Below, one piece after another: positions 1-64,000 of a stretch of DNA of 64,000 nt; position 1 is the first letter of the stretch, and every line of letters starts with the position of its first letter. The position numbers were made by a program, and so were the translations under genes. Source of the DNA: Limosilactobacillus caccae (GTDB lineage Bacteria; Bacillota; Bacilli; Lactobacillales; Lactobacillaceae); contig NZ_FTOY01000004.1 of NCBI RefSeq assembly GCF_900156885.1, positions 62,001-126,000 of the forward strand, in the 5' to 3' direction. The notes under the pieces are model-generated. The model made no database searches. It was not told the DNA's origin and saw only the letters and a program-made list of their open reading frames with translations.

Positions 1-7
1 TTATTAT

Positions 8-48
8 AAATCAAAAAACCTATGGTAAATCAGCTTGCCATAGGTTTT
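8..48 (-). terminator. Intrinsic terminator of prs
   Basis: An inverted repeat (AAACCTATGG / CCATAGGTTT) lies just past the prs stop codon and, on the minus strand, is followed by a run of T. It fits a Rho-independent terminator for prs. Confidence 0.85.
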
Positions 49-53
49 TATCA

Positions 54-1040
54 TTACTTGTTCAACTTAACGCTTTGGAAAACTTGCTTAAATAATGGGC
101 TAACTGGCCGATTTTCGTTGATCCGCTTGATCGCTGCCCCAATCAGTGGCGCAACTGAAACTTGTTTGATCTTGTCAATTTGCTTTTCTGCCGGCAATTG
201 AATGGAGTCGGTCACTACGACTTCCTTCAGTGGCGACTTAGCGAGACGCTCAATCGCAGGACCAGATAAAACAGCGTGGGTACATGATGCATATACTTCT
301 TCCGCACCGGCATCAATCAATGCTTGTGCCCCTAAAGTAATCGTCCCGGCGGTATCAATCATGTCATCAATCATGATACACTTCTTCCCCTTGACGTCAC
401 CGATGATGTTCATAATCTGGGCAACATTGGCTTTTGGCCGCCGCTTGTCGATGATGGCAATTGGTGACTTTAAGAATTCAGCTAAGGCCCGCGCCCGGGT
501 GACCCCACCATGATCGGGAGAAATCACAACGGCATTATCAGCAACACCTTGGTTGATAAAGTATTCAGCTAACAATGGTGCGCCCATCAAGTGGTCAACT
601 GGAATATCAAAGAAGCCTTGGATCTGAGCGGCGTGCAAGTCAAGGGCGATGATCCGGTCAACCCCTGAGTTTTGGAGCATGTTTGCAACGAGCTTAGCAG
701 TAATTGGTTCCCGGCTACGGGCTTTCCGATCTTGCCGTGCGTAACCATAATATGGGATAACCACATTGATGGTCTTGGCACTAGCCCGGCGAAGGGCATC
801 AACCATGATCAATAATTCCATCAAATTATCATTGACGGGAGCTGATGTTGATTGGATAACGTAAACATTATCCCCACGTACACTTTCTTCAATGTTAATC
901 TGAATTTCGCCATCACTAAAACGATTAACAGATACTTTTCCTAATTCAACGCCGACGTGCTCAGCGATTTTTTTTGCCAAGGGGCGGTTTGAATTTAACG
1001 CAAAAATCTTTAAATTTTGGTCAAAATATTGCTGTGTCAT
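54..1040 (-). CDS. prs: Ribose-phosphate pyrophosphokinase
   Basis: Makes PRPP from ribose 5-phosphate and ATP for purine, pyrimidine, His, Trp and NAD synthesis in the cytosol. The 328-residue length is normal for class I enzymes. The ATP-binding loop [11 protein letters not shown] is near residue 97, the [11 protein letters not shown] metal-binding segment near 133, and the PRPP loop [11 protein letters not shown] near 222. The N-terminal [14 protein letters not shown] segment is also typical. It follows glmU and purR on the same strand, so one locus joins PRPP supply, UDP-GlcNAc synthesis and purine control, an arrangement common in Firmicutes. Nothing is unusual. Confidence 0.97.
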
Positions 1041-1112
1041 TAGGTCCTCCGCTGGATAAATAAAAGTTATACTACCACTTATATGATATTAATTACTTAA
1101 GCAAAAAGCAAG

Positions 1113-2477
1113 TTACCAGGGTAGCTTCTTCGCATAATTTTCCTTGTTGACTTGACGTGCCCGGGCAATCGCCATGTCATATTGCTCAGTACTGTCCGTA
1201 ATCGTTGAGCCAGCGGCAACAAATGAATCCTTTGCAATGTTAACTGGTGCGACCAAGTTACTGTTGCTACCAATGAAGGCGTGGTCACCAACGTTGGTGT
1301 GGTGCTTGTTCGTCCCATCGTAGTTGACAAAGACAACCCCGCAGCCGACGTTAATGTTCTTCCCTAACGTCGCGTTCCCGATGTAGGTCAAGTGACCAAC
1401 CTTCGTGCCTTCACCGATGTAGGCCTTCTTAACTTCACAGAAGTTCCCAATGTGGACGTTTTCGCCGATTTCTGCTTCTGGCCGCAAATGGCTGTTTGGC
1501 CCAATATCACTGCCATTATGCATCTCAGCTTCTTGCAAGGTCGAGGAGATAATCTTGACCCCGTCGTGGATCTTTGAATCAATGATCCGGGAACCGGCAC
1601 CGATGTAGCAGTCGTCGCCAATAACCGTGTTTCCTTTAATCACAACCCCGCCTTCGATAACCGTGTCACGGCCAATCTTAACATCAGCATCAATGTAGGT
1701 CGTGTCTGGGTCAATCATTGAGACCCCTTCACGCATCCAATGGGTGTTGATTCGCTTGCGCATTACCTTGTTAGCACGGGCAAGGGCAATCCGGTCGTTA
1801 ACCCCCATTGATTCGTCAAAGTCTGCCATCCGGTAAGCAGTCACAATTTCATTTTCCTGCTTCAAGATGCCGATGACATCGGTAAGGTAGTATTCGCCCT
1901 GGGCATTATCATTTGTAATCTTATCAAGAGCAGCGAAGAGCTTCTTGTTGTCAAAGCAGTAAACCCCGGTGTTGATTTCCGTGATTGCTTGTTCTTCAAC
2001 AGAGGCATCCTTTTGCTCAACAATCCGTTCGACAATTCCAACATCATTACGGACAATCCGGCCGTAACCAGTTGGGTCTGGCGCAATGGAGGTCAGGATC
2101 GTTGCGGCAGCGTGCCGTTGCTCGTGGTATTCAAATAGCCGTTTAAACGTGTCCGCCGTAAATAATGGGGTGTCACCACTGACGATGATTGTCTCCCCAT
2201 CGACATCCCCAATCAAGTCCTTAGTCTGCATTACCGCATGACCAGTCCCAAGTTGTTGCTTTTGCAAAGCGTATTGTGTGCGGTGGCCTAATTGTTGTTC
2301 CACCGTCTCCGCACCAAAACCAACCACCGTGATGATGTTGTCAATCTTGGCTTTTTCTAATTGGGTCAAGACATGCTCGACCATTGTCTTACCACATACT
2401 TGGTGTAAAACCTTGTATAACTTGGAACGCATCCGCGTCCCCTTACCAGCAGCTAAAATAATTGCATTACGTTTCAT
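1113..2477 (-). CDS. glmU: Bifunctional GlmU: GlcN-1-P acetyltransferase / GlcNAc-1-P uridyltransferase
   Basis: Catalyses the last two steps to UDP-GlcNAc, the precursor of peptidoglycan and wall polymers. The N-terminal pyrophosphorylase domain carries LAAGKGTRM (about residues 8-16) and ends near residue 230. The C-terminal half is a left-handed beta-helix of hexapeptide repeats, with the acetyltransferase segment [24 protein letters not shown] and a final domain containing NYDGTNKH. Length (454 residues) is typical. It starts 2 nt after the purR stop codon, so the two genes are almost certainly co-transcribed. Confidence 0.97.
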
Positions 2478-2479
2478 TC

Positions 2480-3328
2480 TTACTTGTTCTCCGTTTCCTT
2501 ATCAAATACGTTTTCCATAAAGGTTCCCGGTTGGGCAACGATCTTCTTTTCGGCGCCATCATCTGTCTCCACCTTAATCAGTGAAGTACAGTCATTGACA
2601 AGGCGTTGGCTATTGACTGGGTGTCCTTCCGCAAGCACCGTCACACCGACGAGGTGGGCATCAAACTCCTTAATCAAGGACTTCATCCCGGTGATAGTGC
2701 CGCCACCCTTCATAAAGTCGTCGACAACTAAGACGTTAGCCCCGGCTGATAGTGTCCGCCGGGATAGCTCCATCTTCTTGATCCGTTGAACCGAACCAGA
2801 TACGTAATTAACGCTTACGGTCGGCCCTTCGGTGATGTGTGAGCTGTTGCGGACAATCACAAATGGCTTATTCATGTACATTGCCACACTCTGGGCGATT
2901 GGAATCCCCTTGGTCTCAACAGTCATGATCACGTCGACATCCTTATCAACATACTGGGTCGCAATTAATTTCCCCACCTGCCGCAAAATATCGGGTTGGC
3001 CGATCAAATCTGACAGGTAAACATACCCACCAGGAAGGAGCCGTGAATCATCATTAACCTTTTCGACCAGGTTGTCAATTGCCTTGGCCGCATTTTCCTG
3101 CGAATAAAAAGGGGTCAGCACCGCGCCACCACTTGCGCCCGGAATCGTCTCTAGCCGTCCCTGCCCCCATTCATTAAAGGTGTGCTTTACAATGCCGAGG
3201 TCTTCACTAATGGATGACTTGGCGGATTCGTAACGCTCCCCAAAGAACTTCAGCGATACTAATGACCGCGGGTGTTCAAGAAGGTACCGTGTCATGTCAA
3301 CCAAACGATTGCTACGTCGAACTTTCAT
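2480..3328 (-). CDS. purR: Purine operon repressor PurR
   Basis: Firmicutes-type PurR: a winged-helix N-terminus fused to a phosphoribosyltransferase-like domain that senses PRPP. The protein starts [20 protein letters not shown], as is standard for the family, and has the PRPP-binding motif [13 protein letters not shown] near residues 199-211. Length is 282 residues. It represses purine genes when PRPP is low; its position in front of glmU and prs is conserved in lactobacilli. The fold is related to enzymes, but family members act as regulators, not catalysts. Confidence 0.95.
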
Positions 3329-3431
3329 TATCTTTCTCTGCCTTTCAAAACGGATTAATTACCATTGATTTTACCATAAAATGTTCGTCTTTTCGGCAAT
3401 AGATTTAAATTAAAAGATTTTACCACCGAAC

Positions 3432-3470
3432 ATAAAAAGGCGAAGGAAGTTTTTCATCCCTTCGCCAATG
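3432..3470 (-). terminator. Terminator of the zinc ABC operon
   Basis: GGCGAAGG and CCTTCGCC form a stem followed by TTTTTATG on the minus strand, immediately downstream of the znuB stop codon. Confidence 0.8.
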
Positions 3471-3484
3471 GTAAACTAACTGGA

Positions 3485-4282
3485 TTAATCGGCCTCAACA
3501 AACTTGCTGTAAGCTAACGCCACTAAGTAAATAACAACTTCGATCACCGCGATAAAGAAACTGACAGGCCAGTCGGTCAAATAGCCCAGCAACAACCCTA
3601 ACCACGTCCCCAATAGCGAGAACAAGATTGCAAGGATAATCATCCGGGCAACCCCATGGGTAAAATACTTTGCGCTAGCTGCCGGTAATGTCAGTAAAAT
3701 AAAAATCAGCAACGAACCGACAATCTGGGCGGCCACGCTAACACTCAGGGCAAGCAAGAGTAAGAAAACTACCGACACAAGCATCTCGTTGACCCCGCTC
3801 ACCCGGGCACCGATGGAGTCAAAAGAATCAAACTTGAGCCGCCGGTACATCAATAAGACAACTACGAAAACGAGGATTGACAAGCCGATTAGCTGCCAGA
3901 CTTCATTCATGCTAATCCCGACAACACTCCCGAACAGGATACTGGTGGCGGAACTGGCCGACTGGCTACTGAGCGACAAGAATAAGATCCCGAGGCCGAT
4001 AAACAAGGCCGACACTGCGCTGATTACTGCTTCGCGCCGGGACTCTTTGATGCTCATCTGGCCGACGATGACCGAGCTAAGCATCGTAAACAACAGCATC
4101 CCATCAAGCGCAGGCCAGCCAGCAAAGACCGCAAACGCACCACCGGCAAAGCCAATCTCTGAAAGGGTGTGGGTTAAAAACGACAGGTTGCGGGCAACGA
4201 CAAAGACACCGATGATTCCGCTGATAATTGCAATAAAGGTACTGGCGACAAAGGCGTGCCGCATAAAACTTAAGGTTAACAT
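3485..4282 (-). CDS. znuB: Zinc ABC transporter permease (ZnuB/AdcB type)
   Basis: Membrane permease of the ABC-3 family (265 residues) with about eight hydrophobic segments, starting MLTLSFMRHAFVASTFIA and continuing with an IIGVFVVARNLSFLTHTLSE segment typical of ZnuB/TroC/AdcB proteins. It is the third gene of znuA-znuC-znuB, 1 nt after znuC. The family can move Zn or Mn; zinc is preferred here because a Zur-like box precedes the operon. Confidence 0.9.
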   Translation of the reverse strand: MLTLSFMRHAFVASTFIAIISGIIGVFVVARNLSFLTHTLSEIGFAGGAFAVFAGWPALDGMLLFTMLSSVIVGQMSIKESRREAVISAVSALFIGLGILFLSLSSQSASSATSILFGSVVGISMNEVWQLIGLSILVFVVVLLMYRRLKFDSFDSIGARVSGVNEMLVSVVFLLLLALSVSVAAQIVGSLLIFILLTLPAASAKYFTHGVARMIILAILFSLLGTWLGLLLGYLTDWPVSFFIAVIEVVIYLVALAYSKFVEAD

Positions 4283-4283
4283 C

Positions 4284-4949
4284 CTACTCCCCCTCTCCTA
4301 ATACTGGCAACTCATCAATTGACCCCGTTTGATAGCCTGCTGGGGTCATGTGCAGGAAACGGGTACCGTACTTTTTTGCTAGGTCCCAGTCATGAGTAAT
4401 GAACATGACGCTGAGACCGTTTTGCTGGAAACGGGTGACCAGGTCAAGCAATTCATACTTCATTTCGTTATCCAGGCTCGCCGTTGACTCATCAAGAATT
4501 AGCAGGTTGGGGGCTGGCAATAAGGCCTGTGCGAGATATGCCCGTTGCTTTTCCCCTCCCGAAGCAAGTCCTAATGGGCGGTCAGCAATCTTGGTCAGGT
4601 TATTTTCCCGGATCATCCGGTCAACCCGCGCCCGTTCCCGCTTGCTTAGCCACGGAACTAGGCTCGGCTTGGTATTTAAGGCAACAAAGTCCCGAATTGA
4701 TAGCGGGTATTCAGCGTCGATGTTACGAAACTGGGGAACATAGCCAATCTTCATCCCCTGGGGAATATCAATTGACCCACTCTTCGGCTTTAAAAAGCCA
4801 AGCAAGGAACGGACAAGGGTCGTCTTCCCAACCCCATTTTCCCCGATGACTACGAGGAAGTCGCCCTCGTTAACCGTAAAGCTGAGGTCGTTGATTACCG
4901 GGTGGTTTCCGTATGCGACCGTTAAATTATCTACTGCTACGACTGCCAC
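4284..4949 (-). CDS. znuC: Zinc ABC transporter ATP-binding protein
   Basis: ABC ATPase with Walker A GENGVGKTT, signature LASGGEKQR, Walker B LLILDESTASLD and a switch histidine in FITHDWD. I start it at GTG 4949 (221 residues), because AAGGAGG ends 10 nt upstream and that GTG overlaps the znuA stop as TAGTG. The open frame extends 20 codons further upstream, but those residues resemble no ATPase N-terminus. It energises zinc import with ZnuA and ZnuB; the 1-nt overlap implies translational coupling. Confidence 0.93.
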   Translation of the reverse strand: MAVVAVDNLTVAYGNHPVINDLSFTVNEGDFLVVIGENGVGKTTLVRSLLGFLKPKSGSIDIPQGMKIGYVPQFRNIDAEYPLSIRDFVALNTKPSLVPWLSKRERARVDRMIRENNLTKIADRPLGLASGGEKQRAYLAQALLPAPNLLILDESTASLDNEMKYELLDLVTRFQQNGLSVMFITHDWDLAKKYGTRFLHMTPAGYQTGSIDELPVLGEGE

Positions 4950-5866
4950 TAGCGCTGTGCCTCCTTTTCTTGAATTGCTGCGAGGGCCTGATACTGGTCC
5001 ATCATCCACTGCAAGTAGTTTTTCCCGTTCGGCTTGGTTTCTGTCACTTCCAGGACCGGAACATCGTGTTGATGGGCCAGCTTAACCAGGTTATCGACAA
5101 CCTTACCACTCGTCTGGGAGTTGACGACAAAAAAGGCAATCCGGCGGTTGATAATCGCCTGCTGTAACTCATCAATGTCTTGCGGTGACGGGTCATTGCC
5201 GTCCTCAATCGCCTTTTCAAAGTGCTTGTCCATGACTTCATAGCCCGCATTTTCCAGGGCATAGTCAAAAACCGGCTCACTGACGGCAACCTGGTTATTG
5301 TTCGGGTTGACCTGACGCTTGACCCTTGCAATTTCCGCATCCAGTGGCTTTAACGTCGCCAAGTATTGGCGGGCATTTTCCTGGTAATCAGCCGCGTGCT
5401 GCGGGTCAATTTTACTAAATTGCTTTGCCAAGGTAGTGGCGAGCTTTTTCACTGCAGCTGGCTGGTACCAGACGTGCTCATTATCGCCGTCTTTTTTATT
5501 CATCAAGGAGGCAACATCGACCACCTTGACCTGCTCACCATTGGCGTTTGACTTTACCAACTTATTGACCCAGCTGTCATAGCCAAGACCGTTTTCAATC
5601 ACCACGTTCGCCTTGGCAATCTGCTGGGCCTGCTTTGTGTTCGGCTGGTAGTCGTGGGGGTCAACGGACGAGTTATCGATAAAAGTCGTCACCTTCCCGT
5701 GGTCACCGGCTACCTGCTGGGCAACCTCACCGTAAAAGTTTAAGCCGGTCACCACCTGAATTGGCTGCGGCGTTTTTCCCATCGTCTTCCAGGGAACAAG
5801 GGATAGGCCAAGGATTACCAACAAAGCGGCGACGAGCCCACTAACACCAAGCGCGTATTTCTTCAC
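4949..5866 (-). CDS. znuA: Zinc-binding substrate protein of ABC transporter (ZnuA/AdcA type)
   Basis: Cluster A-I metal-binding protein (305 residues) with the family metal ligands in context: VTGLNFYGEVAQQVAG near the N-terminus, SSVDPHDYQPN (His ligand), EHVWYQP (His ligand), and a C-terminal His/Asp region. An N-terminal hydrophobic segment (about residues 5-27) is present, but there is no cysteine anywhere in the protein. It therefore cannot be a classical lipoprotein and is probably held by an uncleaved anchor. It is the first gene of the operon, behind a Zur-like box at 5889-5911. Zinc is favoured over manganese on regulatory grounds. Confidence 0.92.
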   Translation of the reverse strand: MKKYALGVSGLVAALLVILGLSLVPWKTMGKTPQPIQVVTGLNFYGEVAQQVAGDHGKVTTFIDNSSVDPHDYQPNTKQAQQIAKANVVIENGLGYDSWVNKLVKSNANGEQVKVVDVASLMNKKDGDNEHVWYQPAAVKKLATTLAKQFSKIDPQHAADYQENARQYLATLKPLDAEIARVKRQVNPNNNQVAVSEPVFDYALENAGYEVMDKHFEKAIEDGNDPSPQDIDELQQAIINRRIAFFVVNSQTSGKVVDNLVKLAHQHDVPVLEVTETKPNGKNYLQWMMDQYQALAAIQEKEAQR

Positions 5867-5888
5867 GTTCTAATTCTCTCCTCTTCGG

Positions 5889-5911
5889 TAAATCGTAATA
5901 ATTACTATTAA
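5889..5911 (-). promoter_or_regulatory. Zur-box-like operator of znuACB
   Basis: The 23-bp inverted repeat, with halves TAAATCGTAAT and ATTACTATTAA around a central A, closely matches the Bacillus-type Zur box (AAATCGTAATNATTACGATTT). It lies 23 bp upstream of the znuA start codon, where a zinc-loaded repressor would block the promoter. The zur gene is not in this window. Confidence 0.75.
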
Positions 5912-5951
5912 GCAACGTAGAATATGATATCGAACTTGCTAACTAATTGCA

Positions 5952-5993
5952 ATTAAAAAAAGACCCAATTCATAATGAATCAGGTCCAATTAC
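5952..5993 (-). terminator. Terminator of ispE
   Basis: GACCTGATTCA and TGAATTGGGTC form an 11-bp stem (two G-T pairs) with a TTA loop and a run of seven T on the minus strand, between ispE and znuA. Confidence 0.85.
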
Positions 5994-6020
5994 TATCCTA
6001 ACAATCCTTGCGCTAGCCTT

Positions 6021-6872
6021 TTATAATAACGTCACCACATGGACATCGCGGCAAAATCCGCGAATACTATTTTGGATTCGCTTTGCCCGGGACTCGGTAT
6101 GGCAGATGGCAAAAACAGTTGGGCCCGTTCCACTCATCTGGGCCACATCAGCACCGAGGTCAATCATCTTCTGCTTTAACCGACCAATCTCGGGATAATA
6201 CTGCATCGTCAAGGGCTCGAGGACGTTGCCCATGTACTTCACCGCCTCCTGCCAGTTTTGCTCCTTCAAACTAGCAATTAACTTGGCATTGTCGAGGTGG
6301 ACGAGCTGTTCATAGTTGATCTGCCGCAAGATCTGGGGAGTTGAAACACTAATCTGCTGCTTAGCAATCACCGCCCAGTAATGGGGCTGCGCTGGCAGTA
6401 ACTCAACTTTTTCCCCATGACCAGTCACATGGGCCAGTTTGTTATAAATACAATAAGGGACATCAGAGTCAATCGCTAAGGCAACCTTCGCCAGCTCATC
6501 AAGGCTCAATCCCAGTCGCCAAATATTATTTAACGCGCGTAAAACAGCCGCCGCATCAGATGAACCGCCACCGAGGCCGGCCGCCACGGGGATCTGCTTT
6601 TTAATATTAATCGTCACCCCATCCTTGCGGTGAAAGCGGGTCCGTAAAATATGGGCCGCTTGGTAGGCAAGATTTCGCTGGTCATTTGGCAAGAATCCGC
6701 TATTGGTATAAACCTTAATCGTGGCGGGTCGCCGATGGGTCTCAACAGTCACATAATCCGCAAGGTCTGCCGAAACCATTACCATGTCCCACTTAGGTAA
6801 GCCGTCTAAGTAACGCATCGGGGTATCCAAGCTGAGATTTAACTTTGCTGGTGCTTTCTCAGTAACTATCAT
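6021..6872 (-). CDS. ispE: 4-diphosphocytidyl-2-C-methyl-D-erythritol kinase (orphan IspE)
   Basis: GHMP kinase of 283 residues. It has the N-terminal APAKLNLSLDT motif (about residues 8-18), the phosphate loop PVAAGLGGGSSDAAAVLR (about residues 90-110) and the C-terminal MSGTGPTVFAIC motif. In the non-mevalonate pathway it phosphorylates CDP-methylerythritol. Here it shares a genome with mvaA (14266-15528), which marks the mevalonate route, and no other MEP gene is in the window. Lactobacilli often keep this gene alone. Its actual substrate is therefore uncertain, though the fold assignment is firm. Confidence 0.93.
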   Translation of the reverse strand: MIVTEKAPAKLNLSLDTPMRYLDGLPKWDMVMVSADLADYVTVETHRRPATIKVYTNSGFLPNDQRNLAYQAAHILRTRFHRKDGVTINIKKQIPVAAGLGGGSSDAAAVLRALNNIWRLGLSLDELAKVALAIDSDVPYCIYNKLAHVTGHGEKVELLPAQPHYWAVIAKQQISVSTPQILRQINYEQLVHLDNAKLIASLKEQNWQEAVKYMGNVLEPLTMQYYPEIGRLKQKMIDLGADVAQMSGTGPTVFAICHTESRAKRIQNSIRGFCRDVHVVTLL

Positions 6873-6954
6873 CCGACAACCCTCCTTAATCGAAATGCTG
6901 ATTAATTAAATTATACTAATGCTACTACAATCCTTGCAACAACTGTTTGTTTAC

Positions 6955-6999
6955 AAAAAGAGAGAAAACGTCGCACAACGTGAACGTTTTCTCTCTTTT
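6955..6999 (-). terminator. Terminator of veg
   Basis: AAAGAGAGAAAACGT and ACGTTTTCTCTCTTT form a long stem followed by T-rich DNA in both directions, between veg and ispE. Confidence 0.8.
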
Positions 7000-7011
7000 T
7001 AATCAGTCGCA

Positions 7012-7260
7012 TTATGCTTCCTCGTCATCAAAGGCAAGCGAAATATTGCGGGTTAATAAGTCAGTATAGCTATATGATATCCGTTGCAGTGAACCCTCGT
7101 CATCACCATTTAGGTGGATCACAAACACCGCCGGATAGGTCTTGCTTAAAACCCCGTGATGGGTAGCAATCCGCTTCCGCCCTGCTTGTGCTTTAACCAG
7201 GACGTGAGAACCAATCCGGTCATCTAGCTTTTTCTTTATTTCTACAATGCTATCAGGCAC
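7012..7260 (-). CDS. veg: Veg family protein
   Basis: Small protein of 82 residues with the Veg signature: an N-terminal I-x-x-I/V-K-x-x-L-D-x-x-I-G segment, then VLVKAQAGRKRIATHHGVL and a C-terminal ISYSYTDLLTRNISLAF. In Bacillus, Veg is linked to biofilm and sporulation control; in lactobacilli its role is not known. Its place between ksgA and ispE is conserved across Firmicutes and supports the call. Confidence 0.93.
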   Translation of the reverse strand: MPDSIVEIKKKLDDRIGSHVLVKAQAGRKRIATHHGVLSKTYPAVFVIHLNGDDEGSLQRISYSYTDLLTRNISLAFDDEEA

Positions 7261-7350
7261 GACTCCTTCACCTCACTGTAGAAAATCATACTCCTATTTT
7301 AGTTAAAAAGCAATATTTTACCACACCAGATAATGATGGTCAACTATCTT

Positions 7351-8244
7351 TTACAGCAAATCCTGCTGGTGTAGCCGGTTTGCCAGACTGATGAACTGCA
7401 CTAGGGTCAACTTCTCCGGCCGAATTTGGGGAGAAATGGCTAATTCCGCAAGAATCGCCTGCATTTTTTCCTTAACCGCCGGGTCCTTGCCGATCACACT
7501 CTGCAAGTTATTCCACAAACTTTTCCGCCGGTGGGCAAAGCAGCCCCGGATAAAGCCAAATAATTTATTTTTATCAAAGGGCTTAACCGCTAGCGCCTGC
7601 TCCCGCGGTGATAGGACAACGATTGCGGAATCCACATTTGGTGACGGCACAAAGACCCGCCGGGAAACTTCGAACGCAATTTTTGCCTGCATCTGATATT
7701 CAATCGCCAAGGTTAACGAACCGTACTGCTTCGTCCCCGGCTTGGCAGTGAGCCGCTGGGCGACTTCTTTTTGCATCATGACACAAATCGTTGCCCATTG
7801 CACCGGACTGGCGAGCAGGTTCATTAAGATCGGGCTGGTGATGTAGTAGGGGAGGTTGGCAACAACCTTAATTGGCCGTGTGGGGTCAGTGAACTCCCGC
7901 TTAATCAATTCGGGTAAATTGGCCTGCAAAACGTCCTGGTTTATGACCTTCACGTTATCATAAGGCGCTAGTACTTCCCCTAACACCGGGATCAGGTCTT
8001 GGTCGATTTCCAGTGCCACGACCTCCCCTGCAGCCTGGGCAAGCTGTTCAGTTAGGGCACCGATTCCGGGACCAATTTCAATCACGTTGTCATTCTTACT
8101 GATTGCGGCGGCATCGACGATATTTTTCAAGACATTCAAGTCCGTCAGAAAGTTTTGCCCAAAGCTCTTCTTCGTGCGAATGCCATACCGTTCCATAATC
8201 GCCCGCGTACGGGTCCGACTACCGATTTCTGGTGAATTACTCAT
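7351..8244 (-). CDS. rsmA: 16S rRNA dimethyladenosine transferase (KsgA/RsmA)
   Basis: SAM-dependent enzyme that dimethylates two adjacent adenosines near the 3' end of 16S rRNA. The SAM-binding loop [15 protein letters not shown], the catalytic NLPYYIT motif and the start motif [11 protein letters not shown] are all present. I start it at ATG 8244 (297 residues), which overlaps the rnmV stop by 8 nt; a 16-codon upstream extension lies inside rnmV and lacks family features. Coupling with RNase M5 is the usual Firmicutes arrangement. Confidence 0.96.
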
Positions 8245-8803
8245 CCTTTGCCTCCTGGTTGATCTGCTGAATTGCCTGGTTAAAGTCATCACGGGTTATT
8301 TGAAACATATTAAGCCGGTGAACGAGCTGTTTACCGTTGCCATAACCAATCTTAAGCAACTGGCCGAGGCGCTCCCGCCGCTTACGTGAATCAGCCTGGC
8401 CAACTAGCCCCGCCGCTTGCAAGTCACGGGAGCTAAAGGTCGGCGCTGGGCTTGCTGCTTGAGTATAGACATGCGCTAATGACGCGCGAATAACCGCCGG
8501 AGACGCATGTTCAACTCCTAAACTGCCATGGGCTTCGGTCGGCACACCCTCATCACGTTTTATAAAGGCATGCTTAACCCCCGGAATCGCCTGGCTAATG
8601 ATCTTGCGAATTCGTTCACCATTAAAGTCTGGGTCAGTAAACACGATCAAGCCTCGCCGCTGTTGGAGCTTCTGCAGGCGGGTAATGTCATCAGCTGAAA
8701 TGGCCGAACCATTAGTCTCATACGTATCCGCGTCAACGGCCTTTAAGATTTGCTTCGTGTCATCTTTGCCTTCAACAACAATAACTTCTTTTACTTTTGT
8801 CAT
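8237..8803 (-). CDS. rnmV: Ribonuclease M5
   Basis: TOPRIM-domain nuclease (188 residues) that matures 5S rRNA. The N-terminus [16 protein letters not shown] holds the TOPRIM glutamate, followed by [15 protein letters not shown] with the acidic pair. The C-terminal domain [33 protein letters not shown] is the family tail. It sits between tatD and ksgA in an operon. Confidence 0.95.
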
Positions 8804-8815
8804 AAGTCTCTTTCT

Positions 8816-9607
8816 TTACTTCCGCAAAAATAATCGTTGCGCATTGTGGTAGGTCGTATAAGCGACCTTTTCCCAATCAAGTTGCTTCAACTCTGCGATT
8901 GCACCTACCGTAAACTTGGTAAAGCCGGGTTCGTTTTGCTTTCCACGGTACGGGCTCGGCGTCAAGTATGGCGCATCAGTCTCCACCAGCATCCGGTCAA
9001 GTGGCACCGCTAGGGCAGCCTCGTGAACGTCGGTTGCCCGCTTGAAGCTGACAACCCCACTGAAGGAAATCATCATCCCGAGGTCCATGAATTTTTCTGC
9101 CCATTCTGCCGACCCGCTAAAGCTATGCATTACCCCGCCAAATTCACCAACGTGGGCGTTTTTAAGGATCGCGTAGGTGTCTTCGATGGCATCACGGCAG
9201 TGAATCGAAACGGGTAAGTTGAGCTCCCGCGCCCACGCTAACTGTTCCTCAAAAATCGCTGCTTGCTGGTCATGTGGCGAGTGTTCGTCATTAAAATAGT
9301 CTAACCCGATCTCACCAACCCCCACTACCAGCGGGTCAGTTAGTTGCTCGCGCAGTTCTGCCTTGCTGTCATCGTTCCAGCCACTAATGTCTTCCGGGTG
9401 CCAGCCGACTAGCGGGTGGAGGTGGGGATACTGGTGACCAAGCTTAATTGCCCGGGTATTGAGAAGATGGTTAGAGCCAACGATGTTCATCTCATCAACC
9501 CCATAATGTGCCGCCCGGGCAATAAATGCCGGCACGTCACCATAGAAAGCATCATCGTTTAAGTGGGTATGGGAATCGTAAACCCTTGTCCAGTGTTGAT
9601 TGCTCAC
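8816..9607 (-). CDS. tatD: TatD family deoxyribonuclease
   Basis: Metal-dependent hydrolase of the TatD/YcfH family, thought to be a 3'-5' exonuclease in DNA repair. The metal site motif DSHTHLND opens the domain; GEIGLDY, SIHCRDA, HSFSG and VETDAPYLTP follow in the correct order. I start it at GTG 9607 (263 residues), 1 nt past the metG stop codon. In-frame TTG codons at 9634 and 9616 lie inside metG; the ribosome site is weak, so the exact start is uncertain. Confidence 0.93.
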   Translation of the reverse strand: MSNQHWTRVYDSHTHLNDDAFYGDVPAFIARAAHYGVDEMNIVGSNHLLNTRAIKLGHQYPHLHPLVGWHPEDISGWNDDSKAELREQLTDPLVVGVGEIGLDYFNDEHSPHDQQAAIFEEQLAWARELNLPVSIHCRDAIEDTYAILKNAHVGEFGGVMHSFSGSAEWAEKFMDLGMMISFSGVVSFKRATDVHEAALAVPLDRMLVETDAPYLTPSPYRGKQNEPGFTKFTVGAIAELKQLDWEKVAYTTYHNAQRLFLRK

Positions 9608-9608
9608 G

Positions 9609-11639
<2,031 letters not shown>

Positions 11640-11701
11640 CTAAGATATTACTAATTAAGATTTAACATTTAGTATAGCATTTTATTAGGGCGCGCTCCAT
11701 C

Positions 11702-12550
11702 CTAAAACAGGTCGAGCTGTTCTGGTGATTTCGGAGCGAGGCCCGTGAAATTGATGCCCATCATTTTCTGCAGGCGCAAGGCATTCGGTGCGGCATCTTT
11801 GCCCGAGTTATTGTTGAAGATAATACATAGTTCCTTTGCTGGCGGTGTTAGCGCGGCAATCTTTTGCTGGAAAGCGGCGAGCTCTTCATCTGAGTAGCGG
11901 TAGAGCGTCCGCGTCTTTCGCCACTCTTTCCCCTGGTTATCCCAGCCCTTCCGGTTTCGCCCGTGAAGACGGAGCATTACCAGGGCTGGATTAGTCGTTG
12001 CCAGGTAAAAGGGGACGGACGTGGCGGTATCATGCGGCTCATCTGCAGCGACGAGGGTAAAGTTAAGCTCCCGGCAAAAGTCCACGACGGAATCAACCAC
12101 TCCCGGCTTATACCAGGTCTGGTTACGAAACTCGACCGCCACCGGCAGGTTTCCCAGCCACATCCGCACTAAGCGCAAGTAATCAAAGTCCTTCACACTA
12201 GCATCAAAGTATGGCGGAAACTGGAACAGGATCGTCTTTAACTGGTCCGTCGCAATTAATGGGGCGATGGTCTTGCGGTACTGTTGAAAGACCTGCTCTA
12301 GTTCGCCCCGCTCCTGACCACGCTGGTGAAGCGTCATCTTTTGGTTTGCCTTGATAATAAACTGAAATTCCGCCGGCACTTCGTTAAGCCAGTTTTGAAT
12401 CGTTGCCACTTGGGGCAAGGCATAAAAGAAAGTATCAACTTCAACTACCGGAAAGTGTTGCGCATACTCATTGAGGGTCACTGGGCGCTGTTCGTTATGA
12501 ATCAACACCGGGTGTTCCGTCCAAGTCGTCATCCCCATCGTGATCTTCAT
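11702..12550 (-). CDS. DUF72 (YecE-like) TIM-barrel protein
   Basis: 282-residue protein of the DUF72/YecE family. Family features are the N-terminal GMTTWTEHP, the segment VVEVDTFFYALPQ, FIIKANQKMTLH, ILFQFPPYFDA, AVEFRNQTW, LRLHGRN and the C-terminal CIIFNNNSGKDAAPNALRLQKM. The biochemical function is unknown. AAAGGGGATGG lies 5 nt upstream of the start codon. A terminator separates it from sir2, so it is its own transcript. Confidence 0.88.
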   Translation of the reverse strand: MKITMGMTTWTEHPVLIHNEQRPVTLNEYAQHFPVVEVDTFFYALPQVATIQNWLNEVPAEFQFIIKANQKMTLHQRGQERGELEQVFQQYRKTIAPLIATDQLKTILFQFPPYFDASVKDFDYLRLVRMWLGNLPVAVEFRNQTWYKPGVVDSVVDFCRELNFTLVAADEPHDTATSVPFYLATTNPALVMLRLHGRNRKGWDNQGKEWRKTRTLYRYSDEELAAFQQKIAALTPPAKELCIIFNNNSGKDAAPNALRLQKMMGINFTGLAPKSPEQLDLF

Positions 12551-12567
12551 TTAATCCATCCCCTTTA

Positions 12568-12606
12568 CAGCAAAAAAAGCTGCCGGATCTGCCCACAGCT
12601 TTTTTC
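12568..12606 (-). terminator. Terminator of the ppx-mvaA-sir2 cluster
   Basis: AAAAAAGCTG(T) and CAGCTTTTTTT form a stem with a T run just downstream of sir2 on the minus strand. Confidence 0.75.
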
Positions 12607-12610
12607 TAGC

Positions 12611-13309
12611 TTATACTTGTAATTCATCAAAGAACTTCGTCGCGTCTTCTTGGACCATTTGAAAGGCAAACGGAAACTGCAACAACTGCTGGTTAACCGC
12701 AATCACCTTTGCATTCGGGTTGCGATAATCGAGCAAGCCAGCAAACGGGTACACCTTCATCGAGGTCCCGACAATAACTACCAGGTCCGCTTCCTGCATC
12801 GCTTTAATTGAATTAACAATATCATCCTGCTTGATTCCTTCGTCATACAAGACAATGTCCGGCCGCAACGGTCCGTTGTCCTTCTGGTGAATCCGACTCT
12901 TAAGATATTCTTCTACCGGCACTGTTTCATGGCACTTTTCACAGTAGACATTGAAAAGGTTCCCGTGAAAATCAATCAGGTGTTTAGTGCCTGCTTCCTC
13001 ATAGAGGTTATCAATATTTTGGGTGATTACGACTGCCCGGTCCTGTTGGGTCAGTGCCGCCTGCTTTTCGTGAATAACATTGGGCTTGGCATCTGGAAAA
13101 TAGAGGTTTTTCTTGCAGAAGTCATAAAATCCCGCGGGGTCACTGACAAAGTAGCGGTGGCTAAGGTAGTACTCCGCATTCCGGTTTTGCGTGTAGAGGC
13201 CGTTTGCGGACCGAAAGTCAGGAATGCCTGAGGCCGTTGAAACCCCCGCACCAGTTAGAAAGACGATCTTTTGAGCATCATCAAATGTCTTTTGCGTTGC
13301 AGCATCCAT
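12611..13309 (-). CDS. Sir2-family NAD-dependent protein deacylase with half a zinc site
   Basis: Sirtuin of 232 residues, probably removing acyl groups from lysines using NAD. The NAD site GAGVSTASGIPDFRS, the TQNIDNLYE motif and the catalytic His in DFHGN are all present. The usual four-cysteine zinc ribbon is incomplete: CEKC is there, but the second CxxC pair is missing and the region reads SRIHQKDNGPLRP. Metal binding may use His/Asp or be lost. It lies 4 nt after the HELLH gene in an overlapping cluster with mvaA and ppx. The reaction is inferred from family; its substrate is unknown. Confidence 0.87.
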   Translation of the reverse strand: MDAATQKTFDDAQKIVFLTGAGVSTASGIPDFRSANGLYTQNRNAEYYLSHRYFVSDPAGFYDFCKKNLYFPDAKPNVIHEKQAALTQQDRAVVITQNIDNLYEEAGTKHLIDFHGNLFNVYCEKCHETVPVEEYLKSRIHQKDNGPLRPDIVLYDEGIKQDDIVNSIKAMQEADLVVIVGTSMKVYPFAGLLDYRNPNAKVIAVNQQLLQFPFAFQMVQEDATKFFDELQV

Positions 13310-13313
13310 CTAA

Positions 13314-14273
13314 TCACTTCCTTACAATGTATGGAACACTGTTCTTCTCAAGGAACTCCTTGACCGGTTGCGCATAAATCTTTTTAAACGTTTCTGGGGT
13401 TTCCGCTGCCGGCGCCGGGAGGGTAAATGAATTTTGCCCGTCACTCCGGCGAATACCGACGTAGGCCCGCTTATCGGTTCCCCGTTCTTTCATATCAGAG
13501 TGGTAGATTTCAAAGACCTGCCGCATCTCTAAGCGCAATTGCCGTTCGCTCAGCACTGGGGACAGGGTCGTGTACTCGTTATTGTGCAAGGCTGGAAGGT
13601 TCCATTCTTGCATCTGCTGGTCAAATAGCGAATAAGTCTTGATGATCGTCCGCCGCATATCAAACGGGTTCTTAATCGGCTTCTTCGTAATTTCTGCATA
13701 GATCTTCTTGGCAGCGGCTAGGGCAAGTGGGTACTTTTCTGCCAATTGCTGCTCGTACTTTGGCAAGTTGTCACCAAAGAAGACGAGGGCATCAAGCAAG
13801 GTTAATAGGCGCAATGTCCGCTCATCGTCATCTTCTTTTTCCGGGGTCAAGGTATGGTCAATCCCCTTCAAGTAGAGCTCTTCAATCCGGTCATCAATTA
13901 ACCCGTGCTTCCGCTGTTCAGCAACCACAACCCGGTGGATCGCAACATTATATAAGTCCGTCGCCATAATCATCATCTGTTCATCGAGCTGCTTATCACC
14001 AAGAGATAGCTGGAAAAAGATTTGCGGAAATCCTTTAAGGAGCATCAATAAGTGGAGCAGTTCGTGTGACGCAGTATAGTTTGGCGCCGTCAGGTCAGTA
14101 ACGATAATTACCAGTGCTCCGGGAATCGTCTTTTGTGTCGCCTGGTCATGGCGGACGTAGCCTGACTTTTCACCATGAAACTGGACAAAGACTGTTCCTT
14201 CTGGGTAAAGCTGGTTTATCTGGTCCAATAGTTCCTGGTTGGTCTTATTTAGCTTAATCACTTCTTCACTCAT
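13314..14273 (-). CDS. Unrecognised cytosolic protein with an HELLH (zincin-like) motif
   Basis: 319 residues with no signal peptide or membrane segment. I do not recognise a named family. Its clearest feature is ASHELLHLLMLLKGF, about residues 95-109, an HExxH motif flanked by hydrophobic residues as in zinc metallopeptidases. It follows a beta-strand-like GALVIIVTDL segment, and a helix with DLYNVAIHRVVVAEQRKH comes about 30 residues later and could supply a third ligand. ATG 14273 overlaps the mvaA stop codon by 8 nt, and sir2 follows 4 nt after its end. It is a candidate IrrE-like or other gluzincin peptidase; activity is not shown. Confidence 0.72.
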   Translation of the reverse strand: MSEEVIKLNKTNQELLDQINQLYPEGTVFVQFHGEKSGYVRHDQATQKTIPGALVIIVTDLTAPNYTASHELLHLLMLLKGFPQIFFQLSLGDKQLDEQMMIMATDLYNVAIHRVVVAEQRKHGLIDDRIEELYLKGIDHTLTPEKEDDDERTLRLLTLLDALVFFGDNLPKYEQQLAEKYPLALAAAKKIYAEITKKPIKNPFDMRRTIIKTYSLFDQQMQEWNLPALHNNEYTTLSPVLSERQLRLEMRQVFEIYHSDMKERGTDKRAYVGIRRSDGQNSFTLPAPAAETPETFKKIYAQPVKEFLEKNSVPYIVRK

Positions 14274-15528
14274 CTGCCCCATCCTTTCTAATCGCTGCCA
14301 GGACTTGGCGAGCAAGGGCCTGGTCAACGTGTTTTTCTTTCTTTAGTTGCGCAACAACTAGCGGAATTTCCGCCGGGCTTGCGCCGACACTAGCTGCTAG
14401 CGAACGGTACTGGAGTTTCATATGACCGGCTTGAATGCCCGTCGTCGTTAATGCCCGCAAGGCCGCTAGATTTTGGGCCAACCCAACACTCGCAGTAACG
14501 GCAGCTAATTCTTCGGCCGACTTGATACCACTAATCTTATAGTTGAGCTTCGTCATTTTATTAAGGCCAATCGAACCACCGACAACCCCGACTGGCAGCG
14601 GTAAGCTAATCTCACCACGCAGGTGATCGCCTTCTACCGTCCAAGTACTTAGGCCCCGGTAATGGCCGTCACGCGTCGCATAGGCATGAGCGCCACTTTC
14701 AATTGCCCGCCAGTCGTTTCCGCTAGCAATCATTACAGCATCAATTCCGTTCATAATCCCCTTATTGTGGGTTGCTGCCCGGAACGGGTCCACCTGGGCA
14801 AGATCACTCAACCGGGCAATCCGGTGGGCGACCTCCGCTCCTGCCATCTCAGCTGTCGCCAGGTTGGCAAAGGCAATCTCACATTTCGCCGTCTGCAGGC
14901 TTTGGGTAGCCAAGTTGCTTAAAATGGCGACGATTACGTGATAACCCTGGTCACTCAACCAATTACCAACTGCCTCTGCCATCGTGTTGACACTATTGGC
15001 CCCCATTGCCTGGCAAACATCAATTCCAAGGTCAATGCTAATAAAGTCACCCGGGGTCCGGACCGTCATCGTCTTCGCACCACCACCACGTTTTTGCATC
15101 GATGGGTGAGCTTCATTAGCGATCGCTAAAATCCGGTCCTGTTGACTATTGAGCCAGGCCACCGTCTTGTCGACATCCGTGACCTGGTCTAAAACTACCT
15201 GGCCAACCAGGAGCCGTTGCTGATGGGGAGCGGTGAAGCCACCACTCCGGCTCACCCGGTGTGCACCATTACTAGCCGCCGCAATCACTGATGGTTCTTC
15301 AATCACCATTGGAACAACATAGGGCTTGTCATTGACCGTTAAGTTGAGGGCCACCCCTTCAGGAAGGGAGTAGTCCGTTAAGTAGTTTTCCACCAGCTCA
15401 TCCCCGAGGTCTGAACTGGTATTGGCGAGAACCGTTGTATCATCCATCGACAACTGCCGTGCTTTTGCTAACCGTTGCCGCCGCTCTTCAGCTGCTAATT
15501 TGTAAAAGCCATGTTGCCAATCACTCAT
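14266..15528 (-). CDS. mvaA: Hydroxymethylglutaryl-CoA reductase (class II, degradative type)
   Basis: Makes mevalonate from HMG-CoA in the isoprenoid pathway of lactobacilli. Class II features are the substrate-binding ENYLTDYSLPEGVALNL, the segment GANSVNTMAEAVGNWL, the HNKGIMNGIDAV stretch with its catalytic Lys, and PVGVVGGSIGLNKMTK. I start it at ATG 15528 (420 residues), overlapping the ppx stop codon by 8 nt; 50 upstream in-frame codons run through ppx and are excluded. Coexistence with ispE is noted separately. Confidence 0.95.
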   Translation of the reverse strand: MSDWQHGFYKLAAEERRQRLAKARQLSMDDTTVLANTSSDLGDELVENYLTDYSLPEGVALNLTVNDKPYVVPMVIEEPSVIAAASNGAHRVSRSGGFTAPHQQRLLVGQVVLDQVTDVDKTVAWLNSQQDRILAIANEAHPSMQKRGGGAKTMTVRTPGDFISIDLGIDVCQAMGANSVNTMAEAVGNWLSDQGYHVIVAILSNLATQSLQTAKCEIAFANLATAEMAGAEVAHRIARLSDLAQVDPFRAATHNKGIMNGIDAVMIASGNDWRAIESGAHAYATRDGHYRGLSTWTVEGDHLRGEISLPLPVGVVGGSIGLNKMTKLNYKISGIKSAEELAAVTASVGLAQNLAALRALTTTGIQAGHMKLQYRSLAASVGASPAEIPLVVAQLKKEKHVDQALARQVLAAIRKDGADE

Positions 15529-16462
15529 GTTTCTTCTTCCTTTGATTAACGTATTCCGTAATGATTCCTTCACGAACGCCGCTTTCCGAGAAAATAACCC
15601 GGCCGTCACTATTCCGTTGTAGTAATGATACCAATGGCAACATTCCACCAATAATGATATCAGCTCGTTCCGGCTCAAGGCCAGCCATTCGCTTCCGCTG
15701 CGATAAGTTACGGTTTAATAGTTCCCGGTATGTCGCAAAGACAACCCGCGAAGATAGCTGGTAACCATGAATCGAACCATTCCGGCGACGCTTGTGATGG
15801 TAAGACTGACTCATCCGCGCCAATGTCCGGTTCGCACCGCCAAGCAAGACAATCGGCACCCGGGTCGCGTAACGTAACCACGGGATCTTCGTCAGGCGTT
15901 CATTCATCGCTACCTGCGCCCGAAAAAGATCTGCCGAGCGAACATAGCCATTTAAGTGAAACTGTTCAGAGAGGTTAACCGCCCCTACTGGAATTGAAAT
16001 AAGGTTGCGTGCCCGCCGCTGTTGGACTAAGACTAACTCACAACTTGCACCGCCAACATCTAAAATCAAACAGTGGTTAAGCCGCAACGTTCTGATTACG
16101 CCAAGATAGTCATAATATGCTTCTTTTTTTCCTGACAAAACTTGTAAGTGAATGCCTACTTCACGCTGAACACGATCTAGGAATTCTTGTCGATTACGCG
16201 CCTGGCGAACCGCTGCTGTCGTAATTGCCCGCACCTTAATGTTTGGGATTGCCTGATAGATTTTCTTAAATCTCTTAAGGGCAGCTATTGTCCGTTCCAT
16301 TGCGCTCTCTTGTAAAAGCTTTTCCCGTCCCATTCCTTCAGATAACCGGGTATTTTCTTTTACCCGGCGGATTTCATGGAATCGTCCATCCGGGGCAATC
16401 TCCGTAATTGCCATCCGTGCCGAGTTCGAGCCGAGGTCTACAATCGCGAGGTTTTCCACCAT
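15521..16462 (-). CDS. ppx: Ppx/GppA phosphatase family protein
   Basis: Exopolyphosphatase/pppGpp phosphohydrolase family, ASKHA fold, 313 residues. The phosphate-1 motif IVDLGSNSARM opens the protein, and ILDVGGASCELVLV and LLGGANRTLARM are the second and third nucleotide-binding motifs. It hydrolyses polyphosphate or pppGpp; which one cannot be told from sequence. The chosen ATG at 16462 has GGAGG 5 nt upstream. It is the first gene of the ppx-mvaA-HELLH-sir2 cluster, all with overlaps or near-overlaps. Confidence 0.9.
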   Translation of the reverse strand: MVENLAIVDLGSNSARMAITEIAPDGRFHEIRRVKENTRLSEGMGREKLLQESAMERTIAALKRFKKIYQAIPNIKVRAITTAAVRQARNRQEFLDRVQREVGIHLQVLSGKKEAYYDYLGVIRTLRLNHCLILDVGGASCELVLVQQRRARNLISIPVGAVNLSEQFHLNGYVRSADLFRAQVAMNERLTKIPWLRYATRVPIVLLGGANRTLARMSQSYHHKRRRNGSIHGYQLSSRVVFATYRELLNRNLSQRKRMAGLEPERADIIIGGMLPLVSLLQRNSDGRVIFSESGVREGIITEYVNQRKKKHE

Positions 16463-16545
16463 TTTCACCTCCGCTTTATTAATTATTTTTCGTAAAATTA
16501 CATCCCTTTTATGTTACCATGTTCTGTCTTTTGAAACACTTAAAA

Positions 16546-16578
16546 AAAGAGATTAAGCAAAAAAGCCTAATCTCCTTG
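16546..16578 (-). terminator. Terminator of the repeat-protein gene
   Basis: GAGATTAGGC and GCTTAATCTC form a stem followed by seven T on the minus strand, between the repeat gene and ppx. Confidence 0.85.
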
Positions 16579-16612
16579 TCTCGTTTAAAGGATCTTTATT
16601 TAATCAGTTAAA

Positions 16613-17512
16613 TTAAAACCAACAACCAAAGCCAAGGGAAAATCCAGCAAAGCCGAAGTTATTCCAAAAGCCACCGCAAAAGGCTGGTTGGTAGTATTCA
16701 TAGTGCCAAGCAATCACAACGACAACTGCTGATGAAGTTTGGGCTACTGGTGCCGTTGGAGCTACTGGTGCTGTTGGGGCTACCGGCGCTGTTGGGGCTA
16801 CCGGTGCCGTTGGGGCTACTGGTGCCGTTGGGGCTACCGGCGCTGTTGGGGCTACCGGTGCCGTTGGGGCTACTGGTGCCGTTGGGGCTACCGGTGCCGT
16901 TGGAGCTACCGGCGCTGTTGGGGCTACTGGCGCTGTTGGGGCTACCGGTGCCGTTGGGGCTACTGGCGCTGTTGGGGCTACCGGTGCTGTAGCGGCTGTG
17001 CCAGCTGTGGCGGCTGTGCCAGCTGTGGCGGCTGTACCAGCGGTAGCAGCTGTACCGGCGGTAGCGGCTGTGCCAGCAGTAGCGGCCGTGCCAGCGGTAG
17101 CAGCTGTACCGGCGGTAGCGGCTGTGCCAGCAGTAGCGGCTGTACCGGCCGTGGCAGCTGTACCAGCAGTAGCGGCCGTGCCAGCGGTAGCAGCTGTACC
17201 AGCAGTGGCAGCAGCATTAGCAACTGGTGCAGTTACTGCCGGATTAGCTACAGGAGCGGTATTAGCAGCGGTGGCAGTATCTGCTGTAACAGCTACCTTT
17301 GCTACTGGCGCAAGGGTAACTGTGTTTGTCGTTGGTGCAACGTTGTTATTAACTGTTGCATCAGGGATTGGACTAACTGGCGTAGTCGTGGTTGCTTCTG
17401 TATCGGCGGAAGCACCGGTGGCAGTAAGCAAAGCAACACCAGCGACTACTGAGGCGACTAACGCCTTAAGATTATTTCTCAAAATAAACGCACTCTTCTT
17501 TCTCATAAACAT
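16613..17512 (-). CDS. Secreted low-complexity repeat protein with Gly/Phe/Trp-rich cysteine-bounded tail
   Basis: 299 residues of unrecognised function. A signal peptide is clear: KKSAF and basic residues, a hydrophobic core, then ATGASA cleavage near residue 36. A Thr/Pro/Val linker follows, then 12 copies of AATAGT (about residues 103-174) and 13 copies of PTAPVA (about residues 175-257). The end is a 40-residue tail with [15 protein letters not shown] and then a stretch between two cysteines rich in Gly, Phe, Trp and Asn. There is no LPxTG sorting motif. Two ATG codons (17512, 17506) compete; neither has a strong ribosome site. A surface or wall-spanning stalk is my guess; a secreted bioactive tail is possible. 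Confidence 0.75.
16743..16991 (-). repeat. Tandem 18-bp repeat array (PTAPVA codons)
   Basis: Thirteen full 18-bp units plus a partial one, beginning gctac(t/c)gg(t/c)gc on the plus strand, with variation only at third positions. In-frame unit number changes would lengthen or shorten the encoded stalk without a frameshift. Confidence 0.95.
16992..17207 (-). repeat. Tandem 18-bp repeat array (AATAGT codons)
   Basis: Twelve 18-bp units (gc(g/a)gc(t/c)gt(g/a)cc on the plus strand) directly abut the other array. The encoded hexapeptide is identical in every unit, while synonymous positions vary, which suggests selection on the protein. Confidence 0.95.
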
Positions 17513-17590
17513 AACGAGACATTTTAAACTTAATCAGTGATCAGTAAAATGTCAATATCATTTTTATCATTCTATAAATGTTAATACGAA

Positions 17591-17635
17591 AAATAAGGAA
17601 TATTACACAAAGCTTGCCCAATATTCCTTATCATT
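17591..17635 (-). terminator. Terminator of trpS
   Basis: AAGGAATATT and AATATTCCTT enclose a short spacer and are followed by ATTTTTCG on the minus strand, downstream of trpS. Confidence 0.85.
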
Positions 17636-17651
17636 CATAAAAATATTAATT

Positions 17652-18686
<1,035 letters not shown>

Positions 18687-18692
18687 TTAAAA

Positions 18693-18875
18693 TAAAAACG
18701 CCCTACTAGTTCAACCAAACTAATAGGACGCAAGATGCGCGGTGCCACCTAAATTGCAATTATCATTGCCACTCAAACGGTATTTAATTGTTAACCATTT
18801 CGCGTTTTGGGGACCTTTACACCAACCGTCCCTCGCTTTAACTCACGCTACTTAATACCCCTTTATTTTAATCCA
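18693..18875 (-). promoter_or_regulatory. T-box leader of trpS
   Basis: On the minus strand the conserved T-box bulge AGGTGGCACCGCG is at 18738-18750. A terminator (CGTCCTATTAGTT / AACTAGTAGGGCG plus T run) is at 18693-18730, directly before trpS. Further upstream an AAATGGTTAAC segment offers TGG as a specifier codon, consistent with tryptophan. The 5' boundary is approximate. Confidence 0.9.
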
Positions 18876-18950
18876 TCTCCCCCCAAAAAGGCAAGACAAT
18901 CCCCTGACCAATCGGTATAATAGGGATAACTGTAAAAGGAGAGGTGCAAC

Positions 18951-19907
18951 ATGCGTTCAAAGAGGAATAAGACAATCGATTTCACGCTGGATGAAGCATC
19001 ACCAGATTTACTGGCAAAGATTGTCAAGGCAGCGGATCAAAAGGACCTTTCGACCCTTTGCAACAAGGTAATTAACGGGGACTCGTTCAAGGTTATGCAG
19101 GGTCTCACTGCTGAGACGGTTGATCTCGCCCTGATTGACCCCCCATACAACCTTAATAAGAAGTACGATGGGCTAACTTTCAAGAAAATGACTGATGATG
19201 AATACCGCCAGTATACGCAACAGTGGATCGACCTCCTCAAGCCCCTCCTCAAGAAAAATGCAAGCATTTATGTCTTCGCTGACTGGGCGACCAGCATCTC
19301 CCTTGCCCCCGTTTTAGCAGAAAATTTTACGATCCAAAACCGTATCACCTGGCAGCGGGAAAAGGGCCGTGGTTCACAGCGCAACTGGAAAAACAGCATG
19401 GAAGATATTTGGTTTTTAACCGCCAATGGGGCCGACTATACCTTCAATGTCGACCAAGTCAAGCAACGGCGCCAAGTCGTTGCCCCGTATAAAAAAGATG
19501 GGGTCGCCCGGGACTGGCAAGCAACAAGCGCAGGCAATTTCCGGGACACCATGCCATCCAACTTTTGGGACGACATTTCGATCCCGTACTGGTCAATGCC
19601 GGAAAACACCGGCCACCCCACCCAAAAGCCAGAAAAGCTACTCGCTAAGATCATCCTGGCTAGTTCTAATCCCGGGGACTTCATCCTCGACCCCTTCGCT
19701 GGATCTGGTTCCAGCCTAGTGACGGCCGCCAAGCTCGACCGCCATTTTCTCGGGATTGAACAGAGTCTACTATACTGTGCGTGGGCGCAGTACCGGCTTG
19801 ATCACGTTAGCGATGATAAAAGCATCCAGGGCTACACTGACGGCGTCTTTTGGGAACGCAACACCCTGGCCGCCCAGCGAAAGCTCAAGCGCCAAAATAA
19901 TAGTTAA
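18951..19907 (+). CDS. Orphan DNA methyltransferase (beta-type N6-adenine/N4-cytosine)
   Basis: 318-residue SAM-dependent methyltransferase. The catalytic motif LIDPPYNLNKKYDG (about residue 62) comes before the SAM-binding motif FILDPFAGSGSSL (about residue 244), the order of the beta class. HPTQKPEKLLAKII is the linking helix typical of the family. AAAAGGAGAGG lies 5-6 nt before ATG 18951. No restriction endonuclease gene is adjacent: trpS lies divergently upstream and ndk converges downstream. It may be a solitary regulatory methylase or a remnant of a restriction system. The recognition sequence cannot be read from the protein. Confidence 0.88.
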   Translation: MRSKRNKTIDFTLDEASPDLLAKIVKAADQKDLSTLCNKVINGDSFKVMQGLTAETVDLALIDPPYNLNKKYDGLTFKKMTDDEYRQYTQQWIDLLKPLLKKNASIYVFADWATSISLAPVLAENFTIQNRITWQREKGRGSQRNWKNSMEDIWFLTANGADYTFNVDQVKQRRQVVAPYKKDGVARDWQATSAGNFRDTMPSNFWDDISIPYWSMPENTGHPTQKPEKLLAKIILASSNPGDFILDPFAGSGSSLVTAAKLDRHFLGIEQSLLYCAWAQYRLDHVSDDKSIQGYTDGVFWERNTLAAQRKLKRQNNS

Positions 19908-19910
19908 TTA

Positions 19911-19957
19911 AAAGAGGCCGGAAAAAGCTACGTCTTTTTCCACGGCCTCTTGTTTTT
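19911..19957. terminator. Shared terminator, methyltransferase and ndk
   Basis: AAGAGGCCG(G)AAAAAG and CTTTTTCCACGGCCTCTT pair into a long stem with T-rich flanks in both directions, between convergent genes. Confidence 0.85.
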
Positions 19958-19959
19958 GT

Positions 19960-20409
19960 TTATGCTTGTTGCTTATCTTCAATATTGAATTCTGGGAACC
20001 AGATGCCAATCTCACGGGTTGCAGTATCAACATTATCTGATGTGTGGATGATGTTCCGTAAGTTGCCGTCAGGCCATTCACGACCGTAGTCACCGCGGAT
20101 CGTTCCCCATTCCGCTTCGCCAGGGTTAGTCGCGCCAGCCATATTATGAATAGCTTGGATGACGTTTGTTCCGGAAACAACGATGCCGACGATTGGTCCT
20201 TCCGTCATATACTCAAGCAGTTCTGGGAAGAATGGCTTGTCTACTTTATCGAAGTAGTGTTGGCGTAATTTTTCCTCCGTCGGGATAATCATCTTAAGAG
20301 CTTCAATATTGTAGCCCTTCCGTTCAATCCGCGTAATAATATCACCGATATGACGGGTCTTTACACCGTCAGGCTTTACCAATACTAATGTGAATTCGTC
20401 TTTAACCAT
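19960..20409 (-). CDS. ndk: Nucleoside diphosphate kinase
   Basis: Balances NTP pools by phosphate transfer through a histidine. 149 residues from ATG 20409, preceded by a GGAGATG ribosome site. LVKPDGV holds the catalytic-site lysine, GTIRGDYG the nucleotide-binding arginine, and RNIIHTSDN the phospho-histidine; the family usually has HGSDS there, so T and N are substitutions next to the active His. REIGIWFPE is the C-terminal motif. An upstream 7-codon extension is not family-like. Confidence 0.94.
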   Translation of the reverse strand: MVKDEFTLVLVKPDGVKTRHIGDIITRIERKGYNIEALKMIIPTEEKLRQHYFDKVDKPFFPELLEYMTEGPIVGIVVSGTNVIQAIHNMAGATNPGEAEWGTIRGDYGREWPDGNLRNIIHTSDNVDTATREIGIWFPEFNIEDKQQA

Positions 20410-20495
20410 GGCGAAACATCTCCTTTTCATTTCTCTCCACTAGACTATCATAAGTTAACTGGTGGTGAAAGCGTTTTTAAGGAAATGCTTCTAAT

Positions 20496-22814
20496 TTACT
20501 GCTTATTCGGCAGCTGATATTCCATCGTCAATAAGCGGCTAGCTTGTTCATTGATGGCATCGCTCACCGGACCGTTACTCAGCAAGGTCAGCTCATGCAT
20601 TGCCCGCGAGGCCATCGTGTAGATCATCCCCACTTCATCGGTCCCGGCAAGATTTTTAGCGGAAACATCAGCAGCAATTACCGCATCAAACTCAAGCCCC
20701 TTTGCCAAATAAATTGGTAAGATCAAGATTCCAGCTGGCAAGGCACTATCATGTTCATTTAACAGGTGAAGGTTGGCAATCTTTTGCCGGTGCAGCTCCT
20801 GGTAAATCTGGGTCGCTTGTTCCTGGTTCTTGGTTAAGATCGCAACTGTCTCATACTTTTCAGCTAAGGTAGTCGTTTCATCAAGCAACGCGCTGTTCTC
20901 CTCCGTGGTAGAATAGCGCACCAGCAACCGGGGCATCTGACCATGCCGCGTGAAGGCAACGATCTTATCGCCATCCGGCAAGAGGGCCTTCGCAAAGTTA
21001 GTGATTTCCGTTGTTGACCGGTAGCTCCGGCGAAGCGCAATCAGGTTGGGCCGCTTAGCCTGCAGAACTTTGCTCAGTCTATTGAGCAGCTCTTCTGGCA
21101 ACTGCAACGGCTTAAACAGCGCCTGCTCACTGTCACCCAGCACTGTAAACTTTGCTTGGGGAAAGGCGTGCCGCAAGTACACCAGCATCGCTGTCGAGTA
21201 GTCTTGCATCTCGTCGATAAAGACATACTGGAAGGAGCGGTTTTGTCCTGTCCCGGACACGAGGTCCCGCAGGTACATCAACGGCGCCGCGTGCATCAGA
21301 GCTAAGCGATGGTATTCGATCTCCTCTTGAAATTCCAGGATCATTGTCGCCCATTCTCGCCGACTAATTGACTCTGGAATATCAACCCAGTGTAAGAAAT
21401 GGTTGTACTGGTTGTAAAAGTCCAAGAAGTAGTTATTGTAGATTGCATCCGCAATTACCCGCAGCCGCCGCTTCGCTAACCGCCGTGACAAGTAGGCATA
21501 CTGAGCATCCTCGTCTTTAAAATCATCGATTGTCTTTTTGCCGTAAAGGCTATGCAGCTGTTGGACGTCGAGATCGTCCAAGGCTTTGGCAACCCAGTCC
21601 TTCTTTGCCTCTTCCCGGACCCGGTGCTGCAACTCACGAATCAGCTTATTTTTCAGTTGGACCAACTTATCAGCGGCCGTCATCGTCGTTGGCAGTTGCT
21701 GGTACAAGTCCTTGATATGGGCGGCAGTAAAGAATACCTGGCCGTTGAAACGGATATCAGCAAACTGTAACTGAGCAACGGTTAGGTGTTTGACGTAGTT
21801 GGCAATTGACGTCATAAACTGGTCACTTTCCACGTAGTTGGCTAGCGGGTGATCCTTGTTCCCCTCTCGCTGACGTTTTTCATAACGGTCAAATAACGTC
21901 TCTACTTGGAGGCCTTCAAAGCGCCGCCGGACAAATCCTTCCAGTGTTACCTGTCGCATGTTACGTTCACCAAGGCTCGGTAAAACTTCCGAAATATAGT
22001 GGCTAAACAAGTTGTTGGGACTAAACAAGACGATCTGGTCGGCATTTAATTCTGTCCGGCTATGGTAAAGCAGGTAGGCAATCCGTTGTAGAATCGCCGA
22101 AGTCTTCCCCGAGCCGGCAACCCCTTGGACCAATAAGAGGTCACTGCGGGTGTCCCTGATAATGTCATTTTGTTCCTGCTGGATAGTAGCGACAATATTA
22201 TGCATGTACTGGTCGTTTTGCTGACCAAGGGCGGCCTGGAGAAGTTCATCCCCCACCGTCTCATTAGTATCAAACATATTGGTAATCTTGCCATCCTTAA
22301 TGGTAAACTGCCGCTTCTTTTTAAGGTCAGTTGTCTGCATCCCCGCCGGTGTCTCGTATTTAACCCGGCCAAGGGTCCCATTATAGTAGACCCCCGCAAT
22401 TGGTGCCCGCCAGTCATAGATTAAAAAGTCCGTCTTATCATCATTCATTAACGATGAAGTCCCGATATACAAAGACTCTGGCTTTTCTTCGCCCGGATCT
22501 TGAATATCAATCCGTCCAAAGTATGGTGACCCCTGCAAATTCTTGAGGGTCTTTAACTGGTGCTTGAGGATTGTTTCACTCTCCGCCGCCCGGGAAACCA
22601 GTTGTCGTTGCTGCTCAATCATCGCGCGCGACTCGGCAATATCATCGACTTCGTAGCGGTTGATTGACGCGTTATCACTGTAGTTACGCTCAACTGCCCG
22701 TGTTTCGCGGTGGGCATCCTCGACTGCCTTCGCCGTTGACTTAATCTGTTGGTTGATCTGTTCTTCAACATGATCGACCCGTGCCTGTTCTGCTTGTCGT
22801 TCGCGATTTTCCAT
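20496..22814 (-). CDS. helD: HelD-like superfamily 1 helicase (RNA polymerase recycling factor)
   Basis: 772 residues. An N-terminal coiled coil (ENRERQAEQARVDHVEEQI) is followed by SF1 helicase motifs: Walker A VQGVAGSGKTSAILQRIAYLLYH, Walker B FIDEMQDYS, motif III VLGDSEQALF, motif IV LRRSYRSTTEI. In Bacillus HelD uses ATP to remove stalled RNA polymerase from DNA. The long N-terminal arm and size match HelD class I rather than UvrD/PcrA. It is transcribed alone. Confidence 0.9.
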   Translation of the reverse strand: MENRERQAEQARVDHVEEQINQQIKSTAKAVEDAHRETRAVERNYSDNASINRYEVDDIAESRAMIEQQRQLVSRAAESETILKHQLKTLKNLQGSPYFGRIDIQDPGEEKPESLYIGTSSLMNDDKTDFLIYDWRAPIAGVYYNGTLGRVKYETPAGMQTTDLKKKRQFTIKDGKITNMFDTNETVGDELLQAALGQQNDQYMHNIVATIQQEQNDIIRDTRSDLLLVQGVAGSGKTSAILQRIAYLLYHSRTELNADQIVLFSPNNLFSHYISEVLPSLGERNMRQVTLEGFVRRRFEGLQVETLFDRYEKRQREGNKDHPLANYVESDQFMTSIANYVKHLTVAQLQFADIRFNGQVFFTAAHIKDLYQQLPTTMTAADKLVQLKNKLIRELQHRVREEAKKDWVAKALDDLDVQQLHSLYGKKTIDDFKDEDAQYAYLSRRLAKRRLRVIADAIYNNYFLDFYNQYNHFLHWVDIPESISRREWATMILEFQEEIEYHRLALMHAAPLMYLRDLVSGTGQNRSFQYVFIDEMQDYSTAMLVYLRHAFPQAKFTVLGDSEQALFKPLQLPEELLNRLSKVLQAKRPNLIALRRSYRSTTEITNFAKALLPDGDKIVAFTRHGQMPRLLVRYSTTEENSALLDETTTLAEKYETVAILTKNQEQATQIYQELHRQKIANLHLLNEHDSALPAGILILPIYLAKGLEFDAVIAADVSAKNLAGTDEVGMIYTMASRAMHELTLLSNGPVSDAINEQASRLLTMEYQLPNKQ

Positions 22815-22828
22815 GGGGAAAGGACTCC

Positions 22829-24001
22829 TTACTCAAGTTCTTTTGCTGATACTTTTAATGAATGTTTCAAAATAAATGGTGCTAAAACAGTTGCTACAAT
22901 AATCACGGTAATTACGTCGGAGTAATACATCGACGATAATAGGTGGGCATTGTACCCAATCTGGGCCGTAATCAATCCCATCTCACCACGAGCGACCATC
23001 CCACTACCAACAACATAGGAACTTGGCGTGCTAAAGCCAGAGAGTTTTGCCCCGGCACCACAACCAAGCAGCTTGGTAAGGCAGGCGAGAATCGTCATGA
23101 TGATCACGAAGAAGATTGACTTGTCGATATTATCAAAGCTCATGTTTAACCCAACGCTGACAAAGAACAGTGGAATAAACATTGCGTAACCAATCGGTAC
23201 AAATGAGCGGTCAACCACTTCTTTGTGCTTGGAGTTAGCAACAGCGATTCCGGCAAAGAAGGAACCAACCGCACCACTTAAGCCGACGTAATCAGCAATG
23301 GCGGCCATCCCTAAACAGATGATCATCGCCATCACGGAGGTCGACGCAACCGTCAACATCTTACTACTTGCGTGAATCAAGTATGGGGCAAGCCACCGAA
23401 TCAGCAGGTATGTCCCACCAAAGAAGGCAACCTGCATCAATAGGATAATTCCCAGGGAGTGACCACCACCGTGACCGCTTGAAGCATTGCTCCCGTTGAT
23501 CACACTGATCATCACACTCAATAGGATAACCCCGATGATATCATCGGCAACCGCGGCCCCTAAAATCGTGGCCCCTTCGCGACTATCGAGCCGTTTGAAT
23601 TCCCGCAAAACCGCGACGGAAATACTAACTGACGTGGTCGCAAAGATTACCCCGATAAATAGTGACTCTAGCTTAGTGAAGCCAAAGGCATAACTCGCTG
23701 GTGCCATCACCGCAATCGGGATCACGACCCCGACGATCGCAACGATGACCGCTGGCTTCAGGTACTTTTTAAGTAGTGAAAGGTCACTTTCGAGTCCGGC
23801 GATGAACATTAGGATAATAACCCCAATTTCTTGGAACTCGTTCATCATCGTATTAAGGTGAACCCAGTCCAATACCGCCGGCCCGGCCACAATCCCGACC
23901 AAAATCTGCCCAATGACTTCGGGGATTTCTACCCGTCGACAAAAGTGGGCAACGATTTGGGTCGCGAGCAGCAAGCCCGCTAACACTGCAATAAATTCCA
24001 T
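22829..24001 (-). CDS. CPA2-family cation/proton antiporter
   Basis: 390 residues with about twelve hydrophobic segments. Family features: FCRRVEIPEVIGQILVGIVAGPAVL at the N-terminus, an AAVADDIIGVILL segment with the double-Asp ion site in the fifth to sixth helix region, and VGSFFAGIAVANS. No RCK regulatory domain is attached, which fits NapA-like Na+/H+ antiporters rather than KefB. It follows 14 nt after the end of helD on the same strand in opposite gene order (it lies upstream), so they may share transcription. Confidence 0.87.
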   Translation of the reverse strand: MEFIAVLAGLLLATQIVAHFCRRVEIPEVIGQILVGIVAGPAVLDWVHLNTMMNEFQEIGVIILMFIAGLESDLSLLKKYLKPAVIVAIVGVVIPIAVMAPASYAFGFTKLESLFIGVIFATTSVSISVAVLREFKRLDSREGATILGAAVADDIIGVILLSVMISVINGSNASSGHGGGHSLGIILLMQVAFFGGTYLLIRWLAPYLIHASSKMLTVASTSVMAMIICLGMAAIADYVGLSGAVGSFFAGIAVANSKHKEVVDRSFVPIGYAMFIPLFFVSVGLNMSFDNIDKSIFFVIIMTILACLTKLLGCGAGAKLSGFSTPSSYVVGSGMVARGEMGLITAQIGYNAHLLSSMYYSDVITVIIVATVLAPFILKHSLKVSAKELE

Positions 24002-24138
24002 GCTTTTTCTCCCTTCATCTGTCTAAAAACTACATATAGAGTAAATTGTACCATAATTGTTTTTCCAATCCGCACTTCTTAATTGCTTCTTACTAGGATT
24101 ATAATAATTGTGGAACTATTTACGTGGAGGAGAAGAAA

Positions 24139-25473
24139 TTGAGTACCAATCAAGTAGCTGTTAAACGGGCAAGCGATATCTTACGTCGACCCAACTTCAC
24201 CGCCTTTACCGGCATTATTTTTAAGGGAATCATTACTGGCTTGGTCACCGGTCTTATCGTCAGCGTCTTCCGCTGGATTATCGACCACACCATGCAGGGA
24301 CTTTACATAATCTACCCGCTAATGGCAGGCCATCCCCTCCTACTGATCCCTTACATCTTATTGACCCTCTTAATCGTCTGGCTGCTCAGCCGGATCCTTA
24401 AGCCTGCATTGACGGACCTTGTCGGCTCGGGGGTGCCGCAAATTGAGGCCATTCTACTAAACGAACACCAGATGAATGCCCGCGATATTCTTTGGCGAAA
24501 GTTTATCGGGGGTCTCCTCGCTATCTGCCCAGGTCTCTTTCTCGGGCGGGAAGGGCCGTGTATCCAGATGGGGGCCTGTGTCGGGCAAATTTGCAGCGAG
24601 CAATTTAATAGTAGTCAGCGGGAAAAACGGCTCTTACTAGAATGTGGGGTGGCCGCAGGGCTAGCGGCGGCCTTTAGTGCGCCCCTTGCCGGGGTAATTT
24701 TTCTCGTCGAAGAAATCACCTTTGATTTCCACCCTAAGGCTTGTGTCACCGCGCTTGCCGCTGCAATCTCAGCTGACTTTGTGACCATCCTCTTCTTTGG
24801 CACTAATCCCTGCCTTTACCTCCCCTTGCAAGCAAACCTTCCCCGGGCAAGTTATGGCTGGTTATTGGTACTAGGAATTATAATCGGTGTCCTCTCGTTT
24901 GGCTACCAATATGTCTTGTTAAACCTTAAATGGTGGTTTAGTAAGCTGAAATTCCCCCACATCTACCACAGCGTTATCCCGCTCTTATTAGTCATCCCCA
25001 TCGGGTTGTGGAATCCCCGGATCCTTGGGGGAAGCCATAACTTTGTCACCACGGTTACGACTTTGACAACAAATCAACCATGGCTAAAGCTGCTTGGCAT
25101 TTTACTTATCTTTTTAATCATCCGCTTTGTCTTCTCAATGGTTAGTTACGGGGCTTCTGTTCCCGGCGGAATTTTCATGCCAATCCTCGTCATCGGTTCC
25201 CTTCTCGGGGCGATTGCGGCTACCGTGATGATCCACTATCACATCATCCCGGCGAGTTGCTATCTGAATGTCATTGTGATTACCATGGCCGCCTACTTTG
25301 GTGCAATTGAAGAAGCCCCATTTACCGCCATCACCCTCTTGACCGAAATGGTTGGCTCAGTCGACCAGGTCCTGCCAATGGCGATTTTGACCTTCGTCGC
25401 CTATGTCACCAGCAGCTTACTCGGTGGCGCACCGATCTACGAGTCATTGCGAAAAGAATCGTTTCCAAAGTAA
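24139..25473 (+). CDS. ClC-family chloride/anion transporter
   Basis: 444 residues, ClC fold. Selectivity motifs are visible: GSGVPQIEAIL, the GREGPCIQMGACVGQ segment whose Glu is the external gate of H+/Cl- exchangers, and GGIFMPILVIGSLLGA. An EEAPFTAITLLTEM segment is near the C-terminus, with no CBS domains. I place the start at TTG 24139 because GGAGGAG is 6 nt upstream; a GTG at 24124 overlaps that ribosome site. Fluoride-type CLC-F proteins look different, so chloride or acid-resistance exchange is more likely. Confidence 0.88.
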   Translation: MSTNQVAVKRASDILRRPNFTAFTGIIFKGIITGLVTGLIVSVFRWIIDHTMQGLYIIYPLMAGHPLLLIPYILLTLLIVWLLSRILKPALTDLVGSGVPQIEAILLNEHQMNARDILWRKFIGGLLAICPGLFLGREGPCIQMGACVGQICSEQFNSSQREKRLLLECGVAAGLAAAFSAPLAGVIFLVEEITFDFHPKACVTALAAAISADFVTILFFGTNPCLYLPLQANLPRASYGWLLVLGIIIGVLSFGYQYVLLNLKWWFSKLKFPHIYHSVIPLLLVIPIGLWNPRILGGSHNFVTTVTTLTTNQPWLKLLGILLIFLIIRFVFSMVSYGASVPGGIFMPILVIGSLLGAIAATVMIHYHIIPASCYLNVIVITMAAYFGAIEEAPFTAITLLTEMVGSVDQVLPMAILTFVAYVTSSLLGGAPIYESLRKESFPK

Positions 25474-25475
25474 TG

Positions 25476-25517
25476 AAAAAGCCCTAGTACCTGACGAGAT
25501 GGTACTGGGGCTTTCTA
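25476..25517 (+). terminator. Terminator of the ClC gene
   Basis: AAAGCCCTAGTACC and GGTACTGGGGCTTTC form a stem followed by a T-rich tract. Confidence 0.75.
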
Positions 25518-25531
25518 TTTTCTCTTAACTA

Positions 25532-25605
25532 AGCCGCCTGGCGGACTCGAACCGCCGACCTCATCCTTACCATGGATGTGCTCTACCTAGCTGAGCTAAG
25601 GTGGC
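25532..25605 (-). tRNA. tRNA-Thr (anticodon GGT)
   Basis: Cloverleaf on the minus strand with D-arm GCTC/GAGC, anticodon stem CATCC/GGATG with loop ATGGTAA giving anticodon GGT, T-arm GGCGG-TTCGAGT-CCGCC, and no encoded CCA. The acceptor stem GCCACCT / AGGCGGC contains an A-C mismatch at the fourth pair, where a G would pair. Confidence 0.92.
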
Positions 25606-25636
25606 AATTGTAGTATAGCGAAGAAATCACGACAAA

Positions 25637-25678
25637 AGCAAGAAAAAGCAGGTAAACTTACCCGCTTTTTCTTGCTTT
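25637..25678. terminator. Terminator of the epimerase gene
   Basis: AGCAAGAAAAAGC and GCTTTTTCTTGCT pair around GGTAAACTTACC, with T runs in both directions, directly after the PLP-enzyme stop codon. Confidence 0.8.
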
Positions 25679-25679
25679 T

Positions 25680-27023
25680 TTACCAGCCCAATTCATCAGC
25701 GTTAGCCGGGGCAGCTAACTTACCAGCAGCTAACTCGATAAAGGCGCGATCCATTATTGAAAATGCCCTAGTCAATTCTTCTTCAGTAATAACTAGCGGT
25801 GGTTGGAAGCGCAAGATACTGCCCCGCAGGCTAATAATAATTGCGCCCAGTTCAAAGATCCGGTACATCAACTTGGTGGTGGCTACCGGATCACCCTTCC
25901 CTGTAGCGGGATCAATAATATCAATCCCCCCATCAAGGCCGTACATCCGAACATCCCCAATAAACGGAAACTTCTCTTGTTCTTCTTTAAAGAAGGCGGC
26001 AGCTTTTTGCCCAAGCTTTTGTGAACGCTCAAGTAAGTGTTCGTCTTGAATAACGTCGAGCGTCGCATTAGCGGCAGCGGTCGTAATTGGGTTACCGGCA
26101 GTCGTGTAGACATTTGCCGGGGCAGCAAGGGATTCCATAATCTCCTTACGCCCAATCATTGCACTCAGTGGCAAGCCAGATGCCAGCGATTTACCAACGG
26201 ACATTAAATCCGGTTCAATGCCAAAGTGTTGGATTGACCACCACTTGCCTGTCCGCCCCATTCCCTGGTTGACCTCATCAACTGCAAAGAGAATTCCGTG
26301 CGCTTTAGCAAAATCATAAATCTTTTGCATGTAAGCAGGTGGCGTCTTGACAATTCCCCCATCGCCCTGAATTGGTTCGATCAAAATTGCTGCAACATCA
26401 TCTGCTGGCAAGTAAGTTTCAAACGGCAGCTTAAAGTTCTTAAACATTCGGTCGACAAATTCATCTTCACTCTCGTTAGCGAGCCGTTCCCAGGGACTGG
26501 GGAATGGCACCTTGACTACTCCTGGTAGCATCGGCCCCATCTTCCGCGCCATGTTTAGCGAAACGGCGGACAAACTCATCGACCCGTAAGTTGAGCCGTG
26601 ATAGGCTCCGGTAAAGGAAACAATATATTGACGGCCCGTATAGCCACGGGCAAATTTGATGATGGCATCATTAGCATCTGAACCGGAATTGCCCCACACA
26701 ACTTCAACCGGTCCAGTCATCGGTGCCAGCTTCGCAAGTCGTGGTGCTAACCGCGCTGCCTGCGAATTGGCAAAGTATGCTGGTGTATATTGAATTAACT
26801 TGGCGGCCTGGTCCTGGATTGCCTTGACAATTTGTGGATGAGCGTGACCCGTATTGGTCGAACTCGCACTAGCAAGTAAGTCAAGATAGTCACGGCCCTC
26901 AATGTCAGTCACAATTGCCCCTTGTCCATGATCAAGAACGATATCATAGTATTTAATCCGTGCTGCGGTCGCGAACGCAGCGTTTTCTCTTTTTAGTACT
27001 TCATTATTGTTTTTCTCCATCAT
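25680..27023 (-). CDS. Class III PLP enzyme, isoleucine 2-epimerase-like (branched-chain amino acid racemase)
   Basis: 447 residues of the class III aminotransferase fold. LLASASSTNTGHAHP, the stretch GNSGSDANDAIIKFARGYTG, AYHGSTYGS, ILIEPIQGDGG and SVGKSLASGLPLSAMIG (PLP-lysine) are present. From memory these closely match the isoleucine 2-epimerase of Lactobacillus buchneri, more than GABA or ornithine aminotransferases. That enzyme interconverts L-Ile/Val/Leu with their D- or allo-forms without 2-oxoglutarate. It overlaps the upstream permease by 20 nt, so the two are coupled. Simple transamination remains possible until tested. Confidence 0.82.
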   Translation of the reverse strand: MMEKNNNEVLKRENAAFATAARIKYYDIVLDHGQGAIVTDIEGRDYLDLLASASSTNTGHAHPQIVKAIQDQAAKLIQYTPAYFANSQAARLAPRLAKLAPMTGPVEVVWGNSGSDANDAIIKFARGYTGRQYIVSFTGAYHGSTYGSMSLSAVSLNMARKMGPMLPGVVKVPFPSPWERLANESEDEFVDRMFKNFKLPFETYLPADDVAAILIEPIQGDGGIVKTPPAYMQKIYDFAKAHGILFAVDEVNQGMGRTGKWWSIQHFGIEPDLMSVGKSLASGLPLSAMIGRKEIMESLAAPANVYTTAGNPITTAAANATLDVIQDEHLLERSQKLGQKAAAFFKEEQEKFPFIGDVRMYGLDGGIDIIDPATGKGDPVATTKLMYRIFELGAIIISLRGSILRFQPPLVITEEELTRAFSIMDRAFIELAAGKLAAPANADELGW

Positions 27024-28458
27024 TTTGACCGCCTACTTTCTTTGCCATTGTCGAATGTCTCATCCCGTAGACAAAATAAATAATTAAGCCCAGGATGAAC
27101 CAAATACCGGCATAAAGCTTTGCCTGGTAGTCAAGGCCCATAAAGACAAGCAGGGACGCAAGGAAGCCAAGTGCTGGTAAGACAGGGTAGAACGGCACCT
27201 TAAATGATGGATCGGGAATATCCTTTCCTTCCCGCCGTCGTAGTGCGTAAATACCAAGTGAAACGAACATGAAGGCAATCAATGTCCCAGCAGAAATCAA
27301 TTGTGACAAGAACGCAAATGGGAAGAAAGCCCCGATCAAAACAGCGACAATTGTTAGTGTCCATAGCGCGTTATTCGGCCGCTCACTACTATCAAGCTTG
27401 CCCAACCACTTTGGTAACATTCCGTCCCGACCAAAGGAATAAATCAGTCGTGAACCGGCCATGCTCATCCCAATCAATGCGGTAAACATTCCCACAACCG
27501 CAATTGATTGAACAACCGCTGCAACCCCACCATGATGGGCAGCACGTAATGCAAGGCCAACCGGTTCAGCACTGTTAGCATATTCTTGGTATGGCAGAAC
27601 ACCGATTAACACCAGACTAACAGCGATAAAGAGGATAACTGCAATCAAAAGTGACCCTAAAATTCCGCGTGGCATTGTCTTTTGCGGATTGATCGCCTCT
27701 GCAGAATTAGCAGCAATCGAATCAAAACCGATGTAGGAAAGGAAAATCATCGAAACACCGGCATAAATCCCCTGCCAGCCCCCAAAGGCACCATTAGCAG
27801 TCTCATGGTATTGCGGGATAAACGGTGTGAAATTAGCCGCCTTAATCGCGGTCATCCCCACAAAGATAAATAGTAAGATCGCAAATACTTTTAAGATAAC
27901 AAGGAGATTTTCAACCCGGGCTGCCCGTGAAGCGCCGCGGGAAATCAAGGCCGCAACCAACACAATCACAAGAACGGAAACTAAGTCGACAATCCCGCCA
28001 TCAGTCCCGAAGGCATTAGATAATGCCGCCGGAAGTTTCAGTCCTAACGGTGCCAGCAACGCCCGAAAGTTTGCGGAAAGGCCGGAACCCACAAAGGCTA
28101 ACGCGATGAAATATTCCGCCAGTAGTGCCCAGCCGGCAACCCAGCCAAAAAATTCCCCGAAAACAACATTGATCCAGGAATAAGCTGACCCAGCAAAGGG
28201 CATCGCCGCCGCCATCTCCGCATAGGCAAAGGCAACGAGTCCCGCAACTACCGCGGCGATTATAAATGAAATCACGACAGCTGGTCCGGTATGCATCGCG
28301 GCCACCTCACCTGGAAGAGTGAAAATGGAGGTCGACACAATTGTCCCCACACCTAAAGCTAAAAAGTCCCGAACCTTCAAAGATCGAACTAAGTGACCGT
28401 CTTTTTTGTTATAAACACGCGGGTCTTCTTTACGTGTGATTGTTTTCCAAAAACTCAT
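27004..28458 (-). CDS. APC-family amino acid permease
   Basis: 484 residues, about twelve membrane segments, cationic amino acid transporter (CAT/YfnA-like) branch. It opens with a short cytosolic arm and LKVRDFLALGVGTIVSTSIFTLPGEVAA, the first transport helix with the GxG-type substrate motif; YAEMAAAMPFAGSAYSW follows. I start it at ATG 28458, 6 nt after AAGGAGG. Overlap with the epimerase-like gene suggests the substrate is a branched-chain amino acid or its D/allo form; that is inference. Confidence 0.87.
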   Translation of the reverse strand: MSFWKTITRKEDPRVYNKKDGHLVRSLKVRDFLALGVGTIVSTSIFTLPGEVAAMHTGPAVVISFIIAAVVAGLVAFAYAEMAAAMPFAGSAYSWINVVFGEFFGWVAGWALLAEYFIALAFVGSGLSANFRALLAPLGLKLPAALSNAFGTDGGIVDLVSVLVIVLVAALISRGASRAARVENLLVILKVFAILLFIFVGMTAIKAANFTPFIPQYHETANGAFGGWQGIYAGVSMIFLSYIGFDSIAANSAEAINPQKTMPRGILGSLLIAVILFIAVSLVLIGVLPYQEYANSAEPVGLALRAAHHGGVAAVVQSIAVVGMFTALIGMSMAGSRLIYSFGRDGMLPKWLGKLDSSERPNNALWTLTIVAVLIGAFFPFAFLSQLISAGTLIAFMFVSLGIYALRRREGKDIPDPSFKVPFYPVLPALGFLASLLVFMGLDYQAKLYAGIWFILGLIIYFVYGMRHSTMAKKVGGQNDGEKQ

Positions 28459-28755
28459 AATCATCCTCCTTTTCTCTCCATAATTAAATTTTGATTAGAA
28501 TTATAAGAAAATCTTTAATTCATTCTACCAAGCTGTTTCTTGTAGGTCAAACGATTATTTAAACTTTGATTAAGAAACCGTTTTCTTGTAAACAACGGGC
28601 GCACGCGCTTTTTTATTGCCATAATGCTAGCCTTAATTTGATAAACACCAGCCGTTAAATCACAAGGTAATGATTAAAAGCTCATTAGTAACCTTTCGTT
28701 CTCTCCCTCACCGGGAGTAGAATAAGGGTAACTACTTTCGAAAGGAATGATCCTA
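28459..28755. other. Intergenic region between permease and nth
   Basis: Divergent promoter region of nearly 300 bp. I see a TAGAAT -10-like box near 28720 that could serve nth, and a GC-rich GGGCGCACGCGC followed by six T near 28600 that resembles a weak terminator. A 17-codon frame at 28673 has a poor ribosome site and is not called. Confidence 0.4.
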
Positions 28756-29397
28756 ATGCTCTCACCCGCAGAAATTCGTTACGCGGTTAAGGTGATGCGG
28801 CAAAAATTTCCCGATGCTGGCACAACACTGGTTGCTGACACAAACTACCACTTCTTACTAGCAACCATTCTCAGTGCCCAGTCAACTGACCAATCCGTCA
28901 ACGAAATCACCCCCGCGCTCTTTGCCCGTTTCCCGCTCCCTGCCGACCTAGCAAGTGTCGAACCCGCTGACGTTGAACCGTATATCAAGCGTCTCGGCCT
29001 CTACCGCAACAAGGCAAAGTTTCTCGTCAACTGTTCCCGCCAGCTTGTCACGGACTTCAATGGTGAAGTTCCCCATACCCTTAAAGAGTTGACCAGCCTG
29101 TCCGGGGTTGGGCGCAAAGTCGCTGATGTCGTCTTAGCGGAATGTTTTAATATTCCCGCCTTTCCCGTTGATACCCACGTCAGCCGGGTGGCTCGCCGGC
29201 TGCAAATGGTTGACCCTAAAGCTAGCGTACTGCAAATTGAAAAGAAAATGATGGCGTCTATCCCTGCAGAACACTGGCTTGATGCTCACCATAGCATGAT
29301 CTTTTGGGGCCGTTACCAATGCATGGCACGTAACCCACGATGCGCAGATTGCCCCCTCTTATCAATTTGCAAGACAGGTCAAGACAATGTGATGTAA
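28756..29397 (+). CDS. nth: Endonuclease III (DNA glycosylase/AP lyase)
   Basis: Base-excision repair enzyme removing oxidised pyrimidines, 213 residues. The helix-hairpin-helix LTSLSGVGRKVADVVLAE contains the catalytic Lys, and PVDTHVSRVARRL the catalytic Asp. The C-terminal 4Fe-4S ligands are C-x6-C-x2-C-x5-C. The start ATG 28756 is taken because AAAGGA precedes it at 9 nt; an upstream in-frame ATG overlaps that ribosome site. Confidence 0.96.
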   Translation: MLSPAEIRYAVKVMRQKFPDAGTTLVADTNYHFLLATILSAQSTDQSVNEITPALFARFPLPADLASVEPADVEPYIKRLGLYRNKAKFLVNCSRQLVTDFNGEVPHTLKELTSLSGVGRKVADVVLAECFNIPAFPVDTHVSRVARRLQMVDPKASVLQIEKKMMASIPAEHWLDAHHSMIFWGRYQCMARNPRCADCPLLSICKTGQDNVM

Positions 29398-29460
29398 CTC
29401 CTTACCCTTGGTTGCCCGTTTATGATATTCTTTGGGTAAATTTAATAAGGGGGCATTGAA

Positions 29461-29748
29461 ATGACTGACTCACTTAAACCTCATCAATATGTTGGCAATG
29501 GCTTTAGTGCTTTCGGCGGGGAGTTGAAGGTGCTACTAACTTATGAGGATAAAGAGATTAAGGATCTTCAAGTCATTGAACAGCATGAGTCCGAAACGGG
29601 GAAATGGGCTCTTGACGACCTACCAGGCAAAATCGTGGCGGCAAACAGCGCTGACGTCGATGGGATTACTGGCGCCTCAGCAACAAGTCGGGCAATCAAA
29701 GAGGCGACTGCTGATGCACTAGTAAAAGCCCGCCAAAACAAAAAATGA
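29461..29748 (+). CDS. Small FMN-binding-domain protein
   Basis: 95-residue protein consisting of a single FMN_bind domain with no signal peptide or membrane helix. VDGITGASATSRAI matches the (D)GxTGA(S/T)xxS sequence around the Ser/Thr that carries covalently bound FMN in NqrC/RnfG-type and urocanate-reductase-type proteins. In known systems ApbE attaches FMN; no apbE is in the window. AAGGGGG precedes the start at 6-7 nt. It may be a redox carrier or an accessory of a fumarate-reductase-like enzyme located elsewhere. Confidence 0.83.
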   Translation: MTDSLKPHQYVGNGFSAFGGELKVLLTYEDKEIKDLQVIEQHESETGKWALDDLPGKIVAANSADVDGITGASATSRAIKEATADALVKARQNKK

Positions 29749-29774
29749 GACTGAAATTCAGTCTCATTTTTTAT
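29742..29774. terminator. Shared terminator, FMN-binding gene and MFS gene
   Basis: AAAATGAGACTGAA and TTCAGTCTCATTTT form a perfect stem between two convergent genes. Confidence 0.85.
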
Positions 29775-30958
29775 TTTGGCGCCCGTTCACGACTAAGGAC
29801 GTAAGTTATTACCCAGGAAATAATTAGGAAAACAATTACGACCAAGTATGGTAGGTGGTAGTTTACATCAAGCAGGTAGCCGCTCAATAGTGGACCAACA
29901 ATATTACCGACACTCGTCAGCGACATGTTAATCCCGTTTAATAGTCCCTGGTTAGTTTTACTCATCTTTGTCAATAAGGTCGTAATTGCCGGGCGCAACA
30001 GGTCAAAGGCCTCAAAAACAAACAGGGTCGCAACAATAATTACCCAGTGCCGGCGGTCATAAATGATCATCACCGTTCCGATAACACTAAGTAAAAAGCT
30101 ATAGCGAATTAGTTTAATTTCACCAATCCATAGGACTAAGCGGTCAAAGAGAAACACCTGTAAAATCAGAGAAATAATTCCGTTCAGTGTCAAGACAAGG
30201 GCAATCGCCCCGAGGTCAAAATTATGGACCTCATTTACGTACAGGCTATAAATGCTTTCAAAGCCGGCAAGGCCAAACGCCGCAACAAAGATCATCCCAA
30301 ATAACGTTATCAACGTCGGCGTCATAATCTTTTTAACCTGGCCCCAGCCACTCTTAAGCAACTGCCGCTCCGGATTTTTCGTCTCGCTCTTAAAGCGGGC
30401 ATCATCATCGCTTGGCAAAAAGCGCCAGGCAATTACCATGCTGATTAATCCCAGCACACCAGCAACCCAAAACGGGAACTTATAACTAACACTCGCTAGG
30501 ATTCCTCCTAGTCCTGGGCCAAGAATCAAGCCCCCGCTAAAGGCAGCTGATAGCCAGCCAATCACTTTTGCCCGTTGTGCCTCGGTCGTAATATCAGCGG
30601 CTAAGGCCATCGAGGTCGGGACAAACATCGCTGCCGACAGGCCATCAACTGCCCGGGAAAAATCAAAGAGCCACAAGTGTTGGGCCGCCGCAAAAACAAA
30701 CTCTGCTAAAGCAAAGATGAACAGCCCCCACACCAGCATCGGCTTCCGCCCAATCCGGTCTGACCACTGGCCAACAAGTGGCGATGCAACGAACTGTACA
30801 AAGGCAAAGAGTGATGACATTACCCCCATGTCAAAAGCAGTGAAGTGGTATTCATTTTTAATGAATGGCATGACAGGGAAGATAAGGCTCATCCCCAAGC
30901 AGATGAGGAACTCACAAAAAAGAACAACGCCAACGATCCGCTTAACTTCTTTTGTCAT
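29771..30958 (-). CDS. MFS drug:H+ antiporter
   Basis: 395 residues with twelve membrane segments. The loop 2-3 motif is SPLVGQWSDRIGRKPMLVWG and motif C-like GLILGPGLGGILASVSY lies in helix 5, both typical of the DHA1 drug-efflux branch (TetA/MdtG-like). Substrate is unknown; gene context gives no clue. An A/G-rich AAAGGAAAG ribosome site precedes the start. Confidence 0.88.
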   Translation of the reverse strand: MTKEVKRIVGVVLFCEFLICLGMSLIFPVMPFIKNEYHFTAFDMGVMSSLFAFVQFVASPLVGQWSDRIGRKPMLVWGLFIFALAEFVFAAAQHLWLFDFSRAVDGLSAAMFVPTSMALAADITTEAQRAKVIGWLSAAFSGGLILGPGLGGILASVSYKFPFWVAGVLGLISMVIAWRFLPSDDDARFKSETKNPERQLLKSGWGQVKKIMTPTLITLFGMIFVAAFGLAGFESIYSLYVNEVHNFDLGAIALVLTLNGIISLILQVFLFDRLVLWIGEIKLIRYSFLLSVIGTVMIIYDRRHWVIIVATLFVFEAFDLLRPAITTLLTKMSKTNQGLLNGINMSLTSVGNIVGPLLSGYLLDVNYHLPYLVVIVFLIISWVITYVLSRERAPK

Positions 30959-30994
30959 TTTCTTCTTTCCTTTCGTAATTTTTCCATAATAAAG

Positions 30995-31022
30995 AGGCTG
31001 GGAATAGACTCAGCCTCTTTGC
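30995..31022. terminator. Bidirectional terminator upstream of the MFS gene
   Basis: AGAGGCTG and CAGCCTCT flank a 10-nt loop; T-rich sequence follows on both strands. Confidence 0.7.
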
Positions 31023-31040
31023 TATTTTAAAGATATTAAT

Positions 31041-31156
31041 GTTACAGCGCGGTAGCTGGCTGGATTCTGACCGTTGATAAATCAACGCTCAGAACACCTA
31101 GCCATCCTCGCGGGGGTTCGAAGACAAAGTCCAAAATCAAGATTTTGGACTTTTTT
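31041..31156 (+). ncRNA. Candidate structured small RNA with own terminator
   Basis: A 66-nt stem-loop (31047-31112) is built from CGCG/CGCG, TGGCT/AGCCA, TTCTGA/TCAGAA and a terminal CGTTGA-TAAA-TCAACG hairpin separated by small internal loops. It is followed by a strong hairpin AAGTCCAAAATC-AA-GATTTTGGACTT with six T on the plus strand only. No coding frame fits. No good promoter was found, so direction is based on the T run. I do not recognise an RNA family. Confidence 0.5.
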
Positions 31157-31224
31157 CTCACTCCCTTTTAACTAGCTGTTCTACTGTACCACGGAAAGAT
31201 GACCATTGCCAACTTAATGCTTAC

Positions 31225-32157
31225 TTAGTCGTTTGCTGTTAAGCTTTCCTGATACTTTTCCTTAATGAAGTCGGCAGAGGTCTGCAACTTCTTTAATTCT
31301 TCGGGCGTTAAGTCGAGCTGCGCTTGCTCAACGATCCCGTCACGACCAACGACCGCGGGGTATGACAAGTAAACGCCGTATTCTTCACGGTAATTCGATA
31401 CTGGCATTTCAGTCAGTGAATCAGAAAGGATTGCGTTAACGAGCTTAACCGCTGCGGTTGCGACCCCATAGTTGGTGTACTTCTTCCCCTGGAAGACTGT
31501 CCACCCACCCATTCGAGCTTCCTTGTCTAATTCCTCTAGGTCCAAGCCCTTCTTGTCAGCAATTGCCGTTAATGGTTTGCCAAGAACCCGGACTGTTGAC
31601 CACGCCGTAAACTGGGAATTTCCGTGCTCACCAAGGTTATAGCCCGCTACTGAACGAGGGTCTAAGTGAAGACGTTGGGCGACTGCCCGTTTCATCCGTG
31701 CAGAATCCAGCAAAGTCCCGGTGCCGATAACGTGACTCTTCGGTAAGCCCGTAATCTTCTGGTAGAGTGAGGTGATAACATCAACGGGGTTCGTGATGGC
31801 AACGATCTTCCCGTTAAAGCCACTATCCTTAATCTTTTGGGCAACCTCTTTGACTGCTTTCCGGGTAAATGGTAATTCTGCAAACCGGTCAGCATTAGGG
31901 TTATCCTGTAATTTAATGTTCCCAAGGGCTGAAACTACCACATCAGCGTCTTTCAATGCACCGTAATCGTTGACGGTAATATTTGTATGGAACGGCAAGT
32001 TCGCCATTGCATCATCAAAGTCGAGGGCATCAGCCTTAACTTTCGCTTCATTCTTATCAATCAATACCAGTTCATCTGCGAACCCCATTGCAACAATGTA
32101 GTGAGCAACTGTTGAACCCACATTACCCATGCCGATAACGCCTACTTTTCGTGTCAT
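31225..32157 (-). CDS. L-2-hydroxyisocaproate dehydrogenase-type lactate/2-hydroxyacid dehydrogenase
   Basis: 310 residues, L-LDH/MDH superfamily, NADH-dependent. GVIGMGNVGSTVAHY is the Rossmann loop, DRFAELPFT the mobile substrate loop with its Arg, and NLGEHGNSQFTAWSTV the catalytic His. The substrate loop starts KLQDNPNADRF and GTLLDSARMKRA follows, both as I recall them from L-HicDH of Weissella confusa rather than from classical L-LDH. It should reduce 2-oxo acids from leucine and relatives to hydroxy acids. It is a monocistron. Confidence 0.87.
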   Translation of the reverse strand: MTRKVGVIGMGNVGSTVAHYIVAMGFADELVLIDKNEAKVKADALDFDDAMANLPFHTNITVNDYGALKDADVVVSALGNIKLQDNPNADRFAELPFTRKAVKEVAQKIKDSGFNGKIVAITNPVDVITSLYQKITGLPKSHVIGTGTLLDSARMKRAVAQRLHLDPRSVAGYNLGEHGNSQFTAWSTVRVLGKPLTAIADKKGLDLEELDKEARMGGWTVFQGKKYTNYGVATAAVKLVNAILSDSLTEMPVSNYREEYGVYLSYPAVVGRDGIVEQAQLDLTPEELKKLQTSADFIKEKYQESLTAND

Positions 32158-32236
32158 TTACCAAAACTCCTTTCAGTTGGTCTATCTTTCTCATTCGTTT
32201 TTAATGTTATCATAATTCATTTTTAATTACTAGTAG

Positions 32237-32277
32237 TAAAAAAAGCTGATGACGTGACGAAGCCATCAGCTTTTTTT
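32237..32277 (-). terminator. Terminator of the pgi-fructokinase-SemiSWEET operon
   Basis: AAAAAAAGCTGATG(G) and CATCAGCTTTTTTT form a stem directly downstream of the SemiSWEET gene. Confidence 0.9.
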
Positions 32278-32293
32278 GCAATAAATTTTTGAT

Positions 32294-32560
32294 TTACCAC
32301 GGGAAACAAGTTAAGAAGGTAGCAAAACTGAAGAAGATTCCGGGAAAGTTTGCCCAAAAGACTGGCCAATCCCGGTCTTTTTTAAAGTAAGCATAGATAC
32401 TCCATAAGCTACAGTTAACACCGGCAACAAAGGGTTGCAGAGGTGCCGCGTAACTACCATGTAAGTTGTTGTAGATTTGCGCAATGTAAGAAATGTACAT
32501 TAAAATGGCAATTACACTGGCGATTTTTCCTAACCAACTGATAAACTTCGTTTCATTCAT
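32294..32560 (-). CDS. SemiSWEET sugar transporter (MtN3/PQ-loop, three helices)
   Basis: 88 residues, three predicted membrane helices, matching the bacterial SemiSWEET half-unit that dimerises into a sugar uniporter. The first helix carries MYISYIAQI, where the usual PQ motif is replaced by AQ. A substrate-site Asn is seen in GVNCSLWSIYAYF, and Pro in WANFPGIFFSFATF. It starts 19 nt after the fructokinase stop codon, so it probably feeds sugar (fructose, glucose or sucrose) to the kinase and Pgi. Confidence 0.88.
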   Translation of the reverse strand: MNETKFISWLGKIASVIAILMYISYIAQIYNNLHGSYAAPLQPFVAGVNCSLWSIYAYFKKDRDWPVFWANFPGIFFSFATFLTCFPW

Positions 32561-32579
32561 TTTCTTAAACCTCTTTTTT

Positions 32580-33455
32580 CTATTCCGTTGCTGCTTGTAG
32601 TGCTAGTGCAAAGTCACCAATTGTGGCTGATCCGTTATTTTTAGCGAGGGGCATCGTGATGTATTCGTCAACATCACCAACATCAACATAATTATTTAAT
32701 AGCTTCTTAAATTCATGGCGAACCTTCTTTAAGAATTCTTCACTTACAACCCCACCACCGAAGACGATTTGGCCGGGTCTAAACATCAAAGTTGCGTCAA
32801 GGGCCGCTTGGGCAACATAGTAAGCCATGATATCCCATACATGGTCGGTAAGCGGAACATCTTTCCCCTTCTTACCAGTCCGCGCTTCAAAGGTTGGGCC
32901 ACTAACTAATCCTTCTAGGCAATCGCCATGGAATGGGCAAATTCCCTTAAAGTCAAGGTCGTCTGGGTGCCGCTTTAAGCGAATGTGTCCCATCTCAGGG
33001 TGGCCTAACTCACCGACAAACTTACCATCGATAACGCAGCCAGCACCGACCCCCGTTCCAATCGTGTAATAAACCAGGGAGTGGATCCGCTTATTAAAGA
33101 GGGTCGACAATACGTATTCCCCGTAAGCCGAACCATTAACATCCGTTGTCCAGGCAATTGGAATATTGAACGCCTTTTTCAACGTACCGACAAAGTCAAC
33201 ATCTTGCCAGCCCTTCTTTGGCGTGTTAGTAATGTAACCATACTTCGGGGAGCTCCGCCGAATTTCAATCGGCCCAAAGGAGGCAACCCCAATTGCACTT
33301 AAATTATCAAATTGCTTAAAGAAATCAATACACTTTTGCAGGGTTTCTTCGGGGGTCGTGGTTGGAATATGGATTGATTCTTGAACTTGATAGTTAATAT
33401 TGCCAACTGCACAAACAAATTTGGTCCCGCCCGCTTCAATACTTCCTAATAACAT
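32580..33455 (-). CDS. scrK: Fructokinase (ROK family)
   Basis: 291-residue ROK kinase. The N-terminal SIEAGGTKFVCAVG is the ATP/phosphate loop, TDVNGSAYGEYV the catalytic Asp region, and YYTIGTGVGAGCVIDG the ROK signature. The zinc motif is the fructokinase version: ELGHPEMGHIRLKRHPDD followed by CPFHGDCLEGLVSGP, rather than CxCGxxGC of glucokinases. It phosphorylates fructose to fructose 6-phosphate, which Pgi next door links to glucose 6-phosphate. Confidence 0.92.
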   Translation of the reverse strand: MLLGSIEAGGTKFVCAVGNINYQVQESIHIPTTTPEETLQKCIDFFKQFDNLSAIGVASFGPIEIRRSSPKYGYITNTPKKGWQDVDFVGTLKKAFNIPIAWTTDVNGSAYGEYVLSTLFNKRIHSLVYYTIGTGVGAGCVIDGKFVGELGHPEMGHIRLKRHPDDLDFKGICPFHGDCLEGLVSGPTFEARTGKKGKDVPLTDHVWDIMAYYVAQAALDATLMFRPGQIVFGGGVVSEEFLKKVRHEFKKLLNNYVDVGDVDEYITMPLAKNNGSATIGDFALALQAATE

Positions 33456-33473
33456 ATTATCGCCTCATTTTCG

Positions 33474-34835
33474 TTAATCGTTCTTTGCCATCTTTGTCCG
33501 TAATTGCTTACCAACTTCTTCATAGCCCGGCTTACCGAGCAGGCCAAACATGTTGGTCTTATATGCTTCAACACCCGGTTGATTAAACGGGTTAATCCCG
33601 TTTAAGTAGCCAGAAATACCCATGGCCACTTCAAAGAAGTAGATCAAATAACCGAGGGTGTATTCATCTTCTTGTGGGATGTGCACCGTCATTACTGGAA
33701 CACCACCGTCAGTGTGGGCAGCGACAACCGCTTCATAAGCCTTAGTATTAACGTAGTCCATTGACTTCCCTTCAAGATAACCAAGGCCATCCAAGTTGTC
33801 TGGTTCGGTTGGAATTTTCACGTCATGGTTTGGCTTATCAAGCTTAACGACCGTCTCCATTAAGAAACGGCGCCCTTCTTGGATATACTGTCCAAGGGAG
33901 TGGAGGTCTGTCGTGAAGTTGGCACTTGATGGGTAAATTCCCTTTTGGTCCTTCCCTTCAGACTCCCCAGCCAATTGTTTCCACCATTCGGCAAACATCC
34001 GCATGTTGGGTTCGTAGTTTTCTAGCAGTTCAGTCTCGTAACCCTTGCGGTATAAGATGTTCCGGTAGGCAGCATATTGGTAAGCTTCGTTCTTACTCAA
34101 ATCAGCGTCCGCAAAGTCCTTCTCCGCTTGGGCCGCCCCGGCCATCAACTTGTCAATATCGGCACCAGATGCAGCAATCGGCAACAGGCCAACTGGGCAT
34201 AATACTGAATAACGACCACCGACACCATCAGGAATAACAAAGCTCTCGTAGCCGTGAGCGTCAGCCTCCGTCTTCAAAGCCCCCTTGGCTTTGTCAGTTG
34301 TCGCGTAAATCCGCTTATTCGCTTCATCTTCCCCGTACTTAGCGATTAATTTCTTCTTCAAAATCCGAAAAGCAATCGATGGCTCGGTTGTCGTCCCTGA
34401 CTTGGAGACGATATTAATTGAGAAGTCCTTATCGCCAATCAGTTCAAGGAGGTCATGCACATAGGTAGAGCTTAGTGAATTGCCCGCAAATACTACCAGT
34501 GGGTACTGCCGATCTGCCGCCTTCTGTGCTTGATAGAAGGTATTATGCAAGAAATCAATTGCCATTTGGGCACCGAGATAAGAACCACCAATTCCAATAA
34601 CAACTAAAATCTCTGAGTCTGCCTGGATCTTCTTGGCAGCCTGCTTAATCCGGGCGAATTCTTCTTTATCATATTCTGTTGGGAGATGCAGCCAGTCCCG
34701 AAAATCGGCGCCAGCACCAGTCCCATTACGTAGTTCATCATCAGCAGCGTTTACCATTGCTTGCATTTCGCCCAATTCATTATCATGGACAAATTGTTTT
34801 AACCCTTGTGTATCTAATGAAACATATGACATCAT
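33474..34835 (-). CDS. pgi: Glucose-6-phosphate isomerase
   Basis: 453 residues, cytosolic. [14 protein letters not shown], the signature [14 protein letters not shown] near residue 140, [15 protein letters not shown] and the C-terminal QPGVEAYK segment hold the active-site residues. Start ATG 34835 is chosen because AAGGA lies 11 nt upstream; ATG 34832 and TTG 34838 are alternatives. First gene of the operon, facing the LacI-family regulator, behind an operator and a cre-like site. Confidence 0.95.
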
Positions 34836-34867
34836 CAAAACTTCTTTCCTTCTTAATTTTCAATTCA

Positions 34868-34881
34868 AGACAGCGCTTACT
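34868..34881 (-). promoter_or_regulatory. cre-like CcpA site in the pgi leader
   Basis: AGTAAGCGCTGTCT (minus strand) matches the core AANCGCT of CcpA-binding sites and lies downstream of the pgi promoter, where it would act as a roadblock. Confidence 0.45.
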
Positions 34882-34913
34882 TCATTTGACGGTTATATGT
34901 TACCGCTTCCAAA

Positions 34914-34936
34914 ATATATGTCAACCGGTTAACATT
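34914..34936 (-). promoter_or_regulatory. LacI-type operator overlapping the pgi promoter
   Basis: The 18-bp near-perfect palindrome ATGTTAACCGGTTGACAT (34918-34935, one mismatched pair) has the central CG typical of LacI-family sites. It overlaps a minus-strand -35 box TTGACA, which is followed 16 nt later by TAACAT. Binding would block pgi-scrK-SemiSWEET. A related sequence, ATTAACCGGATTTTA at 35061-35075, lies just after the regulator's own TATAAT (35046-35051), suggesting autorepression. Confidence 0.75.
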
Positions 34937-35087
34937 TCACTTTTACTAAACCATTTTATTATCACAACGTTTTACTTTACCTATTTTTAGTAATTTAAAT
35001 TGCAGACCGTTTTGCCAAAAAAATTTTATTTTTTGGTGAAAATGATATAATTTGACTAATATTAACCGGATTTTAAGTGAGTGAATT

Positions 35088-36071
35088 ATGAAAAACAATA
35101 TAAAGCTAGACGACGTTGCCAAAGAAGCGGGGGTGTCAAAAACAACCGCCTCCCGCGTCTTAAACCACCGTGGCTACCTCAGCAAAGAGACGATTGCCAA
35201 AGTACAACAGGCAATGATTAAGCTAAACTACCGGCCAAATACCATTGCCCGGCAACTGTATAAACAGCAGACGAAACTAGTCGGGCTAATTTTCCCCACA
35301 ATTAATAACCCTTTTTTCGGCCAACTAGCGAACGAATTAGAGCAGTTGCTTTACCAGCAAGGCTATAAGGTCCTCGTCGGTAATAGTGGAAACGACCCCG
35401 CTAAAGAGGAAAGTTACCTTCATCAGCTCCTCGAAAGACAAGTTGATGGCTTAATCGTGGGGGCACATAATCAAGGATTGCCAGAATACCACCACCCCAA
35501 CCTACCAATTGTGGCGATTGACCAAAAAATGAATGACGACATTCCAGTGGTTTCCTCGGATAATTATCAGGGCGGTGTGCTGGCGACTCAGCGTCTGCTT
35601 GACGATGGCTGTAAGTGCATCATCCACACCAACGGGCCGCTAAACTTTATCTCCCCTACCCAGAACCGCCGTCTCGCCTACCAGGATGTCCTCGCTAAAA
35701 ATAAACTAACCCCCATCACCTACCGTACAGACTTTTGCTGGTCGAACGAAAAAAAGAAGGAAACTTTCCGCCAAATTTTCCGGGACCACCCAGAAGTTGA
35801 TGGAATCTTCGCTGCTAACGATACTGACGCCTGCCTAATTATTAGTGTCGCCGCGGAGTTCCACAAGCAAGTCCCCACTGACCTCAAAGTTGTTGGCTAT
35901 GATGGCGCTGCAATGACGACGGTGCTCGCCCCGCAGCTAACCACTATCCAACAGCCCATCAGCCAACTCGCCACCGTGGCTACCCAGATTTTGCGAGCAA
36001 AGATTGAGAAAAATGAGAATAGCAAATCCGTTACCTTGCCGGTGAAAATCCACAACGGGACGACTGCTTAG
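35088..36071 (+). CDS. LacI-family sugar operon regulator
   Basis: 327 residues. The N-terminal helix-turn-helix IKLDDVAKEAGVSKTTASRVLNH is followed by hinge LNYRPNTIARQLYKQQT and a periplasmic-binding-protein-like domain (LVGLIFPTINNPFFGQLANELEQLLYQQG). It is divergent from pgi-scrK-SemiSWEET and shares operator-like palindromes with it, so it most likely represses that operon, with a fructose- or sucrose-derived inducer. It resembles ScrR/RbsR types. Confidence 0.88.
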   Translation: MKNNIKLDDVAKEAGVSKTTASRVLNHRGYLSKETIAKVQQAMIKLNYRPNTIARQLYKQQTKLVGLIFPTINNPFFGQLANELEQLLYQQGYKVLVGNSGNDPAKEESYLHQLLERQVDGLIVGAHNQGLPEYHHPNLPIVAIDQKMNDDIPVVSSDNYQGGVLATQRLLDDGCKCIIHTNGPLNFISPTQNRRLAYQDVLAKNKLTPITYRTDFCWSNEKKKETFRQIFRDHPEVDGIFAANDTDACLIISVAAEFHKQVPTDLKVVGYDGAAMTTVLAPQLTTIQQPISQLATVATQILRAKIEKNENSKSVTLPVKIHNGTTA

Positions 36072-36112
36072 CGGCCGTTCCATTTTATTTTAAAAGAAAA
36101 ATTAAAAAGTTG

Positions 36113-36140
36113 TTGACAAAAATGAGAGAATCATTATAAT
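36113..36140 (+). promoter_or_regulatory. Sigma-A promoter of the met operon
   Basis: TTGACA (36113-36118) and TATAAT (36135-36140) are both perfect consensus boxes with 16-bp spacing. Transcription should start near 36147, in front of the T-box leader. Confidence 0.9.
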
Positions 36141-36146
36141 GAAATG

Positions 36147-36435
36147 CATAATAATTAATTGAACGTTAAAACATATCGAAAAGCAGAGTAAGTATTGAAC
36201 CTTTTAAGAGAGCTCCTGGTTGGTGAAAAAGAGTAAGGATAGGTGCTGAAGATGGGCTTGGAATGGTATCGATGATTGTTAGTCGATAACGGGTTAGCAC
36301 ACGTTACTAGTGCTAGGTAATTCTAATATTTTTATTAGAGCTACCTACTGAGGTTAGGTCTGTGAGGGCCTAACAAACAAAGGTGGTAACGCGAAGCACT
36401 CGTCCTTTTAGTCAAAGGGCGAGTGCTTTTTATTT
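36147..36435 (+). promoter_or_regulatory. T-box leader of metQNI
   Basis: A full-length T-box: a 5' stem with AGAGAGCTCC and an AGTA-like GAGTAAGGA, the conserved bulge AGGTGGTAACGCG at 36381-36393, and a terminator AGCACTCGTCC / GGGCGAGTGCT with T run at 36394-36433. A GGAATGGTATC segment provides a plausible ATG specifier, matching the methionine transporter downstream. Specifier placement is by eye. Confidence 0.9.
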
Positions 36436-36496
36436 ACTAACATTAACGTTCAATTAACAGTAGCAATTATTCATAAGATGAAAGGGAGAATTTATT

Positions 36497-37348
36497 ATGA
36501 GAAGACGTAAAAAGAAGAGAACAATCATTTGGCTTATCGTTGCCCTGGTAATTATTATTGCTGGTTACTTCAGCTTTGTGCGCCCGCAACAGCAAGCAAA
36601 AAGAACGGTGACTGTCGGGATTATGGCGGGCTCCAAGCAAGATGACCGAATTTGGGAATCAGTAAGTAAAACCGCCAAGGACAAGTACAATGTCACGTTA
36701 AAATTCAAGCGGTTCACCGATTACAACCAGCCAAACAAGGCCTTGGAAAATGGCGACGTTGACCTTAACGCATTCCAACACAAGCTATTCCTCGATACCT
36801 GGAATAAGGCACACAAGACTGACATCGTTTCCGTCGGTGACACATTCATCACTCCAATCCGTCTTTACTCCAAGCAGTACAAGAGCGTCAAAGACATTCC
36901 TGATGGCGGAACAATTGCCGTCCCTAACGATGCGTCAAACGAATCACGGGCCTTATTCGCATTAAAGAACGCTGGGTTGATCCAATTAAAGAAGGGAACC
37001 AAGCTGGCCACCGTTAGCTCAATTTCGAAGAACCCAAAGGACCTTAAGATTAAGGAATTGGCTGCCGATCAAACTGCCCGTTCACTAGACAATGTCGATG
37101 CCGCAGTGATCAACACCAACTATGCCCAGGCTGCCGGGATCAACTACAAGAGCGCAATCTTCGTTGAACCAGTCAACAAGGACTCTAAGCAATGGGTAAA
37201 CATCATTGCCGCCAAGAAAGACGAGCAAAACAACAAGATTTACAAGGATGTTGTCCGTGCTTACCAAACCGAAAAGACAAAGCAAGAAATTAAGAAGAAC
37301 TACGGGACCGCGGAAATTCCTGCCTGGGACCTTAACTTCAATAAATAA
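36497..37348 (+). CDS. metQ: Methionine ABC transporter substrate-binding protein (membrane-anchored MetQ)
   Basis: 283-residue NlpA-family protein. A very basic start (RRRKKKR) leads into one hydrophobic helix, residues 9-26, and then [19 protein letters not shown] and the family segment [18 protein letters not shown]. No cysteine exists at the end of the helix, or anywhere, so this is not a diacylglyceryl lipoprotein; an N-terminal anchor is likely. First gene of metQ-metN-metI-peptidase, with an AAAGGGAG ribosome site. Confidence 0.93.
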
Positions 37349-37359
37349 GGAGGATTAAT

Positions 37360-38424
37360 ATGGCAGACCCAATTATTGATTTAAGTAATATCAGCGTAAC
37401 TTTTAAGCAGGGCAAGCAAGTAGTCCACGCTGTCAAGGATGTAACCATCGAGATTAACAAGGGCGACATTTACGGCATCGTCGGTTACTCCGGTGCCGGC
37501 AAGTCCACTTTAGTGCGAACCATTAACCTCCTCCAGGCGCCTAGCGAAGGAACGGTGACGATTGACGGCACGACCTTTTTCAAGGACCACCGCCAGCAAA
37601 TTTCCAACAAAGAGTTACAAGAAAAGCGACGGAACATCGGGATGATCTTCCAGCACTTCAACCTCTTAAATGAAACTTCGGTAATCGAAAATGTCCTGTT
37701 CGCCCTCAAGCACAGCAAGCTCGATGACGACGCGCAAGAAAAAAAGGCATTAGAATTACTCGACTTGGTAGGGCTAAAAGATAAGGCTGAGTTCTACCCC
37801 GTGCAGTTATCCGGTGGGGAGCAGCAGCGGGTTTCCATCGCCCGGGCGCTTGCTAATGACCCGGAAATCTTAATTTCTGATGAGGCAACCTCCGCACTGG
37901 ACCCCCAAAATACTAACCAGATTTTGGACCTGCTGAAGGACTTAAATAAGAAACTCGACCTGACAATCATTCTTATCACCCATGAAATGGACGCCGTGAA
38001 GCGCGTTGCCAATAAGATTGCCGTGATGGAATACGGGCAGATTATCGAACGTGGCCCCCTGCAAAAAGTATTCTTGCAGCCACAACAAGAGCTTACCCGC
38101 CAATTCGTTGGTGGTTCGCTTGCCGCCATCGACACCTTGAAGGCATTTGACCTTGAGCACCTCGCTGACGACCAGGAGTTGCTGCAACTGGTTTATGACG
38201 CGGGAAATGTTACAAAGTCAATCATCATCGAGCTGTACAAGGAGCTGCAAGTAGAAGTAAGTATGCTCTACGGAAACGTCGAAGTCCTTGCTGGCTCACC
38301 CGTCGGCACCCTCTTCGTCGTGATTAAGGGCGCTCCTGATAAACGGCAGCAGGCAATTGACTTCTTGAGGAATAATAACGTTACAGTAACAAAGATTGAT
38401 GATCGGAGGATTTGGAATGAATAA
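37360..38424 (+). CDS. metN: Methionine ABC transporter ATP-binding protein
   Basis: 354 residues. Walker [10 protein letters not shown], signature [15 protein letters not shown], Walker [14 protein letters not shown]. The last 100 residues form the ACT-like NIL domain ([22 protein letters not shown]) through which intracellular methionine inhibits transport in MetN proteins. It overlaps metI by 8 nt. Confidence 0.95.
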
Positions 38425-39106
38425 TATTATACCGAACGTAATTCAACTTGGTTGGGGCGGCGACAACGGCTGGGGAACCTCAATTCTCCAAACCATTTAC
38501 ATGACCTTCTGGCCGGCCGTCTTTGGTGGCATCTTAGGACTAATCTTCGGGGTGGCGCTCGTTGTCACTGAACCAGGAGGGATTTTAGAAAACCGGATCG
38601 CCTTTAGCATCGTTGACAAGGTCGTCTCTGTCTTCCGAGCAATCCCATTTATCATCTTGCTGGCCTTCATTGCCCCCTTCACCCAGTTAATCGTCGGCAC
38701 CCAGATCGGGACAACTGCCGCTTTAGTTCCCCTTTCAATCGGTGTCTTTGCTTTTTATGCCCGGCAGGTCCAAGTGGCATTAGAAAGTGTTGACCACGGG
38801 AAGGTTGAAGCCGCCCAGGCCATCGGTTCAACAAACTGGGACATCATCGTTGACGTTTACCTACGGGAATCACGGTCAGAGCTAATCCGGGTTTCGACCG
38901 TTACCCTAATTAGCCTGGTCAGTCTAACGGCAATGGCTGGGGCCATCGGTGCTGGTGGCCTCGGGAACACTGCCATTTCATACGGTTACGACCGCTTCAA
39001 CAATGACGTTACCCTTGTCGCAACTCTGCTGGTCCTTTTATTTGTGCTAATTATCCAAGTAATTGGGGACCTACTCGCCAAGAAACTTAACCACCAAGAC
39101 CGGTAA
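38417..39106 (+). CDS. metI: Methionine ABC transporter permease
   Basis: 229 residues with five membrane helices and the EAA-like loop [20 protein letters not shown]. Start ATG 38417 overlaps the metN stop codon (ATGAATAA), with GGAGG 7 nt upstream inside metN. Works with MetN and MetQ to import methionine, including D-methionine in many bacteria. Confidence 0.94.
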
Positions 39107-39129
39107 TTAAAATCAAGGAGGGCTTACCA

Positions 39130-40272
39130 ATGTTAGCAAACGAAAAGATTAAAGTACTGCAGGACCTGATTCAAATCAACTCTGTTAACGGGAACGAAGA
39201 CAAGGTCGCTCACTATCTCCAATCCCTGCTGCAAAGTCACGGAATCGCAACGCGGGTTGACGAGTTTGGTGACCACCGTGCCAACTTAATTGCTGAAATC
39301 GGTCAGGGAACCGACTCCCGCGTGCTCGGGTTAACCGGGCACCAGGACACTGTCGCAACTAGTAATCTCGACGCTTGGCAATACCCTCCTTTCAGCGGGA
39401 CGGTTGTTGGCGACCGGATTTACGGCCGTGGTTCGACTGACATGAAGAGTGGGCTCGCCGCCCAGGCATTAGCGCTGATTGAACTTGCTGAAAGCAACGA
39501 ACTACCGCGCGGGAGAGTCCGCTTCATCGCGACTGCCGGCGAAGAATTAGGAACCCTCGGCGCCAACCGCTTAGAAAAGCAAGGAATCGCTAAGGACTTA
39601 TCCGCCCTGATCGTCGGTGAACCAACCGGCGGTAACGTTGTCTTCGCTCATTCCGGTAGCATCAACTATCAAGTCACTAGTACCGGGAAAACGTGTCACA
39701 GTTCAAACCCCAGCCAAGGGATTAACGCTATTCAGGGCTTGATCAAGTTTGTCGAAGAAGAAGCCCACCTCTTTGATGACGGGACAGATGACCCGTACCT
39801 CGGCAAAGTCCAGCACAGCATTACTGTTTTCAATGGTGGGGACCAGGTTAACATGATCCCTAATAGTGCAACCCTTGAGGGAAATATTCGCCCAACGGCA
39901 GCCTTTAATAACGACCAAATCATTGCACGTCTTGAGGCCGCACTCGACTACCTTAACGCGACTACGCCTTACCAGCTTGAGCTAAATATCTTCCACAACT
40001 TCCGACCAATTGCGACGGCGCCGGATGACCGTTTTGTTGAGATTGCCTTTAATTCATCACAAGCAAATGCCCCGCAAGACGTTAAGAAGAGTATTATCAA
40101 CGGCGCAACTGACGCCAGCATCTTTACCCTGCACCGGCCAGACCTCCCTGTCGTAATTCTCGGTTGTGACGCCTGGAACCGCGCGCATAAAATCAACGAA
40201 TACACTACGGTTTCTAGTTATCTCGCCACAATTGATACTTACAAGCAAATTGCGCAAAATTACTTTGCCTAA
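39130..40272 (+). CDS. M20-family metallopeptidase (ArgE/DapE type)
   Basis: 380 residues. GLTGHQDTVA and GRGSTDMKSGLAAQ hold the first His/Asp zinc ligands, ATAGEELGTLGA the catalytic Glu, and HSGSINYQVTSTGKTCHSS starts the dimerisation domain. The fold assignment is firm. The substrate is not: the best known relatives deacylate N-acetylornithine or N-succinyl-diaminopimelate. Because it ends a methionine-responsive operon, an N-acyl amino acid, an N-acylmethionine or a dipeptide is worth considering. AAGGAGGG precedes the start. Confidence 0.85.
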   Translation: MLANEKIKVLQDLIQINSVNGNEDKVAHYLQSLLQSHGIATRVDEFGDHRANLIAEIGQGTDSRVLGLTGHQDTVATSNLDAWQYPPFSGTVVGDRIYGRGSTDMKSGLAAQALALIELAESNELPRGRVRFIATAGEELGTLGANRLEKQGIAKDLSALIVGEPTGGNVVFAHSGSINYQVTSTGKTCHSSNPSQGINAIQGLIKFVEEEAHLFDDGTDDPYLGKVQHSITVFNGGDQVNMIPNSATLEGNIRPTAAFNNDQIIARLEAALDYLNATTPYQLELNIFHNFRPIATAPDDRFVEIAFNSSQANAPQDVKKSIINGATDASIFTLHRPDLPVVILGCDAWNRAHKINEYTTVSSYLATIDTYKQIAQNYFA

Positions 40273-40310
40273 AAACGACATAGCTACCGTGGTTGGGGAT
40301 AAATACTAAA

Positions 40311-40352
40311 AAAAGAGGATGAGAAAAATGAACTTTTCTCATCCTCTTTTAT
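40311..40352. terminator. Shared terminator, met operon and acetoin reductase
   Basis: AAAAGAGGATGAGAA and TTCTCATCCTCTTTT pair into a strong stem between convergent genes. Confidence 0.9.
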
Positions 40353-40380
40353 TGTACTGCCAGCTAAGGGCGTGCTGTTT

Positions 40381-41214
<834 letters not shown>

Positions 41215-41409
41215 TCAGCACTTGCAAGAGCTTTCACAAAGCCTTAAAAAGATTAAGCTAAGGCCCCCTGCTTCATTAATTTCTCCTAAGTAATTTGGGC
41301 CGATTTCTTACTAAAATATAAGCTGAAAAATAGTTACTTTTTGCACAGAAATGTTATACTGGAGGTGTTGAAAGCGATAACAGAATTATTGAAAGGTAGG
41401 GTGTTTATC

Positions 41410-41511
41410 ATGATGTCATTATTAAGTAACGTAATTGCTGTTGTTAGTTTTGTCGGACTCGTTTTAGCTTCAGCCGCTAATTTAATTGCTGGTGGTAAGC
41501 ACCAGATGTAA
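41410..41511 (+). CDS. Tiny hydrophobic membrane peptide, 33 residues (paralog A)
   Basis: Starts ATGATGTC with GAAAGGTAGGG about 6 nt upstream. The product, MMSLLSNVIAVVSFVGLVLA plus a 13-residue tail ending GGKHQM, is one membrane helix with a short positive end. The promoter has an extended -10 TGTTATACT at 41351. It stands alone between convergent or divergent neighbours and ends at a strong terminator. It is clearly related to the peptide at 61793-61885: both begin MMS, share SN.IA..SFV.L and have the same length of helix. I recognise no named family. Confidence 0.75.
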   Translation: MMSLLSNVIAVVSFVGLVLASAANLIAGGKHQM

Positions 41512-41533
41512 CGACTACCGATTAGATAGTAAA

Positions 41534-41590
41534 ATGACTAGCTAACCAAATTCCTACGCCAAATAAGGATTTTGTTAGCTAGTCATTTTT
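41534..41590. terminator. Long bidirectional terminator after peptide A
   Basis: ATGACTAGCTAAC and GTTAGCTAGTCAT flank an inner AAATTCCT/AAGGATTT pair; five T follow on the plus strand. The msrB stop codon lies at its edge, so both transcripts may end here. Confidence 0.85.
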
Positions 41591-42017
41591 ATTTAAATAA
41601 CGCGCGGTATTCGTCGTAGCCTTCTTCTGCCAACTGAGCAACTGGCACAAAGCGGAGCGCAGCGGAATTAATGCAGTAGCGCAAGCCACCCCGGTCAAGC
41701 GGCCCATCGGTAAAGACGTGGCCAAGGTGCGAATTAGCTTGCTTACTCCGCACTTCCGTTCGTTCCATGCCAAACGATTGGTCGCGTTTTTCTTTCAGAA
41801 CCCGTTTTTCAATCGGCTTGGTAAAGGACGGCCAGCCACAACCGGCATCATACTTATCAAGCGACGAAAACAGGGGCTCACCACTAACCACCTCAACATA
41901 TATTCCCGGCTCATCAAAGTGGTCATACTTCCCAGTAAATGGGCGTTCTGTTGCTGCCTCCTGGGTAACGGCATATTGAATTGGCGTTAGTCGTTTACGT
42001 AAGTTTTGCTCATCCAT
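41589..42017 (-). CDS. msrB: Peptide-methionine (R)-S-oxide reductase
   Basis: 142 residues. [36 protein letters not shown] and [10 protein letters not shown] are family motifs; [13 protein letters not shown] holds the catalytic cysteine. The usual zinc CxxC pairs are not seen, as in many lactobacilli. It repairs oxidised methionine in proteins. Ribosome site is a weak GGGAGGCG. Confidence 0.95.
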
Positions 42018-42094
42018 TAATCAGCGCCTCCCCGTCTATTAGTATTCTAAATTATACTGTTTTGACCGCGGTAGCGCTAATTTATTGCTTGGCC

Positions 42095-42730
42095 TTATGC
42101 AAGTTGCCCCTTCCACCGGTGGGTCATTTCCCAGGAAATAATTTGAACAACCCCTGCGCATACCAAGGTTAACCCCATCGTCAAAATGGTCCCCCATAAG
42201 ATTGGGACTACCTGCTGGCTCTGCAAGCCTTCGAATAATAAATCACCGAGCCCGCCAGCATTAATGGTGGCCGCAATTGTTGCCATCGCCATTGTCGAGG
42301 CCAGGGCGACTTGGATCCCGCTAAAAACGGATGGTAAGGCTAGCGGTAATTGAACCCGCCAAAACACTTGCCGGTGGGTCATCCCCATCCCCCTTGCGAC
42401 TTCCACGAGATTAGGGTCAACTTCTTGAATTCCCGTAATAAAGGACCGTAGCAAAACATACTCCGCATACACCGTCAAAACAATCACCGCTGTCCGCATT
42501 CCCAGGCCAGAAATGGGTAATAGCATCGCAAAGAAGGCAAAGCTCGGGACGGAATATAGCAGGGAAAAGAAATATACTAGTCCCTGCAACCACTTCTTCT
42601 TGCGCATAAAAACTAATACAATCACCATTGCAATCAAGAGAGCAAGCCCGAGTGATGTCAGGACCATGATTGCGTGTTGTTCGGTCTCATAAATCAAAGT
42701 GGGACCATTTTCTTGCCAATACTCAATCAT
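42095..42730 (-). CDS. opuCD: Glycine betaine/carnitine/choline ABC permease (OpuCD type)
   Basis: 211 residues with about five helices and the EAA-type loop EVARGMGMTHRQVFWRVQLPLALPSVFSG, which contacts the ATPase. It is the last gene of opuCC-opuCB-opuCA-opuCD and overlaps opuCA by 8 nt. Role: osmoprotectant uptake. Confidence 0.9.
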   Translation of the reverse strand: MIEYWQENGPTLIYETEQHAIMVLTSLGLALLIAMVIVLVFMRKKKWLQGLVYFFSLLYSVPSFAFFAMLLPISGLGMRTAVIVLTVYAEYVLLRSFITGIQEVDPNLVEVARGMGMTHRQVFWRVQLPLALPSVFSGIQVALASTMAMATIAATINAGGLGDLLFEGLQSQQVVPILWGTILTMGLTLVCAGVVQIISWEMTHRWKGQLA

Positions 42731-43493
42731 GGTAATGCCCCCACAAGTTCTGATTTTGTTGGACGGTCCCTAAGAGATCGGCAACAAATTCAGTCGCCGG
42801 ATGGGCTACTATTTCTTCGGGAGTCGCAAATTGTTCGATCTGTCCCTCATGCATGATTAATACCCGTTGACCGAGGAACAACGCTTCGTTAATATCATGG
42901 GTCACAAACATAAAGGTTTTATCGGCTAGCGATTCATGAATCCGTTTGACCTCTTTTTGTAGTTCTAACCGGGTAAGAGCATCGAGGGCCCCAAATGGTT
43001 CATCAAACAAAACATAGGGCGGATTAGTCGCCAGTGCCCGGGCAACCCCGATTCGCTGTTGCTGGCCACCGGAAAGCTGTTGTGGATAGCGATCGACATA
43101 ATCTTTAGGCGCAAGTTGAACTAAGTTAAGCAGTTCGGTTACCCGCTGGTCAATCCTTTCTTGGTCCCACTTCAACATCTGTGGAACCACCGCAATATTT
43201 TGCCCGACAGTCATATGGGGGAATAAGCCGATTTGCTGAACGACGTAGCCCATATGACGCCGAAGCTTAACCAAGTCAAGGTCAGTAATTGTTTGTCCGT
43301 CAATCCGAATTGTCCCGGCGCTCGGCTTAATTAACCCATTGATCATTTTTAAGGTGGTCGTCTTGCCCGATCCAGATGAGCCAAGGATTGTTACTAACTC
43401 TCCCTGATTCACCGTAAAGGAAAGGTCTGGAATAACAACTTCATTGCCAAAGGCCTTCTTGACGTGTTCAAATTGAATAACTGCTTTGGTCAT
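42723..43493 (-). CDS. opuCA: Osmoprotectant ABC transporter ATP-binding protein without CBS domains
   Basis: 256 residues. Walker A GSSGSGKTT, signature YPQQLSGGQQQRIGVARAL, Walker B YVLFDEPFGALDALTR. Classical OpuCA/OpuAA proteins carry two C-terminal CBS domains that sense ionic strength; here the protein stops about 25 residues after the ATPase core, so this sensor is missing. Overlaps both neighbouring genes. Confidence 0.9.
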   Translation of the reverse strand: MTKAVIQFEHVKKAFGNEVVIPDLSFTVNQGELVTILGSSGSGKTTTLKMINGLIKPSAGTIRIDGQTITDLDLVKLRRHMGYVVQQIGLFPHMTVGQNIAVVPQMLKWDQERIDQRVTELLNLVQLAPKDYVDRYPQQLSGGQQQRIGVARALATNPPYVLFDEPFGALDALTRLELQKEVKRIHESLADKTFMFVTHDINEALFLGQRVLIMHEGQIEQFATPEEIVAHPATEFVADLLGTVQQNQNLWGHYHD

Positions 43494-44118
43494 GTTGCTG
43501 AACCCTCCTAATCAATAAGTCAAAACTAAGCATCGCGATTAACGACAATAAGGCAACACTAACGCCACCGATTACCACATAGGTCATGTCGTAGAGGCCG
43601 AGGCCAGTAAAAATCAACGTGCCCAGTCCCCCGGCCCCGATATACGTCGCCAAGGTCGCACTCGCGATAATTTCTACTAACGCTAATTTAATCCCATTTA
43701 AAATATACGGGAGGGCGAGCGGAATTTCGATTTGCCGTCGCAACTGGCGCTGGTCCATCCCTAATGCGCGGCCGACCTCTTCATAAAGCGGGCTCACCTC
43801 GTTAAAGCCTAAAATGGTATTGACTAATAATGGCGGTAAAGCTAAGACCACCAAGGCAATCAAGGCGGGAACTACCCCCGTCCCGATAAAGGGAATTAAC
43901 AAGAATAGTAATGCCAGGCTAGGGATGATCCGCAATCCCTGGGCAAAGGCAACACAAAAAGTCGCCACCGTCTTAACTCGTGAGCCAAGATAGCCAAGCG
44001 GCAGCGCAATTACCATTGAAATTAGCAAGGCCGTTGCGGAGAGAACAATATGTTGCCAAACATAGTGGAGGTATTGTCCCCCATCGCTTTGAAAATAATT
44101 AATTATTTGACCAAGCAT
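43468..44118 (-). CDS. opuCB: Glycine betaine/carnitine/choline ABC permease (OpuCB type)
   Basis: 216 residues, membrane permease; the EAA-type loop is EVGRALGMDQRQLRRQIEIPLALPYILNG, followed by ASATLATYIGAGGLGTLI. Second gene of the opuC operon; overlaps opuCA by 26 nt. Confidence 0.9.
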   Translation of the reverse strand: MLGQIINYFQSDGGQYLHYVWQHIVLSATALLISMVIALPLGYLGSRVKTVATFCVAFAQGLRIIPSLALLFLLIPFIGTGVVPALIALVVLALPPLLVNTILGFNEVSPLYEEVGRALGMDQRQLRRQIEIPLALPYILNGIKLALVEIIASATLATYIGAGGLGTLIFTGLGLYDMTYVVIGGVSVALLSLIAMLSFDLLIRRVQQHDQSSYSI

Positions 44119-44137
44119 CTAGTCACCTCCATCATAG

Positions 44138-45034
44138 TCACTTAAAGTTGCGGTTATACCAGTTTTTAGCTACCTGCTTATAGTTTTGCCCATCGACATC
44201 AACCTTTTTATTGAGACTGGTTAATTCCGTGGTCGTTAATTTCGCGTCGACCCGGTTTAACGTCTTTTCCATCTTTGGGTAGTTTTTTGCTGCCTGGCGG
44301 TTGACTAACGGTACTAGATTGTATGGCGGCCATAAGTGCTGGTTATCATCAAGCAAGCGAAACTTACCGGTCGCTAACTGGCCATCCGTCGTTGAAACAG
44401 GGGCCGCATCCCCCTTTCCCTGGGAAATGATCTTGTATTTCAAACTCGCATCATAATCGCGGTGCGTCTTAAAAGCAAACTTGCCGTATTTCTTTTCCAT
44501 CCCCGGTAAGGCGTCGGCCCGTTTATCAAATTCACCCTGGGAAACAAAGCGGATCTTGTTAGCATTCTTCTGCAAGTCGCTTAGGTTCTTAAGGTGGTAT
44601 TTTTTCGCCACCTTTTCGCTAACCGCGATCCCTTGCCGGTTATCACCAGGCGCATACTCAAAGGTCACCAGCTTATCCTTTGCAACACCGCGCTGGGCAA
44701 TTCTGGCCATCTGCGCTGCTGTCTTACCACTGCCGTTTTTCTTCAGGTAGGTTTCCACGATCGTCCCGGTATATTCAGGGTAAACATCAATTTGCCCCGT
44801 TTTGACCGCTTGATACACGAACGAGTTGGCAATATTTGGTTTTCGAATCACGCTATAGCCCGCGTCAATTAAGGCAAGGGCGTAGATTTCACTGACTACC
44901 TTGCTTTCAGTAAAGTTTTTTGAACCGACGATGATCGGTCGCTGTCTAGCAGCCAGCGCATTTTGTGGCACCATCACGCTTAAGAATAGCAAGGCGACAG
45001 CTAATAACAAGCTTATCCGTTTTCGTTTTTTCAT
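44138..45034 (-). CDS. opuCC: Osmoprotectant-binding protein (OpuCC type), secreted without lipobox
   Basis: 298 residues. The signal peptide KKRKRISLLLAVALLFLSVMV ends at a signal-peptidase-I-like site (NALA-AR). The mature start RPIIVGSKNFTESKVVSEI and YPEYTGTIVET, PVSTTDGQLATGKF are OpuC/ProX family motifs. There is no cysteine, so no lipid anchor: it may be released or held by the transporter. First gene of the operon, divergent from the Rrf2 gene. Confidence 0.9.
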   Translation of the reverse strand: MKKRKRISLLLAVALLFLSVMVPQNALAARQRPIIVGSKNFTESKVVSEIYALALIDAGYSVIRKPNIANSFVYQAVKTGQIDVYPEYTGTIVETYLKKNGSGKTAAQMARIAQRGVAKDKLVTFEYAPGDNRQGIAVSEKVAKKYHLKNLSDLQKNANKIRFVSQGEFDKRADALPGMEKKYGKFAFKTHRDYDASLKYKIISQGKGDAAPVSTTDGQLATGKFRLLDDNQHLWPPYNLVPLVNRQAAKNYPKMEKTLNRVDAKLTTTELTSLNKKVDVDGQNYKQVAKNWYNRNFK

Positions 45035-45164
45035 TTATCTGCCTCATTCGTAACTTGTTAAGTTTCATCATTAATGGTAAATATATTATTCTATTGCTTT
45101 CATGTCAAGTTCAGCGCATTTGAAATATGTAACTTTATTAGTTACAATTAAACTGGTGATGATT

Positions 45165-45620
45165 ATGAAAGTATCAACAAGATTTAGTGATAGTATCCAT
45201 ATTTTAGCATTTATCAGTATCTACCAGGGAAAACTCGCCTTGACCAGTGACAACATTGCGGGCAGTATTGAAACTTCTCCGGTAGTTGTCCGGCGGTTAA
45301 TGAGCCAGCTAAAAAAAGCCGGATTAATTAATACCACCCACGGGACAGCTGACCCCCAGCTAGCGAAGGAACCGTCGTCAATCTCCCTTTACGATGTTTT
45401 TCTCGCTGTCGAGGGCAATGTCCACCTGTTTGCGATTGATGAAAAGACTAATCCGCAATGCATTGTCGGTGGTAACATCCAAGCAACCCTCGATGAATTC
45501 TACCAGCAAGCGGAAACCGCCGCCGAAGCTAAGTTAGCTAAGGCCAGTATCCAAGACGTAATCGATACGATTCTTGTTAAGCAGGCTCAAAAAGACCATG
45601 CAAAGCAAGAAAAAAACTAA
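45165..45620 (+). CDS. Rrf2-family transcriptional regulator
   Basis: 151 residues. A winged helix (STRFSDSIHILAFISIYQ, then TSDNIAGSIETSPVVVRRLMSQLKKAGLI) precedes a dimerisation region with SLYDVFLAVEG. Only one cysteine is seen, so the three-Cys Fe-S site of IscR/NsrR is absent; this is closer to YwnA/CymR types. It lies divergent from opuCC and may regulate it. ATG 45165 is used because GGTGATGATT precedes it; upstream in-frame codons look non-coding. Confidence 0.85.
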   Translation: MKVSTRFSDSIHILAFISIYQGKLALTSDNIAGSIETSPVVVRRLMSQLKKAGLINTTHGTADPQLAKEPSSISLYDVFLAVEGNVHLFAIDEKTNPQCIVGGNIQATLDEFYQQAETAAEAKLAKASIQDVIDTILVKQAQKDHAKQEKN

Positions 45621-45720
45621 TTTAACGGTTATTAGTGTCTTACGCATATTACTAGCTAGCAACTAACTGATATGCTAACCTAACTAAGAATTATTCCGCT
45701 TAATCAAAGGAGATCAGAAG

Positions 45721-45852
45721 ATGTTAGTTCCGCCATTAGGTGTCGGCCAGATTCATGCAATCCATGAACTGTTCAAAGCGGACCCCCGCTTAGCAGCCCT
45801 CGTTTTAATTTTAATCGTGACAATTGCCTTTTATTTTCGTTATCGGCGTTAA
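45721..45852 (+). CDS. Single-helix membrane peptide, 43 residues
   Basis: AAAGGAGATCAGAAG precedes the ATG, an excellent ribosome site. The product has an amphipathic first half (LVPPLGVGQIHAIHELFKAD), a membrane helix LAALVLILIVTIAFYF and a basic end RYRR. It is unlike the 41410 and 61793 peptides. A terminator follows at 45859-45894. No function recognised. Confidence 0.72.
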   Translation: MLVPPLGVGQIHAIHELFKADPRLAALVLILIVTIAFYFRYRR

Positions 45853-45858
45853 CCAAGA

Positions 45859-45894
45859 AGGTGACTGGTGAGTGTTTTGCCAGGCGCTTTTTTA
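45859..45894 (+). terminator. Terminator after the 43-residue peptide
   Basis: GGTGACTGG and CCAGGCGCT pair imperfectly and are followed by six T. Confidence 0.55.
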
Positions 45895-46014
45895 GTTTTA
45901 AAGCTATTTTTGATAATCCCTCCCATTCTTGTTCGAATATCCCCACTTCTTTCCTAACTAAGCTTATAATGGAGTAAAGGAATGCTACGGCAATCAAAAA
46001 TCGAGGGGATTTCA

Positions 46015-47823
46015 ATGAAAAAACTTTCTAACAAGCAAAAACTAATCTTAATCATCGTCATTGCCGCAGTGGCCGTCATTTTACAATACGTCTGCCATCT
46101 GCAGCTCGCTGCACAGGTTCTCGTCACATTTGCTGGGGCCATCGTTGCTTTGTCAATGTTTATCGGGATGGTAAAAACTTTAAAGAGTGGCAAGTATGGG
46201 GTTGACCTGCTTGCCATCCTGGCTGTCGTTGCCACCCTGGCCGTTAGTGAATACTGGGCTGCAATGGTGATTCTCGTGATGCTTACCGGTGGTGACGCAC
46301 TGGAAGACTATGCAGCTAAAAAAGCCAACACCGAGTTAAAAGCCTTGCTTGATAACTCACCACAAAGCGCCCACCTTATCACCGCTGATGGTAATAAGGA
46401 TGTTGCCGTCAACGAAGTCCAGGTAGATGACCGAATTCTCGTCAAGCCCGGGGAACTCGTCCCCGTTGACGGGGTCATTAGGGTCGGAAGTGGGCTCTTT
46501 GACGAATCTTCGCTAACCGGGGAGTCACGGCCAATCGCCAAAGAAGTCGGCGATGAGGTTATGTCCGGGTCGATTAACGGGGATCACGCGGTTACCTTGC
46601 AAGTCACTAAGCTGGCAAAGGACAGTCAATACCAGCAACTGGTTAAACTAGTTAAGGAGGCGGAGACGACCCCGGCCCACTTTGTCCGCCTTGCTGACCG
46701 TTACGCGGTCCCATTTACGATCATTGCGATTATTATTTCCGCCCTTGCCTGGGCACTCTCTGGGCAGCCCGAGCGTTTCGCTGAGGTGCTCGTTGTCGCT
46801 TCACCTTGCCCGTTAATCCTTGCTGCACCGGTGGCAATGGTTTCCGGAATGAGTCGGGCCTCACGGAACGGGATCGTTGTTAAAACCGGGAGTGTACTCG
46901 AAAAGCTTGCGGCAGCTAAGACCGGGGCATTTGATAAGACCGGAACAATTACCAGCGGGCAACTCACCGTTGACAAGGTCTTTCCGGCAGATGGTATCAC
47001 CATTGACCAGCTCCTTCATTACGCTGCCAGCGCTGAGCAGCAATCGACCCATATCTTGGCCCGGTCGCTACTGACCTATGCTAGCCAGCAAGGAACTGAA
47101 CTATCGCCAGTTGATAACCTTGAGGAAACCACCGGTAAGGGGATTGCCGCCGTTGTCGATGGCCAGCAAGTAAAGGTTGGTAAATTAAAGTATGTGGCAC
47201 CGGAAAACATGGCCGCTCTCCTTACCACTACCGCGATTTACGTCAGTGTCGGCGGACAGTACTATGGTGCGGTTTCCTTTACTGACCACTTACGGCCAGA
47301 AGCAAAGGAAACGATGGAAACATTAAAGCAACACGGGGTTGATAACCTAATGATGCTTACGGGTGATCAAGCTGCCATCGCTGACCAAATTGCTGAAGAG
47401 GTCGGCATTACGATGGTCAAATCAGACCTCCTTCCCCAGGATAAAATTGCTGCCCTCAAAGCGGTGCCTGCTGATAAACACCCAGTCTTCATGGTCGGTG
47501 ACGGGGTTAACGATGCCCCATCGCTAGTCACTGCTGACGTTGGAATTGCAATGGGCGCGCATGGTTCCACTGCCGCTAGTGAATCAGCAACCGTGGTGAT
47601 CTTGAAAGATGACCTCTCCCGGGTTTCAAAGGCCGTCATTATTTCCCAGGAAACATTGCGAATCGCCAAGCAGGCCGTCTTGATTGGGATTGCAATCTGT
47701 ACTTTCCTAATGCTCGTTGCCAGCACCGGAGTGATTCCCGCCTTTGTTGGGGCGATGCTTCAAGAAGTAATCGATACAGTTTCAATCTTGTGGGCACTAA
47801 AAGCCCGCAAAGTTAATGATTAA
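46015..47823 (+). CDS. Heavy-metal P1B-type ATPase with SPC motif
   Basis: 602 residues. The actuator has SSLTGESRPI, the phosphorylation site is AFDKTGTITSG, and the hinge is VGDGVNDAPSL. The metal-site helix reads VVASPCPLILAAP, i.e. SPC instead of CPC, as in the P1B-4 group associated with cobalt, iron or zinc export. The HP locus that is usually SEHP appears as QSTHILA. There is no N-terminal metal-binding domain. Start ATG 46015 has AGGGG upstream. Metal substrate is uncertain. Confidence 0.87.
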   Translation: MKKLSNKQKLILIIVIAAVAVILQYVCHLQLAAQVLVTFAGAIVALSMFIGMVKTLKSGKYGVDLLAILAVVATLAVSEYWAAMVILVMLTGGDALEDYAAKKANTELKALLDNSPQSAHLITADGNKDVAVNEVQVDDRILVKPGELVPVDGVIRVGSGLFDESSLTGESRPIAKEVGDEVMSGSINGDHAVTLQVTKLAKDSQYQQLVKLVKEAETTPAHFVRLADRYAVPFTIIAIIISALAWALSGQPERFAEVLVVASPCPLILAAPVAMVSGMSRASRNGIVVKTGSVLEKLAAAKTGAFDKTGTITSGQLTVDKVFPADGITIDQLLHYAASAEQQSTHILARSLLTYASQQGTELSPVDNLEETTGKGIAAVVDGQQVKVGKLKYVAPENMAALLTTTAIYVSVGGQYYGAVSFTDHLRPEAKETMETLKQHGVDNLMMLTGDQAAIADQIAEEVGITMVKSDLLPQDKIAALKAVPADKHPVFMVGDGVNDAPSLVTADVGIAMGAHGSTAASESATVVILKDDLSRVSKAVIISQETLRIAKQAVLIGIAICTFLMLVASTGVIPAFVGAMLQEVIDTVSILWALKARKVND

Positions 47824-47825
47824 CT

Positions 47826-47873
47826 AAAAGGGGTTGGAAAGAAACATAGTTTCTTTCCAACCCCCTAGTTTTA
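47826..47873 (+). terminator. Terminator of the P-type ATPase
   Basis: AGGGGGTTGGAAAGAAAC-like arms (GGGGTTGGAAAGAAAC / GTTTCTTTCCAACCCC) form a 16-bp stem followed by TAGTTTT. Confidence 0.85.
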
Positions 47874-47896
47874 TCTCCGAATATTACATAGTAATC

Positions 47897-48005
47897 GCGG
47901 GAAAACAGCGAGCCCCTCAAGGGTAACTACGGACAACCGTCGGCCCGTGCCGTGCCAACGTCCATCCTAGGTTACCCCACCGGGGCTCCGAGAAGCTTTT
48001 TTCCC
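47897..48005. other. Long nested inverted repeat, candidate structured RNA or 3' UTR element
   Basis: Concentric complementary blocks: GGGAAAA (47899) with TTTTCCC (47998), GAGCCCC (47910) with GGGGCTC (47982), GGGTAAC (47921) with GTTACCC (47970), and GGAC with GTCC, capped by a GC-rich loop. It lies between the ATPase terminator and the end of the metalloprotease gene. No coding frame of note. It shares short blocks with the element at 31041-31112 (ACAGCG at one end, CCATCCT inside). Confidence 0.55.
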
Positions 48006-48013
48006 AGCTTATT

Positions 48014-48808
48014 TTAATTTGCACTACTAGTACTGGTCTTGTTTGCCGTTGTCGGCGAATTATTATTAGCAGTAGTTGAACTAGCAGAATATAGCTTGTT
48101 GACCGCTTGTACATCAGCTGGCTGAATCGTGTAGAAGGAGCCTGCCGGCTGCATAACTGATACCGCATCCGTGTGGTCAAGACCGATTGCGTGGCCTAGT
48201 TCATGTTCTGCTGTATTGATGATCCGTTCCTGGCTATAACCGTAGCTTGGATCTGTTAAGTAATATGTATTTAAGTAAACCGTCGCGTGAACATACCGCT
48301 GGGTCAACGAGTTGGACGACGTTTGCGTTAGCCCGGCCGCATCGGAATCTGACCGGTTCATCGTTGTGACAACGATATTTGCCTTATTCTTATCACTGAC
48401 CCGCTTAAAAGTAAAGGCTCCTGTCTGGTTCCACGCCCGAATAGCTGCCTCGGTGGCAGAATCAAGGGTCGGATTACCGGTATTGACATACACCGTCGCC
48501 GTATTTGACGCCCACCGGCCAGCCGCGGGCATCGTTGTCTTTGCGCTTGCCTGCTGCTGGGTGGTTGGTTGCTGTTGGTCTGTCTGCGCCTTGTTATTAT
48601 CATCATCTAAGTGCAGGTTTTGTGAATCATCACTTGTCCCGCTTCCGTTACCGACTAGCTGGGCTACCCGCTCACGGATGTTCCATGCTGCCTGGTTACT
48701 CACTGCCTGTACTTGGGGATTATGGAAATAAAGCCATCCTCCACCTACTAAAAGCCCGAGAAGAAAAAGTCGCTTAAGCAGTCGAAAAATGAATCTTATC
48801 TCGTTCAC
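48014..48808 (-). CDS. Matrixin-like zinc metalloprotease, membrane-anchored or secreted
   Basis: 264 residues. One N-terminal hydrophobic helix (residues 13-27) suggests export with the catalytic domain outside. A Gln/Thr/Asp-rich linker (about residues 55-90) precedes the domain GRWASNTATVYV. The zinc-binding helix is AEHELGHAIGLDHTD, with HExxHxxGxxH, followed by VMQP as the Met-turn: a metzincin of the M10 (matrixin) family. Many lactobacilli carry such proteins; substrates are unknown. Confidence 0.87.
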   Translation of the reverse strand: MNEIRFIFRLLKRLFLLGLLVGGGWLYFHNPQVQAVSNQAAWNIRERVAQLVGNGSGTSDDSQNLHLDDDNNKAQTDQQQPTTQQQASAKTTMPAAGRWASNTATVYVNTGNPTLDSATEAAIRAWNQTGAFTFKRVSDKNKANIVVTTMNRSDSDAAGLTQTSSNSLTQRYVHATVYLNTYYLTDPSYGYSQERIINTAEHELGHAIGLDHTDAVSVMQPAGSFYTIQPADVQAVNKLYSASSTTANNNSPTTANKTSTSSAN

Positions 48809-48906
48809 CTTCCTTCAATTTTTATATTATAGAAAGCTAATCGGGATAATTCATGAACGAAAGTTTAAGGTTTGGTAACGATTAGCCTCATCAACTAGCC
48901 GCTTCA

Positions 48907-49602
48907 TCAACTTAGTTCCCGACCAAGGTCTAATGCATAGAACTTCAGGATCTGCTCAATTGCTTTTACATCATTTTGTGCACGGTGATGCTTCACCGCT
49001 GGCAAATGTAATAACGTGCACATCTTTTCTAAGCTAATCGCTTTTTTGTTGTTCCAGACTTCCTTGGCAACGAGCTTTTCAAGGTCCAGGGGACGGATTG
49101 TCCGCCAGGGCCGTTGGTCTTTGGGAAGGCCCATCCGGTTTGCTTCGCGGTTGAGGAGCGAAAAGTCCGTGCTGTTGTCCCAACTCACAATATAGTCCGG
49201 CTGTTCAGTCTCAACAAAGGCCATAATGCGCCGGATTACCTCCGCCGCTTGGTAACGGTCGATCTCCGAAAAGCGCAGGTCATACTGACGCAAGAAGGCA
49301 ACTTGTCGTTCTGCCGGCATATTGGTCCCAAATAAATGATAATTGAAGCTCGCGTGGCCTTCAAACATTTTTCCGGCAATCTGCGCCGGGCAATTTTGAT
49401 TTTTCTGCGGGTCCTGGTAAAACTCCAGGTCCATGATTAACAACCGGGCGTCGCTGCGGAGCACATTCCGTAACTGGTCAAAATTTTTAACTGCTGACGC
49501 CCGGGACTCTCCCTCACCAGCGGTCTGCTGATCGGCCTGCATAATCATCTCCGTGATCGGCAGGAAGGAACTAAAACTAATAATCGGTGTAACCTGGTCC
49601 AT
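48907..49602 (-). CDS. DEDDh-type 3'-5' exonuclease domain protein
   Basis: 231 residues; DnaQ-like RNase H fold. The acidic residues appear in order: LIMDLEFYQ (Asp-x-Glu, about residue 56), NSTDFSLLN (Asp), and HRAQNDVKAI (His and Asp, near the end). The first 50 residues are not part of the core. GGGAGG sits 7 nt before ATG 49602. It lies 76 nt downstream of the PLD-helicase gene on the same strand, so a joint role in nucleic acid processing is possible. Confidence 0.82.
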   Translation of the reverse strand: MDQVTPIISFSSFLPITEMIMQADQQTAGEGESRASAVKNFDQLRNVLRSDARLLIMDLEFYQDPQKNQNCPAQIAGKMFEGHASFNYHLFGTNMPAERQVAFLRQYDLRFSEIDRYQAAEVIRRIMAFVETEQPDYIVSWDNSTDFSLLNREANRMGLPKDQRPWRTIRPLDLEKLVAKEVWNNKKAISLEKMCTLLHLPAVKHHRAQNDVKAIEQILKFYALDLGRELS

Positions 49603-49678
49603 GGCATGCCCTCCCTAAACATATGTTCGGTAAGATTATACCATGAACCGCCTGCCAGCGGAAGCAAAATTTTCCCGG

Positions 49679-52528
49679 CTACATTTCAAGCATATTCAAC
49701 ATCACCGGTGAGAGGGGATGGTCAAGGACGAGGTCCATCCCCACTGCCGGCTTTTTCTTGGGGCCAACCAGTTCCTCTTTAACCGTCGCTGGCTCAACCT
49801 TCGCCGTTCCAAGATAGTAAAATTCCTTGCCAACCGCATCACTTTGCTTCACAAACAAATGTAGCTTTACCCGGGGATGGCCCTCTTTAACTCCCGCCAA
49901 GAGTTTCTGGACTTCTGCCGAGGTCAGGTGGCGCGGCGACCGCGTGTACCAGCGAAGTGACCGGCCGTCTTGTAGCTGGTTATTATAAACGGCGTTACGC
50001 TTCTTCGCTGAGTCCTTATGGTATGTTATAAAAATCGGGCAAACATCATCGGCCACCCGGTAGCCATACATCGGCGCACTCACGTCTAGCGGCCAGTTTA
50101 ACAGGCGGCAGACATCTTTCCGGTCATACTGCTGGTATAAGGTAAACTGGGCTGCCGGATCATACTTCTTGCTTAGTGCCAAACCGGTCATGACAGCATC
50201 CACAAATAGGTGACGAAAGTCGTTATCCCCTGTTAAGGCAGCCTGTACTGCCGGATTAAGCTGGTAGGTTAGCAAGTCAACTTTTTCCACAATCGCCCGT
50301 CCACCATACTGGTCCCTTTTCACCTGCTTTCCCGCCTTCACAGCAAAGAAGCGCAAGCTAAGGATATCATCAACCGATTGTAAAGTGGCAGCGGACACCG
50401 TTGCCCCCATTTTCTGAAGGGCCTTGCTATACTCGCCTTGCGAACACCGACCGTTTTCGAGAAGCAGTTTTAGCAGCACCAATTCGTGGGGCCGTTTCCC
50501 ATTCAGCAGTTCTTTTGTTACAAACGACAAAACTTGCCCCTCATACTTCGTCAATTTCACCGTTTCGCCCATTTTTACTAAAAACTGGCCGTAGTGTGCT
50601 AGTTGGTTATTTTGGGCAAAGACCAGTGGGGAAATTGACCCATAGCGGTAAAAGTCCAGCAGTAGTGGTGGCCGTCCCAATTGATGAGCAAGATCGTGAT
50701 ATCCCTGACGAAGCTCTTTCATTGCGTCTAGTTTTACCTTCTCTAATGAAGCAAGAATCTGCTCAGTTGCGACCCGGCTAAAGTTAATTGTTGAAACGCC
50801 CAGATTAAGGGGAAGCTTAGTCTCCTGACGGGCACGATCCTTACTACGACTATTATCCTGGTTAAGCGCCAAGGGAATCATGTAATTATGCTGATAGTTA
50901 CCGATGAAGTCAATCACCGTCACAAAATCCTTGCCAGGGTACTTCCGCAAGCCCCGCCCCAGTTGCTGGGTAAAGACAATCGGTGACTGCGTGTTGCGCA
51001 TCATTACGATTTGGTTTAACGACGGAATATCAATTCCCTCATTAAACAGGTCAACGGTCACGATATATTCAAGCTCTCCAACGGTCAATTGCTGAACCGC
51101 CCGCAACCGTTGCTTGCCACTATCGGCATTGGTCAAGGCAACTGCGCGGTGTCCCGCGGCGGTAAATGCCTTGGCAAGCTCGCGTGCCTCGTCTTGCCGA
51201 CTACAAAAGACAAGCCCCCGTGGCTGTTCACCACAATAGCCATAATAATCTAGCTGGTCGAGCACGTACTTAACCCGGGCCGGTGCAGCTAAGTGCGAAA
51301 GCTTACTCGTCTCGTCAATTAGCTGCCCATCAACCGTATAGTCCGTCACCCCCACGTAATGAAAGGGCGCTAACATGTCAGCAGCCAGGGCATCCTTCAA
51401 GCGGATCTCATAGGCAATGTGGTAGTCAAAGATTTTAAACACGTCCTGGTTATCCATCCGCTCAGGCGTCGCCGTCATCCCCAGGCAAAAACGGGGCTTA
51501 AAATAAGCCAATACTCGCTGGTAGCTTGGGGCGGCGGCCCGGTGCGCCTCGTCGATTAGGATATAATCAAACTCCGCAGGGTTAAATTGCTGCAACGTCG
51601 CCGGCTGGCTAATGGTCTGAACGGTCGCAAAAAGGTACTTAGCGTTGACCGCCCGCTTACTGCCAGTTAATAGGCCAAAGTCCTGCGGGTCACCACCAAT
51701 TACCCGGGCAAAGCTAGCCAAAGATTTTTTGGCAATCTGCTCCCGGTGAACGATGTACAAAAAGCGGTGTGGCTGGTACTTCTTGACAGCAAACGCTCCA
51801 AGGTAGGTCTTCCCCGTCCCGGTAGCGGAAACCACTAAGCCACGTTTCGCCCCTGTGTCAACCAAGGACTGCAACTGACCGAGGGCGGCCGTTTGCATCG
51901 CGTTTGGGACAAGCTTTTCTTGCTGATGGCGGAATGGTTGAGATGTCGGTGCCTGCCAGCGGCCGCGATAATCAGCCAGCCACTGTTCATCTAAGGGGAT
52001 ACTGTGGCGGTTGATCTCTTCAAGGGTCGCCTTTACTTGCTGGAATAGCCCGCCTTGCTGGCGAGAACTTAATTTGACACTCCACTCCGTATTCACTAGC
52101 AAGGCCGCCCGGGTAAAATTAGCACTACCGATAACCATCGTTTGGTAATCACCATGATCAAACAGGTAGCCCTTCGCATGAAGGCCGTTGACCGCAGCAA
52201 TCTTAACTGTTAGGTTCGGGATCTTGCGCAATTCGGCAAAAACCGCCGGCCGGTTAAAGCCCAGGTAATCACTCGTGATAATTGTCCCCGTGATCCCCTG
52301 CTTAGCAAGGTCAGCCAAGACCGCTTTGAACGGCACCAGCATATCGGCAGTAATAAACGCCACCACCCAGGTAAAGTGCTGGCAGGTCACTAGTTCGTGG
52401 CGAAGGGTTTGCCAAATCGTTCCCGTTTGATCGTTAGTCAATAGTTGCGGCCCGACCAGCTGGTGACCATGGTAGTCGGTGCTAACCAGGCCATTGAGGA
52501 CAGCCGCTTTTAATACTGAATCGTTCAC
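49679..52528 (-). CDS. Phospholipase-D-like nuclease / SF2 helicase / DUF3427 protein
   Basis: 949 residues, three parts. Residues 1-190: PLD-like domain with HAKGYLFDHG and GSANFTRAALLVNTE (HxK...N of a nuclease half-site). Residues 210-570: SF2 helicase with Walker A ATGTGKTYLGAF, DEAHRAAAPSY, TATPERMD, and QQLGRGLRKYPGKDFVTVIDFIGNY. C-terminus: DUF3427-like, ending with RSLRWYTRSPRHL. Such proteins are found in bacterial genomes near defence and repair genes; the cellular role is not settled. Confidence 0.87.
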   Translation of the reverse strand: MNDSVLKAAVLNGLVSTDYHGHQLVGPQLLTNDQTGTIWQTLRHELVTCQHFTWVVAFITADMLVPFKAVLADLAKQGITGTIITSDYLGFNRPAVFAELRKIPNLTVKIAAVNGLHAKGYLFDHGDYQTMVIGSANFTRAALLVNTEWSVKLSSRQQGGLFQQVKATLEEINRHSIPLDEQWLADYRGRWQAPTSQPFRHQQEKLVPNAMQTAALGQLQSLVDTGAKRGLVVSATGTGKTYLGAFAVKKYQPHRFLYIVHREQIAKKSLASFARVIGGDPQDFGLLTGSKRAVNAKYLFATVQTISQPATLQQFNPAEFDYILIDEAHRAAAPSYQRVLAYFKPRFCLGMTATPERMDNQDVFKIFDYHIAYEIRLKDALAADMLAPFHYVGVTDYTVDGQLIDETSKLSHLAAPARVKYVLDQLDYYGYCGEQPRGLVFCSRQDEARELAKAFTAAGHRAVALTNADSGKQRLRAVQQLTVGELEYIVTVDLFNEGIDIPSLNQIVMMRNTQSPIVFTQQLGRGLRKYPGKDFVTVIDFIGNYQHNYMIPLALNQDNSRSKDRARQETKLPLNLGVSTINFSRVATEQILASLEKVKLDAMKELRQGYHDLAHQLGRPPLLLDFYRYGSISPLVFAQNNQLAHYGQFLVKMGETVKLTKYEGQVLSFVTKELLNGKRPHELVLLKLLLENGRCSQGEYSKALQKMGATVSAATLQSVDDILSLRFFAVKAGKQVKRDQYGGRAIVEKVDLLTYQLNPAVQAALTGDNDFRHLFVDAVMTGLALSKKYDPAAQFTLYQQYDRKDVCRLLNWPLDVSAPMYGYRVADDVCPIFITYHKDSAKKRNAVYNNQLQDGRSLRWYTRSPRHLTSAEVQKLLAGVKEGHPRVKLHLFVKQSDAVGKEFYYLGTAKVEPATVKEELVGPKKKPAVGMDLVLDHPLSPVMLNMLEM

Positions 52529-52579
52529 CTAATTCCTCCTACAAAAAACCGGTGGGCGTTAACTACCACCGGCTAGTTC

Positions 52580-53077
52580 TCATAAAAACAATAACAGGCC
52601 GCAGGCGACCCCGGCAAGCATGCCTACCAAAACATCCTTAGGAAAATGAACCCCGCCAATTACCCGGGTAATCGCTGAAATAAGGGTTAAGAGAAGTAAG
52701 AAAATCCCCAACAGCAGGTTCAATTGCAGACCACACATGGCAATTAGGGCTGCCGAGAAAACGTGCCTGCTCGGCATTGAGTCCCCCTTCTTTTCCCGGG
52801 AAATAAGGGGTACAATTGCCCACTTTTCGTATGGCCGGGGGGCATTAATCCACTGGCGGACTAGCGATAGGGCCACAAATGCCACGCCGGGGATCACAAT
52901 AAATTTCCATAGTTGGTGAAAATCATTTATCCCCACCGATAATAGGATCAACAGGTACGCAACATACATCGTCCACACGACCATGCGATTACTGACCCGC
53001 AACGCCCTTAAGGCCACCGGGTGATGGTTAAATTTAGCAGCTACTTTCTGATAGCGTGTTTGGTAATTATCCTTCAT
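52580..53077 (-). CDS. PAP2-family phosphatase
   Basis: 165 residues with about five helices. The three phosphatase motifs are NAPRPYEKW, PSRHVFSAAL (usual PSGH has Arg here) and SAITRVIGGVHFPKDVLVG. It likely dephosphorylates a lipid such as undecaprenyl diphosphate or phosphatidate at the membrane. Its ATG overlaps the stop codon of the aldo/keto reductase by one nt (TAATG), so translation is coupled. Confidence 0.87.
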   Translation of the reverse strand: MKDNYQTRYQKVAAKFNHHPVALRALRVSNRMVVWTMYVAYLLILLSVGINDFHQLWKFIVIPGVAFVALSLVRQWINAPRPYEKWAIVPLISREKKGDSMPSRHVFSAALIAMCGLQLNLLLGIFLLLLTLISAITRVIGGVHFPKDVLVGMLAGVACGLLLFL

Positions 53078-54030
53078 TACGGCAAATCATTTCCCGCCGC
53101 AAAATAGATATCATACCACTCCTGCTTAGTTAGCGTGATATCACTTCCTGCAGCGCTATCCATAATATGCGCCGGCGTCATCGTTCCCAATAAGACTTGC
53201 ATATGGGCCGGGTGGCGAAGAATCCAGGCAACCGCAATGGCGTTCTTACTTACCCGGTACTTAGCAGTTAGGGTCGCCAACACGTCATTTAGCTTGGCAA
53301 ACTTTTCATTATTGATGAAGGTTCCCGCAAATGTTCCGTATTGGAATGGGGACCATGTCTGAATTGTCATTTCCTTTCGCCGCGCATATTCAATTAGTCC
53401 CCCGTCATGGTTAATTGATCGTTCGTCTGTCATGTTCGTGTGCAGGCCAAAATCAATCATTCCGGTATGCGCAATTCCAAATTGGACCTGGTCAACTAGT
53501 AGCCGTTGGTTAACTGCGGATTGGAGCAGGGCGATCTGCTGGGGATTAAAATTTGACACCCCAAAATGGCGCACCTTTCCAGCCGCCACCAGTTGGTCAA
53601 AGGCGGCGGCAATCTCTGCCGGATCCATCAGCGGGTCAGGGCGGTGGATCAAAAAGGAGTCTAAGTAATCAACCCCCATCCGCTGTAAGATCCCATCAAC
53701 TGCCGCCAATAAGTGATCCTTTGATGAATCGTAACGGGTAATTTGGTTATTGTTATCCGCAAATAAGCCAGCCTTGGACTGGATATAAAAGTCATCCCGC
53801 GAAAGGCCGCTTTGCTTAAAAGCCTGGCCAAAGTGAATCTCAGACGACCCCCGGCCTAATTGCGGGTCATTTCCATAAATATCTGCTGAATCAATAAAGT
53901 TAATTCCGGCATCATGTGCCGCCAGCAGGGCATCAGTGGCCTGAGAAACTGTCAGGGTTCCCATCCGCATAATGCCGAGAGCAACATTCGACGCTTGCCA
54001 ATTTGTATTGCCAATTCGTACAGTTTTCAT
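53077..54030 (-). CDS. Aldo/keto reductase
   Basis: 317 residues, TIM barrel, NADPH-dependent. Catalytic set: FIDSADIYGNDP (Asp/Tyr), a Lys in FYIQSKAG and LIHRPDPL (His). GVSNFNPQQI and RKEMTIQTWSPFQYGTF belong to the YdhF-like AKR branch. Substrate unknown. ATG 54030 has AAGGAG 6 nt upstream. Confidence 0.9.
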   Translation of the reverse strand: MKTVRIGNTNWQASNVALGIMRMGTLTVSQATDALLAAHDAGINFIDSADIYGNDPQLGRGSSEIHFGQAFKQSGLSRDDFYIQSKAGLFADNNNQITRYDSSKDHLLAAVDGILQRMGVDYLDSFLIHRPDPLMDPAEIAAAFDQLVAAGKVRHFGVSNFNPQQIALLQSAVNQRLLVDQVQFGIAHTGMIDFGLHTNMTDERSINHDGGLIEYARRKEMTIQTWSPFQYGTFAGTFINNEKFAKLNDVLATLTAKYRVSKNAIAVAWILRHPAHMQVLLGTMTPAHIMDSAAGSDITLTKQEWYDIYFAAGNDLP

Positions 54031-54159
54031 TTTCTGCTCCTTAAACATCTTATCTCCCTCAATGCATTTCTATTTTAAATTATTCATTTTCGCTTTGCCA
54101 TTCATTCCGCGCAAAAATCATGTTACATTTAAGAAACATCATTATGAGGAGGAAAAATA

Positions 54160-55083
54160 ATGGGACAGCAAACAAAGGGGGTCTTGCTCGCCGCTGGCGG
54201 TGCCTCGCTATGGGGCGGCTCCGGGGCCGCGGCGCAATACCTATTTAGTAATACTAATATTTCAACTACCTGGCTAGTGGCCGTTCGCTTACTAACTGCC
54301 GGGATCTTACTCACCGCGTGGGGTGCTTATAAGAAACCTGCCCAGATCCACGAGATTACTAGCCATAAACACAATCGCTTGACGCTGATTTCCTTTGCCC
54401 TGCTGGGGATGATGAACTCGCAACTAACCTATTTTCTCGCAGTCAAATATAGCAATGCACCGACTGCCACCGTCATCCAGTATCTCCAGCCAGTCATCAT
54501 CATCGCCTGGCTTGCCCTCGCGCAGCGACAGTGGCCACGGCGGATTGACTGCATCTCAATTGTCATCGCCCTTGTCGGGACCTTTTACCTGGTAACCGGT
54601 GGCCACCTCAATAGCCTAACCCTGACGCCAGTCGCACTCTTCTGGGGCCTGTGGTGTGCTTTTGCTGCCGCCCTTTATACCATGCTTCCCCGCCCACTAC
54701 TAATCAAGTATGATTCTTTAACCGTCTGTGGCTTAGCGATGCTGATTTCTGGAATAATCTTGCTCCCCTGGTTAATCAAGGCAACTACCCCAAGCCTAAC
54801 TCTCAACCAGTGGCTGCTTGTCATTTACATTATCGTGGGGGGAACCATGTTTTCATACACGATGTTCTTGCAAAGCATCCGCTACATTTCCCCATCCGCA
54901 ACGGGCATCTTGAGCGCCTTTGAACCATTAGTTGCAACCCTGCTTGCCGTTACCCTCCTTGGCACCCGTTTAACAGTCGCAGCGATTATCGGCTCTTTGC
55001 TGATTCTTTTTACCACCGTCTTGCAGGCCATTCCCCTACAAAAGATCATTGCCCGAATGCCTCACCATCATTCACACCAGTAG
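54160..55083 (+). CDS. EamA-family (DMT) transporter
   Basis: 307 residues with ten predicted helices in two repeats, each starting like GVLLAAGGASLWGGSGAAAQYLF and LFWGLWCAFAAALYTML. Typical metabolite or drug exporters of the RhaT/EamA type. GAGGAGG is 8 nt upstream. Substrate unknown. Confidence 0.87.
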   Translation: MGQQTKGVLLAAGGASLWGGSGAAAQYLFSNTNISTTWLVAVRLLTAGILLTAWGAYKKPAQIHEITSHKHNRLTLISFALLGMMNSQLTYFLAVKYSNAPTATVIQYLQPVIIIAWLALAQRQWPRRIDCISIVIALVGTFYLVTGGHLNSLTLTPVALFWGLWCAFAAALYTMLPRPLLIKYDSLTVCGLAMLISGIILLPWLIKATTPSLTLNQWLLVIYIIVGGTMFSYTMFLQSIRYISPSATGILSAFEPLVATLLAVTLLGTRLTVAAIIGSLLILFTTVLQAIPLQKIIARMPHHHSHQ

Positions 55084-55117
55084 CCTTTCCACCGCCAACT
55101 GGGTAGTCATTTACGAG

Positions 55118-55147
55118 ATCGGAATTTAACGCCGGTCTTTTTTATTT
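55118..55147 (+). terminator. Terminator of the EamA gene
   Basis: GATCGG and CCGGTC pair around an AATTTAACG loop, then six T. Confidence 0.7.
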
Positions 55148-55198
55148 AACCCAACATAATGCTCCCTATTCATCACAAAATGAATGATTTTGGCAAAA

Positions 55199-55211
55199 TG
55201 TAAGCGCTACA
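55199..55211 (+). promoter_or_regulatory. CcpA cre site upstream of alpha-galactosidase
   Basis: TGTAAGCGCTACA is a near-perfect catabolite-responsive element. It lies about 38 nt before the melA start codon, so glucose should repress the gene through CcpA. Confidence 0.85.
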
Positions 55212-55248
55212 ATTGACGTGATGAACGAAATTGAAGGGAGTTATTATC

Positions 55249-57471
55249 ATGCCAATTAAATTTCATAAACAAAGCCGCGAATTTCACCTCTATAATGACC
55301 AGCTCAGCTACATTATTAAGGTCTTAAAAAATGACCAATTAGGCCAGTTGTACTTTGGCAAGCGTGTCGTTGATCGTGATAACCACGACTACCTTGTTGA
55401 AAATACCTACCGACCAGTCACATCGTACGTTTACGACAACGACTATTCATTCTCCCTCGGTAACATGAAACAAGAGTATCCGGCTTACGGAACAACTGAC
55501 TACCGGCTACCCGCAGTGGAGATTAAGCAGCCCAACGGCAGCAGCATCACCAACTTCACCTATGTTTCCCACCGAATTTATGACGGGAAGCCACAGCTCA
55601 ACGGCCTGCCAGCAACCTATGTTGAAAACGACAACGAGGCCACAACCCTGGAAGTCCTCCTGCATGACGACGTAATCAATGTTGACCTCACCCTCATTTA
55701 CACCATTTTCAACAATTACGATGCAATCGCCCGGAGCGCTAAATTCACCAATCAGGGCGAGCACGACTACCAGCTCACCACCGCAATGAGCATGAACCTC
55801 GACCTCCCCGATGACGATTATGACTGGCTTCAGTTTTCTGGTGCCTGGGGCCGGGAACGCCAACTGAAGGCCGCCCATCTCCGTCCCGGCATCCAATCTG
55901 TTGGTAGTACGCGGGGCGCATCGAGTCATATGGAAAACCCGTTTGTGATTTTAAAACGCCCACACACCGATGACTTCCAGGGCGAAGCGTACGGTTTCTC
56001 CCTCGTTTATAGCGGAAACTTCCTTGCCCAGGCAGAAGTTGACCCGTACAAGGTAACGCGGGTCCAGCTTGGCATTAACCCCTTCCACTTCTCATGGAAA
56101 CTCGCCCCGCAAGCATCATTCCAGACACCAGAAGCAGTGATGGTATACACCACCAATGGGTTAAACGACCTTAGCCAAAACTTCCACCATCTTTACCAGC
56201 AGCGGTTAACCCGGGGCTACTGGCGTGACCGTCAGCGGCCGATCCTCGTTAACAACTGGGAAGCGACTTACTTCGACTTTACGGAAGACAAGCTCCTGTC
56301 CTTAGCGAAAACAGCAAAGGACCTGGGAATTGAACTCTTCGTCCTTGACGACGGCTGGTTCGGTAAGCGGACATCTGAAACCGCTGGTCTTGGTGACTGG
56401 TGGGTTAACCGTGACCGCCTTCCAGATGGGATTAGCGGCTTATCCGCGAAGATTCACCAGTTAGGGATGATGTTTGGGCTATGGTTTGAGCCGGAAATGA
56501 CCAATAAAGATAGTGACCTTTACCGCAACCACCCTGACTACATTATCAAGACCCCTGACCGCCACGCGTCCCACGGCCGGAAGCAATACGTCCTTGACTT
56601 TTCCCGGCCGGAAGTAGTTGATTACGTCTACAACATGATGGTGAAGGTCCTTGCTGATGGTAAGGTTGACTACGTAAAGTGGGACATGAACCGCAACATT
56701 ACAGAATGTTTCTCCGCTGCCTACCCGGCTGACCAGCAGGGGGAGATCTTCCACCGCTACATCTTAGGGGTCTACGACTTGTATGAACGGCTTATCAATA
56801 AGTTTCCTCAGATTCTCTTTGAATCTTGTGCTAGTGGCGGGGGCCGTTTTGATGCGGGGATGCTCTACTATGCACCGCAAGCATGGACCAGTGATGACTC
56901 TGACGCAATCGAACGGCTAAAGATTCAGACTGGGACATCATACTGTTACCCGACTAGTTCAATGGGCGCCCATGTTTCGGTTTCACCAAACGAGCAACTT
57001 CAGCGGCAAACACCACTAAAGACGCGGGCGGACGTCGCCTACTTCGGTGCTTTTGGCTATGAACTCGACCTCAACTCGTTGCCAGAAACTGACCGCCAGC
57101 AAATTAAGCAGCAGGTTGCTTTTATGAAGAAGTACCGGCAAATCTTCCAGTTCGGTACTTTCTACCGGTTAAAGACGCCGTTTGATAGCAATATTGTCGC
57201 CTGGTTGGCGGTTTCACCAGATAAAAAACAGGCGATTATGGGCTACTTCAAGATCCTCAACGACGTCAATGCCGAGTACCGGCGGCAACAACTCCCTGGT
57301 CTCGCGGCTGATTTAACCTACCAAGTTAGCGAAGAAGATGGTAGCCAAATTGGCGAGTTTACCGGGAACGAGCTTGCCAATATCGGCCTGGTCACTACCG
57401 ATGCGTCAGCTGGTGAAAACAAGGAGACGACCGACTTTTACAGCAAGTTGTTTATCTTTAATGCAAAATAA
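55249..57471 (+). CDS. melA: Alpha-galactosidase, GH36
   Basis: 740 residues, GH36 retaining enzyme that releases galactose from melibiose, raffinose and stachyose. The nucleophile motif is DYVKWDMNRNITE (about residue 478) and the acid/base is in WTSDDSDAIERL (about residue 548). FVLDDGWFGKR and GLWFEPEMTNKDSDL also belong to the family. It is intracellular (no signal peptide) and starts at ATG 55249, as GAAGGGAG lies 8 nt upstream. Under a cre site; the AraC regulator at 58475 may be its activator. Confidence 0.95.
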   Translation: MPIKFHKQSREFHLYNDQLSYIIKVLKNDQLGQLYFGKRVVDRDNHDYLVENTYRPVTSYVYDNDYSFSLGNMKQEYPAYGTTDYRLPAVEIKQPNGSSITNFTYVSHRIYDGKPQLNGLPATYVENDNEATTLEVLLHDDVINVDLTLIYTIFNNYDAIARSAKFTNQGEHDYQLTTAMSMNLDLPDDDYDWLQFSGAWGRERQLKAAHLRPGIQSVGSTRGASSHMENPFVILKRPHTDDFQGEAYGFSLVYSGNFLAQAEVDPYKVTRVQLGINPFHFSWKLAPQASFQTPEAVMVYTTNGLNDLSQNFHHLYQQRLTRGYWRDRQRPILVNNWEATYFDFTEDKLLSLAKTAKDLGIELFVLDDGWFGKRTSETAGLGDWWVNRDRLPDGISGLSAKIHQLGMMFGLWFEPEMTNKDSDLYRNHPDYIIKTPDRHASHGRKQYVLDFSRPEVVDYVYNMMVKVLADGKVDYVKWDMNRNITECFSAAYPADQQGEIFHRYILGVYDLYERLINKFPQILFESCASGGGRFDAGMLYYAPQAWTSDDSDAIERLKIQTGTSYCYPTSSMGAHVSVSPNEQLQRQTPLKTRADVAYFGAFGYELDLNSLPETDRQQIKQQVAFMKKYRQIFQFGTFYRLKTPFDSNIVAWLAVSPDKKQAIMGYFKILNDVNAEYRRQQLPGLAADLTYQVSEEDGSQIGEFTGNELANIGLVTTDASAGENKETTDFYSKLFIFNAK

Positions 57472-57485
57472 GGGCGGGTGTTAGC

Positions 57486-58115
57486 ATGTACCAATTGCGA
57501 AGAATAATTATGGCTTTTTGCGGCGTTATTCTCTGTGGCTTTTGTGTCGGAATGCTGCAAAAAGCAAACCTTGGTGTTGACCCCTTCACCTGCTTTGTCA
57601 CCGGAATTGCGAATATCTTCAACTCAACTTATTCAACCTTTTACCTGCTGTTAACCGGGCTTCTCTTGTTGCTAGTTCTTATCTTATGCCGCCATTACAT
57701 CGGAATTGCAACGATTATTAACCTGTTTTTAACGGGCGTTACCGCTGATATAATGCATCACCTTCTCGACCTCGCCATTCCTCACCCTAACTTGGGGATG
57801 CGGGTTGGCATCATGGTTGTCGGGATCGTCCTAACATGCCTTGCGGCCGCCCTGTACTTCACCGCTGACCTTGGCGTCTCCGCTTACGATGCCATGGCAC
57901 TAATTGCGGCCGACAAGTATAAGTTGTTGCCGTTTAAGTATTGTCGGATTATCACCGACAGTATCTGCGTACTTGTTGGCTTCATCTTCAATGTGACGCT
58001 CGGGATTGGGACAGTCATCACCGCCCTTTTTATGGGTCCACTGACCCAGTGGTTTAGGACGCACCTTGCAGAACCACTCCTCGCTCGTGGTGGAAAAATG
58101 ACCATCGTTAGCTAA
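57486..58115 (+). CDS. YczE/YitT-like integral membrane protein
   Basis: 209 residues, five hydrophobic segments, first one with FCGVILCGFCVGMLQKANLGVDPFTCFVTGI, a pattern typical of YczE-type membrane proteins of unknown function. It starts 14 nt after the melA stop codon and is in the same transcript. A role in galactoside transport cannot be assumed. Confidence 0.8.
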   Translation: MYQLRRIIMAFCGVILCGFCVGMLQKANLGVDPFTCFVTGIANIFNSTYSTFYLLLTGLLLLLVLILCRHYIGIATIINLFLTGVTADIMHHLLDLAIPHPNLGMRVGIMVVGIVLTCLAAALYFTADLGVSAYDAMALIAADKYKLLPFKYCRIITDSICVLVGFIFNVTLGIGTVITALFMGPLTQWFRTHLAEPLLARGGKMTIVS

Positions 58116-58152
58116 TAAAAAAGATCTGGTAGTTTTGCCAGATCTTTTTTAT
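58116..58152. terminator. Shared terminator
   Basis: AAAAAAGATCTGG and CCAGATCTTTTTT form a stem between the convergent YczE-like gene and the small membrane protein gene. Confidence 0.9.
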
Positions 58153-58442
58153 TACTTATTCGGTTTAAGAAAGACGATTAAAACAAATATCACCAGGTAG
58201 GCGACACCGAGTAAGAAAATGACCCTTCCCGTCGTCCACCAAACACTATCCGTGAAAAAGCCACGACAAAAGAGCCCGAGCCCTAAGCCAATTAAGCCAG
58301 GCGACGATATTTCTGCATTTTTCTTTGCCTGTTCTGCTGGCGTTCCTACTTGGCGGATTGCTAATTTAAGCCACTTTCCCCGCAGTAGTTGAATGCCCAC
58401 CACCAAAAAGATCAAACTAAAAGTTAGGTAGATAATACTCAT
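58152..58442 (-). CDS. Small three-helix membrane protein of unknown function
   Basis: 96 residues from ATG 58442, which has GGAGGAAAAGG upstream. Three hydrophobic stretches (residues 1-16, 50-66, 70-90) with a Lys/Arg-rich loop between the first and second. No family recognised. It lies 32 nt downstream of the AraC-family gene and probably shares its transcript. Confidence 0.65.
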   Translation of the reverse strand: MSIIYLTFSLIFLVVGIQLLRGKWLKLAIRQVGTPAEQAKKNAEISSPGLIGLGLGLFCRGFFTDSVWWTTGRVIFLLGVAYLVIFVLIVFLKPNK

Positions 58443-58474
58443 TCCTTTTCCTCCACATAACAAAATGTTGTTCC

Positions 58475-59299
58475 TTAATTATACTTCTGTTGCCGGTACT
58501 TGCGGGGACTAATTCCATATGTTTGCTTAAACATCCGGGTAAAGGAGTTAGTATGTTGGTAACCACATTGCTCGGCAATCTGGTCAATACTAAGGGTGGA
58601 CGACTCCAACAGGTGCCGTGCCTTGGTGATTTTAAAATTACGGATATAATCACTCGAGGTTAAGTCTAAGTTTTGCTTGAACAGGTCCGTCAAATAACTC
58701 CGGTTCAGGTTGACCGACCGGGCTAACTTGTCCACTGAGACCGTCGATAAATGCTGACCAACGTATTGGATCGCCTGCGTGACGTACTGATTTTGCTGTG
58801 GCTTTTCCGGCTTAACGTCGCTAACCGTTGCCGCCGCAATTAAACTCAGGAAACGCAAGAGATAGCTAAGCGACAGCAACTTATTGGCGGGGGTCATCTT
58901 ATCAATCAGCAAAATTTGATTGACACTATTTGCTAATTCAAATGAGTTGCTGCTGTTAAAAACGGGGGTCGTTTCGGAAATCGCTAACTGGTCGATGAGC
59001 TGGGCCGCCCCCTGTCCAGCAAAGCCTACCCAGACATATGACCAGGGCGTCGCTTGGTCCGCAATATAGGTGGTCCGGTAGTTGGGTTCAATCAAAAAGC
59101 CCTGCCCCGCATGCAGATGGTAGGCAATATTATTAACGGTGAAAGTCCCCGACCCGGCAAGAATATAGTGGATAAGGTAATAGGGACGGACAGCCGGACC
59201 ATACTTATGCCCGGGCAGCGTGTCAGAACGCCCCACTGACGTGATCCCTAGTTCGGCATCACGGGGCAGCGGATAATCTTTTGCAATTGCCTTTTCCAT
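58475..59299 (-). CDS. AraC-family regulator (MsmR/RafR type)
   Basis: 274 residues. An N-terminal cupin-like sugar-sensing half (YLIHYILAGSGTFTVNN, LHAGQGFLIEPNYRTTYIAD) and two C-terminal helix-turn-helix units (VDKLARSVNLNRSYLTDLFKQ and IDQIAEQCGYQHTNSFTRMFKQTYGISPRKYRQ). Such proteins activate raffinose/melibiose genes; the alpha-galactosidase nearby is the obvious target. A cre-like site lies upstream of its start. Confidence 0.87.
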   Translation of the reverse strand: MEKAIAKDYPLPRDAELGITSVGRSDTLPGHKYGPAVRPYYLIHYILAGSGTFTVNNIAYHLHAGQGFLIEPNYRTTYIADQATPWSYVWVGFAGQGAAQLIDQLAISETTPVFNSSNSFELANSVNQILLIDKMTPANKLLSLSYLLRFLSLIAAATVSDVKPEKPQQNQYVTQAIQYVGQHLSTVSVDKLARSVNLNRSYLTDLFKQNLDLTSSDYIRNFKITKARHLLESSTLSIDQIAEQCGYQHTNSFTRMFKQTYGISPRKYRQQKYN

Positions 59300-59324
59300 T
59301 AAATCACCTCACTATTCTCTGGTA

Positions 59325-59337
59325 GGTAGCGCTTTCA
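59325..59337 (-). promoter_or_regulatory. cre-like CcpA site upstream of the AraC regulator
   Basis: On the minus strand TGAAAGCGCTACC, a good match to the CcpA consensus, lies 26 nt before the regulator's start codon. With the site before melA it suggests the whole locus is under catabolite control. Confidence 0.7.
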
Positions 59338-59347
59338 TCAGCTGCTA

Positions 59348-59384
59348 AAAAAAGACAGCCCAGCCAAAACTGAACTGTCCTCTT
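59348..59384 (-). terminator. Terminator of tRNA-His
   Basis: GACAGTTCAG and CTGGGCTGTC pair around TTTTGG, with seven T on the minus strand, directly after the tRNA. Confidence 0.85.
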
Positions 59385-59393
59385 TTAGGTCAG

Positions 59394-59469
59394 GGCGGTA
59401 TGTGGGATTTGAACCCACGCGTGCCGGACCCACAAACCGGTGTGTTAACCAAACTTCACCAATACCGCC
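59394..59469 (-). tRNA. tRNA-His (anticodon GTG)
   Basis: Minus-strand cloverleaf with an extra 5' G that pairs with C73, the identity element of tRNA-His, followed by GCGGTAT / ATACCGC. Anticodon loop TTGTGGG gives GTG; the T-arm is GTGGG-TTCAAAT-CCCAC. The last pair of the anticodon stem is T-T. Confidence 0.93.
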
Positions 59470-59525
59470 ATATCACTGCCTACTATCATACCACAAGCAG
59501 GCAAGTAATAAAAAGAGTTTTTAAG

Positions 59526-60296
59526 TTATTTTTTCTGCTTATCCGTTAAGTAGTTGACCATCCGTAAGAAGTTATCAACATCAAGACTCGCCCGGCCGAT
59601 CAAAACGCCGTCCACATCAGGCTTACTCATGATTTCACCGATATTATCAGGGTTAACACTCCCACCATAGAGGATCCTAATCTTATCAGCAATCTCGTAG
59701 GTGTAATTATCAGCGATTGTCCGGCGAATCTGCCGACAACCTTCTTCGGCAAGGGTCGGGTTAGCATGCTGACCATAGCCAACTGCCCAACTCGGCTCAT
59801 ACGAAACAACCACATTTTTAATCTGGTCGAGGGAAACATCCCGCAAGACACTCATTAGTTGTTGAAAGACATAGTGGATCTCACCGTTGACTTCTTTTTG
59901 GACCATCGTCTCGTCAGTACAGATGATTGGGGTAACCCCCATCTCTAATGCCGCTAAGACCTTTTTATTAACGGTATCATTATCTTCGTTAAAGAGGCGC
60001 CGCCGTTCGATGTGCCCTAACATTACGTAGGATACACCAGCATCCGCCAGCCCACGAAGACTAATCTCGCCGGTATAAGCACCAGAATACTCGGCTGCCG
60101 CGTTTTGTGCGATCACTTTTAATCCTGAGTCACCGGCTGCCTGGACCATGCTTGGTAAAGAGAATGCTTGGGCTGCAATCCCCACTTCGACTTCTTTTTG
60201 CTGTGGAAGCTTTCTCTTGATTGCATTAACAAATTCCACTGATTCCTGGACATTCTTATGCATCTTCCAATTAGCCGCGATAAATGGTTTCCGCAT
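59526..60296 (-). CDS. tpiA: Divergent triosephosphate isomerase paralog
   Basis: 256 residues from ATG 60296 (AAGGAGG 8 nt upstream). The catalytic Lys (FIAANWKMHKN), His (MLGHIERRR) and Glu (VVSYEPSWAVGYG) are in place and YGGSVNPDNI binds phosphate. Differences from standard enzymes: GHSERR has Ile for Ser, and loop 6 reads SYEPSWAVGYGQHA instead of AYEPVWAIGTGK. It stands alone, not in a gap-pgk operon, so it may be a second copy. Activity is plausible but the partner substrate may differ. Confidence 0.88.
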   Translation of the reverse strand: MRKPFIAANWKMHKNVQESVEFVNAIKRKLPQQKEVEVGIAAQAFSLPSMVQAAGDSGLKVIAQNAAAEYSGAYTGEISLRGLADAGVSYVMLGHIERRRLFNEDNDTVNKKVLAALEMGVTPIICTDETMVQKEVNGEIHYVFQQLMSVLRDVSLDQIKNVVVSYEPSWAVGYGQHANPTLAEEGCRQIRRTIADNYTYEIADKIRILYGGSVNPDNIGEIMSKPDVDGVLIGRASLDVDNFLRMVNYLTDKQKK

Positions 60297-60426
60297 TGTT
60301 GCTGCCTCCTTTTTATCCTTACCATTAAGTATCGCATACTTTGCCAAGCAAAGTGATTAAAACTTCGCAAAATTTAATTTTCTTAGTATGATTAAGGAGA
60401 AGCACTTAACAAGGAGGCAGACTGCT

Positions 60427-60975
60427 GTGCAACGAAGCCGTAAATTTATTAGCAAGAAAATGTCCTACGCCCTCCGGCACAATCCCGGTAAATACGGACT
60501 TAAATTGGATGAATATGGCTACACCGACCTTCATCAGTTCATCACCGCAATGAACCGTGTCCACCACTTTGAACCGCCACTCACCGCCACCGCGATTAAC
60601 GACGTGATTGCAAATTCAACTAAGCAGCGTTTTGAAATTAAGAAGGACCGCATTTGCGCCCTGTATGGTCATTCGATTCCGGGGATCATTAAGCACCAAG
60701 AAGCGGTGCCGCCAGCAATCTTGTACCACGGCACCGCTCACCGCTTCATGCCAAGTATTACCGAACTCGGCCTATTGCCCATGCAACGACAATTCGTCCA
60801 CCTCTCGACAGATATTCCAATGGCTAAGCAGGTTGGTAGCCGCCACGACCCCCAGCCAGTTATTCTCCAGGTCGACACAATTGCTGCGCGCCAGGCAGGC
60901 GTGAAGTTTTACATCGGCAACGACGAAGTGTGGCTTTGTGATGAGCTGCCGGCAAAGTTTTTCAAGCAAATTTAA
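60427..60975 (+). CDS. kptA: KptA/Tpt1-type RNA 2'-phosphotransferase
   Basis: 182 residues from GTG 60427, which has AAGGAGG 9 nt upstream. The N-terminal wing contains KKMSYALRHNPGKYGLKLDEYGY with the Arg-His pair; the NAD-binding part has LYHGTAHRF and FVHLSTDIPMAKQVGSRH; IGNDEVWLCDELPAKFF ends it. In yeast Tpt1 removes the 2'-phosphate left by tRNA splicing using NAD. Bacteria lack such splicing, so the natural substrate is unknown. Confidence 0.9.
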   Translation: MQRSRKFISKKMSYALRHNPGKYGLKLDEYGYTDLHQFITAMNRVHHFEPPLTATAINDVIANSTKQRFEIKKDRICALYGHSIPGIIKHQEAVPPAILYHGTAHRFMPSITELGLLPMQRQFVHLSTDIPMAKQVGSRHDPQPVILQVDTIAARQAGVKFYIGNDEVWLCDELPAKFFKQI

Positions 60976-60989
60976 TGGGAGGTTTTCAA

Positions 60990-61535
60990 ATGAAAAAAGC
61001 ATACTTAATCCACGGTACTTCAACCCGTGACGATGACTGGTTTCCCTGGCTAGAACAGGTGGCTAAAGAAAAGGGAATTAGCGTCGACCGTCTCTGGCTC
61101 CCCACCCCATTCAGCCCTAACCAGCAGGAGTGGAACAACGCGGTTGATGACCAAGTCCCCGTTGAAGATGGGATTACCCTGATTGCCCACAGTCTCGGCT
61201 GTGTCACCGCTCTCCGTTTTGTCGAGTGCCACGCAATTAACAATGTCAACTTATTGCTCGTCGGGGCCTTTGATCAGGGACTCCCCGCTTACCCAGACCT
61301 TGATTATTTCATGCAGCCAAGCCCTGATTACGCAAAGATTACCCCAAAGATCAATAAGGCCACCGTGATCACCGCCAAAGATGACCCAATCGCTCCCTAC
61401 CAAGCTAGCGTAGCAGTTGCTAAGAAGATTAAAGCAAAGCTCATTGTGCAACCCACTGGAGGCCACTTCTTAAGCAGTGACGGCTTCACTAACTTCCCTC
61501 TCGCCTTAAAAGAATTAAGCGGAGTCGTTAATTAG
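60990..61535 (+). CDS. RBBP9/YdeN-like alpha/beta hydrolase
   Basis: 181 residues. Nucleophile elbow AHSLGCVTALRF, Asp in TAKDDPIAPYQ, His in GGHFLSSDGF: a complete Ser-Asp-His triad. GGGAGG lies 7 nt before ATG 60990, and the gene starts 14 nt after kptA, so they are in one operon. Substrate unknown. Confidence 0.87.
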   Translation: MKKAYLIHGTSTRDDDWFPWLEQVAKEKGISVDRLWLPTPFSPNQQEWNNAVDDQVPVEDGITLIAHSLGCVTALRFVECHAINNVNLLLVGAFDQGLPAYPDLDYFMQPSPDYAKITPKINKATVITAKDDPIAPYQASVAVAKKIKAKLIVQPTGGHFLSSDGFTNFPLALKELSGVVN

Positions 61536-61792
61536 CATTACTATTTTAAGCAGACAGTTAATATTTCTTAATAATTAAAATTAGCTTATTCACATGATAG
61601 GCAATTATCATTTTTTGCTTAAAAATGAGACAGTTTTTGGTTAAAACGCTCATCAAAAGCTTAGCTAATTATTATCGCTATGCGGCTTGAGACCTGTTAC
61701 AATACTAGGTGAAGAGGGAATGATAAGTTCCCACAAGGACACCTTAATAGGTGCACTGGCAAATTTTAATTATGTTAAAGGAGTTGTTCAAT
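61536..61792 (+). promoter_or_regulatory. Promoter and hairpin-rich leader of peptide B
   Basis: Contains an extended -10 TGTTACAAT at 61695, then two small hairpins, GGGAA-TGATAAG-TTCCC and CACCT-TAAT-AGGTG, before the ribosome site AAAGGAG. A 5' untranslated region of this length with hairpins is unusual for such a small gene. Confidence 0.55.
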
Positions 61793-61885
61793 ATGATGTC
61801 CATTATGAGTAACATGATCGCTTTGCTTAGTTTTGTCGCACTGATTATTGCAACATGCGCCCACGTAATTAACAACCGGGCATAG
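61793..61885 (+). CDS. Tiny hydrophobic membrane peptide, 30 residues (paralog B)
   Basis: ATGATGTCC start with AAAGGAG 9 nt upstream. The product, MMSIMSNMIALLSFVALIIA plus CAHVINNRA-like tail, is one membrane helix with a single Cys and a basic end. It aligns without gaps over the first 26 residues to the peptide at 41410-41511 (identical at M1, M2, S3, S6, N7, I9, A10, S13, F14, V15, L17, A20, A23, I26). It lies alone between a hydrolase gene and a CDF gene, with its own promoter and terminator. Confidence 0.78.
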   Translation: MMSIMSNMIALLSFVALIIATCAHVINNRA

Positions 61886-61905
61886 CAATTATTTTTATTA
61901 TTCGC

Positions 61906-61941
61906 AAGCGGGCTACGATATTTTATCGTGGCCCGCTTTTG
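61906..61941 (+). terminator. Terminator after peptide B
   Basis: AAGCGGGCTACGAT and ATCGTGGCCCGCTT form a 14-bp stem (one mismatch) followed by TTTTGCG. Confidence 0.85.
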
Positions 61942-61985
61942 CGTTACAATAATGCCAATCACACTTTTAAGGAAGTTATCAATCT

Positions 61986-63014
61986 ATGACTAAGTTTGTC
62001 CGTCACCGGGCGAAAGAAATGAAACAGTGGGAGCACACCCAGGCAGTCGAATTAACCAAAATCCGTGCTTCCCAACGGCACTTAATTTATAACCTCATCG
62101 CCTACATTGTAATTTCAATTATCGAGTACTGGCTAGCGGAACTCAGTAAGTCACAGACCTTACGGGCGGATGCTTTTAATAACCTATCGGGGATCATCTC
62201 AACCTTCTTGCTGATGATGGGGCTCCACATTGCCCAAGACGTTGACGACGATGATATTATCGGCGCTAAGCTCCCTAACGGTAACTACCAGGCCCACATG
62301 GGATCTGACCAGCGAGTGCAATTTGTCCGCTGGCGCTATGAGACGATTTTTTCGCTCGTCACCGCGATCGTAATGATTGCCATCGCCCTCAGTGTTATTA
62401 TCGACGGAATCAAAGGGCTGCTCAATCCGGCTAGCCGGGTCGTTCCCCAGCCTGTCGCCTTGATTGGGGCGGGGATCGCATCTGTCATCATGCTCGTCGT
62501 CTGGGCGATGAACCGGCAAACCGGGCGGAAGTTAAAAAACGCCGCATTGCTCGCCTCTGCGCAAGACAGCCTAAGCGACGCCTTTACCAGCATCGGAACA
62601 ATGGTGTCAATCGCTGGTGCCCTCCTCTTTGATCTAAAGTGGCTTGATGGCGTCACCAGTATCATCGTCGGCTTCTTCATTCTCTATTCTGGAGCAAAGA
62701 TTTTCTTCGATAGCAGTCTCAACTTGACAGACTACTTTGATCCACAAGCAGAGTTAGAGTACAAGAAGGAAATTATGGCGGTTCCCCAGGTGGTCGCTGT
62801 CCCCGAACTCAAAGCCCACTATAACGGTAACGTGGTCACCCTTGATGCGGCAGTGATGATTGATGGCAACATGACCGTCATCAAGAGTTTCCAGCTGTCC
62901 GAACACATTGAGAGTCTCCTGCGGCAAAAGTTTGGGATCATCGACACGGATATCTCCTTTATTCCCGATCCCGCCTCATTTTCTGACAAGGACGTTAAGG
63001 GCGAATTTGAATAA
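61986..63014 (+). CDS. Cation diffusion facilitator (CDF) metal exporter
   Basis: 342 residues. Six helices; the metal site in helix 2 is RADAFNN and in helix 5 is AQDSLSDAFTS, an Asp/Asn set closer to manganese-type CDFs than to the HxxxD of zinc exporters. The C-terminal 90 residues form the cytosolic ferredoxin-like domain. Substrate (Mn, or another divalent metal) is inferred. Confidence 0.85.
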   Translation: MTKFVRHRAKEMKQWEHTQAVELTKIRASQRHLIYNLIAYIVISIIEYWLAELSKSQTLRADAFNNLSGIISTFLLMMGLHIAQDVDDDDIIGAKLPNGNYQAHMGSDQRVQFVRWRYETIFSLVTAIVMIAIALSVIIDGIKGLLNPASRVVPQPVALIGAGIASVIMLVVWAMNRQTGRKLKNAALLASAQDSLSDAFTSIGTMVSIAGALLFDLKWLDGVTSIIVGFFILYSGAKIFFDSSLNLTDYFDPQAELEYKKEIMAVPQVVAVPELKAHYNGNVVTLDAAVMIDGNMTVIKSFQLSEHIESLLRQKFGIIDTDISFIPDPASFSDKDVKGEFE

Positions 63015-63029
63015 AATTAAAATTAAAGA

Positions 63030-63058
63030 TTGACAAATTAAAATGAGAATGTTTTAAT
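63030..63058 (+). promoter_or_regulatory. Promoter of the nhaC leader
   Basis: TTGACA (63030-63035) and TTTAAT (63053-63058) with 17-bp spacing; the start is expected near 63065, giving a leader of about 300 nt. Confidence 0.7.
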
Positions 63059-63093
63059 AATGTCAACAACAAACGAGAAAGGAAAGAGCTAAA

Positions 63094-63156
63094 ATGATTC
63101 AGCATTCATTAAATACAACAACCAAGTATTATTACAGCAATGCTTATTTTGCGTGA
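63094..63156 (+). CDS. Leader peptide with Tyr codons (20 residues)
   Basis: ATG with AAGGAAAG about 7-10 nt upstream. The peptide begins MIQHSLNTTTK and then has Tyr-Tyr-Tyr-Ser-Asn-Ala-Tyr-Phe-Ala before TGA: four Tyr and one Phe among the last nine residues. Its 5' part lies inside the first arm of the long-range RNA stem. Not seen in any annotation I know. Confidence 0.65.
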   Translation: MIQHSLNTTTKYYYSNAYFA

Positions 63157-63289
63157 TGTCTGTACCTGTTTCGGGTGCGGGCTGAGACGTTCGCACCTGA
63201 GCAGAGTTGTATTTAATGACCTTTGCTAGGTGTTTTCGATCTAGGAAAGGTGAGTGCTTTTTTTAGCACGTTCCAATAACGAACTACCA

Positions 63290-63333
63290 CCAACTAGGTT
63301 GAGCTGCGTCTCAATTACCTAGTTGGTTTTTTA
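63290..63333 (+). terminator. Terminator within the nhaC leader
   Basis: CCAACTAGGT pairs with ACCTAGTTGG, with an inner TTGAG/CTCAA extension, followed by TTTTTT. It stands 35 nt before the nhaC start codon, where it would stop transcription unless prevented. Confidence 0.9.
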
Positions 63334-63366
63334 TTAGCATAATTTAATGTGGGAGGAAAATTACTC

Positions 63367-64000
63367 ATGAACTTCGTTAACAAATCCGCCAATCAAGAGG
63401 AGCCTCATTTTGGCTTCGGTGAAAGTCTTACCATCTTAGTCGTCATCTTATGTATTCTCGGTTACTTAATTATTTTTGAAAAACAAGAACCACAAGCGCC
63501 ACTCTTCATTGCCTTCACCCTGCTTGCCGTTTACGGTAAGTTGCGGGGCTTTAAGTGGGACACGGTGATGGACGGGATGCGGGACGGCTTACGCGCCGGG
63601 GTCGACCCATTAATCATCTTCTTGTCTATCGGGGTCCTAATCGCCACCTGGATCTTCTCCGGCACCATCCCCACCATCATGTACTTCGGCTTTAAGATCA
63701 TCTCAGTAAAGTTCTTCTTGCCAACGGTCTTCATCGTTTGTACCTTGGTCGGGGTTGCCTGCGGAAGTTCATTTACTACTGTATCAACGATGGGGATCGC
63801 CTTCATCGGGATTGGGGCAACCTTGAAAATTAACCCTGGACTAACTGCTGGGGTAATCGTATCCGGGGCCTTCTGTGGTTCCAACATTTCCCCGCTTTCT
63901 GGAACGACTAACCTGGCCGCTAGCGTCGGTAACATCAGCATCTACGAACACATCAAATCCCTAATGATCACCGACATCCCTGCCTGGGCAATCTGTGTTA
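63367..64000 (+). CDS. nhaC: NhaC-family Na+/H+ antiporter-like transporter (partial, runs off the window)
   Basis: First 211 residues visible. FGESLTILVVILCILGYLIIFEKQEPQAPL, LSIGVLIATWIFSGTIPTIMYFG, GSSFTTVSTMGIAFIGIG and FCGSNISPLSGTTNLAAS are NhaC-family motifs. GGGAGG lies 10 nt before ATG 63367. Some members of this family are tyrosine or amino acid transporters rather than sodium antiporters, and several in Firmicutes have a tyrosine-specific T-box; the Tyr-rich leader peptide here points the same way. Confidence 0.9.
   Translation, partial: MNFVNKSANQEEPHFGFGESLTILVVILCILGYLIIFEKQEPQAPLFIAFTLLAVYGKLRGFKWDTVMDGMRDGLRAGVDPLIIFLSIGVLIATWIFSGTIPTIMYFGFKIISVKFFLPTVFIVCTLVGVACGSSFTTVSTMGIAFIGIGATLKINPGLTAGVIVSGAFCGSNISPLSGTTNLAASVGNISIYEHIKSLMITDIPAWAICV

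Follow-up and report, generated by a model that had tools for sequence, protein, structure and literature searches.

The DNA upstream of an nhaC-family gene of Limosilactobacillus caccae very probably encodes a ribosome-mediated transcription attenuator that would read charged tRNA-Tyr and control an NhaC-family transporter, probably one for tyrosine. This reading rests on sequence comparison and on modelling of the leader RNA. It was obtained for the final part of the window, by which we mean the whole analysed stretch of 64,000 nucleotides, and was extended to related leaders. The leader appears to belong to an order-wide attenuator class that the Lactobacillales likely possess beside their T-boxes. 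This class would use a single scaffold with a relay of seven arms, in which the peptide codons are swapped for specificity (Tyr, Phe, Tyr and Phe with Trp, Ile, or Leu). Part of it has been recorded before, in the form of an Rfam sRNA and, probably, of RNAs taken for streptococcal riboswitches. As far as the tools used here show, both the relay of seven arms and the family itself are new, and the underlying logic is leader-peptide attenuation.

The features of the leader are compiled in Table 1. The initial annotation of this DNA had described a 20-codon frame with a ribosome site and a Tyr-rich end, a 13-bp long-range stem and a terminator just upstream of nhaC. All of them were found. The frame encodes MIQHSLNTTTKYYYSNAYFA, with four Tyr and one Phe among the last nine residues, and is preceded by the ribosome site AAAGGAAAG. 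Among 520 frames of the window (ATG-started, 12–30 codons, both strands, nested starts counted separately) only this frame carries four Tyr within its final 12 positions. The long-range stem is exact and joins CATTAAATACAAC inside the frame to GTTGTATTTAATG. The terminator hairpin (63289–63327) has a folding energy of about −19 kcal/mol and runs into a T run. For the complete leader (63066–63340) a folding energy of −97.3 kcal/mol was calculated, compared with −62.3 ± 4.6 kcal/mol for shuffled sequences (z −7.6), and none of 200 shuffles reached the native stability. The gene product scored 359 bits against the NCBIfam nhaC model, slightly below the cut-off of 370; an in-frame GTG at 63349 lies upstream of the nhaC start at 63367.

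Table 1. Features of the nhaC leader region in the window. Percentages give paired cells in alignment A2; fractions give the leaders in which the native partner formed the stronger duplex in the swap test.
Feature	Position	Strand	Characteristics and evidence
Promoter	63030..63058	+	TTGACA 63030–63035, 17-nt spacer, extended −10 box TG.TTTAAT 63053–63058; by eye
Leader-peptide ribosome site	63078..63086	+	AAAGGAAAG; sequence
Leader peptide ORF	63094..63156	+	MIQHSLNTTTKYYYSNAYFA; 20 codons, ATG start, stop TGA 63154–63156; homologous frames in relatives
Arm V	63107..63119	+	inside leader ORF, partner W; exact 13 bp; 19/21 NhaC leaders
Three consecutive Tyr codons	63127..63135	+	TAT TAT TAC; fourth Tyr codon 63145–63147; sequence
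Arm S	63130..63147	+	Tyr-codon region, partner Z/W region; 88.8%; 69/77
Arm X	63158..63166	+	directly 3' of stop codon; X:Y 96.1%; 77/77
Arm Y	63171..63182	+	partner X or Z; X:Y and Y:Z by alignment and swap test
Arm Z	63189..63206	+	partner Y or A; Y:Z 95.2%; Z:A first helix 96.1%, second 63.5%; 74/77 each
Arm W	63206..63218	+	between Z and A, partner V; exact stem, swap test
Arm A	63220..63232	+	partner Z or B, possibly D; A:B 95.3%; 66/77; A:D 59/77
Arm B	63239..63250	+	partner A or C (antiterminator); B:C 66/77; −7.4 kcal/mol
Arm C	63289..63303	+	terminator 5' arm, alternative partner of B; terminator fold, swap test
Arm D	63310..63327	+	terminator 3' arm; C:D −19.5 kcal/mol; 77/77; T run 63327–63332
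nhaC-family transporter gene	63367..64000	+	runs off the window; Pfam Na_H_antiporter 3.2e-47

Boxes resembling those of the promoter were also present elsewhere. At least 107 of 122 leaders, with identical segments taken once, are preceded by a TTGA(C/T) box and, 13–22 nt further on, a TTTAAT- or TATAAT-like box. A simple promoter scan did not report the window promoter, because the scan requires an A at position 2 of the −10 box. In the window (63030–63058) and in related leaders the spacer often reads AAATGAGAATG, along with the TG.TTTAAT −10 box, and a protein operator may possibly be located there. Between arms B and C the stretch GTGCTTTTTTTAGCAC (63252–63269) forms a small hairpin around a T7 run which is a possible pause site. 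Some related NhaC leaders, e.g. L005, contain a similar T-rich stretch.

Downstream of the leader stop codon the arms X, Y, Z, A, B, C and D follow each other, and they would alternate between neighbours: X:Y or Y:Z, Z:A or A:B, B:C or C:D. The pairings were located by eye on the same sequences that were later tested. In alignment A2, which comprises 26 leaders, native helices were largely paired, apart from the second Z:A helix (Table 1), compared with 21–50% of the cells when the same helices were slid by 1–3 columns. The number of double-change cells and the covariation score exceeded those of nearly all column shuffles for each tested helix. The number of pairs with double changes gave a weaker picture: Z:A was no better than the column shuffles (395 of 500 reached the native value), and A:B and S:W were weakly above them (33 and 68 of 500, respectively).

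The pairings were further analysed by an alignment-free swap test, in which the duplex energy of an arm with its own partner was compared with that obtained with partners from other leaders. It covered 21 arm pairs in those 77 of 100 loci for which terminator arms were computed. The test ignores relatedness, and the negative arm pairs share the same relatedness. For all six neighbouring pairs the own partner was the stronger one in 66 to 77 loci (Y:Z 74, Z:A 74, others in Table 1; p ≤ 2e-10), and a signal was also obtained for A:D (p 7e-7). The other 14 arm pairs gave no swap-test signal (31–51 of 77 loci, p ≥ 0.12). In the window the calculated duplex energies were −13.6 kcal/mol for X:Y, −21.7 for Y:Z, −15.2 for Z:A, −14.1 for A:B and −17.3 for V:W. 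Comparative and computed data agree on mutually exclusive pairings that end in an intrinsic terminator.

CTAGGT at 63226–63231 had been suggested earlier to pair with ACCTAG in the terminator as an antiterminator. This pairing corresponds to A:D. The arm is indeed present, forms a duplex of −12.1 kcal/mol and coevolves with its partner. As the antiterminator it is the less likely choice: the support for A:D is weaker, and a chain in which B holds C explains the data better. Complementarity between A and D may moreover be a mere consequence of the chain A:B, B:C and C:D, and Z and B would gain access to A before D does. The antiterminator is therefore best explained by the relay X-Y-Z-A-B-C-D.

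According to the proposed mechanism, a scarcity of tyrosine would cause the ribosome to stall on the Tyr codons, where it would cover S and part of V and leave X free. The covered arms S and V could not hold W and Z. Free X would pair with Y, Z would thereby become available for A, and B would remain free to pair with C before D is made, which would result in readthrough. A:D might then be added late, enclosing B:C. When tyrosine is plentiful, the ribosome would reach the stop codon and cover X, so that Y:Z, A:B and C:D would form and transcription would terminate at the U run. If no ribosome is present, Z and W would be sequestered by V:W and S:ZW, and again the terminator would form. We infer translation of the leader, its dependence on tRNA-Tyr and the order of these events in time; tyrosine would presumably also be the substrate of the window NhaC.

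The effect of the ribosome position on pairing was modelled. For this purpose leaders were folded at equilibrium up to the terminator loop and cut at the leading edge of the ribosome, which was assumed at +13 from the A-site codon; timing is ignored by this model. For the window leader the predicted occupancy of arm C by upstream RNA was 0.80–0.82 when the first or second Tyr codon was in the A site. It fell to 0.28 when the stop codon was there, and to 0.16 without a ribosome. When the edge was moved on, occupancies of 0.84 with Y covered, 0.28 with Z covered, 0.84 with A covered and 0.15 with B covered were obtained. The same edge walk gave the same up-down order for the mean of 121 leaders (0.75, 0.63, 0.81, 0.58, 0.79), wrong frames for L091 and L110 being included in this 121-leader run. 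Across 123 leaders with corrected frames (L130 and L153 left out), the occupancy with the second aromatic codon in the A site exceeded that of the untranslated leader in 117 cases (p 2e-20) and that of the ribosome at the stop codon in 77 cases (p 1e-4). Stalling exceeded the stop codon in 92 of 123 leaders when the A site was placed four codons before the stop. The remaining 46 of 123 leaders in the original comparison, for which stalling was not superior to the stop codon, included the paralogue L003 from the genome of the window (0.56 stalled, 0.65 at stop); among the NhaC leaders stalling was superior in 10 of 13. The model thus predicts that a stalled ribosome differs strongly from an absent one, and in a real but modest way from one at the stop codon. 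Since in the window B:C is weak compared with C:D and A:D (−7.4 compared with −19.5 and −12.1 kcal/mol), antitermination must win by timing.

Such a strong contrast to untranslated leaders (117 of 123) combined with a weak one to the stop codon (77 of 123) would also be expected from a shorter, trp-style attenuator. There, V and S with W and Z would correspond to a 1:2 pairing and Z:A to a 2:3 pairing, and these would do the sensing; the choice at the terminator would then lie between A:B and C:D on one side and B:C (or A:D together with B:C) on the other; X:Y would add little, and a ribosome at the stop codon would hardly matter. V:W and S:ZW alone would let stalling on Tyr codons free Z for A, and the native V:W duplex was the stronger one in 19 of 21 NhaC leaders. 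We nevertheless regard this shorter device as unlikely. X:Y coevolves in 77 of 77 loci, X lies exactly at the position that a terminating ribosome would occupy, and shuffling of X lowered the stalled occupancy of C in 90 of 121 leaders (the set with the two wrong frames). The seven-arm relay is consequently the reading that we prefer.

The distribution of the leader was determined with two covariance models. Model R1, built from alignment A2, matched in 170 of 396 Lactobacillaceae genomes and 25 of 40 genera (E ≤ 0.001). Model R2, built from alignment A4 with 56 leaders, matched in 249 of 395 Lactobacillales genomes and 63 of 80 genera (E ≤ 1e-4). Genomes were sampled for these searches, and the counts of both models include genomes that supplied training loci. 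Across the class, R2 matched in 34 of 398 genomes at E ≤ 0.001, of which 29 belonged to the Lactobacillales. We studied 125 Lactobacillaceae leaders, which are a subset of the matches listed by the R1 search, and 40 further loci, of which 37 came from other Lactobacillales families, one (L226) from the Lactobacillaceae and two (L227 and L228) from outside the order. All of these 40 loci displayed the same scaffold by eye. Three A3 matches (L152:2101, L050:1671 and L076:872) were spurious, lying on the opposite strand at terminators, and weak blastn matches, which lay mostly in the promoter, were excluded from the leader count. The earlier view that an attenuator is atypical for Firmicutes, with T-boxes as the norm, has to be modified insofar as this leader is not an isolated oddity. 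It represents a widespread class in the Lactobacillales.

Frame, aromatic codons, stop position and stems are conserved across genera, in support of the tyrosine-sensing ribosome-mediated attenuator proposed in the initial annotation. Relatives with the stems and without the frame or Tyr run had been named there as counter-evidence; instead, 120 of the 125 leaders keep an aromatic-rich ATG frame. The remaining five start with TTG (four) or GTG (one), and one of them, L153, has a poor ribosome site. Just two aromatic residues are present in the last 12 of L013 and L155. In 124 of the 125 leaders the frame follows a ribosome site that agrees with AGGAGG at 3–6 of 6 positions. Among the further loci, five in one set of 20 (L209, L210, L211, L214 and L227) possess frames with weak ribosome sites. 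A terminator of −12 kcal/mol or stronger was calculated for all 123 refolded leaders.

NhaC-family genes are controlled by Tyr T-boxes in other Firmicutes, as had been noted for this locus before and is confirmed by PMC2494555. A Tyr T-box is extremely improbable for the window leader. No match to RF00230 was obtained at 63000–63400 up to E 10, and the same library detects a T-box elsewhere in the window. This T-box leader (RF00230, 109.7 bits, 36167–36410, + strand) is located before methionine ABC transporter-like genes, which by eye comprise a binding protein, an ATPase and a permease. Thus, T-box and leader peptides exist side by side in this genome. Further Rfam families gave no significant match at the window leader, those found up to E 10 being unrelated, and the enterobacterial leader families gave no covariance-model match at this locus. 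The leader was found in 24 of 30 named NhaC homologues (E ≤ 0.01). The six leaderless homologues are more distant (61–69% identity), and no Rfam match to a T-box at threshold was obtained there. Model R2 detected exactly two leader copies in the genome of the window at E ≤ 1. The second copy (L003) encodes the peptide MTLSTLNNVKNFYYNFAYFI and precedes an MFS transporter and a shikimate dehydrogenase (aroE), followed by a gene that resembles aroD by eye.

The leader codons were compared with the first downstream genes, which were identified through Pfam searches of 20 representatives and, for the rest, through similarity clusters. The comparison covered the last 12 residues of 123 Lactobacillaceae leaders; L130, where a transposase adjoins the leader, was left out, and the peptides of L091, L098, L110, L126, L136, L139 and L154 were assigned by hand. 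Downstream genes encoded MFS transporters (some with a chorismate mutase fusion), NhaC, shikimate dehydrogenase, chorismate mutase, chorismate synthase, EPSP synthase, shikimate kinase, amino acid permeases, a TrpX-like binding protein, peptide transporters and prephenate-dehydratase-like proteins, and a transposase in one case. Leaders with Tyr and neither Phe nor Trp were found for 11 of 13 NhaC, 1 of 76 MFS and 2 of 9 AroE genes; the two other NhaC leaders, among them that of the window, additionally contain a Phe codon. Phe-only leaders precede all five prephenate-dehydratase-like genes and the single TrpX-like gene, and leaders of shikimate and chorismate genes mostly carry Tyr and Phe. 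By eye, 21 of 24 named NhaC leaders, a set overlapping the 13, lacked Phe and Trp. The NhaC leaders L161, L162 and L165 have visible frames with just two Tyr each. The leader residues thus track the downstream gene, in line with the earlier suggestion that tyrosine is the signal.

Some of these genes deserve separate description. In L134 (720–2327) and L137 (612–2129, − strand) an MFS transporter with a C-terminal chorismate mutase domain is located under an aromatic leader. A conserved protein of about 176 residues with the motif TLGPxxTDSxAAA stands behind the Phe-only leaders L072, L075, L080, L150 and L154, the last of which was assigned by the N-terminal motif alone. Pfam gave no family for the L072 protein and its relatives at E ≤ 0.001, with insignificant ones up to E 10, and a comparison of the L072 protein with PDB sequences gave no match. 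Its predicted model had a mean pLDDT of 87 (65–87 for five models from four sequences). The top three Foldseek hits of this model were prephenate dehydratases (E 5e-9 to 4e-7, TM-scores about 0.5), followed by many periplasmic-binding folds. Because of these TM-scores and folds the protein is called only prephenate-dehydratase-like.

At individual codon positions of the distinct leaders an aromatic residue was found in 96 of 103 cases at codon −8, 90 at −7, 78 at −5, 89 at −3 and 92 at −2. TAT, TAC, TTT, TTC and TGG interchange at these positions, and non-aromatic residues are rare. Since the positions stay aromatic through codon exchange, the amino acid, and not the RNA alone, appears to be selected. 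Five of the 40 further loci, all from families other than the Lactobacillaceae, carried Ile or Leu leaders before IlvA, IlvE and LivJ-type genes. The peptide end VNIISIIR (L224) precedes threonine ammonia-lyase IlvA and AIIISIIG (L208) the branched-chain aminotransferase IlvE. AIIISIIIR (L197 and L200) and VLLLLSLIIR (L196) precede LivJ-type binding proteins, the L197 protein matching the LivJ model below its cut-off. Among the sequence evidence, this apparent retargeting to Ile and Leu speaks most strongly for a ribosome that reads the codons. In L024 (1490–1760), and at the same place in L027, a shorter leader of another kind was seen, with an Ile run by eye (MTTSVNTTTQIIISIIIIS) and a terminator. 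The gene after it is similar to the second gene at the IlvE locus L208, and this leader is perhaps a separate Ile attenuator.

The same observations bear on the question whether the structured RNA might be a riboswitch which binds tyrosine or a precursor directly, the short ORF being incidental. Probable streptococcal relatives were indeed called new aromatic-amino-acid riboswitches, with premature termination seen by RNA-seq (PMC4448216), and the leader RNA is highly structured (z −7.6). Against this, frame, ribosome site and aromatic residues of the ORF are retained through changes of the individual codons, and on a constant scaffold Tyr gives way to Phe, Trp, Ile or Leu according to the gene. 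A single aptamer for Tyr and Ile is implausible, which further counts against direct binding. We therefore consider a riboswitch very unlikely and retain ribosome-mediated attenuation as the preferred reading.

If this reading is true, the codons could serve as substrate labels for unassigned transporters, and substrates of aromatic and branched-chain transporters might be predicted directly from them. TrpX-like proteins, as an example, would carry Tyr or Phe, not Trp. Such proteins were found in L158, L189, L209 and L213 behind Tyr/Phe leaders without Trp codons. They scored 320–340 against the TrpX model, and because the cut-off is 390 the Trp label was not accepted; their substrate is perhaps Tyr or Phe.

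Two kinds of previously described RNAs may belong to the same family. RF02863 (sRNA_2410) matched above threshold in 7 of the 40 further loci (L204, L207, L216 and L218–L221; 2 of 20 and 5 of 20 in the two sets), and the alignment of L204 begins at the SYFR codons of the leader. At threshold it matched neither the leader nor any other part of the window, nor 11 other Lactobacillaceae loci. This family is filed as an sRNA without known function; it comprises a 195-nt RNA of E. faecium with two transcripts on Northern blots (PMC5593968), which we take to be the terminated leader. The elements gbs2033 and gbs1262 are located before two S. agalactiae ABC-transporter operons and are conserved in Lactobacillales. 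The gbs2033 element also precedes the E. faecium aroFBC-tyrA operon. Short terminated RNA was seen. Both were interpreted as riboswitches, and section 10 of PMC4448216, which describes them, makes no mention of a leader peptide. Judged by their context, they probably belong to the same family as the nhaC leader.

Discussion of amino acid genes in Lactobacillales mostly centres on T-boxes, and His genes of this order are usually controlled by them (PMC9413887). The leader-peptide system described here is widespread, and its relay is longer than the textbook version. An earlier description of a tyrosine leader peptide or of the relay in Lactobacillales was not found in the open-licence literature, including the examined parts of PMC3166299 and PMC7724050. 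The class offers an explanation for an Rfam sRNA family without known function and probably for published riboswitch candidates. As a long domino-type RNA switch, its timing is testable arm by arm.

Ribosome-mediated attenuation in Firmicutes as such has precedents. For Listeria Rli60 it was demonstrated by mutants, with segments 2:3 and 3:4 (PMC5864092), and S. aureus has an attenuator with a Leu-rich peptide (PMC5794164). Both share the principle with the nhaC leader; their target is branched-chain biosynthesis. Other leader-peptide attenuators were predicted in Firmicutes or their relatives, namely His leader peptides in bacilli, Peptostreptococcaceae and Erysipelotrichaceae (PMC2965389 and PMC9413887) and uORFC-13-1, a Phe uORF before aroF in Acholeplasma (PMC8632094). 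These concern another amino acid or lineage, and a relay is not described in the respective parts of these sources.

In its logic the Lactobacillales leader resembles the classical attenuators of enterobacteria. The trp, his and phe leaders of enterobacteria follow the four-segment attenuation model. They share with the nhaC leader a short peptide rich in the regulated amino acid, an intrinsic terminator, a stop codon immediately ahead of the first of the alternating arms and the termination expected without translation. However, the enterobacterial attenuators consist of four segments, whereas the nhaC leader would operate, in the Lactobacillales, through a chain of seven arms.
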